From Parapedobacter defluvii (GTDB lineage Bacteria; Bacteroidota; Bacteroidia; Sphingobacteriales; Sphingobacteriaceae): DNA of 64,000 nt. Under the pieces are notes generated by a model. That model worked only from the letters and a program-made list of their open reading frames with translations. It was not told the DNA's origin and searched no databases. Positions within the stretch are counted from its first letter, which is position 1. Every line of letters starts with the position of its first letter. Positions 1 to 64,000 of the stretch are shown here, one piece after another. A program made the translations under genes and the position numbers. The stretch covers positions 677 through 64,676 of the forward strand of contig NZ_BMIK01000006.1 of NCBI RefSeq assembly GCF_014642075.1, read 5' to 3'.

Positions 1-2576
1 ATGAGGTCGGGGACAACATCAACTTTGAGATTATTGTACGCAACACGGGCAACGTTACGCTGACGGATGTCACGGTCACGGACGACAATGCGGAGATTGT
101 ATCGGGCAGCCCGATAGCGAGCCTGAAGCCGAACGCTGTTGCCACGGTTATTGCGCGCCATCGAGTAACGCAGGATGATATCGACGCGGGCACGGTTGTC
201 AACCAGGCGAAGGTTACGGGCAATGACCCCGAGGGCAACCCGACACCGGAAGTTCCGTCGGACAACCCGGACACGCCGGACCAGCCGAACGATCCGACGG
301 TGGTGGAGCTGACGCAGACACCATCGCTTTCCCTCACGAAACGCGCGACAGGCGAAGGGCCATATGAATTGGGCGACTACATCAACTTCGAGATCGTTGT
401 TAAGAACACGGGCAACGTTACGCTGACGGACGTCACGGTCACGGACGACAATGCGGAGATTGTATCGGGCAGCCCTGTAGCAACCCTTAAGCCGAACGCT
501 GTTGCCACGGTTATTGTGCGCCATCGGGTAACGCAGACGGATATCGATAACGGTACAGTGGTGAACCAGGCGAAGGTTACGGGCAATGACCCCGAGGGCA
601 ACCCGACACCGGAAGTTCCGTCGGACAACCCGGACACGCCGGACCAGCCGAACGATCCGACGGTGGTCGAGCTGACGCAGAATCCGTCGTTGTCCCTTAA
701 GAAACGGGCAACAAGCGAGGGTCCGTATGAATTGGGCGACTACATCAACTTCGAGATCGTTGTTAAGAACACGGGCAACGTGACGCTGACGGACGTGACG
801 GTTACCGATGACAATGCGGAGATTGTATCGGGCAGCCCTGTAGCAACCCTTAAGCCGAACGCTGTTGCCACGGTTATTGCGCGCCATCGGGTAACGCAGA
901 CGGATATCGATAACGGTACGGTGGTGAACCAGGCGAAGGTTACGGGCAATGACCCCGAGGGCAACCCGATACCGGAAGTGCCTTCCGACGACCCATCTAC
1001 CTCCGAACCGGACGATCCGACGGTGGTGCATATGGAAAGCCAACCGGCACTGTCACTCACAAAAGGTGTAACCAGTGAGGGGCCGTATGATGTGGGTGAC
1101 CAGATAAAGTATTTTAATATTGTGGTAACCAACACGGGTAATGTGACGCTTACCGACATCGTAGTCAGTGACGACAATGCAGAAATCATCAGCGGCTCGC
1201 CAGTAGCAAGACTGAAACCGGGAGAATCGGCCTCGGTGATGGCGCAACACGTGGTGACGCAAGCCGACATTGATGCAGGCGAGGTGATTAACCAGGCCAG
1301 TGTATCCGGAACGGATCCCGAAGGGAATCGGACTCCCGAGTTCCTGTCGGACGATCCGAATACACCTGAAACGGGCGATGAAACGGTTACCCCTGTGGCC
1401 CAGACTCCCGCCATACGCATTGACAAGGCCGCCGATAAGCTACTCATCGAACGGCAAGGCGAACGCATCGGTTATCAATTGCAAATCACCAATACGGGAA
1501 ATGTAACGCTCCATGATGTGGAGATTACAGACCCCCTAACGGGATTTGTGCACCAGGTTGCACGGATAAGGCCCGGCGTAGCAAATGCGCATACCTTCCG
1601 GACCAGCTATGTGACGACTACGGCTGATTTGGCCGCTGGCGAGATTGTCAATACAGCAACCGTAACGGCCTTGTCGCCAGATGGAGAACGCGTATCGCAT
1701 TCGGCTACGGTGACGGTAGACGTGTACTTCAAGGTAATTGAGGTGGCGGATGACGACTTCGGGCCGGTAAATGGCAGGAACGGTGGTAACGCAGGGAATG
1801 TCTTTACCAACGATAAGGTAGACGGTAACCCGCTCGTTCCTGGAGAGGTGACGCTTACAAGGGTGCCGTCGGATGATCCATCGCCACTGACGTTGGAAGA
1901 AGACGGAACGGTAACCGTGTCGCCGAATACGCCAGCCGGAACATATACGTTCGATTACCAGGTATGTGATGTGATTAATCCGAATAATTGCGATGTGGCA
2001 ACGGTAACAGTGGTGGTGGCTCCGGCCGATATCCAGGCTATAAATGACCAGACTACCGGTGTTAACGGGTACGAAGGCACATCCAATGTGACGAACGTAC
2101 TTACGAATGATGTTATCAATGGTGCCCCCATTGAACCCGTGGAAGTAACGCTCACGCTGATTAGCGGTGACCCGGCATTACGGCTCAATCCGGATGGTAC
2201 TGTCGATGTGCTGCAAGGCACGCGCGGAGGCTCGTATACGCTGGAGTATCAAATCTGTGAGAAGCTGAACCCGGACAACTGTTCGACTGCTACCGTAACG
2301 GTAGTGGTGGTGAATCCGTTGAAAATTCCTAACGTGTTTACACCCAATGGCGATGGTAGGAATGACCAGTTTGAAATAATCGGCAGCGAAGGTTTCGATC
2401 GCATCGAGGTCACCATCATCAACCGTTGGGGCAACGAGGTGTACCGGAATGACGACTACCGGAATGATTGGAGTGGTGATGGCCTCACAGAAGGCACTTA
2501 CTATTACCTGATAACCACCCATTTGGGTAATACGAAGGAAGTACACAAAGGTTGGGTGTTGATAAAACGTCTGTAA
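1..2576 (+). CDS. Large repeat adhesin with T9SS type-B C-terminal sorting domain (5' end outside window)
   Basis: The reading frame is open from base 3 at the left edge, so the N-terminus is missing; 857 codons are visible. It consists of Ig-like/DUF11-type units of about 121 residues (key motif NTGNVTLTDV), then a diverged unit (about 1386-1725), two related domains of about 97 residues each ending in ATVTVVV (about 1728-2312), and a final gliding-motility C-terminal domain (about 2313-2573) with the signature IPNVFTPNGDGRND and NRWGNEVY. This last domain is the type-B signal that sends proteins through the type IX secretion system to the cell surface. By analogy with SprB of Flavobacterium, the protein is probably a surface adhesin. 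The next genes encode a PorP/SprF-like protein and a PorE-like protein, which fits a secreted-substrate/partner cassette. The stop codon TAA shares one base with the next ATG. Family is certain; ligand unknown. Confidence 0.92.
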   Translation, partial: EVGDNINFEIIVRNTGNVTLTDVTVTDDNAEIVSGSPIASLKPNAVATVIARHRVTQDDIDAGTVVNQAKVTGNDPEGNPTPEVPSDNPDTPDQPNDPTVVELTQTPSLSLTKRATGEGPYELGDYINFEIVVKNTGNVTLTDVTVTDDNAEIVSGSPVATLKPNAVATVIVRHRVTQTDIDNGTVVNQAKVTGNDPEGNPTPEVPSDNPDTPDQPNDPTVVELTQNPSLSLKKRATSEGPYELGDYINFEIVVKNTGNVTLTDVTVTDDNAEIVSGSPVATLKPNAVATVIARHRVTQTDIDNGTVVNQAKVTGNDPEGNPIPEVPSDDPSTSEPDDPTVVHMESQPALSLTKGVTSEGPYDVGDQIKYFNIVVTNTGNVTLTDIVVSDDNAEIISGSPVARLKPGESASVMAQHVVTQADIDAGEVINQASVSGTDPEGNRTPEFLSDDPNTPETGDETVTPVAQTPAIRIDKAADKLLIERQGERIGYQLQITNTGNVTLHDVEITDPLTGFVHQVARIRPGVANAHTFRTSYVTTTADLAAGEIVNTATVTALSPDGERVSHSATVTVDVYFKVIEVADDDFGPVNGRNGGNAGNVFTNDKVDGNPLVPGEVTLTRVPSDDPSPLTLEEDGTVTVSPNTPAGTYTFDYQVCDVINPNNCDVATVTVVVAPADIQAINDQTTGVNGYEGTSNVTNVLTNDVINGAPIEPVEVTLTLISGDPALRLNPDGTVDVLQGTRGGSYTLEYQICEKLNPDNCSTATVTVVVVNPLKIPNVFTPNGDGRNDQFEIIGSEGFDRIEVTIINRWGNEVYRNDDYRNDWSGDGLTEGTYYYLITTHLGNTKEVHKGWVLIKRL
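3..1385 (+). repeat. In-frame tandem repeats of about 363 bp in the adhesin gene
   Basis: Four units are visible: the end of one (3-299), then 300-662 (121 codons), 663-1022 (120 codons) and 1023-1385 (121 codons). The first three are nearly identical at the DNA level; for example 363-418 and 726-781 read the same base for base. The fourth is more diverged, and a fifth, clearly related but much changed unit follows. Such DNA identity, not just protein similarity, points to recent duplication or gene conversion. The repeat continues beyond the left edge, so the total number is unknown. Confidence 0.93.
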
Positions 2577-3589
2577 TGAAAAAGCTGATAAAATCAATGA
2601 TTGGGTTGGCATTGTTTGCGACAATGGCCAAAGAAGGAGTAGCCCAGCAGAACATCCAGTTCACACAGTACATATTTAATTCCATGAGTGTGAACCCGGG
2701 GTACACAGGATATAAGGAGGAATGGTTCGGTCAGCTCGGGCTGCGTAGTCAGTGGGTAGGACTGGAGGGTGCGCCGCAAACGGGGCTACTGTCGCTCGAT
2801 GGCATCGTCGACCCGGTTGGCAAGCGGCACGGGCTAGGGCTGCAGGTCATCGCCGACAGGCTCGGCCCGCAGTCTGCCACCTCGGCCTATGCCAACTACG
2901 CCTTCCGGCTGCGGCTGAACGAAGAAGACACTCAGCGACTGAGCTTTGGCATCGGCGCAGGGGTGACGCAGTACAGCCTAGACGGAGCCGTGCTGGACCC
3001 TATTGATGGGGGAGACCAAGCGGTCCCGGCAGGCAAGATCAGCAACTGGGTTCCTGATGTGCGTTTCGGGGTGTATTATTATAATCCGAAGTGGTATGCG
3101 GGGGTATCGGTAATGGACCTGCTCTCGGGCGACCAAAGCAACAACATCTTCCGCTGGGACAACACTACCACGGACAACATCCGGCGCAAGCGGCACATGT
3201 ACTTCATCGGGGGGGCGTTGTTCGGCCTAGGTAAGGGGCTGGACCTCCGCCCGAGCCTGCTGGTTAAGGAGGACTTCAAGGGGCCCACAAGCCTTGATGT
3301 GAATGCGATGCTCATCTTTGGCCGCCGTTTTTGGCTGGGTGCAGGTTGGCGCACGGGTGTGACGGTCTTCAAGCGTGAGTACAACCGAGTGAGCGGGAAC
3401 AGCCTGAGCGGGCGGAACTCGTTTTCGGCGATCACGCAGATTTACCTGACGAATGCGCTGCGTGTGGGCTATTCGTACGACCACATCGTGAGCCGGCTGA
3501 GCAGTGTGCAGAACGGTTCGCACGAGATTACCCTGGGCATAACTTTCGGTCCGCGGGCCGATCGTGTGCTCAGTCCACGTTTTTTTTAA
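2576..3589 (+). CDS. PorP/SprF family type IX secretion outer-membrane protein
   Basis: 337 residues. The ATG at 2576 overlaps the adhesin stop by one base (TAATG), and starts a clear signal peptide (MKKLIKSMIGLALFATMA, likely cleaved after VAQ). An in-frame GTG 24 bases upstream is possible but would spoil the signal peptide. The mature protein begins with the family motif around FNSMSVNPGYTGYKE and continues as alternating beta strands expected of an outer-membrane barrel. PorP/SprF proteins attach or guide T9SS substrates at the outer membrane; SprF of Flavobacterium is needed for secretion of the type-B substrate SprB. Direct linkage to a type-B adhesin gene suggests that this is its dedicated partner. 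Family call strong, pairing inferred. Confidence 0.93.
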   Translation: MKKLIKSMIGLALFATMAKEGVAQQNIQFTQYIFNSMSVNPGYTGYKEEWFGQLGLRSQWVGLEGAPQTGLLSLDGIVDPVGKRHGLGLQVIADRLGPQSATSAYANYAFRLRLNEEDTQRLSFGIGAGVTQYSLDGAVLDPIDGGDQAVPAGKISNWVPDVRFGVYYYNPKWYAGVSVMDLLSGDQSNNIFRWDNTTTDNIRRKRHMYFIGGALFGLGKGLDLRPSLLVKEDFKGPTSLDVNAMLIFGRRFWLGAGWRTGVTVFKREYNRVSGNSLSGRNSFSAITQIYLTNALRVGYSYDHIVSRLSSVQNGSHEITLGITFGPRADRVLSPRFF

Positions 3590-3624
3590 GCTAATAGGAA
3601 GTAATTTAAATAATTAATGATGTT

Positions 3625-3876
3625 ATGCTACTGGATAGGTTGGTTGTGTTCTTGAACGATGAGTCTATGCAATTCTCATATATCTTGGATAATCGGCGGA
3701 TAGAGATCCAGATTGATGGGAAAGATTGGGCTCCCATTATCATTTCCGAGATGAGTGATGAATTATACGTGGTCTCCTGGGGCGAAGTGGAGTATCAATT
3801 TAAGAACAAAGAAAAAGCATACCAGTATGTGTTCAGGCTGTGCAAATACATCAACGAGAGCCTGCAAAACGTATGA
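3625..3876 (+). CDS. Small protein of unknown function (83 aa)
   Basis: An 83-residue frame lies between the PorP-like and OmpA-like genes on the same strand, 35 bases after the first. I do not recognise the family. The protein is hydrophilic, has no signal peptide, and contains a stretch ISEMSDELYVVSWGEVEYQ followed by a charged helix. An internal ATG at 3667 could be the true start and would remove the hydrophobic N-terminal 14 residues. No overlapping alternative frame is convincing, and codon use resembles the neighbours, so a real but cytoplasmic small gene is likely. Confidence 0.6.
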   Translation: MLLDRLVVFLNDESMQFSYILDNRRIEIQIDGKDWAPIIISEMSDELYVVSWGEVEYQFKNKEKAYQYVFRLCKYINESLQNV

Positions 3877-3987
3877 TGTTGAATACCGTATCAGCAACAA
3901 TATAATGTTTGTCAATCAATAATGATGAGAAAATCGCCGATGAAATCAGCTTCTTTCATGGAGCCTATAAAAATAACCTATTTTCGA

Positions 3988-5961
3988 ATGAAAAGGCATA
4001 ACGTGTTCGGACGTAAAGGTATGTTCGTCATATCATTTATATTCAGTTTATTTATTGCGGGCGTATTGTCTGCAAGTAGTCAGGAACAGCCCAGTTTGCG
4101 TGATCGCGCCGAAGAACTTTATCGGCGTTATGAGTATGCAAATGCGGCAGCCGTCTATGTGAAGCTCGTAGATACGAAAAAGCCGCGTATCCAGGATTTG
4201 GAACGTTTAGCTGATTGTTACTTGAAAATGCTCGACTACGAGTCGGCCGAAAACTGGTATGCCCGCGTCATCGGTATGGAGGGAAGCGGATCGGCAAACC
4301 GGCTGCGTTACGGAGAGGTACTGAAAGCCAACGGGAAATATGCGGAAGCAAAGAAACAGCTGGAAGCCTATGCAGCGGAAACGGGTGACCGGGGGCAGGT
4401 AGCCATTGACATAGCGGGCTGCGATTCCGCGTTGGTATGGATGGCCAACCCGACTTCGCATCACCTTCGCAACGAGGGAATCAACACTTCGCTGTCGGAA
4501 TTTTCGGCATTTCCGGTGGGTGACCAGGTATATTATGCCGGTGAACCGGATGAATTCATGCAAGGGGTTGGTACCTATGGTTGGACCGGCCACTCGTTTC
4601 TGCGGGTATATACCGCTAACCGCAATGCGGATAATGTGCTTACTAATCCGGTTATTGCCACAGAGCACATCAACAACGGTAAATTTCATATTGGGCCGTT
4701 AACGGCCGATGCGACGGGCAATACCTTGTTTGTCACACGTACATACGTCGGCAAAGACGGCGAGCGGACCAAAGAAGGTCCGCGTAAGTACCACACCCAC
4801 CGACTTGAACTGTATATCTACGCAAAAAATAACGATGGCACCTGGTCTTCCGAGCCATTCGCGTATAACAATGTACAGGAATATTCGCTCGGCCATGCCA
4901 CATTGAGTGAAGATGGTGCCACGCTTTACTATGCGAGCGATATGCCGGGCGGGCACGGCGGTACGGATATCTGGTATAGCGAAAAGCAGGCCGATGGAAG
5001 CTGGGGTACCCCGGTGAATGCGGGTCCGGCCATCAACAGCGCAGGCAATGAGCTTTTTCCCAACATAGGCCCCGATAATGCCTTATATTATTCGAGTGAT
5101 GGGTTTGCCGGGATGGGTGGCTTGGATGTGTTCCAGGCAACGGGTAGCAAGCACCAATGGACGGCAAAGCAGAGTTTGAGGTATCCCGTTAATTCGTCGG
5201 GCGATGATTTTGCATACATTGTCACATTTGATGGAGAAGAAGGCATTGCGGGTTACCTGTCTTCCAATCGCAAAGGAGGCCAGGGCAATGACGATATCTA
5301 TTCGTTTTCGTTTGAGAAACCGAAGATTGTCATCGTTTTACGCGGTACTACCTCAAACAAAAAGACCGGCGAACGCATTGCAGCGACGGTGACACTATTT
5401 GACGGGAAAAGGGAAATTATTGCCCGGAAGAGCAGCGGCGATGAGGGAACGTTCGAGTTTGTGTTGGATCGCGACCGGGCGTATACCGTACTCGGACAGA
5501 AGGAGGGCTATCACGCCGATTCCGCGAAAGTGAACACAGCGGGCATCACCAAATCGGATACGTTAGAAGTGGCGTTGCTGTTGGAGCCTGTATTTAGGGT
5601 GGGCGACACGTTTGAACTGGAAAACATTTACTACGACTTTGACAAACATAACATCCGCCCCGATGCGGCCGCCATACTGGACGAGCTGGTGCGAACCATG
5701 CGTGATAACCCAACACTTAAAATTGAATTGTCGAGCCATACCGATAGTCGGGGTACCCATGCGTACAACGAGGCCCTGTCGCAACGACGTGCGCAGTCGG
5801 CAGTCGATTACCTCGTAAGCCGGGGCATCGCACGGGATCGGATGGTGGCCAAAGGGTATGGAGAAACCAGGTTGGTAAACCGTTGCGCAGACGGTGTTCC
5901 TTGCTCGCGTGACGAGCACCAAGCCAACCGCAGGACGGAAGTTACCGTTTTGGCGTATTGA
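3988..5961 (+). CDS. PorE-like protein: TPR, PD40 propeller, CarboxypepD_reg-like and OmpA domains
   Basis: 657 residues with the ATG at 3988, chosen because it gives a normal signal peptide (hydrophobic core FVISFIFSLFIAGVLS); an upstream ATG at 3922 would add a 22-residue non-signal tail and 4021 is another option. After a TPR-like region (about residues 40-160) come WD40-like PD40 repeats (about 163-445, motif DMPGGHGGTDIW), a CarboxypepD_reg-like beta domain, and an OmpA peptidoglycan-binding domain (about 542-655, YYDFDKHNIRPDA, SSHTDSRG, NRRTEV). This order matches PorE of Porphyromonas, which ties T9SS outer-membrane parts to peptidoglycan. It is the third gene of the adhesin cassette. 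A second protein of the same design sits at 41366-43270. Confidence 0.88.
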   Translation: MKRHNVFGRKGMFVISFIFSLFIAGVLSASSQEQPSLRDRAEELYRRYEYANAAAVYVKLVDTKKPRIQDLERLADCYLKMLDYESAENWYARVIGMEGSGSANRLRYGEVLKANGKYAEAKKQLEAYAAETGDRGQVAIDIAGCDSALVWMANPTSHHLRNEGINTSLSEFSAFPVGDQVYYAGEPDEFMQGVGTYGWTGHSFLRVYTANRNADNVLTNPVIATEHINNGKFHIGPLTADATGNTLFVTRTYVGKDGERTKEGPRKYHTHRLELYIYAKNNDGTWSSEPFAYNNVQEYSLGHATLSEDGATLYYASDMPGGHGGTDIWYSEKQADGSWGTPVNAGPAINSAGNELFPNIGPDNALYYSSDGFAGMGGLDVFQATGSKHQWTAKQSLRYPVNSSGDDFAYIVTFDGEEGIAGYLSSNRKGGQGNDDIYSFSFEKPKIVIVLRGTTSNKKTGERIAATVTLFDGKREIIARKSSGDEGTFEFVLDRDRAYTVLGQKEGYHADSAKVNTAGITKSDTLEVALLLEPVFRVGDTFELENIYYDFDKHNIRPDAAAILDELVRTMRDNPTLKIELSSHTDSRGTHAYNEALSQRRAQSAVDYLVSRGIARDRMVAKGYGETRLVNRCADGVPCSRDEHQANRRTEVTVLAY

Positions 5962-5962
5962 T

Positions 5963-6652
5963 ATGGCGGATGCCGTTGCAAACATATTGCAAAATGTTTT
6001 GATCGTAGATGCCTATCCAATTGTCAGGATAGGCATCGCTACCTTAGTTAAGGACTTGGGGGCCGAAACAATTGTTGACTATGCCGGTATCGATCAAGCA
6101 TTTGAGGCGGAGGAACACCACTCCCTGCCATTCAGCTTGGCCATTATCGGGATACACAATGGTGATTTTTCAGTAATCAATGGGCTTATCAAGGTGCTAC
6201 AAACCGGTCGAGCCGGGAAAATATTTGTTATAGCCGAGCCAAACCAACCTTTTCATATAGCGAAGTATATAACGGCCGGTGTACATGCCTTGGTGAGTCC
6301 GATTCGTTCCACGGCTTACCTGGCTGATGTGATCCAACAGGTGGCTAATGGGCAGTCTTACATAGATGACGGATTGATGAGCCCCGCTTTCCTACAAAAA
6401 TTAAAATTACAGGAACAGGCATTCTCATGTTTTTCTTATCGGGAACGAGAAATTGCCGACTACCTGAAAAGGGGTATTTCCCTGCATACCATAAGTAAGA
6501 AACTCAATATAGCTTACACCACCGTTGCCACCTACCGAGACCGCATATTGAAAAAGACAAAAGTTTCCAGTACCACTGAGTTTATCCGATTGTCTTTGGA
6601 TATTGAAGCTATCCGGTATCAGGCCGAAACGTATGATTTACCGTTTGGATAG
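5963..6652 (+). CDS. NarL/LuxR-type regulator with a degenerate receiver domain
   Basis: 229 residues; ATG at 5963, one base after the previous stop, so co-transcription with the adhesin cassette is likely. A longer frame reaching back into the OmpA gene is rejected. Residues about 10-120 follow a response-regulator receiver, but key residues are gone: the acidic pair reads VDAYP (only Asp16), the phosphorylation site reads LAIIGI with Gly63, the Thr position is Ala91 and the Lys position is Ser112. The C-terminus (about 155-215) is a normal LuxR HTH (FSYREREIADYL, TISKKLNIAYTTVATYRDRI). The regulator therefore probably works without phosphorylation, perhaps controlling the adhesin genes. Converges with the next gene with a 5-base gap. 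Confidence 0.88.
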   Translation: MADAVANILQNVLIVDAYPIVRIGIATLVKDLGAETIVDYAGIDQAFEAEEHHSLPFSLAIIGIHNGDFSVINGLIKVLQTGRAGKIFVIAEPNQPFHIAKYITAGVHALVSPIRSTAYLADVIQQVANGQSYIDDGLMSPAFLQKLKLQEQAFSCFSYREREIADYLKRGISLHTISKKLNIAYTTVATYRDRILKKTKVSSTTEFIRLSLDIEAIRYQAETYDLPFG

Positions 6653-6657
6653 TACGG

Positions 6658-7431
6658 CTATGGAGCGTTGCTCAATACGGGCACAACTTGGGGGTAGGCA
6701 TCCCGACGTGCTTTAAACTCACGATAGTTCGCTCGGATGTACTGTAACAGGTCATATTCGGTGAAATCCACCAACTGCTCATAAGTGGGTCTGAAATACC
6801 AGTGAAAAACCTCAAGATCGTCGTCTGAAAGTTCGGTCTGCCCCCGGATGACGGCGTGGGTAAACCGACGGTCTACATAGTCTTCCCGTTCGTCGCGGAT
6901 TAACGCGGCTTTCAGCCGTTTGGCTTGCTTCTGCTCCCGTGAAAACGAAGCAAAGAGTATATTCAGATTGATGCTGATGCCGATCGGGCTAAGGGTTACC
7001 GACTCCCACGGTTTTACCGGCCTGAAATTGAATTGATCGGTGAATTCACGGCGCATCCAAAGCGAATCCTGCACAGGATTGCGCCGCCCCACTACTGCTA
7101 CTTCATCGAGACCCAAGATTTTCCCCGACAGAAAAATGCGCAGCAACGTATCGGGTGGGGAATACAGGTTAATGAACAATGAATCATACCCGATGTGAGA
7201 GGCGGTGATGGAAACGGGAAACCGGACGGGACGAGGGAATCTGAACCGTCCTCCCAGATCGGAAACGGTACGCAGGGTACCCAATGTAATACTCACTCCC
7301 CGAAGAGTTTCTCCGGTGTTTTGGTCGTAGACCGTGCCTTCCAGGTTTTGTGTCCATCCGTTGTGAAAGGACAGCGTACAGCAAAGCAGAAGAAGCAAGT
7401 GGCGGTACACGGGAGGAAATCGATGATACAT
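6658..7431 (-). CDS. Exported CarboxypepD_reg-like domain protein of unknown function
   Basis: 257 residues starting with a signal peptide (hydrophobic LLLLLCCTLSF, cleavage probably after WTQ). Residues about 30-110 form a CarboxypepD_reg-like beta-sandwich (LEGTVYDQNTGETLRGVSI), the domain found at the start of many SusC/TonB receptors, but no plug or barrel follows. The remaining 140 residues are charged and include EQKQAKRLKAAL and a helical tail. Proteins of this shape are common in Bacteroidota and remain uncharacterised. The gene stands alone on the minus strand, separated from the upstream ABC genes by a terminator, so it has its own promoter, probably in 7432-7500. Confidence 0.8.
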   Translation of the reverse strand: MYHRFPPVYRHLLLLLCCTLSFHNGWTQNLEGTVYDQNTGETLRGVSITLGTLRTVSDLGGRFRFPRPVRFPVSITASHIGYDSLFINLYSPPDTLLRIFLSGKILGLDEVAVVGRRNPVQDSLWMRREFTDQFNFRPVKPWESVTLSPIGISINLNILFASFSREQKQAKRLKAALIRDEREDYVDRRFTHAVIRGQTELSDDDLEVFHWYFRPTYEQLVDFTEYDLLQYIRANYREFKARRDAYPQVVPVLSNAP

Positions 7432-7500
7432 AGTGCCGTAAAATTAGTAGGGAAGGGATTTACGGCCAAGGGGTTTAACATTTGTTAACGATCGCATCAT

Positions 7501-7533
7501 AAAAAATCCGATCCCGTTTATAGGGATCGGATT
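7501..7533 (-). terminator. Rho-independent terminator of the ABC exporter operon
   Basis: A perfect 11-bp stem (7505-7515 with 7523-7533, AATCCGATCCC and its complement) with a 7-base loop is followed, on the minus strand, by a run of six T (7506-7501). It lies 30 bases after the stop of the ABC permease gene. Confidence 0.9.
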
Positions 7534-7563
7534 CAATCATACTAACCATTAAAAACTAAAAAA

Positions 7564-8895
7564 TCAACCCTTATAGCGAATCCATTTCGCCAGTTCCTTG
7601 TAACTTGCTTTCTTGCCATACATGAGGATACCGATACGGTAAATGCGTGCCGCTACCCACGTGGTAAGGATAAACCCGCCGACAAGTAATACCAAGGATA
7701 GTCCGATTTGCCACATGGGTACCCCAAAAGGTATCCGGACCAGCATCGCGATGGGGGATGTAAACGGGATCATGCTCAACCAGAATGCCAACGGGCCGTT
7801 GGGATCGTTGACCAACACGCCAAACGAAAGGATATAGGTGAAAAGCAACGGTATCGTAATCGGAAACATGAATTGCTGTGTTTCCGTTTCGCTGTCCACC
7901 GCAGAACCCACAGCGGCAAATAATGCACTGTATAGCAAATAGCCACCCAGAAAATAAAGTAAGAAAGTTGTGATGATCGTCTGGAAATCGACCTTGCCCA
8001 GTTCTTGCTTGATAGTTCCGAACATGCCCATTTGGGGTTGGGTCACCTGCTGCACCTCACTTCCCGATGGGCTCTGTTGCGCCTCGATCTGTGCCTTGAT
8101 ATGCTGTCCGTCTGCCATGCCTACGCTGGCAATGCCCATCAATGCAGTGGACAGGACAATCCAAAGAATAAACTGGGTAAGCCCCACCAGTCCGATGCCG
8201 ATGATTTTACCCATCATCAGTTGGAACGGTTTGACCGAAGAAATAATCACCTCCACGATGCGGCTGGTCTTTTCCTCGATGATGCCCCGCATCACTTGTG
8301 ACCCGTATAGGAAGAGGCAGATGTAGATGAGGATAGAGAGGGACATGGAGATGCCCATTGCTGCTCCTGCGCTGCTATCCCTTTCGCCCTCTTCGGTGAT
8401 TTCCTTGGCAGAAAGATTGATATGGGGACGGATGTTCTCCACGGTAGTGCGGTCGATACCCGCATCGGCGAATGCGATATCGCGCAGCACATTTTCAAGT
8501 TGCCTGCTCACGTCATTCTGGATGCTGAGGTTGGCCGTTTCCTTGGCCAGCAGTTCGACGCGGGATGTGGTAGCGACATCGGATGGGATCATGAGCAGGA
8601 AGTTTTTTCCTTCTTCGTTGAGTATCCGCTCCCGTTCAGCTGGAAGTTGCTCCCGAGCATCTGCATAAACAAACGTCAGGTTTTTCGTGTTCTCAATCTT
8701 CCCGGCAAACAAACCACTTTGGTCTACCACGTGGATGGTCGCCCTGTTGTTCTCGAAACTCTTGGCGGTGAGGTAGAAAGCCAACGCATAAATACCGATG
8801 ATAACCAAAGGTACCAGAAAGGTAACCAGTAAAAAGGACCGTTTCTTTACCCGGCTGACGTATTCACGTTTTACGATAAGTAATATCTTGTTCAT
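7564..8895 (-). CDS. ABC-2 family transporter permease (NatB-like)
   Basis: 443 residues. The first 45 residues hold a basic segment and one membrane helix (FLLVTFLVPLVIIGIYALAFY); a periplasmic domain of about 130 residues follows, then five or so helices in the C-terminal half (ILIYICLFLYGSQVMRGI, FTSPIAMLVRIPFGVP). This is the layout of NatB/YhaP-type ABC-2 permeases, which export ions, drugs or lipids. The ATG overlaps the stop of the ATPase gene by 4 bases, showing translational coupling and that the two form one transporter. Substrate cannot be read from sequence. Followed by a strong terminator. Confidence 0.88.
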   Translation of the reverse strand: MNKILLIVKREYVSRVKKRSFLLVTFLVPLVIIGIYALAFYLTAKSFENNRATIHVVDQSGLFAGKIENTKNLTFVYADAREQLPAERERILNEEGKNFLLMIPSDVATTSRVELLAKETANLSIQNDVSRQLENVLRDIAFADAGIDRTTVENIRPHINLSAKEITEEGERDSSAGAAMGISMSLSILIYICLFLYGSQVMRGIIEEKTSRIVEVIISSVKPFQLMMGKIIGIGLVGLTQFILWIVLSTALMGIASVGMADGQHIKAQIEAQQSPSGSEVQQVTQPQMGMFGTIKQELGKVDFQTIITTFLLYFLGGYLLYSALFAAVGSAVDSETETQQFMFPITIPLLFTYILSFGVLVNDPNGPLAFWLSMIPFTSPIAMLVRIPFGVPMWQIGLSLVLLVGGFILTTWVAARIYRIGILMYGKKASYKELAKWIRYKG

Positions 8896-9830
8896 TCGTG
8901 TGTTTCAATAAGCGTATGTGCTGCCCTTGCAGTTACCTGTTGTACAAAAATATCGTGTATGCTGGGAACAACCTCCTTTAATTCGTGGATCTGCACCCGT
9001 GGGATCAGATACATCAATACGTCGTTAATGGTTTTTCCCTCTGCAATTTTAACGGTGAGCGTAGTGCTCTCTCCCGGCCGCTCTACCGTATTTTCGAGGG
9101 TAAACAACCCATCTACCGCCGATATGGGTTCAGGGGAAGGCAGGTGTTCCACACGGTAGGTATTGGTCCGGTATGCATTCTTGATATCGCTTAGTTTACC
9201 GTCCAGTATTTTTTTGGATTTGTTGATGAGGACGATGTGGTCACAAAGCTCCTCCACGGATTCCATGCGGTGCGTCGAAAAAATCAGGGTAGCGCCGCTA
9301 CGGTTGAGTGAAAGTATTTCCTCTTTGATGATGTTTACATTTACGGGGTCAAATCCCGAAAATGGCTCATCCAGTATGATGAGGTCCGGCCGGTGGACAA
9401 CCGTGGCGACAAACTGAACTTTCTGCTGCATGCCTTTGCTCAGGTCTTCGACTTTTTTATGCCACCAGCTTTGCATTTCCATCTTTTCAAACCAATGCTT
9501 GATACGCTCGGTGGCTTCTTTGCGGCTAAGACCCTTTAGTTGAGCCAGGTAAAGCATCTGCTCTCCGATCTCCATCTTTTTGTACAGCCCGCGCTCTTCG
9601 GGAAGATAGCCGATACGGCCGATGTGGGTGGGGTTGAGCCGTTCACCATCGAAATAAACTTCTCCGCTGTCCGGAGCGGTAATTTGATTAATGATGCGGA
9701 TGAGGGACGTTTTACCCGCACCATTTGGACCGAGCAGCCCGAAGATGCTGCCTTTTTCCACGTGGGTGGAGACATCATCCAGCGCCCGATGGTTGGCATA
9801 TTGTTTTACGATGTTTCTGATTTCCAGCAT
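8892..9830 (-). CDS. ABC transporter ATP-binding protein (exporter)
   Basis: 312 residues with every ATPase motif: Walker A GPNGAGKTS near residue 35, signature LSKGMQQK, Walker B LIILDEP and the H-loop FSTHRME. The C-terminal 90 residues form a DUF4162-like domain seen in NatA/YhaQ-type exporters. First gene of a two-gene operon with the ABC-2 permease, whose start it overlaps. The operon is divergent from the HMG-CoA reductase cluster with 126 bases between starts, so it might export a product of that cluster, but NatAB pairs are also widespread and this link is only positional. Confidence 0.92.
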   Translation of the reverse strand: MLEIRNIVKQYANHRALDDVSTHVEKGSIFGLLGPNGAGKTSLIRIINQITAPDSGEVYFDGERLNPTHIGRIGYLPEERGLYKKMEIGEQMLYLAQLKGLSRKEATERIKHWFEKMEMQSWWHKKVEDLSKGMQQKVQFVATVVHRPDLIILDEPFSGFDPVNVNIIKEEILSLNRSGATLIFSTHRMESVEELCDHIVLINKSKKILDGKLSDIKNAYRTNTYRVEHLPSPEPISAVDGLFTLENTVERPGESTTLTVKIAEGKTINDVLMYLIPRVQIHELKEVVPSIHDIFVQQVTARAAHTLIETHE

Positions 9831-9904
9831 GCGTGTGTTTTGTGGGTCTGTTTTATCTTTTTTGACGATCCATAGCAGAAATTGTTACAGCAGACGCGGG
9901 GATA

Positions 9905-9933
9905 TTGATTTTCGGTAAGAAGTGTTATCTTGC
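9905..9933 (+). promoter_or_regulatory. Possible promoter of the HMG-CoA reductase cluster
   Basis: TTG at 9905-9907 and TATCTTGC at 9926-9933 with an 18-base spacer resemble the Bacteroidota -33/-7 pattern (TTTG, TAnnTTTG), but the -7 box is imperfect. It lies 24 bases before the start codon of the first cluster gene. Confidence 0.35.
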
Positions 9934-9956
9934 AGACCTGCTTGATATAGATCGTG

Positions 9957-11240
9957 ATGAAATCCATAGTTGATAACAGAAGAGAACAACACTTGCGGTA
10001 CCTGGAGATGATCAGCCAGTACGGGGAGCACCTGCACGAGAAAAATAACGTATTGACGGAGAAGGGTTTTTCCAATCGCCTGAATACAGATACACGTATC
10101 AATGCCAAAGGAAGGGACGAGCGGATTACGGCTGTGGAGAGCGTTACGGGAAAGAAAATAAACTTCCTCAATGGCAGGCATGCGTTGAATGACCTAAGTT
10201 TGCTGGAGGGAAATATCGAAAATTATATCGGTATGACGTCTGTGCCCACCGGAGTGATCGGGCCGGTACTTGTTACAGGTATTGATGCACATGGCGAGTT
10301 CTACGTGCCGTTGGCAACATCCGAAGGCGCATTGGTGGCATCGTTCCACCGGGGTGCGAAAGCGTGTTACCTCGCGGGCGGGGCTTCTGCGGTTTGTACC
10401 AATGAGGCCGTGCAGCGCTGTCCGGTTTTCAAATTCGAAAACCTGGCTGCTCTTGGCGGATTCCTCGCCTGGCTTTTCCCGAATATCGATGGCTTTTCGG
10501 ACATTGTGGCTCAAAACAGCCGGTATGCAAAGCTGCTGGATGTAAAGGCGAACATCGAGGGCAATCACCTCACACTAGTCTTCGATTACCAGACCGGTGA
10601 TGCATCCGGACAGAATATGGTGACCTTGTGCACGGATGCCATCTGTCGGTATATCATGGAGCATAGCCCTGTCAAACCGCTCTCTTGGTATGTGGAGGGC
10701 AATTTTTCTGGCGATAAGAAGGCCACGGCGGTATCGTTTACCCACGTGCGCGGAAAGAAGGTCACGGCGGAAATTGCCTTACCAAAACAGGTGGTGGCAG
10801 ACGTGCTGAAGACAACTCCCCAAGCAATAGCCGACTATTGGTGCGCTTCGACCATCGGTGCCATCCAAAGCGGGGCAATCGGCGCACAGGGGCATTATGC
10901 CAATGGACTTGCCGCCCTCTTCCTCGCTACAGGGCAGGATGTAGCGTGTGTGGCTGAGGCTGCCACCGGCATTACACGCATGGAGTGTGGTGCCACCGGC
11001 GACCTGTATGCCAGTATCACGTTGCCGAATTTGATTGTGGGCACGGTAGGCGGGGGCACCGGGCTGCCGACCCAGCGCGAATGCCTCGAAATGATGGATT
11101 GCTATGGCCCCGGAAAGGCTAATAAATTTGCGGAAATCTGTGCTGCCGTCTTGCTGGCCGGTGAGCTTTCCATTGCCGCGGCGCTGGCTGCAGGCCATTT
11201 TTCTGCGGCGCATAAGAATCTTGGACGGAAGACACAATGA
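9957..11240 (+). CDS. Hydroxymethylglutaryl-CoA reductase (class I type)
   Basis: 427 residues from the ATG at 9957 (a GTG sits directly before it). HMG-CoA reductase makes mevalonate with NADPH. The catalytic set of class I enzymes is complete: Glu123 in SEGALVAS, Lys254 in GDKKA, Asp328 in TGQDVA and His419 in AAGHFSAAH; the cofactor motif GDASGQNMV and GTVGGGTGLPTQREC are also present. There is no membrane anchor. No other mevalonate-pathway gene is nearby; instead it heads a cluster of lipid and small-molecule enzymes, overlapping the next gene by 4 bases (ATGA). It may supply mevalonate, or reduce a related acyl-CoA, for that cluster. Enzyme family is clear, pathway role is inferred. Confidence 0.92.
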   Translation: MKSIVDNRREQHLRYLEMISQYGEHLHEKNNVLTEKGFSNRLNTDTRINAKGRDERITAVESVTGKKINFLNGRHALNDLSLLEGNIENYIGMTSVPTGVIGPVLVTGIDAHGEFYVPLATSEGALVASFHRGAKACYLAGGASAVCTNEAVQRCPVFKFENLAALGGFLAWLFPNIDGFSDIVAQNSRYAKLLDVKANIEGNHLTLVFDYQTGDASGQNMVTLCTDAICRYIMEHSPVKPLSWYVEGNFSGDKKATAVSFTHVRGKKVTAEIALPKQVVADVLKTTPQAIADYWCASTIGAIQSGAIGAQGHYANGLAALFLATGQDVACVAEAATGITRMECGATGDLYASITLPNLIVGTVGGGTGLPTQRECLEMMDCYGPGKANKFAEICAAVLLAGELSIAAALAAGHFSAAHKNLGRKTQ

Positions 11241-12196
11241 TCCCAAACCCGATGTCTGACGAGCGGCAATGGCCGCTGTGGAAACGGCTGTACCAATACC
11301 AAAAAGAGCGATTCCCGCTGCCGGGGCATGGTGCGTTGGTCGCGGCTTTCAGCTTTTCAGCAGTCGCCTACTCCCGTATTTGCCGCGGTGTGGAAGGCTT
11401 CATACCCTGGCCCGTGTTTCTGGTCGGCATTTTTACCACGGTAACCCTTTTTCTGCTTGTGCGGATTTTTGATGAGCACAAGGATGCCGAGGACGACGCC
11501 CGCTTCCGCAGCCACTTGCCGGTACCGCGCGGACTGGTGTCTCTGCACGAACTGAAGTGGGTCGGTATCGGCACCGTAGCCGTTCAGGTTCTTTTAAATG
11601 CGTACTTTTTTCCCGAAATGCTTCTCCTGTATGGGGTGGTTTTAGCCTATCTTTGTCTGATGGGGAAGGAGTTTTTTATCCCCGAATGGTTAAAGAAACA
11701 CCAGTTCTGGTATGTGACCTCACACATGTTCATCATCCCCCTGATTGATATTTATGCGAGTGGACTGGATTGGTTACTTGCAGGTGCCGAAGCACCGGCT
11801 GGACTGTTATTCTTCTTTGCCGTGTCTTACATGAACGGCATTGTGCTGGAAGTAGGGCGTAAAATCCGGGCACCGGATAATGAGGCGGAAGGTGTGCTCA
11901 CCTACACACACCAACTGGGTACGGCAAGGGCGGCTTGGATTTGGCTGGTTATCTTGTTGATAACCTGCGTACTGGCCGTATTTGCGGCCGGTTATGCAGG
12001 ATATGGTACCGTCGCTTTTGCCGTGCTGGGCGTGGTCTTCGTTGTATGCTCCTTGCCCGCGTGGTATTTCTTGCGTGGCTTTTCCCCAAAATCAGCAAAA
12101 GCGATCGAATATGCTTCGGCGTTGTGGACCATTGCCATGTATCTTTCCCTGGGGGGCATCCCCATGATACAGCACTTATGGAGGATGTATCTATGA
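11237..12196 (+). CDS. UbiA-superfamily membrane protein (prenyltransferase-like)
   Basis: 319 residues with about eight membrane helices. The Asp-rich region VRIFDEHKDAEDDARF followed by HLPVPRG corresponds to the NDxxDxxxD...RPxxxG motif of UbiA prenyltransferases, and a second acidic motif appears as EVGRKIRAPDNEAEG with a following TYTHQLG. UbiA enzymes transfer isoprenoid chains to acceptor molecules inside the membrane. Start ATGA overlaps the HMG-CoA reductase stop; an internal ATG at 11252 is an alternative. The first motif has F in place of the usual Asn, so the substrate may be unusual. Sits between HMG-CoA reductase and the dikinase-like gene, consistent with an isoprenoid product. 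Confidence 0.75.
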   Translation: MIPNPMSDERQWPLWKRLYQYQKERFPLPGHGALVAAFSFSAVAYSRICRGVEGFIPWPVFLVGIFTTVTLFLLVRIFDEHKDAEDDARFRSHLPVPRGLVSLHELKWVGIGTVAVQVLLNAYFFPEMLLLYGVVLAYLCLMGKEFFIPEWLKKHQFWYVTSHMFIIPLIDIYASGLDWLLAGAEAPAGLLFFFAVSYMNGIVLEVGRKIRAPDNEAEGVLTYTHQLGTARAAWIWLVILLITCVLAVFAAGYAGYGTVAFAVLGVVFVVCSLPAWYFLRGFSPKSAKAIEYASALWTIAMYLSLGGIPMIQHLWRMYL

Positions 12197-14817
12197 AATT
12201 TCTGTCATCCCTATCCCTATCCAGCCAATCCGGTTATCCCATCGGTGGCAAGGCGGCGCAACTGCAAAAGCTTGGTGAGATGGGTTTCGAGGTGCCCAAA
12301 TGGGGCGTTATACCGGCTACCGAGTTGATCAATCGGCTGCCCTTTGGGTATGAGGAATTGCCGCCCACGGAATTGCTCGGTTATATTGAGCATGCTGACA
12401 TCCCCGAAACCGTACTGGCAGCTATCGGAAGCTATTTTCAGGAAAGTATTTTTTTAGCGGTGCGCTCTTCTGCTATCGGGGAAGATGGAGAGAACCATTC
12501 GTTTGCGGGCCAGTTTGAGTCGTACCTGTATGTACCCAAAGAGGAAGTGGACGTCTATATCAAAAAAGTATGGGCTTCCGCATTCAGTGACCGGGTACGA
12601 AGCTATTCCGAGCATCGGGGTACGGGGGGTGCACAGCCCATAGCGGTCATTATTCAGGCAATGGTTCCGGCGGAAGTCTCGGGCGTTGCCTTTGGCATCA
12701 ATCCCCTTTCGGGAAACCGGCAGGAACAGGTGGTCAATGCGGTTTATGGCCTGGGTGAAGGGGTTGTTTCAGGAACACTGGATGCGGATCAGTTTATCAT
12801 CCGCGGTGCCGAGATCGAAAAGCGGATTGCCGAAAAGACGCATCGCTTTTCGATCGATTGGCAGACCGGGCGGGGAACCAGGTTAGAGACCGTAGACCGG
12901 GAGTTGCAGCGGATTCCGGCGTTGACCGACGAGCAGGTGAGAGCGGTTTGTGAATTGCTAAAAAAAGGAGAACGCCTGTATGGGGTACCCCTGGATATGG
13001 AATTTGCCTGGGTGGATGATACGTTGTACGTGTTGCAGGCACGGCCGGTTACCGGCCTTGAGGCCATGCCCGATACCTCGGGCGAATATACGCTGTGGGA
13101 TAACAGTAACATCATTGAGTCTTATCCGGGGGTGACCACTCCGCTCACCTTTTCTTTTGTAAGCAAGTCGTACGCCGGTGCATACCGGCTGTTCTGTGCA
13201 TACCTGGGTGTGTCGAAAAAGGTCCTTGACCGGCATGGACATGTGTTTGCCAATACGCTTGGGCTGATCAAGGGACGTATTTATTATAACCTCAAAACGT
13301 GGTACCATATGTTGTCGCTGCTACCGGGGTATCGCATCAACGCGCGCTACATGGAGAAGATGATGGGCGTGAAAGCGCGGTTTGATCTTCCCGAAAGCGA
13401 ACGGCAATCCAAATGGTCTGCCTGGGGAGCGATCTTTGGGATGGCATGCAAGATGGTGTGGCGCTTCCTCACCCTGCCGTTGGTGCGTAGGCGGTTTGTG
13501 CGGTTGCTGGACCGGACCATATCGGAATACAAACGGCTCGATCTGCAGGACAAAGATGCGCATCGGCTGATGCGGTTATACCTTGATTTTGAGCGGCGCC
13601 TGCTTAACGAGTGGAAGGCACCCCTGCTCAACGACTTTTTTGCAATGATCGCGTTTGGCACGTTAGAGAAACAGGTGAAAAAATGGACGGGCGACACCTA
13701 CCCGAACCTGCACAACGACTTGCTTTGCGGCAGCGCAGACATCATTTCCACGCAACCCATCCATCGATGCCTGGCCATCGCGGGATCAATCGCACAAACC
13801 CGTGAGATACGGGACCTGTTTCTGCGGGAGGAACCACGGGCAATCTGGAACCAGCTGCAACGGCCTAACGAAAGTGCGCTAAGAGAGCTGAAAGGGCAGA
13901 TGGACAGTTTTTTGGACGACTTTGGCGAGCGCTGTGTGGGCGAGTTGAAGTTGGAGACCGTGTCGTACACGCAGGATCCGGCCCGCTTCATCCGCCTGAT
14001 CCAATCGTATGTGAAAGGGGGGATGACGGCAACTTCGCTGAACCGGGATGTAGAGGAGCGCCTGCGGAAGGACGCTGAAAACGTGATGACCGGTAAGCTG
14101 AAAGGAAAGCCGATGCACCGTTGGTTTTTCAACCGCCTGCTTAAAACTACACGGAGGCTGGTGAGTGCCCGCGAGAACCTGCGCTACGAACGTACGCGCG
14201 CATTTGGCGTGGTGCGGCAGCTGATGGTGCAGCTCGGAAAAAGGTTTCAGGAAGCGGGCATCGTGGACCGGGAAACCGACGTATTTTACCTGACGATGGA
14301 CGAGTTGTTTGCCTACATTGAAGGCCGGTCGGTGACGGAAGACATGAAGTTCCTGATTGCGTTGCGTACGGCCGAATTTAAGGCGTTTAAACAGAGCGCC
14401 CCGCCACCGGAGCGATTTGCTACCTATGGGGTGGTACACCGGGAAAATACCTTCACGCCGGCGGTTGATCAACCATTGCTGTCCGGCGATCTGCAAGGCG
14501 TTGGCTGTTGCCCTGGCAGGGTAAAGGCGCGGGTACGCGTCATCCTGGACCCGGAGGGAGCAGAACCGCTTGATGGCGACATCCTGGTAACAAGGAGTAC
14601 AGATCCGGGGTGGACTACGCTTTTTCCTGCCGCGTCGGGTATCTTGGTGGAACGGGGAAGTCTGCTGAGCCACTCGGCCATCGTATCGCGTGAGATGGGG
14701 AAACCTTGTATTGTCGGCATCACGGGGCTGCTGAATGTGTTGCAAACAGGCGATTGGGTGGAGATGGACGGCAGTACGGGTCAGGTTAAACGGATTGAAG
14801 GGCATGGCAACAATTGA
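12193..14817 (+). CDS. PEP-synthase-related phosphotransferase (rifampicin phosphotransferase-like architecture)
   Basis: 874 residues from the ATG at 12193, which overlaps the previous stop (ATGA); a start 258 bases upstream is rejected because it would run through the UbiA-like gene. The N-terminal 330 residues are an ATP-grasp/PPDK-N domain (AVRSSAIGEDGENHSFAGQFES, VLQARPVTG). The middle 400 residues are helical and unlike the PEP/pyruvate TIM barrel. The end carries the swivelling phospho-His domain with His827 in GSLLSHSAIVSREMG. ATP domain, variable middle, His domain is the layout of rifampicin phosphotransferase and other dikinase-like enzymes that pass the beta-phosphate of ATP to a small alcohol. 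The acceptor here is probably an intermediate of the cluster. Overlaps the next gene by 14 bases. Confidence 0.85.
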   Translation: MKFLSSLSLSSQSGYPIGGKAAQLQKLGEMGFEVPKWGVIPATELINRLPFGYEELPPTELLGYIEHADIPETVLAAIGSYFQESIFLAVRSSAIGEDGENHSFAGQFESYLYVPKEEVDVYIKKVWASAFSDRVRSYSEHRGTGGAQPIAVIIQAMVPAEVSGVAFGINPLSGNRQEQVVNAVYGLGEGVVSGTLDADQFIIRGAEIEKRIAEKTHRFSIDWQTGRGTRLETVDRELQRIPALTDEQVRAVCELLKKGERLYGVPLDMEFAWVDDTLYVLQARPVTGLEAMPDTSGEYTLWDNSNIIESYPGVTTPLTFSFVSKSYAGAYRLFCAYLGVSKKVLDRHGHVFANTLGLIKGRIYYNLKTWYHMLSLLPGYRINARYMEKMMGVKARFDLPESERQSKWSAWGAIFGMACKMVWRFLTLPLVRRRFVRLLDRTISEYKRLDLQDKDAHRLMRLYLDFERRLLNEWKAPLLNDFFAMIAFGTLEKQVKKWTGDTYPNLHNDLLCGSADIISTQPIHRCLAIAGSIAQTREIRDLFLREEPRAIWNQLQRPNESALRELKGQMDSFLDDFGERCVGELKLETVSYTQDPARFIRLIQSYVKGGMTATSLNRDVEERLRKDAENVMTGKLKGKPMHRWFFNRLLKTTRRLVSARENLRYERTRAFGVVRQLMVQLGKRFQEAGIVDRETDVFYLTMDELFAYIEGRSVTEDMKFLIALRTAEFKAFKQSAPPPERFATYGVVHRENTFTPAVDQPLLSGDLQGVGCCPGRVKARVRVILDPEGAEPLDGDILVTRSTDPGWTTLFPAASGILVERGSLLSHSAIVSREMGKPCIVGITGLLNVLQTGDWVEMDGSTGQVKRIEGHGNN

Positions 14818-15895
14818 TCGCAGAACGGATTTCAGTATTTTGCGGTATGCCAACTGTTGGGAAGATCCGTTGTTGCTGCTGAACGGGCTTGCCATCAAAC
14901 CGGGCGACCGTATCTTATCGATCGGTTCGGCAGGCGATAACAGCTTTTCGTTGTTGACTGCCGATCCGGCACAGGTGGTAGCCGTTGATATCAGCAGGAC
15001 CCAACTGGCATTGATTGCCTTGAAAAAGGTAGCGATCCAGCAGTTGGATTATCCGGATCTGCTCGGATTCCTGGGATTCCGAACCGCGGACAACCGCATG
15101 CATCTACTGAAATCATTGGAGGGGCATCTCTCTGCCCACGATTTCGCTTTTTGGAAGGCAAGGGAGAAACTCATCGAAGCGGGGATCGTGCATGCGGGTA
15201 AGTTTGAACGGTATTTCCAGCTTTTTAGCCGAAAGGTGCTCCCTTGGATCCATCGAAAATCGACTGTTGAACGGTTGCTTGCACCCAAGCCCGCTATCGA
15301 ACAGGAAATTTTTTATTACCGTAGGTGGAATACGTGGCGCTGGCGATTGCTGTTTAAGCTGTTTTTCAGCCGTTTGGTGATGGGTCAGCTCGGCCGTGAT
15401 CCGGAATTTATGCGGGAAGTGGATGTACATGTCGGAAAAACGATATTTGAGCAGGCTCAGGGACACCTTCGGTCGCCCTTGGCACAAAAGAATTTCATGT
15501 TACGTTACAACCTGACGGGCGATTTTGGTGAGCTGTTGCCGCATTACCTACTTCCTGAAAACTATGCAATTATCAGGCAGCGGATCGATCGGCTGATGCT
15601 TTGTGAAGGATATGCCGAACAGGCGATCCGGCGGTACGGTACGTTTCAGCGGATGAATCTTTCCAATATCTTTGAATACATGAACATGGATACGTTTACG
15701 TATACCGCAGCTGCACTGATTGCCGGACTGGCTCCCTGCGGGCGCATGGCGTATTGGAATCTTCTGGTGCCCCGGTATGTATCGCATTTGGCAAACATAC
15801 CGTTGACCCGATTGGAGCAACTTTCTGAAACGTTGAAGGCGGCCGACCGTGGGTTTTATTACCGGGATTTTATCGTGGAGGAAAAAAATGACTGA
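14804..15895 (+). CDS. DUF3419 / BtaA-like 3-amino-3-carboxypropyl transferase
   Basis: 363 residues from the ATG at 14804, inside the end of the previous gene (14-base overlap); a start at 14735 would overlap more. It shows the family hallmarks YANCWEDP (residues 15-22) and the SAM-binding loop SIGSAGDN (39-46) with VVAVDIS shortly after, and the C-terminal block containing NLSNIFEYM. BtaA moves the 3-amino-3-carboxypropyl group of SAM to diacylglycerol in betaine-lipid synthesis. The usual partner BtaB, an N-methyltransferase, is not present in this window, so the product might be an unmethylated homoserine ether lipid or another acceptor. Family certain, acceptor unknown. Confidence 0.88.
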   Translation: MATIDRRTDFSILRYANCWEDPLLLLNGLAIKPGDRILSIGSAGDNSFSLLTADPAQVVAVDISRTQLALIALKKVAIQQLDYPDLLGFLGFRTADNRMHLLKSLEGHLSAHDFAFWKAREKLIEAGIVHAGKFERYFQLFSRKVLPWIHRKSTVERLLAPKPAIEQEIFYYRRWNTWRWRLLFKLFFSRLVMGQLGRDPEFMREVDVHVGKTIFEQAQGHLRSPLAQKNFMLRYNLTGDFGELLPHYLLPENYAIIRQRIDRLMLCEGYAEQAIRRYGTFQRMNLSNIFEYMNMDTFTYTAAALIAGLAPCGRMAYWNLLVPRYVSHLANIPLTRLEQLSETLKAADRGFYYRDFIVEEKND

Positions 15896-16580
15896 TTGGG
15901 CAATCCCTATGCTCGCCCTTTCGGGGGCATTCTGCGTACTTTTTGCTGTAGCGGAGATACTTTACCATATACGGGGCTCGAATGCGGAAACCACCCGGAA
16001 AGTGGTGCATATCGGTACGGGGCTTTTGGCCCTGCTTTTTCCCGTTGTGCTGAACAGTCATTGGCAGGTATTGCTGTTATGCGGTTCATTCGCCGTCTTG
16101 TTGTGGATCAGCATGCGGTATAAATTGCTGCCCTCCATCAATGGCATCCGGAGGAAATCATATGGAAGCTTAGGGTATCCCGTATCGGTGTACATCAGTT
16201 TTCTGGCCTATGAATACTTCGGTAAGCAGTATGCCTATTACTACCTGCCCATATTGGTATTGGCGATATGCGATCCGGTAGCGGCATACGTGGGGCGAAG
16301 GACCCGGTACAAACCGTACCGGGTGGGGCAGGGTATCAAAACGGTGGGAGGATCCCTCGCTTTTTTTGCGGCAGCCATTCTGGTGACTGCGGGCGTGTAT
16401 CTGTATCTTCGCGATTTCCCGGGCATCGCAGCCTTTGGCGCGGTTGCATTGGCTGCGGGAGGACTGGCCACGTTGGCTGAAGCATTCAGCAGGAAGGGAT
16501 TGGACAACATTACCATTCCGTTGGCTGTGCTATTGGGAATGGTTGCCGTAGAACAATTAATGATTCCGTTATGGAGCTGA
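15888..16580 (+). CDS. Dolichol/phytol kinase-like or CDP-diglyceride synthase-like membrane protein
   Basis: 230 residues with about seven membrane helices, ATG overlapping the BtaA-like stop by 8 bases. After helix one comes the motif NAETTRKVVHIGTGL, then GYPVSVY, and the core ILAICDPVAAYVGRR followed by GQGIKTVGGSLAF. These are the motifs of the phytol/dolichol kinase and phosphatidate cytidylyltransferase superfamily, with the short RKxxH form typical of the kinases. The enzyme probably adds a phosphate or nucleotide to a membrane lipid or isoprenoid alcohol. Part of the overlapping cluster 9957-19142. Confidence 0.82.
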   Translation: MTDWAIPMLALSGAFCVLFAVAEILYHIRGSNAETTRKVVHIGTGLLALLFPVVLNSHWQVLLLCGSFAVLLWISMRYKLLPSINGIRRKSYGSLGYPVSVYISFLAYEYFGKQYAYYYLPILVLAICDPVAAYVGRRTRYKPYRVGQGIKTVGGSLAFFAAAILVTAGVYLYLRDFPGIAAFGAVALAAGGLATLAEAFSRKGLDNITIPLAVLLGMVAVEQLMIPLWS

Positions 16581-17572
16581 TGAAAACAATACCGGATCAG
16601 GAAGACCGGCTGTTCGGAAAGGTGCCGGGCGAATTGTATCCGCCCAATAGCCTGCGTTTGCGTGAATCCGAAGATATCAATCCGGATACACTGGTGGCAC
16701 GATACACGGTGTGCAAGACAACTAAACCCGTGGCACGTGCTGCATTATATCAGGGAAAGGAAATGCAGTGGGACGGCAAATCGGTGTGGATGGTCGGAAA
16801 CTATGAATGCACAGACGATGAGCAAGTCGCCGGACTGTTGTTCGAACGGTTGTTTGCCGACGCAAAAGCTGGTGGAGCGGATTATTTGATTGGGCCCATG
16901 AATGGTTCGACATGGAATAATTACCGATTCAGTCTATCCCAAGATTTCCCGAATTTCCTGCTGGAGCCTTATCATCACCTGTACTATGTAAACCAGTTTT
17001 ACAGCGCTGGATTTGAAGAGGTGGCCAGGTATGTTTCCAACGTCGATACGGAGCTGGCGTGCGACTGGCCGGAACTGCTGGGAAAAGAACGTGCATTTGC
17101 CCGTGAAGGGGTGCAAATAAGGTCGTTGAACGTGGATCGATTGGAAGCCGAGCTGGACGGGCTGTATCCGTTTATCGATGCGGTATTCCGTGACAATCGG
17201 TTTTATATGCCCATATCGCGGGAGCATTTCAAAGCGAAGTACCTGGCAGCGGCAACGCTGATCGATCGGGATTACGTGCTTGTCGCAGAAAACCCGGCAG
17301 GGCGTCCGGTTGGATTTATATTCAGCTATGACGATAAATACAGCCAGCGGGGGCGGAGTTTGGTGATCAAGACCCTGGCAAGAGCGAAAGAAAAGCCGTA
17401 TGCGGGACTGGGACATGTGCTGGCCAACCGCGTCATCCGGCTGGCACGCGCACGCGGCTATCGGTCGGTTGTGCATGCGTTCATCGTCGAACAGGGAGAT
17501 GCAACGCGGGTATCCGGCAATTTTACCGGAAGACCTTACAAAAAGTACGTGCTGTTGGGAAAATATTTATAG
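16571..17572 (+). CDS. GNAT-like acyltransferase domain protein
   Basis: 333 residues starting at 16571 (10-base overlap); the ATG at 16580 is also possible, overlaps by one base (TGATG) and has GGAG in front. An N-terminal half (to about residue 165) resembles a GNAT fold (PVARAALYQGKE, YECTDDEQVAGLLFERL), and a second half holds a clearer GNAT signature, GLGHVLANRVIRLARARGYR, the acetyl-CoA pyrophosphate loop. Proteins of this size with two related halves transfer acyl groups from CoA or a carrier to amines. In this cluster it could acylate the amino group added by the BtaA-like enzyme; that is inference. Confidence 0.75.
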   Translation: MELMKTIPDQEDRLFGKVPGELYPPNSLRLRESEDINPDTLVARYTVCKTTKPVARAALYQGKEMQWDGKSVWMVGNYECTDDEQVAGLLFERLFADAKAGGADYLIGPMNGSTWNNYRFSLSQDFPNFLLEPYHHLYYVNQFYSAGFEEVARYVSNVDTELACDWPELLGKERAFAREGVQIRSLNVDRLEAELDGLYPFIDAVFRDNRFYMPISREHFKAKYLAAATLIDRDYVLVAENPAGRPVGFIFSYDDKYSQRGRSLVIKTLARAKEKPYAGLGHVLANRVIRLARARGYRSVVHAFIVEQGDATRVSGNFTGRPYKKYVLLGKYL

Positions 17573-17582
17573 CCCCTCCGAT

Positions 17583-19142
17583 ATGGATGCCAATATTGTA
17601 CAGCTGTTTTACCAGGCAGCGGACCGCTATCCCACAAATACTGCCATCGTGGAAGGGTACCGCCAATGTTCATACAGGGAATTACGCTGGCAGGTGGACG
17701 CTACCGCCCAAACGTTGCTGGATGCAGGACTGCGCCGTGGTGATCGCGTACTGGTATTTGTGCCTATGGGAATTGCATTGTACCGCACGGTGCTGGCGTT
17801 GTTCCACATCGGTGCTACGGCTGTATTCGTAGACGAGTGGGTAAACCGCTCCCGGCTGGAACGGTGCTGCAGCCTGGCGGATTGCCGCGGATTCATCGGT
17901 GTGTTCAAAGCGCGTCTGTATGCCTGGTTCTCTCCGGCATTGCGAAAGGTGCCCATCCGGCGTGGGACGTCATTGCCGCGTCTACATGCCGATCGGCCGG
18001 TTCCGCCCACCACGGTTCCGCGGGAGGCTGTTGCCTTGATCACGTTCACCACGGGCAGTACCGGTACACCCAAAGCTGCCAAACGGACCCACGGCTTCCT
18101 GCATGAACAATTCCGGGCACTGACCGAAACGCTGTCTCCCCAGCCCGGGGAAGTGGATATGACGGTGCTGCCCATCGTGTTGTTGCTCAATTTGGGGGTG
18201 GGAGCCACTTCGGTGATTGTACCCTATAAACCGGGTAAAACCGGCAGCAGTAGCGTTCCAAAAATATGGAGGAATCTTAACCATCAGTCCGTGAGCCGGA
18301 TAACAGCTTCACCCTACTTTATCACGTTACTTGCTGATTTTGCCGTAAAACGGAGAGAGGAGCTGCCTAGCCTGGAAAGGATCGTAACCGGTGGCGCTCC
18401 CGTGTTTCCAGATGAAGCGCAACGGTACCGGCGTGCTTTTCCGGGTACGGCGGTCGAGGTGGTGTACGGATCGACCGAAGCAGAACCTATCAGTTCGGTC
18501 TCTGCGAAGGCATTGGTTACCGCTGGAACTCCGACAAGGGGGCTGCTGGTCGGCCGTATCTATGCAGGTGCCGAGGTACGGATCATTGACATCCACGACG
18601 GTGAAATTCATGGTCAGGATATTGCTGCCTTTGAACAGCTCCGGATGGCCGACGGCGAAATCGGTGAAATAGCAGTGGCAGGTGCCCATGTACTTACGGC
18701 CTATTTCAACAACGAAGAGGCATTGCGGCGCAACAAGATTTTCGTGGATGGAAAATGCTGGCACCGCACGGGCGACAGTGGCTACATCGGGCCGGATGGC
18801 CAGCTTTACCTCACCGGTCGCTGTGATACACTGATCCGATGGAATGGGAAACTGATTTCCCCCTTCATCTGTGAATATGGGATGCGTTCCATTCCCGAAG
18901 TCCGGTTTGGAACCTTGATCCAGGTAGCTAACGGCCTGATGGCTGTAGTGGAAACAGCGCACAACGCGAATCGCAAACAGATCGCCAAGGCACTGCGCCA
19001 GATTGGCTTGCCCGATGATTTCCATATCCATTGGATGCGGCAGATACCCAGAGATCCCCGGCACCATTCTAAAATCGATTACGATGCGCTGAAGCGTTTG
19101 CTGAGTCAGTTCAGCAGTTCGTCGAACAGAATCGATACATAA
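17583..19142 (+). CDS. AMP-dependent acyl ligase (OleC/acyl-CoA ligase-like)
   Basis: 519 residues from the ATG at 17583, ten bases after the GNAT gene; a longer frame back to 17400 overlaps that gene and is rejected. The adenylation core motif FTTGSTGTPKAAKR begins near residue 154, then VVYGSTEAEP and the WHRTGDSGY block with the TGR hinge. The C-terminal lid is short. The pattern, including HRTGDSGYIGPDGQLYLTGR, recalls OleC beta-lactone synthetases and fatty-acid ligases. It should activate a carboxylic acid as an acyl-AMP for the cluster product. The last 37 bases overlap, tail to tail, with the TonB receptor gene. Confidence 0.85.
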   Translation: MDANIVQLFYQAADRYPTNTAIVEGYRQCSYRELRWQVDATAQTLLDAGLRRGDRVLVFVPMGIALYRTVLALFHIGATAVFVDEWVNRSRLERCCSLADCRGFIGVFKARLYAWFSPALRKVPIRRGTSLPRLHADRPVPPTTVPREAVALITFTTGSTGTPKAAKRTHGFLHEQFRALTETLSPQPGEVDMTVLPIVLLLNLGVGATSVIVPYKPGKTGSSSVPKIWRNLNHQSVSRITASPYFITLLADFAVKRREELPSLERIVTGGAPVFPDEAQRYRRAFPGTAVEVVYGSTEAEPISSVSAKALVTAGTPTRGLLVGRIYAGAEVRIIDIHDGEIHGQDIAAFEQLRMADGEIGEIAVAGAHVLTAYFNNEEALRRNKIFVDGKCWHRTGDSGYIGPDGQLYLTGRCDTLIRWNGKLISPFICEYGMRSIPEVRFGTLIQVANGLMAVVETAHNANRKQIAKALRQIGLPDDFHIHWMRQIPRDPRHHSKIDYDALKRLLSQFSSSSNRIDT

Positions 19143-22114
19143 TACATTCCCCCAACCGAAGGGTTGCCCCAACCGGTCGTGTATAACTTGCTGCCGATGT
19201 TGGTGCCGCCCAGTTTCACAATCGATTTAATGCTGGGAATTTTCTTGCTTACCTGGGCATCAAAGGTGGAGAATGCCGGAATCATGGACTGCCGGGCAAC
19301 GTTGATGGCCGGGGTGCCGATGGTTCCATTCCACAGAAATGCTGTCTGATGGCGGAACGTGAGTCCGAAGCCCCATCCGGTCCGTTGGATATCCCGATTG
19401 GAAAGCCCTACATTGAAGCGATATTCGGGCGAATTGAACGACGTGACAAACGAAGGATCCCGTTCGCGGATTTCGTCGTCGTTGAGCAATAAATTCTGGG
19501 TCACATTTCCCGTAACTGTAAATCCGCGACCGATCAGGTAATCCAATCCAATGCCCCACCCGGAGTTTTTGACGGTTTGGGGGGCGTTCAACGGCATGCT
19601 GTATACGTTGCGGCGGGTGGGATCTGCCAAATCTGCCAGGGATCCGTTCGGATCCTTTAGCTGTACCAGTACAGCGGCGCCCTCAAACGTAAGGAACCGA
19701 TTGTAGTAGTAAAACAGATCCACGAACAGCCGATTGTCGATGGCACTTTTGTAGCCCACTTCGTAGGTTTCTACCTTTTCCGGCTCCCACTCCTTGAAGG
19801 GATAGGGGGTGAGGTTACCGCTTTGAACATCCGACAGGGCATATACCGGATTATCAATCATGTTGTACCGTTCGCGGAACAGGGGTAATCCACCTACCAG
19901 CCGCGCCTGGGGAGTCAGCAGGTCGATGTATTGGTTTTGTGTGGTAGGAATACGGAATCCCCGTTGGAAGGATGCCCGGAAATTATGATTTTCAGCAACC
20001 GTAAGCACACCGGAAACACGGGGACTGAACTGCCCCTTGAAGTTTTCATTTTTGTCATAGCGCAGGGAAGCCGTAAGTTTGAATACATCGTTGAAGTTGC
20101 GTCCGGCCTGTACGTAGGCCCCGTATTCGCGGATGTTGAACTCCTCACCGTTATCCTGCAGAGCGAATAGCGTCCCTTCCGAATTGAGGTCATAAACCCG
20201 GTAATTAGCACCCGCAATCAATTCGATCACAGCCGGGTCTATCTGCCGTTTGAAGTTGTACATCGCTTCGGCGTGGTACATATTGGAGCGATCAAGGAAA
20301 TTGGCTCCGGAGGGGATGGCACGTGTTTTAATATCGGCGATCGTTGCGTCAAAGTCAGAACCACCCGGAAGGTACATGTCGTTTGCGGTCTCCAAAGCGG
20401 GGGCCATGGCGCTGCGCATCCATTCTTCACGATTCGCTCCGGCATAGCTATTGGCGGCTCCCCGGGCCGCCGCTATGGCGGCATCGTGGCCGGCGCCACC
20501 TTCCATAGCCTGTTGGTAGGCCATTAAAAATGCACCCGCGTATTGGGTATAGGCATTTTGAACAAACGCAGGCGCTCCGGCGCCGATTGCCGTTTGTAGA
20601 TAGCGTTGGCCCATCAGGCTGCCTAATACACCCAATGCATGGGCATCGCCGGAATTCTCGCGGGTGGTATATCCCCTTACAAAGAAGTTATCGCCCCGTA
20701 ATTCAGCCTTGTATTGCCCCATGGTGAAATTTTGGATGTTGTACCGGTCGGCCGCGGTATAGACCGTCGATCCTTTCCCCCAGTTGGCCTGGAGGATGGC
20801 CTCCACTTCATCGTTGATCCGGTAATGCAGGGAAGCATTCAGTTTAAGGCTCTTGGTCGGGTAATTGGTCAACTGTTGTTCGGAATAGCCCGGCGCGGGC
20901 TGGTAATACTGGGGCACCATGTTTTCGAAGATCGACAGTGTCTCACCGATCTGTGCCATTTGATCGGATCCCGCAATGAACTGTGGCAGCGTCTGGTTGC
21001 CGATCTGCGGAATCGGCGTTGTAAGAATAGCGCCCATAGCGGCCGAGCTGCCATCGGTTCCATCTCCCGGCATCCCATTGGCATACAGGATGTCGTAAAG
21101 ATTGGCGCCAACCTCACCGTACCAATTTACGCCGTCATAGGTGGGGTTTCCCTGTACATTGCCCACATTGTCGTTCAGATCGGTTCCATTGGTCAAACTT
21201 TGATCGCGGTAGTCAGTTGCCTGCCAGTCGTCGGCTGTGAGGTAGGAAACATTCGCCTTGATGGCAAACCGGTCGTTAAAAGCCTTGGCAAACCGCACCG
21301 CTACATCATAAAACCCTGTATTTTGTTGAGTGCGGTTGGCAGCACTCATTACCCCTGTTTTGACATAAGCGCTCAGCCCCTGGTATACAAACGGCGATTT
21401 GCTGTTCATCAATAAGAGGCCGTTAATGGCATTGGGCCCGTACAATGCCGATGCGGCACCGGGAAGGAGCTCCACACTTTCCACGTCCAGTTCTGACATG
21501 CCGACAACGTTGCCTACCGGAAAGTTGAGCCCCGGGGCCTGGTTGTCCATGCCGTCAACCAGTTGCACCAAACGGACGTTGCCATTGGAACCGAATCCCC
21601 GTGTATTTACAGACCGGAAGGTGAGCGACTGGGTACTCATTTCAACGCCTTTCAGGTTTTGCAAGGCATCGTAGAAGGTGGGCTGTGGACTCTCGCGGAT
21701 GCCCAGTACATTCAGCTTTTCAATGGATACCGGCGATTTCATTACATTTTCCTCGATACGGGATGCTGAAACGACAACCTCAGATGTCATAATGGATTGT
21801 TCTTCCAAGGTGATGGTCAAGTTGTCTGTGGCTTGGGTTACCGTAACTTCCTGTGAGTTATGGCCTATGGAAGATACGATCAAGGTGAAGGGTGGAGTAT
21901 CGTTGATACGCAACGTAAACCGACCCTCAGCATTGGTCGTGGTTCCGACTACCTTTCCCTTTACCTGGATGCTTACGCCAACCAGGGGAGTAGCAGCTGC
22001 ATCGGTTACAAGTCCTGAAAGGGTTGTCTGGGCAAAAGCCTGGGAAAAGCTGAAGTGAAGCGCGAACAATCCTATAAACCATCCGATACGCCTCGAGGTA
22101 ACTGGTCTTTCCAT
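19106..22114 (-). CDS. TonB-dependent outer-membrane receptor with CarboxypepD_reg domain
   Basis: 1002 residues; the ATG at 22114 is preferred because it opens a signal peptide (WFIGLFALHFSFSQAFAQ), whereas the ATG at 22207 would add 31 odd residues. Residues about 28-110 are a CarboxypepD_reg-like domain (LSGLVTDAAATPLVGVSI), followed by the plug (LLPGAASALYGPNAINGLLLM) and a large beta barrel with the FQRGFRIPTTQNQY segment; the protein ends in FDELLN. Takes up an unidentified ligand using TonB energy. An unusual Ala/Gly-rich stretch lies around 20380-20540. Converges with and overlaps the AMP-ligase gene by 37 bases; no SusD gene is adjacent. Ligand unknown; uptake of a cluster product is only a positional guess. 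Confidence 0.92.
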   Translation of the reverse strand: MERPVTSRRIGWFIGLFALHFSFSQAFAQTTLSGLVTDAAATPLVGVSIQVKGKVVGTTTNAEGRFTLRINDTPPFTLIVSSIGHNSQEVTVTQATDNLTITLEEQSIMTSEVVVSASRIEENVMKSPVSIEKLNVLGIRESPQPTFYDALQNLKGVEMSTQSLTFRSVNTRGFGSNGNVRLVQLVDGMDNQAPGLNFPVGNVVGMSELDVESVELLPGAASALYGPNAINGLLLMNSKSPFVYQGLSAYVKTGVMSAANRTQQNTGFYDVAVRFAKAFNDRFAIKANVSYLTADDWQATDYRDQSLTNGTDLNDNVGNVQGNPTYDGVNWYGEVGANLYDILYANGMPGDGTDGSSAAMGAILTTPIPQIGNQTLPQFIAGSDQMAQIGETLSIFENMVPQYYQPAPGYSEQQLTNYPTKSLKLNASLHYRINDEVEAILQANWGKGSTVYTAADRYNIQNFTMGQYKAELRGDNFFVRGYTTRENSGDAHALGVLGSLMGQRYLQTAIGAGAPAFVQNAYTQYAGAFLMAYQQAMEGGAGHDAAIAAARGAANSYAGANREEWMRSAMAPALETANDMYLPGGSDFDATIADIKTRAIPSGANFLDRSNMYHAEAMYNFKRQIDPAVIELIAGANYRVYDLNSEGTLFALQDNGEEFNIREYGAYVQAGRNFNDVFKLTASLRYDKNENFKGQFSPRVSGVLTVAENHNFRASFQRGFRIPTTQNQYIDLLTPQARLVGGLPLFRERYNMIDNPVYALSDVQSGNLTPYPFKEWEPEKVETYEVGYKSAIDNRLFVDLFYYYNRFLTFEGAAVLVQLKDPNGSLADLADPTRRNVYSMPLNAPQTVKNSGWGIGLDYLIGRGFTVTGNVTQNLLLNDDEIRERDPSFVTSFNSPEYRFNVGLSNRDIQRTGWGFGLTFRHQTAFLWNGTIGTPAINVARQSMIPAFSTFDAQVSKKIPSIKSIVKLGGTNIGSKLYTTGWGNPSVGGMYYVSILFDELLN

Positions 22115-22311
22115 GTGGTAAAATTTATAATGGTAGTATACAAGAATACGGAATATTTTGCGAGATGCAAAATAGACAACACATATTTTTCTGAGGGATT
22201 TTAACACTTTTTAACAGAACAGCTTTTTAAACTTTTTGCGGTAAACCCATTCTTATAACTACAAAGGACGGATGCTATTTATAGTATCCCACATAACGAA
22301 AGGAGCATATC

Positions 22312-22722
22312 ATGAGAAATGTAGCATTCATTACCCTATTGATTTCAGCCATGGCATTCACGGCTTTGGGTCAGGAACACCGGGCGCCGCGTCAGCCTAA
22401 GAGCGCCGAAGAAATAGCCAAGATACGTACCGATGAATTGACCGAAAGTCTCGGCTTGAGTAAAGAACAGCAAAAAGAGGTATATGCCCTAAACCTGGAA
22501 AGAGCAGAGAAAATAAAAGCAGCGCGCGAAGACCGGACGGCCAGAGGGGCAAAGATGCGTGAGGAAATGAAGGCCGACCGCGAGCGCCTGAATCAGATTC
22601 TTACGGAAGAGCAGCGCGAAATATTAAAGCAACAACAAGCCGACCGTGCCGAGAAATTCAAGGCCCGGCAGGAAGCTAAGAAAGACGGTAAGTTCAGGGG
22701 CAGCCGCAGCCGAAATAATTAA
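22312..22722 (+). CDS. Small periplasmic Spy/CpxP-like protein (DUF4890 type)
   Basis: 136 residues with a signal peptide (FITLLISAMAFTALGQ). The mature part is almost entirely charged helix, with RTDELTESLGLSKEQQKEVY and RERLNQILTEEQREILKQ, the two LTxEQ-type motifs of the Spy/CpxP class of periplasmic stress chaperones and metal-resistance proteins. A good ribosome-binding site (AAAGGAG) stands nine bases before the ATG. Monocistronic: a strong terminator follows at 22772. Likely induced by envelope stress, though no regulator is nearby. Confidence 0.85.
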   Translation: MRNVAFITLLISAMAFTALGQEHRAPRQPKSAEEIAKIRTDELTESLGLSKEQQKEVYALNLERAEKIKAAREDRTARGAKMREEMKADRERLNQILTEEQREILKQQQADRAEKFKARQEAKKDGKFRGSRSRNN

Positions 22723-22771
22723 AAGGGTTAGGTTAATTGTTCTATAGTTTTTTGGTTAAGTTTGATGATGA

Positions 22772-22807
22772 GCGCCCACTCCGCCTCTTGGCGGATGGGC
22801 GTTTTTT
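22772..22807 (+). terminator. Rho-independent terminator after the CpxP-like gene
   Basis: Stem CGCCCA-TCCGCC with GGCGGATGGGCG (22773-22785 and 22790-22801, one bulged C) followed by six T. It ends the transcript of the CpxP-like gene 34 bases before the next start codon, so the dehydrogenase gene must have its own promoter inside or very near this hairpin, or be read through. Confidence 0.9.
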
Positions 22808-22840
22808 CAGTATGTTTGCTCCGTACCAATACCATACCGC

Positions 22841-23686
22841 ATGCAGCATATCAGCGTTGTCGGGTCGGGCACCATGGGAAACGGAATTGCCCACGCATTT
22901 GCTCAATATGGGTTTGATGTGGCCCTGATCGATACCCAACCATCGGCGTTGGAAAAGGCAATTGCGACGATAGGTAACAACCTGGACCGCCAAATCAAAA
23001 AAGAAATCTTATCGGAAGCCGATAAAACAGGTATATTGGCCCGAATTGCTACGTATACTGATCTTGCCAGGGGTGTGGGAAAAGCCGATTTGGTTGTAGA
23101 AGCCGCTACAGAGAACGAATCGATCAAACTGGGAATATTCGAAGAACTGGATCGGTTATGTCCGAAACACACGCTATTGGCCAGCAATACATCTTCCATT
23201 TCCATTACCAAAATTGCTTCGGTCACGCACCGGGCCGATCGGGTAATCGGTATGCACTTTATGAATCCGGTTCCGGTGATGAAATTGGTCGAGGTGATCA
23301 AAGGATACGCTACGTCTGTTGAGACAACGAATACCATTCTATCACTTTCGAAGCGATTGGATAAAGTACCGGTTGAAGTAAACGATTATCCCGGATTTGT
23401 TTCCAACCGCATCCTGATGCCGCTGATTAATGAAGCCATCTATGCATTATACGAAGGAGTAGCCGATGCCGAAGCCATAGATACGGTGATGAAACTGGGA
23501 ATGGCCCATCCCATGGGGCCGTTGCAGCTTGCCGATTTCATCGGTTTGGATGTGTGCCTATCGATTCTACGGGTGTTGCATACGGGATTCGGCAATCCCA
23601 AATATGCACCCTGCCCATTGCTGGTGAATATGGTCGCGGCAGGCAAACTGGGAAAGAAAACAGGAAGTGGGTTTTATACGTATTGA
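22841..23686 (+). CDS. hbd: 3-hydroxyacyl-CoA (3-hydroxybutyryl-CoA) dehydrogenase
   Basis: 281 residues, the normal length for the short monofunctional enzyme. It oxidises 3-hydroxyacyl-CoA with NAD in fatty-acid or butyrate metabolism. The NAD-binding loop VVGSGTMGNGIAHAF is at residues 6-20; the catalytic His lies in GMHFMNPVPVMKLVE; NDYPGFVSNRILMP and the C-terminal LGKKTGSGFYTY are typical of the family. Stand-alone gene. I assign the class with confidence; chain-length preference cannot be read. Confidence 0.93.
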   Translation: MQHISVVGSGTMGNGIAHAFAQYGFDVALIDTQPSALEKAIATIGNNLDRQIKKEILSEADKTGILARIATYTDLARGVGKADLVVEAATENESIKLGIFEELDRLCPKHTLLASNTSSISITKIASVTHRADRVIGMHFMNPVPVMKLVEVIKGYATSVETTNTILSLSKRLDKVPVEVNDYPGFVSNRILMPLINEAIYALYEGVADAEAIDTVMKLGMAHPMGPLQLADFIGLDVCLSILRVLHTGFGNPKYAPCPLLVNMVAAGKLGKKTGSGFYTY

Positions 23687-23792
23687 TCCGGCTAAACTTT
23701 CCTTAAAAGAAATTATATTCCCCATACTTACTTCTCGCTCACCCCAACTGTATACCAAATTCACTTTTGACTCTGATTTAAGCCGGATTTCA

Positions 23793-23837
23793 TTCGGAGT
23801 TTGTTCGGAGTTTATTCGGAAGTTAACCGAATAAACT
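23793..23837 (+). repeat. 11-bp tandem repeat ending in a hairpin
   Basis: Three direct copies of TTCGGAGTTTG-like units (23793-23803, 23804-23814, 23815-23825) followed by an inverted copy, making a perfect 11-bp hairpin (23809-23819 with 23827-23837, 7-base loop). It sits in the 294-base gap between the dehydrogenase and the pseudouridine synthase. No T-run follows on either strand, so it is not a standard terminator. Apart from it and a short A/T-rich stretch, I see no gene in the gap. Confidence 0.7.
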
Positions 23838-23980
23838 AAAAGTAAAATAAAATGGATTATCATATTATGTTACAGTTAATAGTAGTTTTTGTATAGGTTT
23901 GGCTGGGGTTTAGGGAATGGCAGCAAAGGTCTGAGGAAGAAAAGTTGCATAAAACCACATTTTTACCTTAGTTTGCAACC

Positions 23981-24724
23981 ATGAAAGTGCTCGATGGCCA
24001 TGCAGCCAAAATCCCCCAGTTTGCCGACCTGATCATTCACGAAGATGACAATCTCATTGTGATCAATAAACCGCCGTTTCTGGCATCGCTGGATGAGCGC
24101 GAAGGGGGGGAGATGAGTGTTTTACGTTTAGCAAAGCGGTACCATGCCGATGCACAGGTATGCCACCGGCTGGATAAGGAGACTTCCGGTTTGTTAGTGA
24201 TCGCCAAGAATCCCGAAACCTATCGGCTGGTTTCCATTGAGTTTGAACGGCGGCGGGTGTCTAAAGTATACCATGCGATTATCGAAGGTACACATGTTTT
24301 CGAAGACCTACTGGTCGACTTGCCCATCCTGAATCTGGGCAATAAGAATGTAACAATCGATCGGGCCAATGGCAAGCGTGCAGAAACGTACTTTAAATCG
24401 CTGCGCTATTTCAAACATTATACACTGGTAGAATGCCGTCCGGTGACGGGACGTATGCACCAGATCCGTATTCACCTGGCTACGCAGCATGCAGCTATCG
24501 TGGGCGATACGCTTTATCGGGGTAAGCCGGTTTATCTTTCACAGATCAAAAAGCGCGGCTTCACCCTGGGAAAGGGGCAGGAAGAACAGCCCATCATGAA
24601 GCGGTTTGCGCTGCATGCACACCAATTGGATTTTGAGATAGCGGATACCGCTTATCACTTTGAGGCACCTTATCCAAAAGATTTTGCAACCCTGCTCCGT
24701 CACCTGGAAAAGTTTGACGATTGA
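23981..24724 (+). CDS. RluA-family pseudouridine synthase
   Basis: 247 residues. Converts uridine to pseudouridine in structured RNA (rRNA or tRNA). The catalytic motif HRLDKETSGLLVIAK with its Asp, the opening DDNLIVINKPP, the RRVSKVYHAIIEG strand and PVTGRMHQIRIHLA are all present. It has no S4 domain, so it belongs to the shorter RluA/RluC-like or YlyB-like branch. Which RNA position it modifies cannot be told from sequence. Confidence 0.92.
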   Translation: MKVLDGHAAKIPQFADLIIHEDDNLIVINKPPFLASLDEREGGEMSVLRLAKRYHADAQVCHRLDKETSGLLVIAKNPETYRLVSIEFERRRVSKVYHAIIEGTHVFEDLLVDLPILNLGNKNVTIDRANGKRAETYFKSLRYFKHYTLVECRPVTGRMHQIRIHLATQHAAIVGDTLYRGKPVYLSQIKKRGFTLGKGQEEQPIMKRFALHAHQLDFEIADTAYHFEAPYPKDFATLLRHLEKFDD

Positions 24725-24832
24725 TTTATACGTTAGCTGACAAAGATCATTTACAAGGAGGGTCTTTGTCACTCTTTATCCGTTGTGTATTGCGGATATT
24801 GGTCATGGTTCGCATCAAAACACAGCAAGATC

Positions 24833-25675
24833 ATGGCAACGCAATTTAAACGAATCGTATGTCCTTTCGATTTTTCGGATGCAGCGGTCAATGCGGCAAC
24901 GTATGCCGCCCATTTGGCTAAGGACACAGACAGGGAACTGCTGCTTATGTACATCCACCAGGAAGTTCTTTGGCAGGGTATCGCACCGATGGACGGAGGC
25001 GTTTTTGCCTACCAGAATGAATTGGCACTGGAGATGCCGGAACGGATGGATGTCTATGTGCAATCAATCCGGCAGTCCTACGGAATACGGTGTGGTTATG
25101 TTGCCAAGCGGCATGTCGAACATTTAGCTGTTGCACTGAGTGAGGAAATTGAAGAAGGAAATCCCGACCTGGTTGTGATGGGTACCGGCGGTGCAACATA
25201 TGGATCGTTGTTTAGCACCAACACTTATCAAGTGATCCGGAAAACGAGCCGTCCCTTGCTGATGATTCCCAAAGAATTGACATTCAGGCCGCTGCGCAAT
25301 ATCATTTACGCTACGGATTATTGCCCCAACGATTTTTCCCACATCAAGGGACTATTGAAATGGACGGAACCGTATAGCCCGCGGCTGACCATCCTCCATA
25401 TCAGTAAAAACGATAGCAGGCTGAGTGACGAATTATTCAGTTGTTTTCAGGATGTGCTTGAAGATGAATTTGCATCACGGCATACGATCCGATATAAACG
25501 TGTGATCGGAAACGATGTACCCGGTTTGCTTCACGAAGCGATGGAGGGATCGGATTTACTGGTGTTGCTGGCCAAGCAGTATAGTTTTTTTGAAAAGCTG
25601 TTTCACCGCAGCACCATCCGCAAGTTGAGTTTCATTGCCGGCTATCCCATCCTGATTTATCCGGATAAAGCGTGA
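24833..25675 (+). CDS. Universal stress protein, two-domain type
   Basis: 280 residues from the ATG at 24833, chosen because MATQFKRIVCPFDFSDAA is the usual UspA beginning; an upstream GTG-type start would add 16 unrelated residues. The first UspA domain ends in the nucleotide loop GTGGATYGSLFSTNT followed by SRPLLMIP. The second half (from LRNIIYATDYCPNDFS) is a degenerate copy lacking the glycine-rich loop. Two-domain stress proteins of this kind are common in Bacteroidota. Its stop is four bases from the converging DUF72 gene. Confidence 0.9.
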   Translation: MATQFKRIVCPFDFSDAAVNAATYAAHLAKDTDRELLLMYIHQEVLWQGIAPMDGGVFAYQNELALEMPERMDVYVQSIRQSYGIRCGYVAKRHVEHLAVALSEEIEEGNPDLVVMGTGGATYGSLFSTNTYQVIRKTSRPLLMIPKELTFRPLRNIIYATDYCPNDFSHIKGLLKWTEPYSPRLTILHISKNDSRLSDELFSCFQDVLEDEFASRHTIRYKRVIGNDVPGLLHEAMEGSDLLVLLAKQYSFFEKLFHRSTIRKLSFIAGYPILIYPDKA

Positions 25676-25679
25676 TGGG

Positions 25680-26558
25680 TTAAAATAATTTCCCATTCGG
25701 GCCCCGTACGCTAAGCCCGAGTGTTTTATTGAGCTGGTCGATAAAATACGTAGATAAGAGCGGGGATTCCACTTCGATGTTTTGATGAACGAAGAAGTAC
25801 AGCGATTGCAGCCCCGCTTCGCTCCATTCTTTGATACGTGCCACCCAGTCATCCAGCCGGTTCTTATCAGTCGGATGATTGGCCCCTACATACCGGATAA
25901 ACGCCGATGGCGTGGTAAGCCGCATGTGCAACATATCGCGTCGGCCCGCCGTATCCACAATCACGTTGGCAATCCCTTCGTGTTCCAGCAACGTCCAAAG
26001 CTGTTCGCGCACCTGTTTATCTGCAAACCAATCGGCATTTCGCACTTCCAAAGCCAAAGGAACCGATTTGGCGAACTTCTTAACAAAGGCCGCCAATCGG
26101 TCAAAGTCCTTGGGTTTGAAATTGTCGTGCAATTGGAGAAAACTTACACCCAGCTTCTCTTCAAACAGGGCGATGGCGTCACAAAACGCCGTCATCTTGT
26201 CGTCTACATTCAACAGCCTTCCGTAGTGGCTAATGGATTGGGGCACCTTGGGAAAAAACTTGAAGTCGGCCGGCGTCTTTGCTTTCCAGGTTTCTACCTG
26301 TGCTTTATCGGGCGAGTTGTAGAACGTGCCGTTCAGCTCGATGCTGTTAAACTGGGTGGCGTAATACGTAAGTTCATCTTTGGTACCCCGCGGATAAAAA
26401 CCTTTGAGGTCCTGTTTGTTCCACTTGGCACAACCTACATATACCTCCAGATCGCCTTTTTTCTTTTTGTGCTTGCCCAGCAAGGCGAGGGTATCGGGAT
26501 GGGTGGGAGGCAGTGTGAAGTCAATGGCTTCCGGGTTTTCTACGCTTCCGAATTTCAT
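25680..26558 (-). CDS. DUF72 (YecE-like) protein
   Basis: 292 residues with a TIM-barrel-like pattern. Typical family blocks are VYVGCAKWNKQDLKGFYP near residue 38, FNSIELNGTFYNSP, the FKFFPKVPQSISH strand and LALEVRNADWF. DUF72 proteins are widespread but their reaction is unproven. A 37-residue N-terminal stretch precedes the core. It lies 15 bases downstream of purH on the same strand and may be co-transcribed with purN and purH. Confidence 0.9.
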   Translation of the reverse strand: MKFGSVENPEAIDFTLPPTHPDTLALLGKHKKKKGDLEVYVGCAKWNKQDLKGFYPRGTKDELTYYATQFNSIELNGTFYNSPDKAQVETWKAKTPADFKFFPKVPQSISHYGRLLNVDDKMTAFCDAIALFEEKLGVSFLQLHDNFKPKDFDRLAAFVKKFAKSVPLALEVRNADWFADKQVREQLWTLLEHEGIANVIVDTAGRRDMLHMRLTTPSAFIRYVGANHPTDKNRLDDWVARIKEWSEAGLQSLYFFVHQNIEVESPLLSTYFIDQLNKTLGLSVRGPNGKLF

Positions 26559-26573
26559 GATTGGTTTTCCTTC

Positions 26574-28100
26574 CTAATGCTTAAAATGCCGTACGCCCGT
26601 AATAACCATCGCTACACCCTTTTTGTTGGCCATGTCTACAGATTCCTGATCGCGGATGGAACCACCGGGTTGCGCAATGGCGGTGATGCCTGCTTCCGCT
26701 GCGATTTCCACACAGTCAGAAAACGGAAAAAAGGCGTCTGACGCAAGTACCGCTCCGTGGAGGTCGAATCCGAATGTCTTTGCCTTTTGAATGGCTTGTT
26801 TCAAGGCGTCCACACGGGATGTCTGGCCCACACCGCTGGCAGACAGCTGGCCGTCTTTGGCCAATACAATGGCATTGGATTTTGTATGTTTCACGATCTT
26901 ATTGGCGAAAAACAGGTCGTTCAATTCCCGTTCTGTAGCTTGCCTATCGGTAGCTGGCCGCATGGCTTCGGGACCTTCGATCACCGCATCTTTATCTTGC
27001 TCAATCACACCATTCAATAACGTTTTGAATTGCTTGGTCGGTAAGCTGATTTGCTTACGTTTAAGCAGGATACGGTTTTTCTTGGATGTCAGGATGCGCA
27101 GTGCCTCTTCGGTGTATGCCGGGGCAATCAGGACTTCAAAAAAAAGTTTATTGATCTCCTGGGCAGTATCCTCACCGATTTCGCCGTTGCAGATGATCAC
27201 CCCGCCGAATGCCGAAACGGGATCACAGGCCAACGCATCCGTCCATGCCAACAGGAGATCGGGCCGGGAAGCTACACCGCATGCATTGGTGTGCTTCAGG
27301 ATGGCAAATGTAGGTTCGTCAAATTCATCAATGAGCGCCACCGCTGCATCTACATCTACCAGGTTATTATAGGAAAGCTCCTTACCGTTAAGTTTATCGA
27401 AAAGATGGTCAAGATTGCCGTAAAAAACACCCTGCTGATGGGGGTTTTCACCATATCGCAGTACCTGTGTACGCTGTTCGCTCTGTTTAAATACAGGTAA
27501 TGGTTCAATTTGGTTGAAATAGTTAAAGATGGCCGTATCGTAATGCGAAGAAACGTTGAAGGCCCGTTTAGCGAAATCACGCCGATGCTCCAAAAACGTA
27601 TAGCCTTCGTTTTCCGTTAGGATATCAGCCAAACGACCGTATTCGTCTTTGGAAGCGACGATGACCACATCATTGAAATTTTTAGCCGCTGCACGGATCA
27701 GCGAAATCCCACCGATATCAATTTTCTCGATGATCTCCTGTTCCGTGGCACCGGAAGCGACCGTTTCCTCGAATGGATAAAGGTCCACAATGACCAGATC
27801 GATCTCCGGTATCCCATATTCTTCCAATTGCTGCTTATCCGATTCAAGCGGCCGGCGTGACAGAATGCCGCCGAATACCTTGGGATGCAGCGTTTTCACA
27901 CGGCCGCCCAGGATGGAAGGGTATCCGGTGAGGTCTTCAACGGGCACCACATCGTGTCCCAGTTCGCGGATAAAAGATTCGGTACCGCCGGTGGAATAGA
28001 AGGTGACACCTTGTTTACTTAATAAGTCAATTAAAGGGGCAAGACCGTCCTTATAGTAGACGGATACCAAAGCATTTTTGATTTTGACGGGTTGGCTCAT
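26574..28100 (-). CDS. purH: Bifunctional AICAR transformylase / IMP cyclohydrolase
   Basis: 508 residues, the standard length. Catalyses the last two steps of IMP synthesis: formylation of AICAR and ring closure. The N-terminal methylglyoxal-synthase-like domain shows the opening KNALVSVYYKDGL and FYSTGGT; the transformylase part contains LKHTNACGVA (the KHxNxCG catalytic motif) and, near the end, FPFSDCVEIAAEAG and QPGGSIRDQE. The neighbour purN supplies an earlier step, and the two genes are on one strand 56 bases apart. Confidence 0.97.
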   Translation of the reverse strand: MSQPVKIKNALVSVYYKDGLAPLIDLLSKQGVTFYSTGGTESFIRELGHDVVPVEDLTGYPSILGGRVKTLHPKVFGGILSRRPLESDKQQLEEYGIPEIDLVIVDLYPFEETVASGATEQEIIEKIDIGGISLIRAAAKNFNDVVIVASKDEYGRLADILTENEGYTFLEHRRDFAKRAFNVSSHYDTAIFNYFNQIEPLPVFKQSEQRTQVLRYGENPHQQGVFYGNLDHLFDKLNGKELSYNNLVDVDAAVALIDEFDEPTFAILKHTNACGVASRPDLLLAWTDALACDPVSAFGGVIICNGEIGEDTAQEINKLFFEVLIAPAYTEEALRILTSKKNRILLKRKQISLPTKQFKTLLNGVIEQDKDAVIEGPEAMRPATDRQATERELNDLFFANKIVKHTKSNAIVLAKDGQLSASGVGQTSRVDALKQAIQKAKTFGFDLHGAVLASDAFFPFSDCVEIAAEAGITAIAQPGGSIRDQESVDMANKKGVAMVITGVRHFKH

Positions 28101-28156
28101 TCGCTATTCAGCTATTTAGTTTATGAGCTGCAAACTTAGATAAATTTGCGGTACCT

Positions 28157-28729
28157 TTACATTTTCTTGAGCAGATTCTCAATTATTTTTGGATAATGTA
28201 AGTGCTCCAATTGTTGTCCTTTGAATTTGATGATTTCCAGCGTGTCGCCGGGTTCGATCCTGAACCGGGCCTGGTAGATGATTTCGCCTTCATCAAAGTG
28301 TTCATTGGCAAAATGAATCGTAATGCCGGACTCTTCTTCCCCCGCATTCAATATCGCTTGGTGCACCCGATCTCCGTACATTCCTTTGCCACCGTAGGCG
28401 GGCAACAGTGCGGGGTGGATGTTGACAATTTTATTGGGGAATTTCCGCAGTAAACTGGCAGGTACCAACCACAGGAAACCAGCCAATACGATCAGGTCGA
28501 TCTTGAGTTTATCAAGGAGCTTGATAATTTCATCGGTTTCGTAAAAATCGTGGCGATCAAACACATGGGTTGGGACTTCGAAATTATCAGCACGCTGCAG
28601 CACATAAGCATCCGGATTATTGCTTAATACCAATGCAACTTCAATCTGATCGTGATACTTGAAGTATTCCATGATTTTTTGGGCGTTTGACCCCGAGCCA
28701 GAAGCAAAGATAGCGATTCGTTTCTTCAC
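28157..28729 (-). CDS. purN: Phosphoribosylglycinamide formyltransferase
   Basis: 190 residues. Transfers a formyl group from 10-formyl-THF to GAR in purine synthesis. The phosphate loop FASGSGSNAQKI, the catalytic INIHPALLPAYGG with its Asn-His pair, and the Asp of HFANEHFDEGEII are all in place. Probably transcribed with purH from the 328-base region upstream of 28730. Confidence 0.96.
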   Translation of the reverse strand: MKKRIAIFASGSGSNAQKIMEYFKYHDQIEVALVLSNNPDAYVLQRADNFEVPTHVFDRHDFYETDEIIKLLDKLKIDLIVLAGFLWLVPASLLRKFPNKIVNIHPALLPAYGGKGMYGDRVHQAILNAGEEESGITIHFANEHFDEGEIIYQARFRIEPGDTLEIIKFKGQQLEHLHYPKIIENLLKKM

Positions 28730-29057
28730 GTTATTTTAATGAGCTTGCAGATGCATTTTGTTGATTGCATCCAAATTTAATGAATTACCTGAATAAATCC
28801 AATCCCATGTGTCAGCGCCGGCAAAAATAGGTTTTCTATTAGATCGGACCAAGAGGGCTCACTCTGAACGGTCGGTTTGAATGGGTTCTTATATTGGAAT
28901 TGTGACAGTTTATTTTTGCTTTTGTTAATACAATTTCGTAAAAAAAGCAATTTTATTGAAAAAATGATTAAAATATATATATATTGTTGCGAATATCAAT
29001 ATTTTATTTGTTACTTTGCAAACTTATAGTTATAACGAATATTTAACTGTTTAATTT
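28730..29057. other. Intergenic region between purN and asnB
   Basis: 328 bases with no gene. It must hold two divergent promoters. The half near asnB is very A/T-rich (ATATATATAT at about 28975-28985) and carries the asnB promoter candidate listed separately. The purN half shows only a weak 6-bp dyad (GATGCA...TGCATC near 28751-28771). I found no recognisable riboswitch or small RNA. Confidence 0.5.
28984..29018 (+). promoter_or_regulatory. Probable asnB promoter
   Basis: TTGTTG at 28984-28989 and TACTTTG at 29012-29018 are close to the Bacteroidota -33/-7 elements with a 22-base spacer; the -7 box has one base fewer than TAnnTTTG. It lies 39 bases before the ATG. Confidence 0.45.
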
Positions 29058-30746
29058 ATGTGTGGAATCATTGGTGCTTTTGACTTAAAATCCAAGTCAG
29101 AAGAATTGCGCCCCCAGGTGTTGAAGATGTCGAAAAAAATTCGGCATCGTGGGCCGGATTGGTCGGGCATATATAGCTCTGAAAGAGCTATATTGGCGCA
29201 TGAACGTTTAGCAATTGTTGATCCGAAATCTGGCCAGCAGCCGTTGTATAGTCCAAATCGAAATGTGGTGCTGGCAGTAAATGGTGAAATCTATAATCAT
29301 CAGCAATTGCGGAATGAACTGTCCAATTATGCGTTCTCCACACAGTGCGATAGCGAGGTGATTCTGGCATTGTATGAGCAGAAAGGGCCGGGTTTCATTG
29401 AAGATCTGAATGGTATCTTTGCCTTTGCATTATATGATGCCGAACAGGACACTTACCTGATTGCCCGTGATCACATCGGAATCATTCCCTTGTATATCGG
29501 ATGGGATGACCAGGGAACGTTCTTTGTTGCTTCTGAATTGAAAGCATTGGAAGGGTATTGCAGCCGGATCGAAACGTTTCCTCCGGGACACTACCTATAT
29601 AGTAAGGAAGGCAATACACCACGTAAGTGGTATAACCGGGATTGGGAGCAATATGAAAATGTGAAAGATAATGTGACCGATATAAATGCATTGCGCAAGG
29701 CATTGGAAGATGCCGTACACCGGCAGTTGATGTCGGATGTACCTTATGGTGTATTGCTATCGGGCGGGTTGGATTCGTCGGTGATCGCTGCGGTTACGAA
29801 GAAATTTGCATCCCGTCGCATTGAATCCAACGATCAGGAAAAAGCGTGGTATCCGCGGCTGCATTCGTTTGCTGTCGGGCTGAAAGGTTCTCCTGATCTG
29901 ATTGCTGCAAAAAAGGCTGCCGACCATATCGGTACCATCCATCACGAAATCAATTTCACCATTCAGGAAGGGCTTGATGCCATACGCGACGTTATTTATC
30001 ACCTGGAAACTTACGATGTAACCACCATCCGTGCATCCACTCCGATGTACCTTCTTGCCCGCGTGATCAAATCCATGGGTATAAAAATGGTGCTTTCGGG
30101 TGAAGGTTCAGACGAGTTATTCGGCGGGTATCTTTATTTCCATAAAGCGCCCAATGCACGCGAGTTTCATGAAGAGACTGTACGTAAGCTGAGCAAGTTG
30201 CATTTGTATGACTGCCTGCGGGCCAACAAGTCGTTGGCTGCGTGGGGAGTGGAAGGACGCGTTCCTTTTTTGGACAAAGAATTCATTGACGTTGCCATGC
30301 GGATAAACCCCGAGGATAAAATGATCCGGGAGGGACGGATGGAGAAATGGGTGGTCCGCAAGGCTTTTGAAGATTACCTGCCGGAGAGTATCGCATGGCG
30401 CCAGAAAGAGCAATTTTCGGATGGCGTAGGCTACAGTTGGATCGATACGCTGAAGGAGCAGGCAGCGCTGCGCGTGAGTGACGAGGAGCTCGCTGCAGCT
30501 GCGGAGCGTTTCCCGATAAATCCTCCACAGAATAAAGAAGAGTATTTATACCGGTCGATATTTACGGAGCATTTTCCATCGGTTGCTGCTGCATTAACGG
30601 TGCCCTCGGTCAAATCAGTAGCCTGTAGTACACCGGAAGCACTGGCTTGGGACGCTTCGTTCCAGAATCTGAACGATCCATCCGGACGTGCGGTAGCCAG
30701 TGTGCACAACGAAAGTTACGAGAAGACAGTTGTTGGTGTTAATTGA
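29058..30746 (+). CDS. asnB: Glutamine-hydrolysing asparagine synthase B
   Basis: 562 residues. Makes asparagine from aspartate, ATP and glutamine. The Ntn glutaminase begins MCGIIGAFD, so Cys2 becomes the N-terminal nucleophile; RHRGPDWSG, the VNGEIYNHQ motif and CDSEVILALYE follow. The synthetase domain has the PP-loop LLSGGLDSSVIAA near residue 235 and SGEGSDELFGGY. All catalytic elements are present and the length matches AsnB of Escherichia coli (554). Its transcript ends in a large inverted repeat. Confidence 0.97.
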   Translation: MCGIIGAFDLKSKSEELRPQVLKMSKKIRHRGPDWSGIYSSERAILAHERLAIVDPKSGQQPLYSPNRNVVLAVNGEIYNHQQLRNELSNYAFSTQCDSEVILALYEQKGPGFIEDLNGIFAFALYDAEQDTYLIARDHIGIIPLYIGWDDQGTFFVASELKALEGYCSRIETFPPGHYLYSKEGNTPRKWYNRDWEQYENVKDNVTDINALRKALEDAVHRQLMSDVPYGVLLSGGLDSSVIAAVTKKFASRRIESNDQEKAWYPRLHSFAVGLKGSPDLIAAKKAADHIGTIHHEINFTIQEGLDAIRDVIYHLETYDVTTIRASTPMYLLARVIKSMGIKMVLSGEGSDELFGGYLYFHKAPNAREFHEETVRKLSKLHLYDCLRANKSLAAWGVEGRVPFLDKEFIDVAMRINPEDKMIREGRMEKWVVRKAFEDYLPESIAWRQKEQFSDGVGYSWIDTLKEQAALRVSDEELAAAAERFPINPPQNKEEYLYRSIFTEHFPSVAAALTVPSVKSVACSTPEALAWDASFQNLNDPSGRAVASVHNESYEKTVVGVN

Positions 30747-30809
30747 AAGTTGAAAGTTGATAATTGACAGTGATCGTTGGCGATTAATTGTCAATTATCA
30801 ACTTTCAAC
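30743..30809. terminator. 21-bp perfect inverted repeat, likely two-way terminator
   Basis: 30749-30769 and 30789-30809 are perfectly complementary over 21 bases around a 19-base loop. The left arm is built of heptamers (TTGAAAG, TTGAAAG, TTGATAA, TTGACAG from 30743). It fills the 72-base gap between the converging asnB and DUF1080 genes, a natural place for a bidirectional terminator, though it lacks a long T-run. It also belongs to the heptamer repeat family seen at 45250 and 48667. Confidence 0.7.
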
Positions 30810-30818
30810 TATTAATTG

Positions 30819-31562
30819 TTACAAAGGTCTGATCCAGACGTTCCGGAAGCTGACCGGATTTCCATGGTCCTGCAACGCGATCGGTCCGGGTCCATGGGCT
30901 TTGTATTTCGGAATTCCGATGAATTCGGTCGGCCCGTCCAGTTCGACGTTATTTTGTACTAACACGCCATTGTGCAGAATAGTTACCCGAGCTTTGCTGA
31001 TCAAGATACCATCTGCATTGAACCGGGGAGCCGTCCAGATGATGTCATACGTTTGCCATTCGCCGGGAGCTTTGGTTGCATTTACCAACGGGATGCGTTG
31101 TTTATAGAGGCTGGCTGCCTGACCGTTAGAATACGTGCGGTTGTTGTAGCTGTCCAATACCTGTACTTCATACAACCCCTGCATAAAGATACCGCTGTTG
31201 CCTCTGCCTTGTCCTTCGCCGACGATCTTGGTAGGGCTTTTCCACTCCACGTGCAATTGGTAATCCGAAAATTTCTGCTTGGTCTGTATTCCACCTTTAC
31301 CCGGGGCTACCGTAAACGCACCATCGGCCACTTCCCATTCAGCAGGAGAGGAACCATCCTTTTCACTGACCCACTGATCCAGCGATGTGCCGTCAAACAG
31401 CACGATGGCATCTGAAGGTGCTTTATCCGGGGCTGTGGTTACCATCCGTGGTTCTGGTTCCCAAACTTCTGTTTCTTCAGGCTTCATTTTGTTTTGTTGT
31501 GCAAGAGCTGGAATCACCAGTAACGTGACTACCCCAGCTGAAATAAACGATTTAATATTCAT
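30819..31562 (-). CDS. Exported DUF1080 (3-keto-disaccharide hydrolase/LamG-like) protein
   Basis: 247 residues with a signal peptide (FISAGVVTLLVIPALAQ). The DUF1080 signature IVLFDGTSLDQWVSEKDG, then FSDYQLHVEWKSP, GNSGIFMQGLYEVQVLDSY and the closing NPVSFRNVWIRPL are clear. The fold is a concanavalin-like jelly roll; some relatives cleave 3-keto-glycosides or glucosinolate-like sugars. The gene is alone and its substrate cannot be told. Confidence 0.9.
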   Translation of the reverse strand: MNIKSFISAGVVTLLVIPALAQQNKMKPEETEVWEPEPRMVTTAPDKAPSDAIVLFDGTSLDQWVSEKDGSSPAEWEVADGAFTVAPGKGGIQTKQKFSDYQLHVEWKSPTKIVGEGQGRGNSGIFMQGLYEVQVLDSYNNRTYSNGQAASLYKQRIPLVNATKAPGEWQTYDIIWTAPRFNADGILISKARVTILHNGVLVQNNVELDGPTEFIGIPKYKAHGPGPIALQDHGNPVSFRNVWIRPL

Positions 31563-31766
31563 ATTGCTATTTTAATTGTTAGACTAACTCATAACGATTA
31601 CCCACCTGGAAGCATGCTGATCAATTCGTTCAATAAGTAATTATCGGTCGCGCAGAATGGGCTCATCTATTCGTGCCAGTTGGCATACAAGTATAGGTAT
31701 AAAAAATGGTTTTAGTTGAGTTTAATGCCCGTTTCCCATCAAAACAATTGAGTTCCAAATTAAAAA

Positions 31767-31784
31767 ATACTCAAAAGTGAGTAT
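31767..31784. promoter_or_regulatory. Perfect dyad upstream of the PAS-LuxR regulator, possible operator
   Basis: ATACTCA-AAAG-TGAGTAT is a perfect 7-bp inverted repeat with a 4-base centre, 40 bases before the ATG and overlapping a -7-like TATCTTTTG (31782-31790). Position and symmetry suit a binding site for a dimeric regulator, most simply the adjacent LuxR-type protein. Confidence 0.5.
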
Positions 31785-31824
31785 CTTTTGCTATCATTGG
31801 ACCGAATTGCTTACACATAGACCG

Positions 31825-32529
31825 ATGAACGACTTTTTACCTGCCGATTTCAATTGCAGCAATGGAGTATATCAGATCGCTATGCGAAAGATAGCTGAAT
31901 TGAATGCATTGGCTGACGAGTTGCCTGTTTTTATTATCCATGATGTACGGGACTTTTCCGTTGTATACCTATCGCCAAAAGGAACCCAGCAATTGGGGGT
32001 AACGTTAAAGGACGTGAGGCAGATGGGGGGAAATTACTATGCGAATTTTTTTAACACTGCAGACGTTGAGTTTTATGTGCCCAAATGTATGGCTGCCCTG
32101 CGGGATCCGAAACAACCGGCCCAGTGGTTTTCATTTTTCCAACAGGTAACGACGGCTGAGGATGGCGGGTTTGAATGGTATTTAAGTGCATCACGCCCCT
32201 TTGTTTACGATGAAGAAGGGAATCCGTTACTTTCACTGACATTTGCGCTGCAACTGGATCCCAATCACCATCTTGCTGAAAAGGCAGGACGTCTGATGGC
32301 CGAAAATCTGATGCTGAAAGATAATTATCAACGGTTCGCGTCGCTTACGAAGCGGGAAAAACAGCTGTTGAAATACATTGCAGCCGGAGACACCGCCGAA
32401 AAAATATGCGGCCAGTTCTTCATTTCAGATAAGACACTCAAAACCCACCGGAGAAATATCAAGAAAAAATTAGGGGCCAAAACACACTATGATCTCATCA
32501 GATTCGCGCAGGCGTTTAATCTGGTATAG
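31825..32529 (+). CDS. PAS-like domain LuxR-family transcriptional regulator
   Basis: 234 residues from the ATG at 31825; a GTG at 31777 would add 16 residues and overlap the dyad, so it is less likely. The N-terminal half looks like a PAS sensor (LPVFIIHDVRDFSVVYLSP, GFEWYLSASRPFVYDEEGNP), the C-terminal part is a LuxR HTH (SLTKREKQLLKYIAAGDTAEKI, FISDKTLKTHRRNIKKKLGA). No receiver or phosphorylation site is present. Such PAS-HTH proteins sense a small molecule or redox state. Followed 58 bases later by folB. Confidence 0.87.
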   Translation: MNDFLPADFNCSNGVYQIAMRKIAELNALADELPVFIIHDVRDFSVVYLSPKGTQQLGVTLKDVRQMGGNYYANFFNTADVEFYVPKCMAALRDPKQPAQWFSFFQQVTTAEDGGFEWYLSASRPFVYDEEGNPLLSLTFALQLDPNHHLAEKAGRLMAENLMLKDNYQRFASLTKREKQLLKYIAAGDTAEKICGQFFISDKTLKTHRRNIKKKLGAKTHYDLIRFAQAFNLV

Positions 32530-32587
32530 CGGTGGGAGCTATTGATCGGATTTGCAAAGGCAACGGTTTTGGTGTAGGTTTGCGTGC

Positions 32588-32953
32588 ATGGGAAATATCA
32601 GGCAAACAGTGGCGCTTGCTGATTTACGCTTCTTTGCTTTTCACGGCTACTATCCGGAAGAGCAGGTGCTCGGCAACGAATTTACGGTGGATATGTGTGT
32701 GAAATTCGACAAACCTCGGGATGCCGGGGATGAATTGCATGATACGGTCAATTATGAGGTGCTGTATGATCTTGCCAGAACAGAAATGCAGCAGCCGCGA
32801 AAGCTGTTGGAAACCGTAGCCGAGTCCATCCTAACCCGTATTCAGGCCGATTTTCCGTTTGTGTCGGAAATCGAAATAAGCATCTGTAAGAAACATCCTC
32901 CTTTTGGTGGTGACCGTGCAAATGCTACCGTGTCCTTGTGCTGGAAACGATAA
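32588..32953 (+). CDS. folB: Dihydroneopterin aldolase
   Basis: 121 residues from the ATG at 32588 (an ATG at 32552 would add 12 atypical residues). Catalyses the aldol cleavage of dihydroneopterin in folate synthesis. The opening VALADLRFFAFHGYYPEEQVLGN, the DTVNYEVLYDLA strand, LLETVAESIL and the catalytic-lysine region ISICKKHPPFGG fit the family and the usual length of about 120. Confidence 0.94.
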   Translation: MGNIRQTVALADLRFFAFHGYYPEEQVLGNEFTVDMCVKFDKPRDAGDELHDTVNYEVLYDLARTEMQQPRKLLETVAESILTRIQADFPFVSEIEISICKKHPPFGGDRANATVSLCWKR

Positions 32954-33084
32954 TTAAGACAATATGTCATTTATTTTTTGAATTTAAATGCCAAAAAGTC
33001 ATTAAAACAATTTTTTTCTCCATTGGTATATATTTTGGAAACCACTTACCAAAGTTGATTTAAAAATTATAGGAGGATTATAAA

Positions 33085-33522
33085 ATGACATTGGTAAAAT
33101 TTCAAGGAAACAAAAACAGAGGGGTAGACAACTGGGTAAATGACTTTTTCAGCCCTATTTTTAACGACTCATTTTTGTCGGACCGGTTTATCTCCCGTGT
33201 ACCCGCGGTGAATGTAGCGGAAACCAGTGATGCCTATCACATCGAACTGGCAGCACCTGGATTGGAAAAAGGGGATTTCAAGATCAATGTGGACGGTGAT
33301 GTGCTGACCATCTCCGGAGAGAAAAAAGTTGAAAATACCGATGAAGGTAAAAAATACAGTAAACGTGAATACAGTTATTCATCGTTTACACGCTCGTTTA
33401 CCTTGCCGGATAGCATTGACCACAGCAGCATCAATGCCAACTACAAAGACGGCGTACTGAAAGTTTCCGTTGGCAAGAAGGAAGAAGCAAAGGTCGCTTC
33501 CCGTTTAATTGAGGTACAGTAA
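33085..33522 (+). CDS. Hsp20/alpha-crystallin small heat shock protein
   Basis: 145 residues. ATP-independent holdase that binds unfolding proteins. The alpha-crystallin domain runs from about residue 38 (VPAVNVAETSDAYHIELAAPGL) to the strand ANYKDGVLKVSVGK, and includes the conserved LTISGEKKVE. A strong ribosome-binding site, AGGAGG at 33071-33076, lies 8 bases before the ATG. No CIRCE element was seen. A good terminator follows. Confidence 0.95.
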   Translation: MTLVKFQGNKNRGVDNWVNDFFSPIFNDSFLSDRFISRVPAVNVAETSDAYHIELAAPGLEKGDFKINVDGDVLTISGEKKVENTDEGKKYSKREYSYSSFTRSFTLPDSIDHSSINANYKDGVLKVSVGKKEEAKVASRLIEVQ

Positions 33523-33560
33523 ACAGGTTTTGTGCGTAGGATAATGGAAGGGTAACTTTC

Positions 33561-33595
33561 AGCCCGTAAGGCTACAAAGCCTTGCGGGCTTTTTT
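33561..33595 (+). terminator. Rho-independent terminator after the Hsp20 gene
   Basis: 12-bp stem AGCCCGTAAGGC (33561-33572) with GCCTTGCGGGCT (33579-33590, one G-T pair), 6-base loop, then TTTTT. It ends three bases before the stop codon of the converging thioesterase gene. Confidence 0.93.
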
Positions 33596-33597
33596 GT

Positions 33598-34044
33598 TTA
33601 GCCATTGATTTCCTCGAAGTCGTCACTTTTGGGTAGGTGGGAAACAATGGATTGCCATTCCGCGGGTAAGACCGTTAACTTGCGTTTCTCGATATCCATC
33701 CAGGCTCCGTCTACGGTTACAACCGCACATTTGGTGCCGTCCGACCGGTAAATCTCATGCCGGAACGAAAAACGGGAATTTACCGTGTTATACCGGGTCA
33801 TCACTACCGTCACCTTGACAAAATCGTTGAGGTGTATTTCGCGTAGATAGACCAATTCTTCACGGAAGAGTACCGGTCCGATGTTGATTTCAGCAATTTT
33901 ATCCAAAGAGAGCCCCATTTCTTTCAGCATGTTGCTCCTCGCCTGCGCACACAGGTCGGCATATGCCGAATGGCGTAGGTGCCGGTTGGCATCAATCTGT
34001 GCCCAAATAATCTGTCCCTCGTAAAAAATATGTTCTTCCATCAT
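33598..34044 (-). CDS. Hotdog-fold acyl-CoA thioesterase
   Basis: 148 residues with the paired ATGs at 34044/34041; a start at 34104 would run into the divergent promoter region. The family motifs are IWAQIDANRHLRHSAYADLCAQAR (here D and the HLR replace the DxNxH catalytic set common in 4HBT enzymes), followed by LFREELVYLREIHLNDFV and the strand RFSFRHEIYRSDG. Hydrolyses acyl-CoA thioesters. Divergent from the DNA repair cassette with 59 bases between starts. Confidence 0.87.
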   Translation of the reverse strand: MMEEHIFYEGQIIWAQIDANRHLRHSAYADLCAQARSNMLKEMGLSLDKIAEINIGPVLFREELVYLREIHLNDFVKVTVVMTRYNTVNSRFSFRHEIYRSDGTKCAVVTVDGAWMDIEKRKLTVLPAEWQSIVSHLPKSDDFEEING

Positions 34045-34103
34045 CCAAACATAATAATAAAATGCGGAAACCAAGATGCGCATTTTTTGTTTAAGAGGGA
34101 ACA

Positions 34104-35096
34104 ATGCTGAAATTCACCAAGCAAGGAATTTATTGCCCCAGGGCCGATGTATACATCGATCCGTGGGAACCTGTGCAGAATGCTATTGTGACCCATGGCC
34201 ACAGCGATCACGCCCGGTGGGGAATGGGGAAGTATCTTTGCCATATTCACACCGTCCCTGTGCTGCGATTGAGACTGGGAGCGGACATCGCCATCCAGGG
34301 ATTGGAATATGGGGAAGCGGTACATAGGAATGGCGTGCGCATCAGCTTGCATCCTGCCGGGCATATCATTGGTTCTGCCCAGGTGAGGTTGGAATACAAA
34401 GGGGAGGTATGGGTAGTTTCAGGTGACTATAAGCTGGTTCATGATGGAGTCAGTGTTCCATTTGAAGCACTGCGCTGTCACCATTTCGTCACGGAGTCTA
34501 CGTTTGCACTGCCCGTGTACCGTTTTCCGGATCCCACCCTTGTTTTTTCAGAAATTAATCGATGGTGGGCGCAAAATGCCGCGGAAGGTTTTAACACGGT
34601 CCTATTAGCCTATGCGTTGGGCAAATCACAAACCATCCTGCAACACCTGGAGACTGAAACGGGACGGGTTTTTCTACACGGTGCCGTTGCCAATGTGAAT
34701 GCAGCGCTGGAGGGAATGGGCTATCAATTTCCGGGCGAACGCATTGCCACTGAAACCGATCGCAGCAGCTTGAAAGGTGCCATCGTTGTGGCTCCGCCTT
34801 CTGCCCTGGGTTCTCCCTGGTTGAGAAGATTCTCGCCGTACCGGATTGCATCGTGCAGTGGCTGGATGCAGCTTCGGGGTGCCCGTAGGCGACGGGGTGT
34901 GGACCGTGGCTTTGTACTGTCAGACCATGCCGACTGGGAACAGCTGAATCAAGCCGTGTCCGCCACCGCTGCCGAAACGGTCTATGTAACCCATGGCTAT
35001 GAAGCACCCTTTGCGCGATGGCTGCGTGAACATAAAGACCTGCAGGCGCACGAGGTGCACTTGCAGGGCGCGGAGGTAATGGAGGATGACCTATGA
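34104..35096 (+). CDS. Ligase-associated DNA exonuclease (metallo-beta-lactamase fold)
   Basis: 330 residues. Related to the mRNA-3'-end-processing/SNM1-like nucleases. The metal motif VTHGHSDHARWG (HxHxDH) is at about residue 32, further ligands in LHPAGHIIGSAQV, and VSGDYK and the late VLSDHADWEQL complete the site. First gene of the conserved four-gene ligase-associated DNA damage response cassette; its stop overlaps the ligase start by 4 bases (ATGA). Confidence 0.93.
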   Translation: MLKFTKQGIYCPRADVYIDPWEPVQNAIVTHGHSDHARWGMGKYLCHIHTVPVLRLRLGADIAIQGLEYGEAVHRNGVRISLHPAGHIIGSAQVRLEYKGEVWVVSGDYKLVHDGVSVPFEALRCHHFVTESTFALPVYRFPDPTLVFSEINRWWAQNAAEGFNTVLLAYALGKSQTILQHLETETGRVFLHGAVANVNAALEGMGYQFPGERIATETDRSSLKGAIVVAPPSALGSPWLRRFSPYRIASCSGWMQLRGARRRRGVDRGFVLSDHADWEQLNQAVSATAAETVYVTHGYEAPFARWLREHKDLQAHEVHLQGAEVMEDDL

Positions 35097-36694
35097 AACG
35101 GTTCGCCGAATTGTTTGTCGCCATTGATCAGACGACAAAAACGAACGAAAAGGTCGCCGCCATTGTACGTTACCTTGCAGACAGTGATGACCGGAGCAGC
35201 CTGTACGCCATCGCACTGCTGATCGGCAACCGGCCACGGCGCCCGGTAAAGACGTCAGACCTCAAAGCGTGGGCAACCTCAGCCGCCGGGATACCGGATT
35301 GGCTGTTTGAAGAATCGTATCACATCGTGGGCGACCTGGCTGAGGCCATTGCGCTGATGCTTCCACCAAACTTGCTTTCGGAACACGACTACCGACTGCC
35401 GGACGTGATCGTTCAGTTGGCGGAACTACCGGAACAGACTGACGAACAGAAAAGGGAAATCATCACGGGTTACTGGCAACACCTGAGTAGGGATGAACGG
35501 TTTATTTTTACCAAGCTGATCACCGGTAATTTCCGCATGGGGGTGTCCCGTCAGCTTGTCATCAAGGCGCTTTCCATCCACCTGGGAATGGACGAGACCA
35601 CGGTGGCACACCGGCTGATGGGCAAGTGGATTCCCGCGGCGGAAACCATGGTGTCGTTGTTCGCCGAGCCGGAGCAGGGCAGCCGCGATTTCCAGCCTTA
35701 TCCCTTTTACTTGGCTTATCAACTGGATGGTTCCCTGGAATCGTTGGGCAATATACACGATTGGTACATCGAGAAAAAACTGGACGGCATACGCGGTCAG
35801 CTCATCGTGCGGAATGGCCAACTATATGTATGGAGCAGGGGAGAAGACCTGCTCACAAATAAATTCCCGGAGTTTGGTCCATTGGCAGACGCCTTGCCTG
35901 ACGGGACGGTCATCGATGGTGAGATCATCCCATGGTCGGATGGCCGCCCGTTGTCTTTCCAGGTCATGCAGACGCGCATCGGGCGGAAAAATCTATCCCA
36001 GAAATCGCTCAGGGAAGCGCCGCTGGTGATGGTATGTTACGACTTGCTGGAGTGGAAAGGGGAGGACATCCGGGAGATGCCGATGCATTACCGGCGTAAT
36101 CTGCTGGAAACTTTGTTATCTTCACCTCTTAGGCATACTGCATTGCTGCTGTCGGAGACGATGCCCTTCGACAACTGGGGCGAGGTAGCGTTGTTCCGCC
36201 GGGAGGCGCGTAATTTCCATTGTGAAGGGGTGATGCTGAAACGGAAAGACAGTGCTTACGGCAGCGGTCGCCGGCGGGGTAATTGGTGGAAATGGAAAAC
36301 GGACCCGTTAACGGCCGATGGTGTGCTCATTTATGCCCAAAGTGGCCACGGGCGGCGGGCAAACCTGTATACGGATTACACTTTTGCCGTATGGGATGAC
36401 GCGGGCACGTTGGTACCCTTTGCCAAAGCCTATTCGGGACTCACCGACAAGGAAATCGCGGAGCTAGACGCGTGGATCAAACGGAATACTGTGGATCGCT
36501 TCGGTCCGGTACGCAGCGTGACCCCCCATCACGTTTTTGAGATTGCCTTTGAAGGCATACAGCAGAGCAGCAGGCACAAATCGGGCGTGGCGCTACGCTT
36601 TCCACGCATCTTACGCTGGCGCCGCGACAAAAAGGCCGACGAGGCCAATACCAAGGCGGATCTGCTGCAATTAATCGACGCGGTGAATGGGTAA
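35093..36694 (+). CDS. ATP-dependent DNA ligase (ligase-associated repair cassette)
   Basis: 533 residues. Joins nicked DNA using ATP. An N-terminal ligase-N domain of about 200 residues precedes the nucleotidyltransferase core, where the adenylated Lys229 sits in IEKKLDGIRGQ; DGEIIPW, the VMLKRKDSAYGSGRRRG block with WWKWKTDPLTADGVLI, and an OB-fold end follow. This is an extra ligase besides the essential NAD-dependent LigA. Translationally coupled to the exonuclease and 55 bases before the helicase. Confidence 0.95.
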   Translation: MKRFAELFVAIDQTTKTNEKVAAIVRYLADSDDRSSLYAIALLIGNRPRRPVKTSDLKAWATSAAGIPDWLFEESYHIVGDLAEAIALMLPPNLLSEHDYRLPDVIVQLAELPEQTDEQKREIITGYWQHLSRDERFIFTKLITGNFRMGVSRQLVIKALSIHLGMDETTVAHRLMGKWIPAAETMVSLFAEPEQGSRDFQPYPFYLAYQLDGSLESLGNIHDWYIEKKLDGIRGQLIVRNGQLYVWSRGEDLLTNKFPEFGPLADALPDGTVIDGEIIPWSDGRPLSFQVMQTRIGRKNLSQKSLREAPLVMVCYDLLEWKGEDIREMPMHYRRNLLETLLSSPLRHTALLLSETMPFDNWGEVALFRREARNFHCEGVMLKRKDSAYGSGRRRGNWWKWKTDPLTADGVLIYAQSGHGRRANLYTDYTFAVWDDAGTLVPFAKAYSGLTDKEIAELDAWIKRNTVDRFGPVRSVTPHHVFEIAFEGIQQSSRHKSGVALRFPRILRWRRDKKADEANTKADLLQLIDAVNG

Positions 36695-36749
36695 CTTGGA
36701 TGTTCATTAAATTCACCGGCAAAACCTTATCTTTGTTCAAGAGGTTATC

Positions 36750-39173
36750 TTGTCGTTGAACGTATTTGCAGAAACATGGTTTTTCAATAAGGGTTGGCAG
36801 CCCCACCGTTTCCAGCAGGACACGTGGGCAGCCATCGCGAATGGCAAGTCGGGGTTACTGAATGCGCCTACGGGATATGGGAAGACGTTTGCGTTATGGT
36901 TTGGCATACTTCAACGATATTACCGGTTGGAACGGCGGAAAAAGGATCTCCATTGCCTGTGGATCACACCGCTCCGGGCACTTTCGGCCGAAATCCTGCA
37001 GGCCACCCGCATGGTGAGCGATGACCTCGAACTCGATTACCGCATTGGTTTGCGGACCGGCGATACGGAAGCCGCCGAACGGCAGCGGCAAAAAACCTCG
37101 GCACCCGAAGCCCTCATCACCACACCGGAAAGTGTCCACCTGCTGTTGGCTTCCAAGGGGTATGGTGACTATTTCGGCGGACTGGAATTCGTGGTGATCG
37201 ACGAATGGCACGAATTGATGGGCAGTAAACGGGGTGTATTGGTGGAGCTGGCGTTGAGCCGCCTGCGTGCGATATGCCCCAATCTTCAGGTTTGGGGTAT
37301 CTCCGCGACCATCGGCAATCTCAACGACGCCATGGAAATTTTGTTGGGCGATAAGGGAAATGGCACCTTGGTAAAGGCCAACCTGAAAAAGGATATCCAT
37401 ATGGAAACCTTACTTCCGGATGTATTGGAACGGTTTCCATGGGCCGGCCATTTGGGCACCCGTATGATCGGAAATGTCCTGCCCATTATCGAAGCCCATC
37501 AATCAACCCTGTTGTTTACCAATACCCGTTCGCAGGCCGAAATCTGGTATCATCGGCTGCTGGATGCAGCCCCGCACCTGGCTGGTGCGTTGGCTATCCA
37601 CCACGGCTCGCTGAGCGACGAGTTGCGCCTTTGGGTCGAAGATGCGCTGCACCGGGGGATACTCAAAGCGGTGGTGTGTACGAGCAGCCTGGATCTGGGC
37701 GTGGATTTCCGCCCGGTGGACTGTGTAGTACAAATCGGATCACCCAAGGGTGTGGCCCGCTTTGTGCAACGTGCGGGGAGGAGCGGTCACCGGCCCGGCG
37801 AAACCAGCAAAATTTATTTTCTGCCCACCCATTCCCTGGAGATCATGGAGGGGGCGGCCATCCGCTACGCGGTGCGCCATCAGCTGCTGGAGCAGCGCCT
37901 GCCGTATGTGCGGTCGTTCGATGTATTGCTGCAATACATGGTCACCTTGGCTGTATCGGACGGCTTCCGGGCAGATGAGTTATTCGACGAGATAAAACGC
38001 ACACATTGCTTCTCATCCATCAGCCGGGAAGAATTCGACGAATGCCTGCTGATGGTGACGCAGGGTGGGCGTACGCTGGACACCTACGAAGAGTTCCATA
38101 AAGTGGTTGTGGAAAACGGGGTTTACCGGGTTACCAGCCGGCGCATAGCGATGCGCCATCGCTTAAGCATGGGTGCCATCGTATCCGATGCAATGATGCG
38201 CGTCAAATTCCTGAGTGGTAAGTACCTCGGCACCATAGAAGAATGGTTTATCTCTCGGCTTCAACCCGGGGATACATTCTGGTTTTCGGGCCGGCTACTG
38301 GAGCTTATACGGGTAAAGGATATTCAGGCCATTGTGCGCCCGGCGGCGGGCAAGAAGGGGGCGGTACCGTCGTGGATGGGTGGGCGGTTCCCGATATCGG
38401 ATAATTTCGGGGCGGCACTGCGCCATACCTTCGCCGAAATTCACCGGAAGGGACGGAATCTCCCCGCGGAGCTGCAATTCCTGCAACCTCTGTTTGCCGA
38501 ACAGCGTCGGGTATCAGCCCTGCCGAGGGAATACGAATTGCTGGTGGAATACATCCGGACGCGCCATGGCTATCACCTGTTTGTCTATCCTTTCGAAGGC
38601 AAACTGGTGCACGAAGGGATGGCCGCCGTGGTGGCCTACCGGCTGAGCAGGATCCGGAAAGCGACATTCAGCATCGCGAGCAACGAATATGGATTTGAAC
38701 TGCTCTGTGACGATCCGTTGCCGTTGGACGAAGCGTTGGAGGCGGGGCTTTTTTCTACCGACAGGCTATTTGACGACATCCGTGATGGTATTAATATCCG
38801 GGAGATGGCACGGCGCAAGTTCAGGGATATCGCCGGTATCGCCGGCCTTGTATTCCAGGGTTATCCGGGCAAGCCCATGAAGACCAAACACCTGCAGGCC
38901 AATTCTGGACTGTTTTTCTCCGTATTTGAGGAATACGATCCTGGAAACCTGCTGCTTCGGCAGGCCTACGATGAAGTGTATGACTTTCAGCTGGAAGCAT
39001 CGCGCATGCTGCATGCATTTAAGCGCATCAGCACCCACCGCATCGTCGTGCAGCGGCCCAGCCAGCTTACACCGTTTGCTTTCCCCGTATTTGCCGAGTC
39101 ATTCCGTGAACGGTACAGCAACGAGGATTGGCAGGCGCGTTTGGAGAAACTGAGAAACCAACTGGAAGCATAA
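36750..39173 (+). CDS. Ligase-associated DEXH-box helicase (Lhr-like)
   Basis: 807 residues. The start appears to be TTG at 36750: there is an in-frame stop at 36708, no ATG between, and AAGAGG at 36739-36744 is correctly spaced; TTG at 36756 is the alternative. Motifs: NAPTGYGKTFALWFG (Walker A), VIDEWHELMG (DEWH box), WGISATIG (motif III), and in the second RecA domain GVARFVQRAGRSGHR. The C-terminal half resembles Lhr helicases, which translocate 3'-5' on DNA. Third member of the repair cassette, 4 bases before the PdeM gene. Confidence 0.93.
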   Translation: MSLNVFAETWFFNKGWQPHRFQQDTWAAIANGKSGLLNAPTGYGKTFALWFGILQRYYRLERRKKDLHCLWITPLRALSAEILQATRMVSDDLELDYRIGLRTGDTEAAERQRQKTSAPEALITTPESVHLLLASKGYGDYFGGLEFVVIDEWHELMGSKRGVLVELALSRLRAICPNLQVWGISATIGNLNDAMEILLGDKGNGTLVKANLKKDIHMETLLPDVLERFPWAGHLGTRMIGNVLPIIEAHQSTLLFTNTRSQAEIWYHRLLDAAPHLAGALAIHHGSLSDELRLWVEDALHRGILKAVVCTSSLDLGVDFRPVDCVVQIGSPKGVARFVQRAGRSGHRPGETSKIYFLPTHSLEIMEGAAIRYAVRHQLLEQRLPYVRSFDVLLQYMVTLAVSDGFRADELFDEIKRTHCFSSISREEFDECLLMVTQGGRTLDTYEEFHKVVVENGVYRVTSRRIAMRHRLSMGAIVSDAMMRVKFLSGKYLGTIEEWFISRLQPGDTFWFSGRLLELIRVKDIQAIVRPAAGKKGAVPSWMGGRFPISDNFGAALRHTFAEIHRKGRNLPAELQFLQPLFAEQRRVSALPREYELLVEYIRTRHGYHLFVYPFEGKLVHEGMAAVVAYRLSRIRKATFSIASNEYGFELLCDDPLPLDEALEAGLFSTDRLFDDIRDGINIREMARRKFRDIAGIAGLVFQGYPGKPMKTKHLQANSGLFFSVFEEYDPGNLLLRQAYDEVYDFQLEASRMLHAFKRISTHRIVVQRPSQLTPFAFPVFAESFRERYSNEDWQARLEKLRNQLEA

Positions 39174-39177
39174 CTGC

Positions 39178-39831
39178 ATGGGAAAGACGATCCGACTGTT
39201 GGGGACACAGCTTACATTATTGCCGGAAAGGGCGTTGTTGCTTCCTGAATACGACACATTGGTAGTGGCGGATTGGCACTTGGGCAAGGCTGCCCATTTC
39301 CGCAAAGCAGGTATTTTTATGCCTGCATTGCCCGTTGATAAAGATCGGGCACGCCTGCAATCGCTTTTAGATAGATACCGCATCCAAACCGTAGTTTTTT
39401 TGGGTGATCTGTTTCATAGCGATTTAAACAGCGAATGGCTGGTGTTTGAACAGTTTCGGGTGGCCAATCCATCGATTCGGTTTATTCTTACGCGCGGTAA
39501 TCACGATATCTTACCGGACACCTTATTGGAAAAGGCGGAAGTTAATGTTGTACCATTCTATACCGTTGCGGCACACATCCATTGCACACATCATCCCGAA
39601 GCCCACAGATTTCCCGGGCGGCTCAATATTGCGGGTCATGTGCATCCGGGGTGTCTTATTGCCGCAAACGGGCGGCAATCATACCGACTTCCATGCTTTT
39701 ACTATCGCGAGCAGACGCTGCTGCTGCCGGCTTTCGGTTCACTGACAGGGCTATTTAGGGTTCCGCATTTGGAGGGAGCACGGATCTACCCGATTGTGGG
39801 TAACCAGGTGTTGGATTGGAAAAAAGTGTAA
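39178..39831 (+). CDS. pdeM: Ligase-associated endonuclease PdeM (calcineurin-like phosphoesterase)
   Basis: 217 residues. The metallophosphoesterase metal ligands are easy to see: ADWHLGKAAHFR (D-x-H), FLGDLFHSDLN (GD), TRGNHDIL (GNHD) and, later, IAGHVHPG. The family occurs with the same helicase, ligase and exonuclease in many bacteria, and is thought to cut damaged DNA ends before ligation. It closes the cassette and lies 4 bases after the helicase. Confidence 0.94.
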   Translation: MGKTIRLLGTQLTLLPERALLLPEYDTLVVADWHLGKAAHFRKAGIFMPALPVDKDRARLQSLLDRYRIQTVVFLGDLFHSDLNSEWLVFEQFRVANPSIRFILTRGNHDILPDTLLEKAEVNVVPFYTVAAHIHCTHHPEAHRFPGRLNIAGHVHPGCLIAANGRQSYRLPCFYYREQTLLLPAFGSLTGLFRVPHLEGARIYPIVGNQVLDWKKV

Positions 39832-39878
39832 AACAAATGCGGCTGTTTTCCGTAATTTTCAAAAAGGAGGACAAAATT

Positions 39879-40442
39879 ATGGCTGAAGAATTGAAAGATC
39901 GGAAAGTAGCCATTCTGACAGCAGATGGGTTTGAAGAAATCGAATTGACCAGCCCAAGGGATGCTATCCAGTTAGCAGGCGGTGTTACACATATTGTGTC
40001 GCCCAAGAGAGACATCGTACGGGCAAAAAAAGGAAACGAGTGGAGTCTGGATTTCGATGTAGATGTTCCGTTGGATCAAGCGAATCCAGCAGATTACGAT
40101 GCATTGTTACTACCCGGAGGCGTTTTCAATCCGGACAAACTGCGCGTGAATGAGCAAGCCCTTGACTTTGTTAAAGCTTTCTTTGAGGCCGGGAAGCCGG
40201 TTGCCGCGATATGCCACGGTCCACAGGTACTGATCGATGCGGAAGTGGTGGAAGGGCGGAAGATGACCTCGGTAAAGAACATTCGCAAAGACCTGATCAA
40301 TGCGGGTGCGTTGTGGGAAGACAGTGCGGTGGTGGTAGACCAGGGATTGGTAACAAGCCGGACGCCCGATGACCTTCCCGATTTCAACGAAAAGGTCATT
40401 GAGGAATTTGCCGAGGGAAAACACGCCGGACAGCATGCTTAA
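39879..40442 (+). CDS. DJ-1/PfpI family protein (class I glutamine-amidotransferase-like)
   Basis: 187 residues from the ATG at 39879, fixed by a perfect ribosome-binding site (AAGGAGG, 39864-39870) 8 bases upstream; a longer frame overlaps pdeM. The nucleophile elbow AAICHGPQVLID holds the catalytic Cys, and GFEEIELTSPRDA with its Glu is the second hallmark. Members act as deglycases or stress chaperones; the exact activity is debated. The stop is four bases from the converging SMP-30 gene. Confidence 0.92.
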   Translation: MAEELKDRKVAILTADGFEEIELTSPRDAIQLAGGVTHIVSPKRDIVRAKKGNEWSLDFDVDVPLDQANPADYDALLLPGGVFNPDKLRVNEQALDFVKAFFEAGKPVAAICHGPQVLIDAEVVEGRKMTSVKNIRKDLINAGALWEDSAVVVDQGLVTSRTPDDLPDFNEKVIEEFAEGKHAGQHA

Positions 40443-40446
40443 GGGG

Positions 40447-41325
40447 CTATTTTGTCCCTTTTGTGGCCATCTTTAACGTAAAGACTTTATCGCTTGCGGT
40501 AATAAATAGCAGGTCGCGGTCCGGCCCTCCAAAGCAGACATTGGCGGTCCAATTTGCCGGCACGTCGATATGCTCAATTTTCTCGCCAGCCGGACTGAAT
40601 ACATCTACGCCTTTACCCGTCAAGTAGATGTTGCCTCGTTCGTCGATGGTCATCCCATCGGAACCCTGTGAGGCAAAAAGTTGCTTGTCTGCAAGCGATC
40701 CGTCCGTTTGTATCGCATAGCGATAGATTTTGCCGGCACCGATGTCAGCGACATAGAGATATTTACCATCGGGTGTGCCGATGATACCATTGGGCTTTTC
40801 AAATTGGTCGTCTAAACGGGTGACGTGCCCATTATCGTAACGATACAACGCTTGTGCTTCCATTTCGGGTGAGGTCCGCGACCAATAATTGCGTTGGTAA
40901 TAGGGATCGGTAAAATAGAGCGTTCCGGAAGGGGCTGCCCATACATCGTTCGGTCCGTTGAAGAGGGAATCCCGGTAATTTGCGGCCAGCTTTTCAACTT
41001 GTTTATCCATACCGATGCGCCACAGTTCGTACCGCTCGTCTGCACAAGCAATCAGGAAACCTTCCCGATCAAAATGTAACCCATTGGCACGGCCTGCGGG
41101 TTCCATAAAGACAGACAGATTCCCTTTGGTATCATATTTCCATATGCGATTGTTGGGCTGGTCGGTGAAGAAGACATTTCCATCCCGATCTGCCGCAGGT
41201 CCCTCAGTAAAACTGAACTGGTCGGATATAAGTTGCAACTCGGCACCCGGGGCCACGATCTGCGCGGTGCAAGCCAAGTTGATGGAGACAAATAGAAATA
41301 CCGGTAGATAGACTTTGTAGTTCAT
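40447..41325 (-). CDS. Exported SMP-30/gluconolactonase-family protein
   Basis: 292 residues with a signal peptide (VYLPVFLFVSINLACTAQ; the Cys at residue 19 could be a lipid attachment site, although the box NLAC is weak). Six-bladed propeller motifs: FTEGPAADRDGNVFFTD, NGLHFDREGFLI, GPNDVWAAPSGTLYFTDP, EKPNGIIGTPDGKYLYVAD and QGSDGMTIDERGNIY. The Glu, Asn and Asp metal ligands of the lactonases are in place. Hydrolyses sugar or other lactones in the periplasm; substrate unknown. Confidence 0.9.
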   Translation of the reverse strand: MNYKVYLPVFLFVSINLACTAQIVAPGAELQLISDQFSFTEGPAADRDGNVFFTDQPNNRIWKYDTKGNLSVFMEPAGRANGLHFDREGFLIACADERYELWRIGMDKQVEKLAANYRDSLFNGPNDVWAAPSGTLYFTDPYYQRNYWSRTSPEMEAQALYRYDNGHVTRLDDQFEKPNGIIGTPDGKYLYVADIGAGKIYRYAIQTDGSLADKQLFASQGSDGMTIDERGNIYLTGKGVDVFSPAGEKIEHIDVPANWTANVCFGGPDRDLLFITASDKVFTLKMATKGTK

Positions 41326-41365
41326 ACGTATACGTTTATCGGAGGTTCAAAGATATTCTTTTATG

Positions 41366-43270
41366 CTATTCGATAATCTTAAAATCTGTACGGCGATTAA
41401 GCTGCCGCCCCTCGTCTGTATCGTTGCTGGCGATGGGCTGGGACTGGCCATACCCTTTATACGTAAGGCGGGCTGTGGCGATGCCTGCATGAATCAGGTA
41501 ATCACGTACCGCTTTGGCCCGGTTTTCTGAAAGGGTCTGGTTGTGTGTCTCGCTTCCTGTATTATCGGTATGCCCACCGATTTCGACCCGAACCGTCTTA
41601 TTCAAATTCAGGAATTCTATGAGGTTGTCAAGGTCACTCTTGGATTTCGGAAGTAACTCATAGCGATTTACATCGAAGAAAATGTTGTTAAGGGTACCCG
41701 TGCTGCCCACCTTGATGCGTGATAGTGCGATGCGAATTTCGTACGCATCGTTAATCTTGGTGCTATCATCAAGCGGATAATTCTCGGAAAAAAACAGGTA
41801 TCCGGGCTGTTTTATATGTAAAGCGTATGTTTTACCAAAGGGGAGTGGGGCCAGGAAGGTTCCATCTTCGTAATCAGCTTGTTCGTGGTATACAACTTGA
41901 TTAGCCTGAATGTCAGTTACGGCGACATCCGCCTGGATGGGCGCCTCATTTTCCGCGTCTACAATGATACCTTTGAGATACGCTACGGGATGCGGCATAA
42001 CCTCCTGGGGAAGGTCAAAGGAATAGATATCCAATCCGCCCAAGGCATCGGACCTGCGTGTTGAAAAAAAAGCCTGTCTACCATTCATGCTGACGGACAA
42101 GGCACTCTGCTCGTGGTGATCGTTGATCGGGTAGCCGAGATTGACAGGAGATTGCCAGTTGCCTGCACTGTCCATTTGACTTTTGAAAATATCCTTATTG
42201 CCGAATCCTGGCCAGCCATTTGATGCAAAGTAAAGTGTACGGTTATCGGCATGGATATAGGGAGAGCTTTCGTCGTAAGGCGTGTTAATGGCCGGGCCAA
42301 GATTTTGCGGTTGGCCCCATTGGCCATTGCTTTGCAGAACCGATTTCCAAATATCATAACCGCCCTGTCCGCCACGTCGATTGCTCACGAAATAGAGAGT
42401 ACGCCCGTCTGCGGCCAATGCCGGTTGTGCTTCCCAGCCGCCGCTGTTGACAGGAGCCCCCAGGTTGTGGGGAGTACCCCAACGGTTATCTTCCCGCCGG
42501 GATACATAGATGTCGCAGCTTCCCAGTCCATCGGGCCGGTTACACCCTGTGAAAAACAGGTATTTTCCATCGGGAGAAATGCAATGGGCGCCCTCGTTGT
42601 ACAGTTCGGAATTGATATCGCCCTGCAAAAGTGAGGCAGACCGCCAGGCTCCACTGCTGTCCCGTGTGCTTTCGTAGAAATTTTCACGGTTATGCTCCTT
42701 CCGGGTGAAAATAATGGTTTGGTAATCAGCCGTAAGCCGTGGGAAATATTCATCGTAAGGACTATTGAGAGAAGACCCTGGATTATATGGCTGGAAGGGT
42801 TGAGGGTGTTTCAGTGCAGTTAGGCTGAAGTGGCAATCTGCAATGTGTTTTTTGGTAAGCCGTTGGCCGGTTGAATCCAATCCCGGAGTAGCTGCATATT
42901 TTTCCAACGCATGCAAGGCTTCGGAATAACGACCGGTATTTAGGAGACTTTCACCCAAACCGAACCATGTGAGTGCTGTCAATGACGAGTCCAATTGAAG
43001 GACGCGGGAATAATGCGGTACAGCTTGCTCATACTGTTCTTGCCGGCGGTAAATGTCGCCAAGTTGCTGATGTGCTGCCGCAAACCCCGGATCCAGGGAA
43101 ATAGCTGACTCCAAGGAAGCGATGGCTAGGTCATACTGGTTGTTTTTTAATTGGTTCCCTGCCTTTTCAAAGGCTTGTTGTGCCTTCCGGTTATTGGAAT
43201 ATATCTGACCCTGTCCCGATAGGTAAAACAACAATCCACAAAGTAACAGGATATATGAAGGCTTTTGCAT
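41366..43270 (-). CDS. Second PorE-like protein: TPR, PD40, CarboxypepD_reg-like and OmpA domains
   Basis: 634 residues. The start at 43270 is preferred because it opens a signal peptide (YILLLCGLLFYLSGQGQ); a frame reaching 43468 would overlap the crotonase gene by 190 bases. TPR units occupy about residues 25-150 (KNNQYDLAIASLESAISLDP), PD40 repeats about 165-430, a beta domain follows, and the OmpA domain ends the protein (NNIFFDVNRYELLP, GGHTDNTGSE, LNRRTDFKII). It has the same design as 3988-5961 but is not next to an adhesin or PorP gene, so it may serve a different T9SS or cell-envelope task. Confidence 0.85.
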   Translation of the reverse strand: MQKPSYILLLCGLLFYLSGQGQIYSNNRKAQQAFEKAGNQLKNNQYDLAIASLESAISLDPGFAAAHQQLGDIYRRQEQYEQAVPHYSRVLQLDSSLTALTWFGLGESLLNTGRYSEALHALEKYAATPGLDSTGQRLTKKHIADCHFSLTALKHPQPFQPYNPGSSLNSPYDEYFPRLTADYQTIIFTRKEHNRENFYESTRDSSGAWRSASLLQGDINSELYNEGAHCISPDGKYLFFTGCNRPDGLGSCDIYVSRREDNRWGTPHNLGAPVNSGGWEAQPALAADGRTLYFVSNRRGGQGGYDIWKSVLQSNGQWGQPQNLGPAINTPYDESSPYIHADNRTLYFASNGWPGFGNKDIFKSQMDSAGNWQSPVNLGYPINDHHEQSALSVSMNGRQAFFSTRRSDALGGLDIYSFDLPQEVMPHPVAYLKGIIVDAENEAPIQADVAVTDIQANQVVYHEQADYEDGTFLAPLPFGKTYALHIKQPGYLFFSENYPLDDSTKINDAYEIRIALSRIKVGSTGTLNNIFFDVNRYELLPKSKSDLDNLIEFLNLNKTVRVEIGGHTDNTGSETHNQTLSENRAKAVRDYLIHAGIATARLTYKGYGQSQPIASNDTDEGRQLNRRTDFKIIE

Positions 43271-43280
43271 GGGGATACGA

Positions 43281-44042
43281 TCATTTCCTTTTAAATTCCG
43301 ATAACAACTGTTTGGTTTCCGGATTGAGGGCCAACCGGCCGCTGATGGCAGCCTGTTCATAGAGTAGTTGAGCCCAATGTTCGGTTCCGCGCCACAGGGT
43401 TTGCTTGAGCGCAGCAAGCGCCTCCGGATTTTTAGGAAGCAGGGATTCGCAAAACTCACCGATCGCACTGTCCATTTCAGCTATCGACGTGTGTACCGAG
43501 TGAATCAGACCTCGTTGTAAGGCCCAATCTGCCTCAAAAAAACGGGTGGGGTTCAAGGAAAGCTGTGTGAATGCCGAGATGCCGATTTTACGTTCCAGGG
43601 CCGGAGCAATGACAAACGGACCGATGTTGATGCTGATTTCGCTGAGTTTGACGGCGGTTTGCGCTGTTGCAAAACAGTAATCGCAGGCCGCTATCAACCC
43701 CACACCGCCGCCCACAGCTTTTCCCTGTGCCCTGCCGATAATGAGTTTCGGTGAGGTACGTATCGCATTGATGACATCGGCCACGCCCGAAAAAAAAACA
43801 GTTCCCGCATCGATCTCCGTTATGGACAGCAATTCATCAAAACTTGCTCCGGCACAGAACGTCCGTTCGCCCGCGCTTTGAAGCAGGATAAGCCGGACGT
43901 CTGGATGACTGCCCGCGGTATGGATCTGCTTACTCAATTGATCGAGTAAACCCAAGGGCAACGAATTATGGGCAGGATGCCCGAAGGTTACCACTGCCAG
44001 GCCATCGCCATTAATTTCCGTTTTTACAAATCCCGAATCCAT
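43281..44042 (-). CDS. Crotonase-superfamily (enoyl-CoA hydratase/isomerase-like) protein
   Basis: 253 residues with the crotonase pattern: oxyanion-hole ERTFCAGASFDELL, GRAQGKAVGGGVGLIAACDYCF and KLSEISINIGPF. Of the two Glu residues that add water in classical hydratases, the one in SEI is present, but the position equivalent to Glu144 is Gly in GGVGLIAACD. The enzyme may therefore be an isomerase, hydrolase or lyase of the superfamily rather than a hydratase. Lies ten bases upstream of the PorE-like gene on the same strand. Confidence 0.85.
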   Translation of the reverse strand: MDSGFVKTEINGDGLAVVTFGHPAHNSLPLGLLDQLSKQIHTAGSHPDVRLILLQSAGERTFCAGASFDELLSITEIDAGTVFFSGVADVINAIRTSPKLIIGRAQGKAVGGGVGLIAACDYCFATAQTAVKLSEISINIGPFVIAPALERKIGISAFTQLSLNPTRFFEADWALQRGLIHSVHTSIAEMDSAIGEFCESLLPKNPEALAALKQTLWRGTEHWAQLLYEQAAISGRLALNPETKQLLSEFKRK

Positions 44043-44049
44043 CGTTGTA

Positions 44050-44140
44050 AATTGAACGCGGATGACACAGATTTGGCAGATTCCCGCGGATGTTCATAGA
44101 TTGGTGTCAATTCGTGGAATCCGTGGCAAAAATCTGTTCC
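44050..44140. repeat. Imperfect inverted intergenic element (CGCGGATGACAC type)
   Basis: The gap between the two genes contains GCGGATGACACAGATT, GCGGATG again, and their near-complements AATCCGTGGC and GGTGTCAATTC, giving a long imperfect hairpin. Similar phrases are familiar from scattered intergenic repeats in Bacteroidota and other groups. It codes for nothing and may be the remains of a repetitive element or a terminator-like structure. Confidence 0.5.
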
Positions 44141-44144
44141 ATCA

Positions 44145-45227
44145 TCAAATATACTTATTTCCAAACTTCTCCTTCACGTCGGCAACGACCTGTTTGACGC
44201 CCTGCTCCTGGTCTTTGGGGCAGATCATGAGCGTATCGTCAGACTGGACAACGATGAAGTTGTGGAGCCCTTTGATAATGACTAACTTTTCTTTAGGGGC
44301 ATGGATCATGCAGTTGGAAGAATCGTATACGATGACATGTTCCGAAGAAGTAGACACATTACCCAGGTAATCTTTTTCAGCTAATTCGTAAACCGATGCC
44401 CATGTGCCAAGATCTGACCAGCTAAAATCGGCGGGCAGCACATAGACGTTGTCTGCCTTTTCCATAATGGCGAAGTCGATAGATATATTCACACAGCGTA
44501 CAAACGCCCCGGAAATGAATTTGGCTTCGCGGTCTGAGTTGTAGAGTTCAGCTCCTTCTTTGAATACATCGTTCATCTCCGTCTGGTATTTATTGAACGC
44601 TTCAATAATTGATTTAGCCGACCAGATGAAGATGCCCGCATTCCAAAGAAAATCTCCGCTTTGAAGAAATGTTTTTGCGAGTTCGAGGTTGGGTTTTTCA
44701 GTAAATGTCTTTACTTTTTTCAATCCGGGTACCGGGGCACTTTTTCCGTATTGGATATACCCATAACCTGTATCCGGCCGAGAAGGTTTGATTCCGAGTG
44801 TAATCAACCAATCATTTTTTTCTGCACACTTGAGCCCTTTGATCACATCGTCCGCAAACACGTCGGTTTCAAGAATCAGGTGGTCTGCCGGCGCGATAAC
44901 CATGGTTGCATCCGGATTCAGTTGTTGAATCTTATGGCTCGCATAGGCAATGCAAGGAGCGGTATTGCGCATAATAGGCTCCAGGATCAGCTGATGATCC
45001 AATAATTCGGGCAATTGCTCGCGCACCAATTCGGCGTAGGATTCATTCGTGGCCACGAAAATGTTCTCTTTAGGTACAATTTTCCGGAAACGATCGTACG
45101 TTGCCTGAATAAGTGTCTTACCCGTTCCCATCATGTCGATAAACTGTTTAGGCAGTCGTGTACGGCTCACAGGCCAAAATCGGCTTCCGATTCCGCCAGC
45201 CATAATTACGGCATAATAATTCTTCAT
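44145..45227 (-). CDS. manC: Mannose-1-phosphate guanylyltransferase
   Basis: 360 residues, the length of the single-domain (no isomerase part) enzyme. Makes GDP-mannose from mannose-1-P and GTP for polysaccharide and glycan synthesis. The signature MAGGIGSRFWPVSRTRLPKQF opens the protein; NTAPCIAYAS, PADHLI, KPSRPDTGYGYIQYG, and FTEKP with LWNAGIFIW follow. Stands alone between intergenic repeats, near Kdo genes, in a surface-sugar neighbourhood. Confidence 0.94.
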   Translation of the reverse strand: MKNYYAVIMAGGIGSRFWPVSRTRLPKQFIDMMGTGKTLIQATYDRFRKIVPKENIFVATNESYAELVREQLPELLDHQLILEPIMRNTAPCIAYASHKIQQLNPDATMVIAPADHLILETDVFADDVIKGLKCAEKNDWLITLGIKPSRPDTGYGYIQYGKSAPVPGLKKVKTFTEKPNLELAKTFLQSGDFLWNAGIFIWSAKSIIEAFNKYQTEMNDVFKEGAELYNSDREAKFISGAFVRCVNISIDFAIMEKADNVYVLPADFSWSDLGTWASVYELAEKDYLGNVSTSSEHVIVYDSSNCMIHAPKEKLVIIKGLHNFIVVQSDDTLMICPKDQEQGVKQVVADVKEKFGNKYI

Positions 45228-45249
45228 GTATGTTTTTTTCCGTTTTGGG

Positions 45250-45284
45250 CTATCGGCTATCAGCTATCGGCTTTCAGCTTTCGG
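45250..45284 (-). repeat. Heptamer tandem array (CYGAWAG type)
   Basis: On the minus strand this reads CCGAAAG, CTGAAAG, CCGATAG, CTGATAG, CCGATAG: five adjoining heptamers. The same type of array is found at 48667-48701 and, as TTGAAAG/TTGATAA units, at 30743-30770. It lies between manC and kdsD. Confidence 0.75.
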
Positions 45285-45395
45285 CCCTGCATATTTGGTT
45301 ATCTGCTTTGGTTTTTAATCTTGTCCTTACGTTCTTGGGAGCAAACTTAGCCAAAATTGCTTTAATGTACTGCACATTGTGTCATCTGAGTTCCA

Positions 45396-46361
45396 TTAAA
45401 TAATCCCTTCTTTCAACAAATCATGTAAATGTATGATTCCGTCATAAGACGTATTATGTAACACCAAAAGTTGTGTGATGTTGTTTTTTCGCATGATGTC
45501 GAAGGCGTGAATGGCTAGCTCATTCTTATCAATTGTTTTGGGAGTGCGGCCCATGATATCTTTAGCAGTAAGCCCGTCAATCTGTGTATGGTTTTCCAGC
45601 ATACGTCGGATATCGCCATCGGTAATAATGCCGACAAGTTGTAATCCATCCACTACCGCAACAGCCCCTAACCGGTGCTTGGTGATGGATACGATGACTT
45701 CCCGCACGGATGCATCCGGCCGAACGGCTGGTTTGCTGTTCTGCGCGGCTAGATCAGAAACTTTCAGATACAGGCGTTTACCCAGTGCACCACCGGGATG
45801 ATAGCGGGCGAAATCACGGTCGCTGAATTGACGGCATTCCAGTAAACAGATCGCTAGGGCATCACCCATCGCCAATTGGGCGGTTGTGCTGGTGGTTGGG
45901 GCGAGGTTATGCGGGCAGGCTTCCTTTTCTACCGTTGTATCGAGGATATAGTCGGCATGGTCGGCCAGGTAAGATTGCGTGTTGCCAACCAAGGCTACCA
46001 GTCGGTTGGATGTTTGCCGGAGCAGTGGTACCAATACCTTAATTTCAGGCGTGTTACCACTTTTGGATACGGCAATTACCAGGTCGTCCTGCTGAATAAT
46101 GCCCAAATCCCCGTGAATGGCGTCGGCGGCATGCATAAAAATTGCCGGTGTGCCCGTGGAATTCAAAGTTGATACAATTTTTTGGGCAATAATGGCACTT
46201 TTTCCAACTCCCGTCACCACAACCCGCCCTTGAAGCGTGATAATATCGCTTACTACGGCAATGAAATCACTATCAATCCGTTCGGTTAATTTGTTCAAAG
46301 CGTCCGCTTCTTGCTTCAATACATTTGTTGCGATATTTTTGATTTCGGAATTGCTTTTCAC
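45396..46361 (-). CDS. kdsD: Arabinose-5-phosphate isomerase (KpsF/GutQ family)
   Basis: 321 residues assuming the GTG start at 46361, where the family's usual beginning (KSNSEIKNIA) occurs; the ATG at 46418 would add 19 residues. The SIS domain holds VVVTGVGKSAIIAQKI, the AADAIHGDLG motif and SKSGNTPE; two CBS domains follow (TDGDIRRML, ITQLLVLHNTSYDGII). It makes D-arabinose-5-phosphate, the precursor of Kdo, and the Kdo-8-phosphate synthase kdsA is nearby beyond recQ. Confidence 0.92.
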   Translation of the reverse strand: MKSNSEIKNIATNVLKQEADALNKLTERIDSDFIAVVSDIITLQGRVVVTGVGKSAIIAQKIVSTLNSTGTPAIFMHAADAIHGDLGIIQQDDLVIAVSKSGNTPEIKVLVPLLRQTSNRLVALVGNTQSYLADHADYILDTTVEKEACPHNLAPTTSTTAQLAMGDALAICLLECRQFSDRDFARYHPGGALGKRLYLKVSDLAAQNSKPAVRPDASVREVIVSITKHRLGAVAVVDGLQLVGIITDGDIRRMLENHTQIDGLTAKDIMGRTPKTIDKNELAIHAFDIMRKNNITQLLVLHNTSYDGIIHLHDLLKEGII

Positions 46362-46458
46362 AAATATATTTTCTAATTTTAGATACTGATATGCGCAAAA
46401 ATATGTTATTTTGGGCATTCTTAGGTACGAGTCTATCTAAATTTTTGCGAAAGGCGCA

Positions 46459-48651
46459 ATGGAAATAGAGAAAAGATTATTTGATAATTTACAGGAATTT
46501 TTTGGGTTTGACACATTTAAAGGTGATCAGGAAGCCATCATCACCAATATTCTGCAAAAAAAGGACACATTCGTAATTATGCCCACGGGAGGCGGAAAGT
46601 CCATTTGCTATCAACTTCCCGCATTAATGAGTGAAGGTACGGCGATTGTCATTTCGCCGCTTATCGCATTGATGAAAAATCAGGTCGACCAACTCCGTTC
46701 ATTTGGTGGCGATGACAGCATCGCCCATTTTTTAAACTCTTCGTTAAACAAAAGTGACATCACCCGTGTGAGGCAGGATGTAATGGCAGGCAAAACAAAA
46801 TTGCTTTATGTTGCGCCTGAATCACTTGCTAAAGCGGAGAACGTAGAATTTTTAAAACTGATTACGGTATCTTTTGTCGCAGTCGATGAAGCCCATTGTA
46901 TTTCTGAATGGGGGCATGATTTCCGCCCGGAATACCGTAAAATACGATCTGTTATCAACTCCATCGGCAGCAATATACCGGTGATAGCACTTACTGCAAC
47001 TGCAACGCCCAAAGTGCAATCAGATATCCGTAAAAACCTGCAGATGAATGATGCGACGTTATTTAAGTCTTCATTCAACCGGCCTAATCTGTATTATGAG
47101 GTGCGGCCGAAACGGAATGTGGTGAAGGAGATTGTGCGGTTCATCAAGAATAACACAGGGAAATCGGGAATTATCTATTGCCTAAGCCGTAAGAAGGTAG
47201 AAGAAATTGCCGAGGTGCTCAATATCAACGGGATCCGGGCTTTGCCATACCATGCAGGGTTGGATGCCAAAACCCGTGCTGACACACAAGACAAATTCCT
47301 GATGGAAGATGTGGAGGTGATTGTGGCGACGATTGCCTTCGGTATGGGGATAGACAAACCCGATGTGCGTTACGTCATTCACCACGATATTCCCAAGAGT
47401 ATGGAAGGTTACTACCAGGAAACCGGCCGTGCGGGTCGTGATGGCGGTGAAGGGTATTGCCTGGCATTCTATTCGGAAAAGGATATCGAGAAGCTGACCA
47501 AGTTCATGAAAGACAAACCGGTTTCGGAACGGGAGATCGGTACACAGATCCTGAAGGAAGTGATCGATTATTCGGAGTCTTCGGTATGCCGGCGTAAGCA
47601 GATCCTCCATTATTTCGGTGAGAACTTCGACGAGACGGGCTGTAATAGCATGTGCGACAACTGCAGTAGCCAGCAGACCCACTTTGATGCGGAAGATTCA
47701 TTGCTGAATGTACTGAAATTTATTCAGGAACAGGGCGAGAAATTTGATGACCACCATATCATCAATGTATTCATGGGGCAAAACAACCAACCTGTATCAT
47801 CGTATAAACACGATACCCATCCGTTATTCGGTAGCGGTAAAGAACACGGAGTGATCTATTGGAAGTCGTTGATCAGGCAGGCGGTGTTAAATAATTTCCT
47901 GGCAAAAGATATTGATCACTACGGATTGCTGATGCTTACCGAGTCCGGTAGGCGGTTCATCGAAAATCCGTATGGTATCCGTTTTATATTGAATAAGCCA
48001 ATGGAGGCAGCTACTGAAGATGGCGGCGAGGAACCTGCACAGCAGGGCGGGGGCGCTGTGGATACGCAGCTGCTGAAAATGCTGAAAGAGCTACGGAAGA
48101 AAATTGCTAAGCAAAAAGGCTTGCCGCCTTTCGTTGTGTTTCAGGATCCTTCGTTGGACGAAATGTGTACCCACTATCCGATTACCATTGACGAGTTGAA
48201 GCAGATACACGGGGTGGGTGCAGGTAAAGCTCTGAAATTCGGTGCTCAGTTTGTTGAGCTTATTAAGCAATATGTGACTGAAAACGAGATCGACAGACCA
48301 CAGGATCTGGTAATCAAAGGGACGGCCAATAAATCTGCGCTGAAAGTCTCCATCATTCAGAATATCGATCGGAAGATTGGCTTGGAAGACATTGCTCATT
48401 CAAAAGGTATTACGTATGAAGACCTGTTGAAGGAGGTGGAATCCATTGTCAATTCAGGAACCAAACTTAATTTGGGGTACTTTGTAGATGAAATCATTGA
48501 CGAGGATCGTCAGGATGAAGTGTTTGATTATTTCCGCAGTGCCGAAATCGACTCGATAGACCAAGCGCTGCGCGACCTGGGACCGGAAGACTATACGTAC
48601 GAAGAAATTCAACTGATGCGTATTAAATTTATGTCCGAGCTTGGAAATTAA
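46459..48651 (+). CDS. recQ: ATP-dependent DNA helicase RecQ
   Basis: 730 residues. 3'-5' helicase of recombination and fork repair. Walker A MPTGGGKSICYQLPAL, AVDEAHCISEWGHDFRP (DEAH box) and QETGRAGRDGGEGYCL are plain; a zinc-binding CxxxxxxC...C cluster lies in VCRRKQILHYF and NSMCDNCSS; the HRDC domain is around residue 535-610 and the acidic tail is longer than in Escherichia coli (609 residues), as usual in Bacteroidota. Divergent from kdsD. Confidence 0.95.
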   Translation: MEIEKRLFDNLQEFFGFDTFKGDQEAIITNILQKKDTFVIMPTGGGKSICYQLPALMSEGTAIVISPLIALMKNQVDQLRSFGGDDSIAHFLNSSLNKSDITRVRQDVMAGKTKLLYVAPESLAKAENVEFLKLITVSFVAVDEAHCISEWGHDFRPEYRKIRSVINSIGSNIPVIALTATATPKVQSDIRKNLQMNDATLFKSSFNRPNLYYEVRPKRNVVKEIVRFIKNNTGKSGIIYCLSRKKVEEIAEVLNINGIRALPYHAGLDAKTRADTQDKFLMEDVEVIVATIAFGMGIDKPDVRYVIHHDIPKSMEGYYQETGRAGRDGGEGYCLAFYSEKDIEKLTKFMKDKPVSEREIGTQILKEVIDYSESSVCRRKQILHYFGENFDETGCNSMCDNCSSQQTHFDAEDSLLNVLKFIQEQGEKFDDHHIINVFMGQNNQPVSSYKHDTHPLFGSGKEHGVIYWKSLIRQAVLNNFLAKDIDHYGLLMLTESGRRFIENPYGIRFILNKPMEAATEDGGEEPAQQGGGAVDTQLLKMLKELRKKIAKQKGLPPFVVFQDPSLDEMCTHYPITIDELKQIHGVGAGKALKFGAQFVELIKQYVTENEIDRPQDLVIKGTANKSALKVSIIQNIDRKIGLEDIAHSKGITYEDLLKEVESIVNSGTKLNLGYFVDEIIDEDRQDEVFDYFRSAEIDSIDQALRDLGPEDYTYEEIQLMRIKFMSELGN

Positions 48652-48666
48652 TTGAAATCACTACAT

Positions 48667-48701
48667 CTGATAGTTCAAAGCCGAAAGCTGATAACTGCTA
48701 T
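48667..48701 (+). repeat. Heptamer tandem array, copy next to kdsA
   Basis: Reads CTGATAG, TTCAAAG, CCGAAAG, CTGATAA, CTGCTAT: imperfect heptamers like those at 45250-45284. It occupies nearly all of the 56-base gap between recQ and kdsA and comes within seven bases of the kdsA start codon. Confidence 0.65.
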
Positions 48702-48707
48702 AAAATA

Positions 48708-49517
48708 ATGCAACACACCGTACCCGGTATTAAGCATACTGCCTCTGGTAATTTTTTCCTGATGGCCGGTCCATGTGCGATTGAAGGCGAAGATATTGCA
48801 ATGCGTATTGCCGAGCGTATTGTATCCATTACCGACCGACTGGAAATACCCTATATCTTCAAAGGATCCTATCGTAAAGCCAACCGTTCGCGGGCAGATT
48901 CTTTTACGGGTATCGGCGATGAAAAAGCGCTGAACATTCTGCAAAAGATAAACCGGACATTTGGGGTACCCACTGTCACGGATATACACGAAAGCCACGA
49001 GGCAGCTATGGCGGCAGCATATGTAGATGTTCTGCAGATACCTGCTTTCCTATGCCGGCAGACGGAATTGCTCGTAGCGGCGGCAAAGACGGGCAAAACG
49101 GTAAATATAAAAAAAGGTCAATTTTTATCGGCAGGTGCCATGCGATTTGCTGTTGACAAGGTAAAAGATGCAGGCAACCATCGTGTGTTGCTAACCGACC
49201 GGGGAAATACATTCGGTTACCAGGATCTCATTGTAGACTTCCGGGGAATCCCTGAAATGAAAACATTTGGGGTTCCGGTAACTATGGATTGCACCCATTC
49301 CCTGCAGCAACCCAATCAATCTTCGGGGGTTACCGGTGGAAAGCCAGAACTCATCGAAACCATCGCCAAGGCGGCCATTGCTGTCGGAGCAGATGGCCTG
49401 TTTATTGAAACGCATCCCGATCCGGCCAATGCCAAATCTGACGGAGCAAATATGCTGCATTTGGACCTGCTGGAAGACCTGTTGGTGAAGTTGATAAGGC
49501 TGCGCGCCGCGCTGTAA
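48708..49517 (+). CDS. kdsA: 3-deoxy-8-phosphooctulonate (Kdo-8-P) synthase
   Basis: 269 residues. Condenses PEP with arabinose-5-phosphate for the Kdo of lipopolysaccharide. Marks: FLMAGPCAIEGEDIAM, FKGSYRKANRSRADSFTG, PTVTDIHE, LQIPAFLCRQTELL, NIKKGQFL, and TMDCTHSLQQPNQ with the closing FIETHPDP. Residues for both substrates are present, including the Cys in AGPCAIE. Its stop abuts, with no gap, the stop of the converging HTH gene. Confidence 0.97.
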   Translation: MQHTVPGIKHTASGNFFLMAGPCAIEGEDIAMRIAERIVSITDRLEIPYIFKGSYRKANRSRADSFTGIGDEKALNILQKINRTFGVPTVTDIHESHEAAMAAAYVDVLQIPAFLCRQTELLVAAAKTGKTVNIKKGQFLSAGAMRFAVDKVKDAGNHRVLLTDRGNTFGYQDLIVDFRGIPEMKTFGVPVTMDCTHSLQQPNQSSGVTGGKPELIETIAKAAIAVGADGLFIETHPDPANAKSDGANMLHLDLLEDLLVKLIRLRAAL

Positions 49518-49871
49518 TTATACAATTTGACAGTCCATCAACAATTTTTCCAGCGCAGCGATTGTTTTTTGCTGTGCAGCAATTACACGATTTAAGGAAT
49601 CAATGGTACGCTCGTAGTGTTGTTGTGCAACTTTTTGTGTCTCTTCATGCTCGCCAATGAGCATATTTCCTTTACCGGTTATCACCCAATGTGCGTTCAG
49701 GTCCGGATATGTCATTAGTATATTTTCTAACTTATCGATGCCGATTGTGCGGTTCTTTTTTAGCTGACCACCGAAAGAACCGTTCGAAAGCCCTACAGAC
49801 TTTTCAAAGGCGCTTATTTTGATGCCCTTGTGATCAAGATAAGTTTTAATACGCTTCAGCGGGCTTGACAT
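49518..49871 (-). CDS. Helix-turn-helix repressor-like regulator
   Basis: 117 residues. The HTH lies near residues 10-60 (KISAFEKSVGLSNGSFGGQL, with IDKLENILMTYPDLNAHWV), followed by the GKGNML motif common in Bacteroidota phage-like repressors, and a coiled-coil end (ERTIDSLNRVIAAQQKTIAALEKLL) for dimerisation. Divergent from the fimbrial genes with 344 bases between starts, and a 24-bp palindrome lies 30 bases before its own ATG. Likely an autoregulated repressor and a candidate fimbrial regulator. Confidence 0.8.
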   Translation of the reverse strand: MSSPLKRIKTYLDHKGIKISAFEKSVGLSNGSFGGQLKKNRTIGIDKLENILMTYPDLNAHWVITGKGNMLIGEHEETQKVAQQHYERTIDSLNRVIAAQQKTIAALEKLLMDCQIV

Positions 49872-49901
49872 AGCAAACTATGAAAAATTAAAAAAAATAT
49901 T

Positions 49902-49925
49902 ATATATAGAATATATTCTATATAT
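49902..49925. promoter_or_regulatory. 24-bp perfect palindrome, probable operator of the HTH regulator
   Basis: Every base from 49902 to 49925 pairs with its mirror around 49913/49914; the core reads AGAATATATTCT. It lies 30 bases before the start codon of the HTH gene, where a promoter should be, so binding would shut the gene off. On the other side it is about 290 bases from the first fimbrial gene. Confidence 0.65.
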
Positions 49926-50215
49926 TAGCCACGTTGGTTGCATCGACCTAACAAAATTTACTTATGACAAAACAAATGTAACTTTTAAAAAACTCAACCT
50001 TACTTACCATAAATAGTGCCAAAAAGCTGGTTGATTTGTCTTGAAAGTACATTGATCGGATCCGTTAAAATCCGATGTGAATAATTAATTATAAAAATGA
50101 AATTTTAGCATAGCATATTACATATTTCTACCTATTGCCTTTCAGCTTTAAACCAATGGTTTCCATTTTATTCATTCGCCAGGTAACACTGAAAGCAAGA
50201 TAGAGTTAATGTCTT
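49926..50215. other. Regulatory gap between HTH gene and fimbrial operon
   Basis: With the HTH side included this gap is 344 bases and contains no gene. Apart from the palindrome I see an ATCGGAT/ATCCGAT dyad (50055-50061 and 50070-50076) and A/T-rich stretches. The promoter of the fimbrial genes should be here, but no convincing -7 box stands out. Confidence 0.4.
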
Positions 50216-51031
50216 TTGCCGCCTATATTTTTTTTGTTCAGTTTATTCAATTTAATAAGTGTGTTTGTAGTTGGGGATAGAAAGGCACTGTTTGCCAAAA
50301 AATCATACAATCGATGGGGGCATATAATCCTGATATTAATATCGATATTTTTTGTTGGTAGCCTTCAAGCACAGGAAGTGTTTCACTACCGTTCGCCTGT
50401 GCTCCGGGAGTACCGTGGTGTAATGCCTTCCGCTACCTATATGCCGATTGGTCTCCCGGCTCAAATTGGTGGGAGCCGATGGGTAGACCCGATGCTGGTG
50501 GTCAAGACCAATGTAACCGAGCTAGCCACAACCACGTTGAATGCGGGCGTTGAAATTTTTTCGGAAGGGCGGTTCAGCGTTAGTCTTCCTGTCAGTTACA
50601 ATCCATGGACATTTAACGATAATAAAAAAATTAAGCACCTGGCTTTTCAACCTGAATTCCGTATTTGGTTTGGAGAGACTTTTCGTGGTTCATTTATTAA
50701 TGTGCAATCCTTTATTGGCTTGCAACTTCACTACCTGTATTACAATACGGGAGGTATAAACATCCCATTTGGCATGTTCCCCGACCCTAAAAATACCCGC
50801 TATCAGGGGCAGGGTACGGGGGGAGGGGTTACCTATGCCAATCAGTTTGGACTGGGGGAAAGATGGCGTGGAGAAATCGGTACCACGCTTGTTTTTTCGT
50901 ACCTCTGGTATGACAGCTACGAATGTAAAACCTGCGGGGCCTTCAAAGGAGCTGGTACGAGGCGGTACCTCGGTCCGGGAAAATCATCGCTGTCAATTAT
51001 CTATCTCTCGGTTAGTTATGCACTTTACTAA
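50216..51031 (+). CDS. DUF3575 outer-membrane-type protein of the fimbrial locus
   Basis: 271 residues if the TTG at 50216 is used; no ATG is available early in this frame, and a GTG at 50261 (256 residues) is the other option. A hydrophobic segment (IILILISIFFVGSLQAQ) gives a signal peptide ending in QAQ. The rest shows alternating strands with VVKTNVTELATTTLNAGVEIF and EFRIWFGETFRGSFI, typical of DUF3575 proteins that often accompany Bacteroidota fimbrial genes. Function unproven; an outer-membrane barrel is likely. First gene of the fimbrial run, 59 bases before the pilin gene. Confidence 0.75.
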   Translation: MPPIFFLFSLFNLISVFVVGDRKALFAKKSYNRWGHIILILISIFFVGSLQAQEVFHYRSPVLREYRGVMPSATYMPIGLPAQIGGSRWVDPMLVVKTNVTELATTTLNAGVEIFSEGRFSVSLPVSYNPWTFNDNKKIKHLAFQPEFRIWFGETFRGSFINVQSFIGLQLHYLYYNTGGINIPFGMFPDPKNTRYQGQGTGGGVTYANQFGLGERWRGEIGTTLVFSYLWYDSYECKTCGAFKGAGTRRYLGPGKSSLSIIYLSVSYALY

Positions 51032-51090
51032 TTAATTATATGGTTTACTAAATCAAACAATCAAATTTCAAAACAATTAAATTTTTACTT

Positions 51091-52767
51091 ATGAAAATCA
51101 AACAATTACTAAGCCTGGCGCTGATTGGATTGGCGGTAGGGGCGTGTAAGAGACCGAACGGGGGGGAAGATCCGACAAATGTGGGGCCGGAAGGGAAGTT
51201 GGTGAAAGCGAAACTGGCCATTTCAATACCAAAGAGTATACGGACGTATGCACCTGGAGCTAGCGATCTGTATGCTGCCCCGGAAGAAATCTATGCGGAT
51301 CACATCGACGTGTTTATCTATGAAAATGGGGGAAGCTATGCCGTCGATCATCATCATTTTATTCGTACGGCATCCCCTGACTTTACTTCAACAACCCCTC
51401 CCGATGAGGGTGAGTTTAAAAACCCAAGCGATGGCACCACCTTTGTAACAGCTGAATTTGATGTTAAGGAGGGCGACAAGCTGGTATATGTTGGTATAAA
51501 CTTACCGGATTTGATTGTAGATAGGCTACGAACGGGATATTATGTCAATGAAATATTTGAAGATGATGACCTGCTTGCAGAATTACTATCCGGCTCTCCG
51601 GGTGCTGGAGGTGCGTCTAATTTAGCGTTTTTTTCTTCCACTAGGGGTACAAATGTAACGTTTGCGGAAGCAGATGTGGTGGACGACTATACTTTCAATG
51701 TATCAGTGAATAGATTGGTAGCTAAAGTAGTTGTAACAACAGCAGGAGGTGCCACTAGTACTGCGTTCAATGATGTAAGTGGCGGAACCATTACCAATTT
51801 TCAGTTTGCCGTTGGCCAACTGAATAATCAGATGTTCGTGTCACCTCTTCTTGGCACACCCGGTGAAGATCCAAATCATGCCGACAACACCATACCTTTT
51901 GTTGGAGCTCCTAGCAGCCCTCACAATAACCGTATTTTACAAGCAGTAAATACAGGTGATTATAAGGACATAAATGGTCCACTCGTTGCGGGAGATGGTG
52001 ACTTTCAGAACCCGGCTACATACGTCCAGTATGCTACGGAAAACACATCGGCTTCACACCGGCATCAAGATGTCACCTATGTAAGTATTAAGGCAGAATT
52101 TATACCGCACCTGTTGGGTGCAGACCCTACCAGCGGTGACGCTTCAACCTATTATTCTGGTCCGACGCTTCCAGAATTATATGCGGTATTCACGGGAGAT
52201 AATACAGATGGTGTGGATGCACTCGGGGCCCGTTACTTTGATGATCTAGCCGATGCACGAGCCTTTGTAACGGGTACGTGGTTTACTACTAATATTGCTG
52301 GGCACGCAATTGTTGCTAGTGCAACTCCTAATCATGACTCCGATGCAATACAAGGTGAATCCGACCATTATATCTTTTTTTATGATAACAGCGAATGTTA
52401 TTACAGGATTTACCTAAACCCTACGGGAAATTCAGGGGCAACTCATCCATATGATGTTCTTCGTAATACCGTCTATGTAGCTAACATTACCGGGGTGAAC
52501 TACATCGGTACAACAAAGCCAGATGCGATACCTGGCGGTTATGAAGATGGTAGTCTGAGCGAAGCAACGGTAATGGGAGCCGCGCCGGGTACATATAGAG
52601 GTACACCTATTTACCCCGGGGATTGGTTTCCCAAAACATTCACAGGAACACCAATATTTCCCGATGATGTGATTAGCATCACTCCAGTGGCAACCGGGCT
52701 TAATGTGGAAATTTCCATTGAACCTTGGGATGTTGACGATCCCAGTGAAGGGTATGAACTAAATTGA
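51091..52767 (+). CDS. Mfa1/FimA-like fimbrial major subunit, lipoprotein precursor
   Basis: 558 residues. The signal peptide ends in a lipobox (LAVGAC, Cys19), as in Bacteroidota fimbrillins, which are exported as lipoproteins and then cut to start assembly. Residues about 37-52 (LVKAKLAISIPKSIRTY) match the region where Porphyromonas FimA is cut after an Arg; here the Arg is residue 51. Two beta-sandwich domains follow, and the C-terminus ends with the fimbrillin-like VEISIEPWDVDDPSEGYELN. Longer than FimA (about 380 residues). Next to an Mfa2-like anchor gene and a C11 protease gene. Family call good, exact role of major rather than minor subunit inferred. Confidence 0.85.
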   Translation: MKIKQLLSLALIGLAVGACKRPNGGEDPTNVGPEGKLVKAKLAISIPKSIRTYAPGASDLYAAPEEIYADHIDVFIYENGGSYAVDHHHFIRTASPDFTSTTPPDEGEFKNPSDGTTFVTAEFDVKEGDKLVYVGINLPDLIVDRLRTGYYVNEIFEDDDLLAELLSGSPGAGGASNLAFFSSTRGTNVTFAEADVVDDYTFNVSVNRLVAKVVVTTAGGATSTAFNDVSGGTITNFQFAVGQLNNQMFVSPLLGTPGEDPNHADNTIPFVGAPSSPHNNRILQAVNTGDYKDINGPLVAGDGDFQNPATYVQYATENTSASHRHQDVTYVSIKAEFIPHLLGADPTSGDASTYYSGPTLPELYAVFTGDNTDGVDALGARYFDDLADARAFVTGTWFTTNIAGHAIVASATPNHDSDAIQGESDHYIFFYDNSECYYRIYLNPTGNSGATHPYDVLRNTVYVANITGVNYIGTTKPDAIPGGYEDGSLSEATVMGAAPGTYRGTPIYPGDWFPKTFTGTPIFPDDVISITPVATGLNVEISIEPWDVDDPSEGYELN

Positions 52768-52800
52768 TTCAACGTTTTCAAGTTGAAAGCTAAATTTATC

Positions 52801-52830
52801 GCGGAGGTCTTGTGGTGTCAAGACCTCTGC
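52801..52830 (+). promoter_or_regulatory. Hairpin between pilin and anchor genes
   Basis: 12-bp stem GCGGAGGTCTTG (52801-52812) with CAAGACCTCTGC (52819-52830), including one G-T pair, and a 6-base loop. No T-run follows, so it is not a full terminator; it may protect the pilin mRNA from 3' decay or reduce read-through into the anchor gene. Confidence 0.6.
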
Positions 52831-52866
52831 TAAATGAAATCAATAATACGCGATAGACGATTATTC

Positions 52867-53775
52867 ATGAAGGCTACCCGGAATTCCAGGCTGTATAGCT
52901 GTATGCTGGTATTGATTTTAACAAGCTGTATCAAAGAAGATCTGGAAATCTGTCTGCCACAGCCTGTCGTTATCGCGTTTTCCTTTATTTCCTCCCAAAA
53001 GTGTGCTGAAGACCCCATAATTCCAACAGACCTAAACCGCTTAACGGTGTTTTTATTTGATCACAATGGTCGATTCATGCAACAAGTAGATACCATTCCA
53101 ACCGGAAGCAGTTATCAGGTGGAGTTGTCCTTAGTGCCTGCCTACTACCAATTCGTAGCCGTTGCTGGATTCGACAATGATCAATTGCGTGGCGCACCAT
53201 TTGTACCAGGGGTAACAAATATACGGGATGCAGCCGTATCGAGCTACCTTGAACAGCGGAACGGTTCGTTGCTATCGGCCGAACGGGTGCTTTATCTCGG
53301 AAACGATACGCTTACGGTGCAGCCCGAAACACAAGGTCAGGAGCTTTCGGTAACTTTGGTCCAACAAACAAAAACGCTGAATGTCACGGTAGATGGTATA
53401 GCCAACACTCACTATCAGGTTGCACTTGCGGGAAATGCCGCACAGTATACGTTTGAAATGGAGCAAATCTATCTTACCGGAAACCCATTGATTTACATCC
53501 CATTGCAGGAGCAAGATGGCCTTTTTGAGGGAAAGACGTTAATCAATTGGCCCTTAAAAGAAGAGGGTGACTATACGCGTCTACAAATCATCGATCCGAC
53601 CACGGGTAGGCGGTTGGTTGACGAAATTTTCTTGGAGTTGCTGGAACGTGTGCCGGGAATCGACTTAGCATGTTCAACAGGTTTTGACATTGAGATCGTG
53701 TATCGAATCAATGTCGGCTTGACTATCTACATCGAGAATTGGAAAGTATATAGTGACGGGTATATATTGATTTGA
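52867..53775 (+). CDS. Mfa2/FimB-like fimbrial anchor lipoprotein
   Basis: 302 residues from the ATG at 52867 (an ATG at 52834 would add 11). The lipobox is LTSC with Cys21, followed by IKEDLE, which fits the surface-lipoprotein export signal known from Bacteroidota (Lys then acidic pair right after the Cys). The mature part opens with DLNRLTVFLFDHNGRF and ends in LTIYIENWKVYSDGYILI, as in FimB/Mfa2 proteins that anchor fimbriae and limit their length. One gene after the pilin, 35 bases before the peptidase. Confidence 0.82.
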   Translation: MKATRNSRLYSCMLVLILTSCIKEDLEICLPQPVVIAFSFISSQKCAEDPIIPTDLNRLTVFLFDHNGRFMQQVDTIPTGSSYQVELSLVPAYYQFVAVAGFDNDQLRGAPFVPGVTNIRDAAVSSYLEQRNGSLLSAERVLYLGNDTLTVQPETQGQELSVTLVQQTKTLNVTVDGIANTHYQVALAGNAAQYTFEMEQIYLTGNPLIYIPLQEQDGLFEGKTLINWPLKEEGDYTRLQIIDPTTGRRLVDEIFLELLERVPGIDLACSTGFDIEIVYRINVGLTIYIENWKVYSDGYILI

Positions 53776-53809
53776 CTTCTCTATGCAATGTTATCATAGA
53801 TACAGGAAC

Positions 53810-54979
53810 ATGAAACGGCTATTTGCAGGTATAATCTGCCTGCTATTGGGGCTGCTCAATGCTTGTAGCGGAGATGATGTGGAAATAGATCCTTCCATCG
53901 AACCTGAACCCGATCTACCAACCCGTACCATCCTATATTATTTAGGTGCCGATAATAGCTTGTATACAGAATCCAAAGATAAGATCGAAGCGCTGTGTCT
54001 CGGATTTCCGGGAGGTAAAGATCACCTGGTGATCTATAAAGACAGCCGTAATGAATCGCCGGAATTGCTGGAGGTCTATGCTGCTGAGAATGGTGAAAAT
54101 CAAATCCGGGTTATCAAAACCTATCCCGAACAAAATAGTGCAACCGGTGAAACATTCCAAAGGGTATTGGTGGACGTGAAAACGTCCTTCCGGGCGGATT
54201 CTTATGGGCTGATCTTATTCTCTCATGCCTCGGGTTGGCTGCCGAAAGGCACCCTCACTCGTCCCGAATCTGCTATCTTACAAATGGGTACCACTCCCAT
54301 ACGTACGTATACCGTCGCCATGGACGGTTCAGACGAATTGGACTTAGTGGAATTCGCCGCTGCAATTCCCGATCACTTCTTCGATTTTATCGCCTTCGAA
54401 GCCTGCTTTATGGCAGGCATCGAGGTGCTCTACGAGCTCAAAGATAAGACCGACTATGTCATTTCATCCGCAGCCGAAATTGTGTCACCTGGTTTTCTGC
54501 CGATCTACCCGGAAGCACTACCGATGCTGTATCAGTCACAACCGGATCTTGCCGGATTCGCAAAGGCATATTTTGATTTTTGGAATGCTCAAACGGGTGA
54601 CTACCGTTCCGCCACGATTACCGTAACCAGAACCGCGGGCCTCTCAATGCTGGCAAATTGGGTTAAGCTAAATACCGGTAACCAGGTGTCAGAAAAAGAC
54701 CTATTCGATATCCAGCATTTCGATCGATACCGCAACCATCGTTTGTTTTTTGATTTTGCCGATTACCATGGCCGCAAAACCGACGACGTGGGTAGAAACC
54801 AGCTAGCCTCTTTGCTCAATACACTCGTGGTTTATAAAGCGGCAACACCTTCCTTCATTCCAGGTCAGCTGGGTTTTCAGATCAATTACCACAGCGGTAT
54901 CACTACATACATCCCTCAGGAACGTTTTCCTTCCCTCAATGAGCGATATAAGGACCTCACTTGGTATAAATTGAATTGA
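53810..54979 (+). CDS. Clostripain-family (C11) cysteine peptidase lipoprotein
   Basis: 389 residues from the ATG at 53810; an ATG at 53783 would add nine. The lipobox LNAC ends at Cys19 and SGDDVEID behind it resembles a surface-export signal. The catalytic pair is visible: His139 in LILFSHASGW and Cys199 in FEACFMAGIEVLYEL. The protein opens after the signal with RTILYYLGADNSLY. C11 peptidases cut after Arg or Lys. In Porphyromonas the Arg-specific gingipain cuts the pilin; this peptidase in the fimbrial gene run could do the same here. Function in fimbriae is inferred. Confidence 0.85.
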   Translation: MKRLFAGIICLLLGLLNACSGDDVEIDPSIEPEPDLPTRTILYYLGADNSLYTESKDKIEALCLGFPGGKDHLVIYKDSRNESPELLEVYAAENGENQIRVIKTYPEQNSATGETFQRVLVDVKTSFRADSYGLILFSHASGWLPKGTLTRPESAILQMGTTPIRTYTVAMDGSDELDLVEFAAAIPDHFFDFIAFEACFMAGIEVLYELKDKTDYVISSAAEIVSPGFLPIYPEALPMLYQSQPDLAGFAKAYFDFWNAQTGDYRSATITVTRTAGLSMLANWVKLNTGNQVSEKDLFDIQHFDRYRNHRLFFDFADYHGRKTDDVGRNQLASLLNTLVVYKAATPSFIPGQLGFQINYHSGITTYIPQERFPSLNERYKDLTWYKLN

Positions 54980-55043
54980 CACGTTACGCAGTGCATGGAG
55001 ACGAACGCAGAATTGTCCTATCAAATAACAAATAGTATCGATC

Positions 55044-55478
55044 ATGAATCCAGATACAATCAGTCGATATGTTGAGTCCATATCCCGAACAAAAAAAGGG
55101 TTGAAGGTGCTGATTGCTGACGACATTGTGGTCGAGCAACTTATGTTTCTTGAAATGGTAAAACACTACTTACCTGAATCAAATGCCAAAGCCGTTGGTC
55201 AATTTGGGTTGGAAAGCGAACTGAATGATTCCTCACACATTTACAACCTTGTCGTATTAGAAGAACGGTTAATGATAGAGATGCGTGACCAACGGTATGT
55301 TCAACGCATCCGCACGAAATATCCAAAAGCAAAAATTGCTTTGTTTATCGATCGGAAAAATCTGTATCAACTGCAAACGGTTTCCCGGTCTGCTGCTATT
55401 GACCTGATGCTGACAAAATGTTTAACTGTCGAAGCCATTGCAGAAAAATTATGTCTGTCATTCCCCGAATCTGAATAG
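55044..55478 (+). CDS. Receiver-like protein with Glu at the phosphorylation site
   Basis: 144 residues with no output domain. Residues 20-130 follow a receiver: the acidic pair is intact (IADD, 26-27) and the conserved Lys is Lys125 in LMLTK, but the phosphorylated Asp position is Glu73 in NLVVLEERL and the Thr position is Ile. Glu at this place often imitates the phosphorylated state. It may be a constitutively active partner for another protein. Follows the fimbrial genes by 64 bases on the same strand. The family is my reading of a weak pattern. Confidence 0.65.
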   Translation: MNPDTISRYVESISRTKKGLKVLIADDIVVEQLMFLEMVKHYLPESNAKAVGQFGLESELNDSSHIYNLVVLEERLMIEMRDQRYVQRIRTKYPKAKIALFIDRKNLYQLQTVSRSAAIDLMLTKCLTVEAIAEKLCLSFPESE

Positions 55479-55594
55479 CAACTAATTAATGCGGGTATAA
55501 AGTCAATCCGACTGAATATTCGATCAATTGAAATGAATCGGATTTACAGGAGAAAATGCATTTTTGTATCATAAACTTAAGATAGGCTCAGATT

Positions 55595-56983
55595 ATGAAG
55601 AAAATGATCTCAACCGCTGTTACTGCATTGACTATCGTGACGGGGCTTTTCGCTCAGGAAGTACAGACGCCGAAATGGGCAGCAGAAACCCCGGAACAAA
55701 AGAAAGAGCGGATGGCATGGTGGCAGGAAGATCGTTTCGGTATGTTTATCCATTGGGGATTATACGCGGTGCCGGCCCGTCATGAGTGGGTACAAAACTA
55801 TGAGCAGATCGCGCCTGATGTGTACCGCGAAAAATATTTTAATGTATTCAATCCCGACCTGTATGACCCCAAAGCGTGGGCCGCCCAGGCAAAAGCTGCA
55901 GGCATGAAATATGTAGTGCTGACGGCCCGCCACCATGAGGGTTTCAGCTTATGGGATACTCAATACAGCGATTTTAAAGCGCCCAATACACCTGCGAAAA
56001 GAGATCTTATTAAACCGTTCGTGGAGGCTGTCCGCGCCGAAGGATTGAAAGTGGGGTTTTACTTTTCACTGATTGATTGGCATCATCCGGATTTTACGAT
56101 CGATCGGGTGCACCCGCTACGCAATGACCAAGCTGCCATCGCCCAAAACAGCCAAAAAGATATGGGGCGCTTCAGGCAGTTTCTCAAAAATCAGTTAACG
56201 GAATTACTTACCAATTATGGTAAAATAGACCTATTGTTTTTCGATTTTTCATACCCCGGAGAGAACGGGAAGGGCCATGAAGATTGGGATAGTGAAGGCC
56301 TGCTTGAATTGGTCCGGAAGTTGCAACCCGGAATTTTGGTCAACGATCGGCTCGACTTACCTGATAAGCCGTGGGGATGGGATTATGTCACGCCTGAACA
56401 GTTTATGCCAAAGGCTTGGCCTGAGCGCAATGGTGTGCGTGTACCGTGGGAAACCTGTCAGACCTTTTCGGGTTCATGGGGTTATCACCGCGATGAAAAC
56501 ACCTGGAAAAGTCCCAACCAGTTGATCGCCATGTTGATTGAAGTGGTTAGCAAGGGGGGTAATTTACTGCTAAATGTTGGGCCGACCGCCCGCGGTAATT
56601 TTGACGACCGCGCTACCGAACGGTTGGATGCCATCGGTCAATGGATGAAATATAACAGTAGGGCTATCTATGGCTGCACCGCCGCGCCCGAAAAATTCGA
56701 AAAACCGGATAACTGCCTGCTTACCTACAACCCAACCACCAACCGGCTATACGTTCACCTGCTGCAGTGGCCTTTCAAAACGCTGTATTTGCCGAATTAT
56801 CGAGGAAAAGTGAAATATGCCCAGTTTTTGCATGACGGATCAGAGATACGATATACCTCGCGTTCGTCTGCCGAAGCAGGTGGGCATACCACCGTTACCG
56901 CTGGTGAAAACGACCTGATCGTGGACCTTCCGGTGGTAAAACCCCAGATTGAAATCCCGGTGATTGAGTTGTTTTTGGAATGA
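55595..56983 (+). CDS. GH29 alpha-L-fucosidase
   Basis: 462 residues with a signal peptide (AVTALTIVTGLFAQ). The enzyme removes alpha-L-fucose from glycans. GH29 marks: WWQEDRFGMFIHWGLYAVPARHEWV, YVVLTARHHEGFSLWDT, and the nucleophile Asp217 in KIDLLFFDFSYPG; VPWETCQTFSGSWGYH and SKGGNLLLNVGPTARG follow. C-terminal beta domain is present. No sugar-uptake genes are adjacent, so it is not part of a visible polysaccharide-utilisation locus. Converges with pstB. Confidence 0.93.
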   Translation: MKKMISTAVTALTIVTGLFAQEVQTPKWAAETPEQKKERMAWWQEDRFGMFIHWGLYAVPARHEWVQNYEQIAPDVYREKYFNVFNPDLYDPKAWAAQAKAAGMKYVVLTARHHEGFSLWDTQYSDFKAPNTPAKRDLIKPFVEAVRAEGLKVGFYFSLIDWHHPDFTIDRVHPLRNDQAAIAQNSQKDMGRFRQFLKNQLTELLTNYGKIDLLFFDFSYPGENGKGHEDWDSEGLLELVRKLQPGILVNDRLDLPDKPWGWDYVTPEQFMPKAWPERNGVRVPWETCQTFSGSWGYHRDENTWKSPNQLIAMLIEVVSKGGNLLLNVGPTARGNFDDRATERLDAIGQWMKYNSRAIYGCTAAPEKFEKPDNCLLTYNPTTNRLYVHLLQWPFKTLYLPNYRGKVKYAQFLHDGSEIRYTSRSSAEAGGHTTVTAGENDLIVDLPVVKPQIEIPVIELFLE

Positions 56984-57010
56984 GGTCTGCCAATAGCGGA
57001 TAGCCACCCA

Positions 57011-57772
57011 CTAGCTAATAAATCCCTTTACATACTGACGGGTAAGTTCTTCCTTTGGATGGAGCAGCACTTCTTCCGTGGGACCAAATTCTACGATTTC
57101 ACCCATGTATACAAAGATGATGTAATCCGAAATGCGGCGCGCCTGCCGGAGAATGTGTGTGACCAATACGATGGTATATTGTTCCTTTAACCGGACAAAG
57201 AGATCTTCAATGGTGTGCGTCGATACTGGGTCAAGTGCAGATGTAGACTCATCACCGAGGATGATTTCAGGTTGTACGGCCAATCCACGGGCCAGACAGA
57301 GCCGTTGCTGTTGGCCGATGGAGAGCTTATTGGCTGGGCCATGCAGCCGTTCTTTTACTTCGTCCCATAGCCCGGTATCTTTCAACTGTTTTTCAACAAT
57401 CGAATCTAAGGTGCTTTTGTCGCGGATACCGTGTATTCTGGGGCCATAGGCTACGTTGTCATAAATCGACATGGGCAAGGGGTAGGGCCGTTGGGATAGC
57501 AGTCCCATCTTTTTGCGGATGTGGGTCACTTCGGCATGGGGTGCATAAATGTCTTCGTCATCCACCAATACGCTGCCTGACACCGTTACATTTGCGGTGT
57601 CGTCCAGCAGTCGGTTGAAGGTTTTTAATAAGGTGGTTTTTCCGCATCCCGACGGGCCGATGATGGAGGTTACGCTTTTATCCGGAATGCTGATATTGAT
57701 GTTCTTTAAAATATGCTGTCCATCAATATGCACATTCAGGTCCCTGACACGGATAAGTGGATGCTGCGTCAT
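57011..57772 (-). CDS. pstB: Phosphate ABC transporter ATP-binding protein
   Basis: 253 residues from the ATG at 57772 (the ATG at 57823 overlaps pstA). Walker A GPSGCGKTT, Q-loop in GLLSQRPYPLPMSIYDNVAYG, signature LSIGQQQRLCLARG and Walker B ILGDESTSALDP are those of PstB; Gly replaces the usual first Asp-preceding residue pattern (LLGDE for LLMDE). Last gene of pstSCAB; one base after the pstA stop. No phoU follows. Confidence 0.95.
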   Translation of the reverse strand: MTQHPLIRVRDLNVHIDGQHILKNINISIPDKSVTSIIGPSGCGKTTLLKTFNRLLDDTANVTVSGSVLVDDEDIYAPHAEVTHIRKKMGLLSQRPYPLPMSIYDNVAYGPRIHGIRDKSTLDSIVEKQLKDTGLWDEVKERLHGPANKLSIGQQQRLCLARGLAVQPEIILGDESTSALDPVSTHTIEDLFVRLKEQYTIVLVTHILRQARRISDYIIFVYMGEIVEFGPTEEVLLHPKEELTRQYVKGFIS

Positions 57773-57773
57773 C

Positions 57774-58622
57774 TTATAGTTTGTGTTTATGTTTAGTTGC
57801 CAGAAAATGAGAAACGATAACAATTACCAAGATAATCAAGGTAAGAATGAGTGCCGAAGCATAGGCCCGTCCCTGTACTTCAGGTATGGGGCTGCTCAGT
57901 TGAAAAAAGATGGCTAACGGCAGCGTAGCTGCCGGTTCATCGATGTATATCGGTATATTGTCACTGAAACCAGCGGTAAATAGTACGGATGCGACATCGC
58001 CTACTCCTCTGCCGAAAGACAATAAAACGGCGGTATAAATGCCCGGTTTGATTTGCCGTAAAATCACCTTAGCTGTTTCCCACCGCGTGGCTCCCAAAGA
58101 TAAAGCGGCATGTTTTAGCTCCCGGGGTACCGTGGCAATAACCTCATCCAGTGTACGTACCAATATCGGAATAATAAGCAACGTGACGGCAATTACACCG
58201 CCCAACAGCGAGGCACGTACACCTAGCCAAATCATGATGCTGAACGCAAATGCACCGTATACGATGGAAGGGATGCCGAATAGCACATCATAAGCCAGTT
58301 TGGCCGACTTACTCAGCAAGCTGCCGCTTTTCAGGTAAATATTCAGGTAAACCGAAATAGGAATACTAATGATCAGCCCCAATACCGTAGCACCGCCGGC
58401 CACATACAGGGAACCAATGATGGCATTGAGTACTCCGCCTTCTTTACCGATATAAAAGCCTCCTTGTGGGGCTTTGGATACCATGTCCCAGGTTAGATAG
58501 GGGATACCCTTCACGACGATGGTGCCCACAATCAGAAATAGACTGGAGCCCACAATTACGCATGCGGATATCATTAATATCTTGACAATTGTTTCTTCGG
58601 TTTTTCTCTTTTTGATACCCAT
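57774..58622 (-). CDS. pstA: Phosphate ABC transporter permease PstA
   Basis: 282 residues with six membrane helices. The coupling motif ELKHAALSLGATRWETAKVIL and the PGIYTAVLLSFGRGVGDVASVLF stretch are typical of PstA. The ATG shares one base with the pstC stop (TGATG). Forms the channel with PstC for phosphate taken up from the PstS-like binding protein. Confidence 0.95.
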   Translation of the reverse strand: MGIKKRKTEETIVKILMISACVIVGSSLFLIVGTIVVKGIPYLTWDMVSKAPQGGFYIGKEGGVLNAIIGSLYVAGGATVLGLIISIPISVYLNIYLKSGSLLSKSAKLAYDVLFGIPSIVYGAFAFSIMIWLGVRASLLGGVIAVTLLIIPILVRTLDEVIATVPRELKHAALSLGATRWETAKVILRQIKPGIYTAVLLSFGRGVGDVASVLFTAGFSDNIPIYIDEPAATLPLAIFFQLSSPIPEVQGRAYASALILTLIILVIVIVSHFLATKHKHKL

Positions 58623-59515
58623 CAGGCGCTGTATTTGTGTTCAATGCGATTGAGAATGATACGCGAAATCAGATTAAAAAGGAAAATGATGACGAATAGC
58701 AATAAAGCGGCAAACATTAACGCTGAATCATAAAGGGGGATCGACATCATTTCTCCGAAATTGTTGGCGATCAGCGCCGGCAGCGGGTATCCGCCATCAA
58801 ATACCGACGAGGGTGCAACCGGTACATTTCCGCATACCATCAGCACTGCAATGGTTTCTCCGAAAGCTCGGGAAACTGCCAATACGGTTGCAGCGACGAT
58901 ACCCGGAAGCGCACGTTTCAGGACTACTTTTTTTATGGTCTCCCATTTGGTGGCTCCCAAAGATAGCGACGCATCTTTCAATTCTTTCGGGATCGTGCTC
59001 AATACCTCAGAAACAATGCTCACCAGGATTGGGAAGATCATGACTGCTAGAACCACACCCCCCGTAAATACCGTATAACCACTGGAATACTCCGTAAACT
59101 GTGGGGCGACGTATTCACGGACGATTGGTACCACAAAGAAGATACCCCACACGCCATAAATTACCGGAGGGATACCGGCAAGGATGTTCATCAATGGCAA
59201 CATAACTTTCCGGACACCTGATTTGGCATATTCTGCCAGGTAAATGGCCGTAAGGAGGCAAAGGGGGAGTGCAACCACAATCGCGATCAGCGTGACCGAC
59301 AGCGTACCCATGATAAACGGATAGAACCCAAACTGGTTCTTGGATGGCGCCCAATTGCTCCCGCTGAAAAGAGAAAACAGCGTATGTTCCTCAAACAACG
59401 GCGCAGCGCGCAGGTATAGGCCTATGCCAATCAGAAAAACAAAGGAAACCGATGAGATCGAGAGGATCAGCATCGCATTCGCAATCAGCTTGTCTTTAAA
59501 TATCCGAAAATTCAA
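58622..59515 (-). CDS. pstC: Phosphate ABC transporter permease PstC
   Basis: 297 residues with six membrane helices and a periplasmic loop near residues 35-60. The EAA-type coupling loop ELKDASLSLGATKWETIKKVV, followed by ALPGIVAATVLAVSRAFGETIAVLM, is characteristic of PstC. Starts one base after the pstS stop and is followed by pstA with one base overlap, so the four genes form one unit. Confidence 0.95.
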   Translation of the reverse strand: MNFRIFKDKLIANAMLILSISSVSFVFLIGIGLYLRAAPLFEEHTLFSLFSGSNWAPSKNQFGFYPFIMGTLSVTLIAIVVALPLCLLTAIYLAEYAKSGVRKVMLPLMNILAGIPPVIYGVWGIFFVVPIVREYVAPQFTEYSSGYTVFTGGVVLAVMIFPILVSIVSEVLSTIPKELKDASLSLGATKWETIKKVVLKRALPGIVAATVLAVSRAFGETIAVLMVCGNVPVAPSSVFDGGYPLPALIANNFGEMMSIPLYDSALMFAALLLFVIIFLFNLISRIILNRIEHKYSA

Positions 59516-59516
59516 A

Positions 59517-60506
59517 TTAATTCAGTTTTGCAAGTTCTTCCAATAGTTGTTTTTCGTTTAGCGGGATATACCCGTTTTCCAGCAGCAGGGATTGTGCCTC
59601 ATCGGTGAGTACGAATTTGATGAACTCAATAACGACCGCATCCTTTGGCTTGCCCTTTACCAGAAAGGATAAGTTACGTGATGGAGGCGAAGGATAAGCT
59701 CCTGTTGCAACGGCGTTTGTCAGACTATCAAGATCGCCGTAGAAATCCTCCCCAGGGCCAAGCGTACCATCGCCGTTCAGGTCAATCGGCACCACGCGGA
59801 TACCTGGCGTCTGTTTGCCGGTTTTGATGTCGTATACGTAATTGATGTTGTTGAAGCCGATAGCCAGTGGGTTCTTCTGGATGGCTTGGGCAATACCGGG
59901 ATCGCCGAAAATTCCGATGCCTTTAAGATCTTCCTGTGATTTTCCCAGGTAAGCGGCCCACGTTTCGGCAGCACCCGCAGCATCCGAACGGACATATACA
60001 TGTAGATCATCATCAGAGAACGAGGGATTGATCTGTTTCCATTTGGAAGCTGTTCCATCTATAAAAAGCCGTCTGAACTCGTCTTGTTTAATTCCCTGGC
60101 GAAGGATAGAGGCTAAGTTGGGGTTCTGATCACTGGTGGTCGGCACAACTGCATCCCGCGCTACGTTAATGACATATCCGCCCCGGTCAATCTCCTGCTG
60201 GTGTATATCTCGCGATACCAATCCAATATCTACCATGCCCGTCAATGCATCGGCAATGCCCTTACCGGCGCCTCCGGCAGAAATATTGAAACGGACATGT
60301 GGGTGGACTTCTTTGAATTGCTCACTCCACAATACGACAAGCGGATAAAGCGCAAAAGCACCCGATATGCTGACGGTACCCTGTAATCCCTTTTCCGGAT
60401 CCCAACCGGATGAGTTTTTCGGTGCACATCCGCCCAGCATAATCGCTGCCAGTACAAATACAGTAACCGATTTTGTCGTCAAACGTTTCACGAACGTAAT
60501 CCCCAT
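59517..60506 (-). CDS. pstS: PstS-like phosphate-binding lipoprotein with an EF-hand-like loop
   Basis: 329 residues. The signal ends in a lipobox (MLGGC, Cys27) with no surface-export signal after it, so it should face the periplasm. Phosphate-binding blocks: VSISGAFALYPLVVLWSEQF, ISAGGAGKGIADAL, DIGLVSRDIHQQE and YVRSDAAGAAETWA. An insertion, IDLNGDGTLGPGEDFYGD, has all the spacing of an EF-hand calcium loop (D-x-N-x-D-G-x-L-x-x-x-E). First gene of pstSCAB. Its promoter candidate lies at 60536-60543. Confidence 0.9.
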   Translation of the reverse strand: MGITFVKRLTTKSVTVFVLAAIMLGGCAPKNSSGWDPEKGLQGTVSISGAFALYPLVVLWSEQFKEVHPHVRFNISAGGAGKGIADALTGMVDIGLVSRDIHQQEIDRGGYVINVARDAVVPTTSDQNPNLASILRQGIKQDEFRRLFIDGTASKWKQINPSFSDDDLHVYVRSDAAGAAETWAAYLGKSQEDLKGIGIFGDPGIAQAIQKNPLAIGFNNINYVYDIKTGKQTPGIRVVPIDLNGDGTLGPGEDFYGDLDSLTNAVATGAYPSPPSRNLSFLVKGKPKDAVVIEFIKFVLTDEAQSLLLENGYIPLNEKQLLEELAKLN

Positions 60507-60535
60507 ATCCTATCCTTAGTCTACATTTGAGGCCG

Positions 60536-60543
60536 CAAATATA
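60536..60543 (-). promoter_or_regulatory. Probable -7 element of the pst operon
   Basis: On the minus strand this reads TATATTTG, a perfect TAnnTTTG box, 29 bases before the pstS start codon. A matching -33 TTTG at the right distance was not seen. Confidence 0.5.
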
Positions 60544-60625
60544 TACAAAATTGGTAGACTTTATATGCTATGATTGCTTTGAGGTTTAAAAAAATGTGAC
60601 CTTTTATCAAACAATTGTATTCGGA

Positions 60626-60657
60626 TTTGGTGATGTCGCTTGGTTTCTGTATGTTTG
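60626..60657 (+). promoter_or_regulatory. Bacteroidota-type promoter of the penicillin-acylase gene
   Basis: TTTG at 60626-60629 and TATGTTTG at 60650-60657 are exact -33 and -7 consensus boxes with a 20-base spacer. Transcription should begin near 60664, giving a leader of about 35 bases. Confidence 0.75.
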
Positions 60658-60698
60658 AATAAACAAAACCTATTAGTAAAAACGAAGCCTAAATACAG

Positions 60699-63155
60699 AT
60701 GAGACTGATTAAACATCTTTGGCCGCTTTTTTTTGCCCTACTGCTTATTTATACATTCAATCGTTCCTGGGGAGTGATTCCTCCTTTGGGTAAACTATTT
60801 AATCCATTTGTTGGATTTCTCCAAAATGCGGAACGGAATCCGGATACGGGAAATGGGGAGGTCGCATTGGAAGGCTTGCATGGTAAAGTCACCGTATGGT
60901 ACGACGATAACGCAGTGCCGCACATTTTTGCACAGAACGATGACGATCTCTACTTTGCACAGGGATACGTTATTGCAAAAGACCGCCTTTGGCAAATGGA
61001 ATTTTATACACGGGTGGCTGCAGGAAGGCTTACAGAAGTGGTAGGCCCGGGGGCATTGGAATACGATCGCTATAACCGGCGCATCGGGATGGCGAGAACG
61101 GCTGCGGCGATCGCTGATAGGTTAAAGAACGATACCGTTGCCAATCGGATATTGGAGGCCTACGCCGCCGGTGTAAATGCATACATCCGTCAATTGTCGG
61201 ATAAAGACCTGCCGGTGGAATACAAACTCTTGAATTATAAGCCGGAACCTTGGTCGTCCTATAAATCCATTCTGATGTTAATGAACATGCGGCATACGTT
61301 GAACGGTGGAAGTAACGACTCCCGCATCACCAATGTACTGGCTAAGTATGGCCCAGATGTGGTGGCAGGGCTCTTTCCGGACTATCCGGCTATTGAATCG
61401 CCCATTGTGCCCCAGGGAACTCCGTGGGCCTTTTCTCCCGTAGCGATACCCGCCGTGCCCGACACGGTTACCGCCCCACCGGATACCGGCCTGTTTGCCT
61501 TCGCTGTACCTGAACCGCATCCGGAGGTTGGAAGTAACAATTGGGCGGTAAGCGGAAGCAAGTCGGCCACGGGCCTACCCATCCTGGCAAATGACCCGCA
61601 CCTGCAATTGACACTACCCTCTATTTGGTACCAGATGCAACTGTCATCTCCCAATGTCAACGTGTACGGTGTTGCCCTGCCCGGTACACCTGCCATCATT
61701 ATCGGATTCAACAAAGATATTGCCTGGGGTGTCACCAACACCGGATCCGATGTGATGGACTTCTACAGGGTACGCTTCCGGGACTCCACGCTAAACGCCT
61801 ACTGGCACGATGGAGCGTGGAAACCAACCATCCGGTATACCGAATCTTATCGCATGAAAGATGGTTCTCAGGTGTTGGATACTTTGTTTTACACGCATCA
61901 AGGTCCAATTGTCTATCATAAGAAGCAGTCGACGAATTATGCCCCCAATATTCCGGTCGGCTATGCCATGCGGTGGGTAGCCAATGAGACCGACGGGGCG
62001 GATGTATTGACATTCTATTACTTGAACCGTGCGACCAACTACGAAGATTACCGCAAAGCACTGACTTATTTTACCGCACCGGCGCAGAATTTCGTGTTTT
62101 CCAGCAACGGAGGTGATATTGCCATTGTATCGAATGGGAAACTTCCGTTGAAGTGGAGGGAACAGGGGAAGTTCCTGCTGGACGGTACCCTGGCTGCACA
62201 CGATTGGCAGGGATGGATTCCCCGTGAGCAAAATCCAGGTGTGAAAAATCCGCCACGGGGATTTGTCAGCTCCGCTAACCAGTTTCCGGCAGACACCACG
62301 TATCCCTATTACCTGGATTGGCGGTTTGCCCACTCCAGCCGTGCAATACGTATTAACGAGCGGTTGGATGCCATGGTACGTGCTACGGCGGATAGTTTGC
62401 GGATGTTGCAAAACGACAATTTCAATGTGGATGCAAGACGTATATTGCCCCGTTTGCTGGTGTCATTGGCCTTGGACGACTCCATCCGGCACTCGGCTGA
62501 ATACGATGCGCTGGAGCGATGGAATTACCGGAACGATGCAGATGCCGTGGGAGCTACTATTTTTGAAAGCTGGCTGGGTGATTTGCTGAGGGGGGTATGG
62601 GGCGATGAGTTTCCGGCAAGTGAACGCTTGCTATATCCAAGTCTGGATCGCACGTTTGAGCTCATTAATCACGAACCGGGGGCTAAGTGGTTTGACCGCG
62701 TAGATACGCCGGATACCGTCGAGAACATAGACGATATTATCTGCAGTAGTTTTAAGACCGCGATGGCCGAATTGCGCGAACGTTTCGGGGAAATATCAGC
62801 GCGCAACTGGGCATGGTCTAACGTGAAGCAAACCCGGATCATGCACCTCGTGCCCAATTTTACTTCTTTCGGCCGGACAAATGTGATGAACGGTGGTGGA
62901 AGCGGGGTTGTCAACGCCACTTCAGGTAAGCATGGACCTTCCTGGCGCATGGTGGTACAGCTGGATACCGATTGGCCGGTAGCCTATGGTTTGTATCCGG
63001 GCGGACAATCCGGTAATCCGGGGAGTAAATATTATGACAATATGATAGACCGCTGGGCAGCGGGTCAGTTGGATACGTTATTGTTTATGAAACATGCGGA
63101 CGAACAATCGGGGAGACTGTTGCGCCGTATTTTATTGACTCCCAAAGATAGATAA
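60699..63155 (+). CDS. Penicillin acylase family Ntn hydrolase
   Basis: 818 residues, start ATG at 60699, with an N-terminal membrane or signal segment (WPLFFALLLIYTF). Like all members it should cut itself to expose an N-terminal Ser: here Ser279 in VGSNNWAVSGSKSATG, giving an alpha part of about 250 residues and a beta part of about 540. DRLWQMEFYTRVAAGRL and LANDPHLQL are further hallmarks. Such enzymes hydrolyse amides, including acyl-homoserine lactones or beta-lactam side chains; the natural substrate here is unknown. Confidence 0.92.
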   Translation: MRLIKHLWPLFFALLLIYTFNRSWGVIPPLGKLFNPFVGFLQNAERNPDTGNGEVALEGLHGKVTVWYDDNAVPHIFAQNDDDLYFAQGYVIAKDRLWQMEFYTRVAAGRLTEVVGPGALEYDRYNRRIGMARTAAAIADRLKNDTVANRILEAYAAGVNAYIRQLSDKDLPVEYKLLNYKPEPWSSYKSILMLMNMRHTLNGGSNDSRITNVLAKYGPDVVAGLFPDYPAIESPIVPQGTPWAFSPVAIPAVPDTVTAPPDTGLFAFAVPEPHPEVGSNNWAVSGSKSATGLPILANDPHLQLTLPSIWYQMQLSSPNVNVYGVALPGTPAIIIGFNKDIAWGVTNTGSDVMDFYRVRFRDSTLNAYWHDGAWKPTIRYTESYRMKDGSQVLDTLFYTHQGPIVYHKKQSTNYAPNIPVGYAMRWVANETDGADVLTFYYLNRATNYEDYRKALTYFTAPAQNFVFSSNGGDIAIVSNGKLPLKWREQGKFLLDGTLAAHDWQGWIPREQNPGVKNPPRGFVSSANQFPADTTYPYYLDWRFAHSSRAIRINERLDAMVRATADSLRMLQNDNFNVDARRILPRLLVSLALDDSIRHSAEYDALERWNYRNDADAVGATIFESWLGDLLRGVWGDEFPASERLLYPSLDRTFELINHEPGAKWFDRVDTPDTVENIDDIICSSFKTAMAELRERFGEISARNWAWSNVKQTRIMHLVPNFTSFGRTNVMNGGGSGVVNATSGKHGPSWRMVVQLDTDWPVAYGLYPGGQSGNPGSKYYDNMIDRWAAGQLDTLLFMKHADEQSGRLLRRILLTPKDR

Positions 63156-63157
63156 CT

Positions 63158-63526
63158 ATGCTGTATACATTAATACTGTTGCTGGGCGGTGTGTCTTCTT
63201 ATTTCGGACCCTGGTGGACGATTGCTCCGGTGTGTTTTGTTAGTTGTTTCTTCTTACCCCGCAAACCGGTGCCTGCATTCTGGACTTCAGCATTTGCCAG
63301 TGCGACCTTATGGATAGGCTATTCGATCTACTTGCACCTAGGTGCCCAAACGGATCTGACAAGCAGGGTGGCAGGCATTTTCACGGCTGGACTTCCCGCA
63401 TTGGCGGATGTGCCGGCTATCGCCCTAGTATCGATCATTGCTGCATGCGTGGCCGGGCTTATTGGTGGATTCTCTGGGCTTGCAGGTGTAAAAATCAGCC
63501 AACTTACACGCCCGCCTCGCGGATAA
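63158..63526 (+). CDS. Small integral membrane protein of unknown function
   Basis: 122 residues, two bases after the penicillin-acylase stop, so translationally coupled. Three to four membrane helices are predicted by eye (LYTLILLLGGVSSYF, IALVSIIAACVAGLIGGF). I do not recognise the family. The last 23 bases overlap, tail to tail, with the gene that runs off the right edge. The tight coupling suggests a common function with the acylase. Confidence 0.75.
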   Translation: MLYTLILLLGGVSSYFGPWWTIAPVCFVSCFFLPRKPVPAFWTSAFASATLWIGYSIYLHLGAQTDLTSRVAGIFTAGLPALADVPAIALVSIIAACVAGLIGGFSGLAGVKISQLTRPPRG

Positions 63527-64000
63527 CCGATAGGGTTTTCCGTAAACCGGTTTCTGCTACCTGTTGGAGATCCTGCTTCCAGTATTCCGGATTATATAAT
63601 TCCAACGATACGCATTTATCAAAGCCGATGGCTTTGAGGTCCTGCAGTATCTTGGCCAAAGGTAGGATCCCATCGCCTGGATACACCCGGTGGCTGTCAT
63701 CCAATTGATTGAGGGCAGGTGTTGCTGGGGCATCCGAAAATTGAAAAATGGCGAAACTCTTTCCGCTGACAAGCGGCAAACCGTTAAAGCCACCTTCTGA
63801 AATATACATGTGATACGTGTCGGGAATGACCATTGCCCCCGGATGATCGGCATCCAACGCGATGGCCATGGCCTGGCCAAGTGTTTTCAATGGGAAATAT
63901 TTGACGAATACCAATGCTGCCTCAAGGTTATAATCGTTTTTTGCTATTTCGATGAGGTCACGGTAGCGGGCTGCCACCCATTTGGGATCGTAGGGATCGC
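63504..64000 (-). CDS. Sugar phosphate isomerase/epimerase-like (xylose isomerase-type TIM barrel), 5' end outside window
   Basis: The frame is open to the right edge, so only the C-terminal 165 residues or so are seen. TIM-barrel motifs of the AP-endonuclease-2/IolE-like family are visible: ALDADHPGAMVIPDTYHMYISEGG, FQFSDAP, RVYPGDGILPLAKILQDLKAIGFD and VSLELYNPEYW, the last with the metal-binding Glu. Substrate unknown. Overlaps by 23 bases, at the stop end, the small membrane-protein gene. Confidence 0.85.
   Translation of the reverse strand, partial: DPYDPKWVAARYRDLIEIAKNDYNLEAALVFVKYFPLKTLGQAMAIALDADHPGAMVIPDTYHMYISEGGFNGLPLVSGKSFAIFQFSDAPATPALNQLDDSHRVYPGDGILPLAKILQDLKAIGFDKCVSLELYNPEYWKQDLQQVAETGLRKTLSVIREAGV

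Follow-up and report, generated by a model that had tools for sequence, protein, structure and literature searches.

A gene for a clostripain-family (C11) lipoprotein follows the pilin and anchor genes of a fimbrial cluster in Parapedobacter defluvii, which raises the question of whether this fimbria is supplied with its own pilin-maturation protease, and after which residue such an enzyme would cut. We analysed the locus in a stretch of 64,000 nucleotides, referred to here as the window, and compared it with C11 and fimbrial genes of other genomes.

Gene content of the fimbrial cluster

Pfam and NCBIfam profiles identified four consecutive genes on the forward strand of the window, in the order DUF3575 protein, Mfa1-family pilin, Mfa2-type anchor and C11 lipoprotein. 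The DUF3575 gene (50216..51031; PF12099, E=2e-44) may truly start downstream of 50216, and its profile search was run from 50324; a relative was located immediately 5' of an Mfa1-type gene in the loci L061, L063, L064, L065, L074 and L075. The next gene (51091..52767) encodes the stalk pilin, a lipoprotein that matched NF038041 with 189.6 bits (cut-off 130) and PF15495 with E=1e-8, and whose lipobox cysteine, Cys19, is invariant in all seven orthologues. The anchor (52834..53775; PF08842, E=2e-25) is likewise a lipoprotein, and 34 bp separate its stop codon from the start of the C11 gene. The genome contains a single C11 hit and a single Mfa2 hit, and these are neighbours of each other.

The C11 open reading frame spans 53783-54979 on the forward strand, and a start at 53810 gives a lipoprotein of 389 amino acids (53810..54979). 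It matched the Pfam family Peptidase_C11 (PF03415) with E=4e-20 and 73 bits, against a cut-off of 25.8 bits, and its closest solved structures were 6mzo (E=6e-46), 3uws (PmC11), 6n9j, 6nag and 5dyn. The AlphaFold model reached a pTM of 0.80, and Foldseek ranks 1-15 were all C11 proteases. The protein is therefore a member of the C11 family by sequence and fold; its score with the NCBIfam clostripain equivalog TIGR02806 was 13.7 bits, far below the cut-off of 550. The catalytic dyad of His139 (54224..54226) and Cys199, the last codon of Glu197-Ala198-Cys199 (54398..54406), is intact, and His and Cys occupy these positions in all 64 C11 proteins aligned. The preliminary description, which had reported a C11 lipoprotein with both catalytic residues in a fimbrial locus, is borne out by these matches and by the DUF3575, pilin and anchor genes that lie 5' of it on the same strand.

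Two further small genes flank the cluster. A 144-aa protein 3' of C11 (55044..55478, forward strand) is receiver-like by eye and has no Pfam hit; it is also found beside C11 in the other Parapedobacter loci, L064 and L065 (phmmer, 2e-48 and 5e-56), and phmmer found none in the remaining fimbrial loci read beyond these three Parapedobacter loci. On the 5' side, a divergent small protein (49518..49871, reverse strand) is HTH-like by eye, has no Pfam hit above cut-off, has relatives in the corresponding position of L064 and L065, and is possibly a regulator of the cluster. No tip subunit was recognised in the window cluster (50216-54979), and the tip profile, which was run without a positive control, gave none genome-wide. 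P. pyrenivorans (L064) has a similar tip-less set of stalk, anchor and protease, which sets both apart from the remaining Sphingobacterial loci that were read. A search of the genome for C25 proteases gave no PF01364 match, and the control searches were equally silent.

A C11 clade with a changed S1 pocket

Alignment of the 64 C11 proteins separated two groups, for which we coined the labels E-type (35 proteins scoring at least 325 bits, including that of the window) and D-type (29 proteins scoring at most 313 bits). In PmC11, Asn50, Asp177 and Asp207 are described as the most likely determinants of specificity, and Asp177 as highly conserved in C11 (PMC4850288). The position of Asp177 carries Glu in 35/35 E-type and Asp in 29/29 D-type proteins. 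At the position of Asp207, which also belongs to the S1 pocket, all 35 E-type proteins have Pro (Pro227 in the window, 54488..54490), compared with 3 of the 29 D-type proteins. The residue two places before the catalytic His is Phe in every E-type protein (Phe137 in the window) and in no D-type protein, of which 21/29 have Trp. Because Glu197 stands where the S1 Asp is expected, the window protein should not be assumed to be an Arg/Lys-specific clostripain.

In a tree built after removal of the diagnostic columns, the E-type proteins formed one clade with support of 99/95, and the Sphingobacterial members formed a subclade (97/95) among copies from the Tannerellaceae-containing family. The type is rare class-wide, with matches better than 1e-100 in 2 of 395 genomes.

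Linkage of E-type C11 genes with fimbrial genes

A contig scan with the C11 protein of the window gave five relatives, from two Parapedobacter, Pedobacter alluvionis, Pedobacter sp. N36a and a Tannerellaceae MAG, and all five adjoin fimbrial genes. Among 201 genomes of the family, C11 was found in 31 and Mfa2-like proteins in 24. Mfa2 matches of at least 90 bits, a line that was set after the scores were known, occurred in five genomes (G000, G068, G093, G123 and G165), which were the same five that carry the C11 subtype of the window, and in each of them the two genes lie at most 5 kb apart. The hypergeometric p value for this co-occurrence was 4e-10, treating genomes as unrelated. The next Mfa2 match, in G178 (77.8 bits), came without a C11 hit, and the first-round profiles found no DUF3575 or Mfa1-like gene on its stretch, so it is apparently not the same type of locus. 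With 242 family genomes searched for Mfa2, the eight with a strong match were the eight with this C11 subtype. Within the genus of the window, both genes were present in 3 of 9 genomes and neither in the other 6.

A prediction of linkage was fixed in writing before the C11 profile was run against 399 family genomes. Eight matches scored at least 574 bits, and the next best scored 297. Three of the high-scoring genomes were outside the first sample; G891 and G750 matched known loci by coordinates, and G737 alone was new. When 41 genomes were searched for match positions only, two 148-bit Mfa2 matches were located in G737, 7.0 and 13.6 kb 3' of C11 on the same strand, and no Mfa2 match above 41.6 bits was found in the 38 family genomes whose C11 matches score at most 297 bits. 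The equal scores of this Mfa2 pair, 6.6 kb apart near the E-type C11 (G737:C1:1212926-1221143), point to a possible tandem duplication among the fimbrial genes.

In the surrounding stretches read, pilin linkage was specific to the E-type. Of the 34 fetched E-type stretches, 15 were pilin-linked, 4 had only a DUF3575 gene and 15 were unlinked; the 29 D-type stretches comprised none that was pilin-linked, 7 with only DUF3575 and 22 unlinked. With the window included, pilin linkage was observed for 16/35 E-type copies versus 0/29 D-type copies (Fisher p=1e-5; 6e-5 without the Parapedobacter copies). These counts cover fetched loci only, and 'unlinked' may mean 'not seen', since several stretches stop at a contig end. 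Forty stretches were fetched from the C11 hit list, one of them repeating the genome of L076; all listed C11 matches of at least 324 bits were read except G699:C196, which contains a stop, and the lower ones were a selection, mostly from long contigs. L072, L073 and L181 were excluded as duplicates of L065, L064 and L076, respectively. An ordinary D-type C11 was also considered as a pilin-linked gene and was rejected on the 29 stretches read.

In six of the seven D-type loci with only DUF3575, that gene lies on the opposite strand. These are L142, L210, L214, L215, L217 and L218 from the Tannerellaceae-containing family, with 92-153 bp between the two genes, and an older partnership of C11 and DUF3575 possibly lies behind such pairs.

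The linked E-type copies comprise seven from Sphingobacterial genomes, which are all seven that were read, window included, and nine from the Tannerellaceae-containing family, two of them from one genome. In the majority of linked loci C11 lies 3' of the pilins, but it is 5' of DUF3575 in L061 and 5' of Mfa2 in G737. The linkage label changes at least seven times inside the E clade. Several genera and a second family thus contain the pairing that the preliminary description proposed to look for in other Bacteroidota, so that its refuting outcome, a lack of linkage elsewhere, did not occur.

Whether such neighbourhoods could be accidental or inherited without function can be judged from their surroundings. 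These are common to the three Parapedobacter loci and partly to the two Pedobacter loci, so that each set may represent one event. Against this stand at least four distinct surroundings among the seven Sphingobacterial loci, the nine loci of the Tannerellaceae-containing family and the coupled presence or absence of both genes within the genus, and we regard a functionless neighbourhood as extremely improbable. The linkage data also bear on whether the enzyme is a general surface protease, which would free lipoproteins or activate other secreted proteins in the manner of fragipain and would be placed among fimbrial genes incidentally. Fragipain is described as freeing many surface lipoproteins (PMC12632263, section 13), and 15 of the 35 E-type copies were unlinked on the stretches read. 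However, the linkage is specific to the subtype and recurs in separate branches, and no family genome searched had the subtype without also having a strong Mfa2 match. These observations make a general protease improbable.

In four loci of the Tannerellaceae-containing family (L076:7126-9923, L139:9099-10298, L203:11777-13778 and L204:3696-4910), a reverse transcriptase gene (RVT_1) lies between the tip pilins and the E-type C11, in 4/4 loci searched; two of these loci were also searched for a bAvd protein, and both have one. They look like diversity-generating retroelements packed together with fimbriae and C11.

A conserved tyrosine at the putative pilin maturation site

In P. gingivalis, Arg49 is given as the residue at which Rgp cleaves Mfa1 (PMC5954841). 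A Bacteroidales Mfa1 with the motif T-R-A-D-G was aligned here with P. gingivalis Mfa1 (5nf3), and the two Arg residues were one residue apart in an ungapped alignment. At the corresponding place Thr-Tyr is invariant in the seven Sphingobacterial stalk pilins. In the window pilin these are Thr52 and Tyr53, and the codons of Thr52-Tyr53-Ala54 (51244..51252, forward strand) mark the putative maturation site behind the first beta strand, with the cut predicted after Tyr. The Arg typical of Arg-gingipain sites is missing; Tyr53 is aligned there, and in the context K-S-I-R-T-Y-A an Arg, Arg51, lies two residues earlier. The AlphaFold model of the pilin, with a mean pLDDT of 40.6, was of too low a quality for locating the site within the fold.

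The motif TY[AST] was present at the site in 15/15 stalk and tip pilins of the Sphingobacterial E-type loci. Within the first ~110 residues it was found in none of 7 anchors, that of the window included, and in none of 39 other lipoprotein-like open reading frames. Among 56 tip-family proteins aligned with MAFFT, the site column contained Tyr in 32, Arg in 14, Lys in 4, Phe in 3 and other residues in 3, mostly with Thr before it and Ala or Ser after it, which indicates that one and the same site carries Tyr in some proteins and Arg/Lys in others. The column was marked through one Tyr-site member, and Tyr-site members may be over-represented in this set, since its proteins were picked by similarity to profiles seeded with Sphingobacterial pilins.

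We then compared locus classes. Tyr sites were found in 15/15 pilins of Sphingobacterial E-linked loci, 13/16 of E-linked loci in the Tannerellaceae-containing family, 8/46 of other loci of E-type carriers, 10/30 of genomes without an E-type in the assembly from g220, a genus of the Tannerellaceae-containing family, 0/22 of g100/g187 genomes that are D-only by score, 0/15 of f33 and 0/5 of the unlinked locus of G528. The profiles behind these counts were likewise seeded with Sphingobacterial pilins. Sites were called with a regular expression followed by correction by eye, proteins without a recognised lipobox being excluded; 'TYATF' in the first strand was the chief source of false calls. Given as Tyr/Arg or Lys/other, correction changed the Sphingobacterial E-linked counts from 13/1/0 to 14/0/0 (the window being extra), the E-linked counts of the Tannerellaceae-containing family from 10/4/2 to 13/3/0, the other loci of E-type carriers from 12/31/3 to 8/35/3, g220 without E-type from 12/18/0 to 10/19/1 (the one being Phe), D-only g100/g187 from 1/20/1 to 0/21/1 and f33 from 2/9/4 to 0/11/4; the G528 locus gave 0/4/1. 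For the Tannerellaceae-containing family the tests used a stricter count of 11 Tyr and 3 Arg/Lys. Comparison of the E-linked loci together (26 Tyr, 3 Arg/Lys) gave p=1.5e-9 against other loci of E-type carriers, p=3e-11 against D-only genomes and p=3e-5 against g220 genomes without E-type, in tests that count the pilins of one locus separately and ignore shared ancestry.

At the level of genomes, a rule that a Tyr site needs an E-type C11 was rejected: the other loci of E-type carriers had 8 Tyr and 35 Arg/Lys sites, versus 10 and 19 in g220 assemblies without an E-type (p=0.17). Tyr-site pilins without an E-type in the assembly were found in G587, G589, G592, G593, G595, G596 and G599, which are 58-94% complete, and such cases are in our judgement too numerous to be explained by assembly gaps alone. 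The occurrence of these pilins in g220 therefore indicates that Tyr sites are not strictly dependent on the E-type enzyme. All D-type C11 proteins read from g220 keep the S1 Asp; Pro is present at the second pocket position in L261 (G587), L263 (G593) and L271 (G590), from which no rule could be derived. The D-type C11 of L261 (1-6000) has an E-like S-P-G-F at this position, and its genome contains three Tyr-site pilins and no E-type C11.

Some other loci deserve separate mention. In the E-type-linked loci L139, L200 and L203, Tyr-site and Arg/Lys-site pilins are mixed within one locus, which would fit the use of a second cut or a second enzyme for some subunits. Weak Mfa2-like lipoproteins of other Sphingobacteriaceae were considered as further examples and rejected; by eye they belong to a different kind of cluster, in which TY[AST] is confined to the first strand or lies well away from the site, and the single exception among the loci displayed, L057, is the E-type locus of G165 itself. 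In one genome of the window's family a C11 with a D-type score lies beside an opposite-strand, weak Mfa2-like protein of 25.5 bits (G770:C1:1325465-1327677).

The processing loop of the protease

PmC11 processes itself at Lys147 (PMC4850288). At the corresponding position the E-type proteins have Arg in 31/35 and Tyr in 4/35, namely in all three Parapedobacter proteins, that of the window included, and in L063; the D-type proteins have Arg or Lys in 27/29 and Tyr in 0/29. The residue in the window is Tyr167 (54308..54310), five residues before a conserved Asp, and its surroundings I-R-T-Y-T, with Arg165, resemble the I-R-T-Y-A of the pilin. Arg and Tyr thus appear to replace each other in both the pilins and the enzyme, which suggests that the E-type enzyme may accept Tyr. 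The Arg kept in most E-type loops fits cleavage after Arg.

The enzyme could also be a pilin maturase that still cuts after Arg or Lys, at Arg51 in the window, with Thr-Tyr serving as a structural feature of the mature N-terminus. The C11 enzymes described in the sources cited prefer Arg/Lys, Arg51 and the loop residue Arg165 both stand in an I-R-T-Y setting, and the retention of Arg in 31 loops points the same way. However, only 2/7 orthologous stalk pilins have Arg51, the others having Gln, Thr, Gly, Ser or Phe; Tyr replaces Arg/Lys in a single tip column with mostly the same neighbours; and the S1 Asp is Glu throughout the E-type. We consider this reading unlikely. Simple Arg-specific maturation, which was tried as the explanation for the clade of the window, is, judged by sequence, disfavoured by the pilin site and the pocket residues. 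The reasoning of the preliminary description, that clostripain-type peptidases cut after Arg/Lys as the gingipains that mature Porphyromonas pilins cut after Arg, was not supported for this locus, given Glu and Pro at the two S1 Asp positions of all 35 E-type proteins and Tyr at the site of all 15 stalk and tip pilins.

A proposed role in pilin maturation

Starting from the observed cluster with its intact dyad and conserved linkage, the E-type clade with its changed pocket and the Tyr site of stalk and tip pilins, we propose that the C11 protein of the window is probably the pilin-maturation protease of its own type V (Mfa1-like) fimbria. That it cuts at Tyr53 itself we consider a nearly even prospect. 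The pilin, the anchor and the protease would be lipidated and moved to the cell surface, where the C11 zymogen would be activated by a loop cut at Tyr167. The active enzyme would then strip the lipidated N-terminal strand from the stalk pilin between Tyr53 and Ala54, and removal of this strand would open the groove for the donor strand of the next subunit. The anchor, which has no cut site, would keep its lipid and hold the fibre, as anchors of type V pili are described to do (PMC12632263).

More tentatively, the E-type may represent a branch of C11 dedicated to fimbriae, in which exchanges in the S1 pocket (Asp to Glu, Asp to Pro, Trp to Phe) brought about cutting after Tyr, or possibly after Tyr or Arg, as the pilin site T-R-A became T-Y-A, with the cut after the second residue in both, and the enzyme's own activation site changed likewise in Parapedobacter and one further genus. 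A different role near the pilins, such as the trimming or shedding of completed fimbriae or the processing of some other product encoded in the cluster, would agree with the position of C11 near fimbrial genes in the seven Sphingobacterial loci, and the data leave the order of events unfixed. The conserved site nevertheless lies within one residue of the maturation cut of P. gingivalis and is present only in the subunits expected to be cut, which makes any such different role quite improbable. The suggestion of the preliminary description that the cluster has a built-in maturation protease is retained in part: the linkage recurs and a pilin-trimming role fits best, and the Arg/Lys reasoning behind it is not supported.

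Relation to known systems

As far as they are described in the sources cited, PmC11, fragipain, distapain, thetapain and iotapain of gut Bacteroidales share with the E-type the family, the fold, the His/Cys dyad and a processing site in the loop. The E-type differs from PmC11 and its kin in the Glu for Asp177, the Pro for Asp207 and the Phe where most D-type proteins have Trp, and from ordinary C11 in its frequent location within fimbrial loci. The Mfa1/FimA fimbriae of P. gingivalis, as described, have a similar Mfa1-type stalk, Mfa2-type anchor and site behind the first strand. They are matured at Arg by Arg-gingipain, a C25 protease, whereas here the site has Tyr and the protease is a C11 encoded in the cluster. 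In 12 Bacteroidales fimbrial stretches there was no C11, and the pilin sites were mostly Arg/Lys.

Type V pilins of gut Bacteroidales are described in a review of 2025 as being trimmed by a surface clostripain (PMC12632263, section 14), so the general idea of clostripain maturation predates this finding. The Bacteroides system resembles the present one in using a clostripain as pilin protease and differs in that fragipain has further substrates; section 14 of that source is silent on gene linkage and on a Tyr site. The C11 of the window differs from the known clostripain maturases in its placement in the cluster, in the altered pocket and in a pilin site that is probably centred on Tyr. No report that placed a C11 gene within a cluster of fimbrial genes, or that described a Tyr maturation site, was found among the matches listed, which were mostly titles and the starts of abstracts, and an earlier mention is possible. 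The fimbrial linkage, the E-type clade and the Tyr site seem to be new.

The identity of the type V pilin maturase outside Porphyromonas bears on how surface fibres are built in a large group of bacteria. The proposal is directly testable, since the protease is inherited together with the fibre genes, a candidate motif for the cut is conserved and the pocket is altered. If the Tyr step is true, the presence of T-Y-A, cut after Tyr, in stalk and tip subunits and its absence from the anchor would serve as a rule for predicting mature pilins in these loci, and the E-type would provide a natural case of a clostripain shifting its specificity along with its substrate. It would then be a clostripain-family protease with a preference for an aromatic P1 residue, fitted to its fibre by co-evolution.
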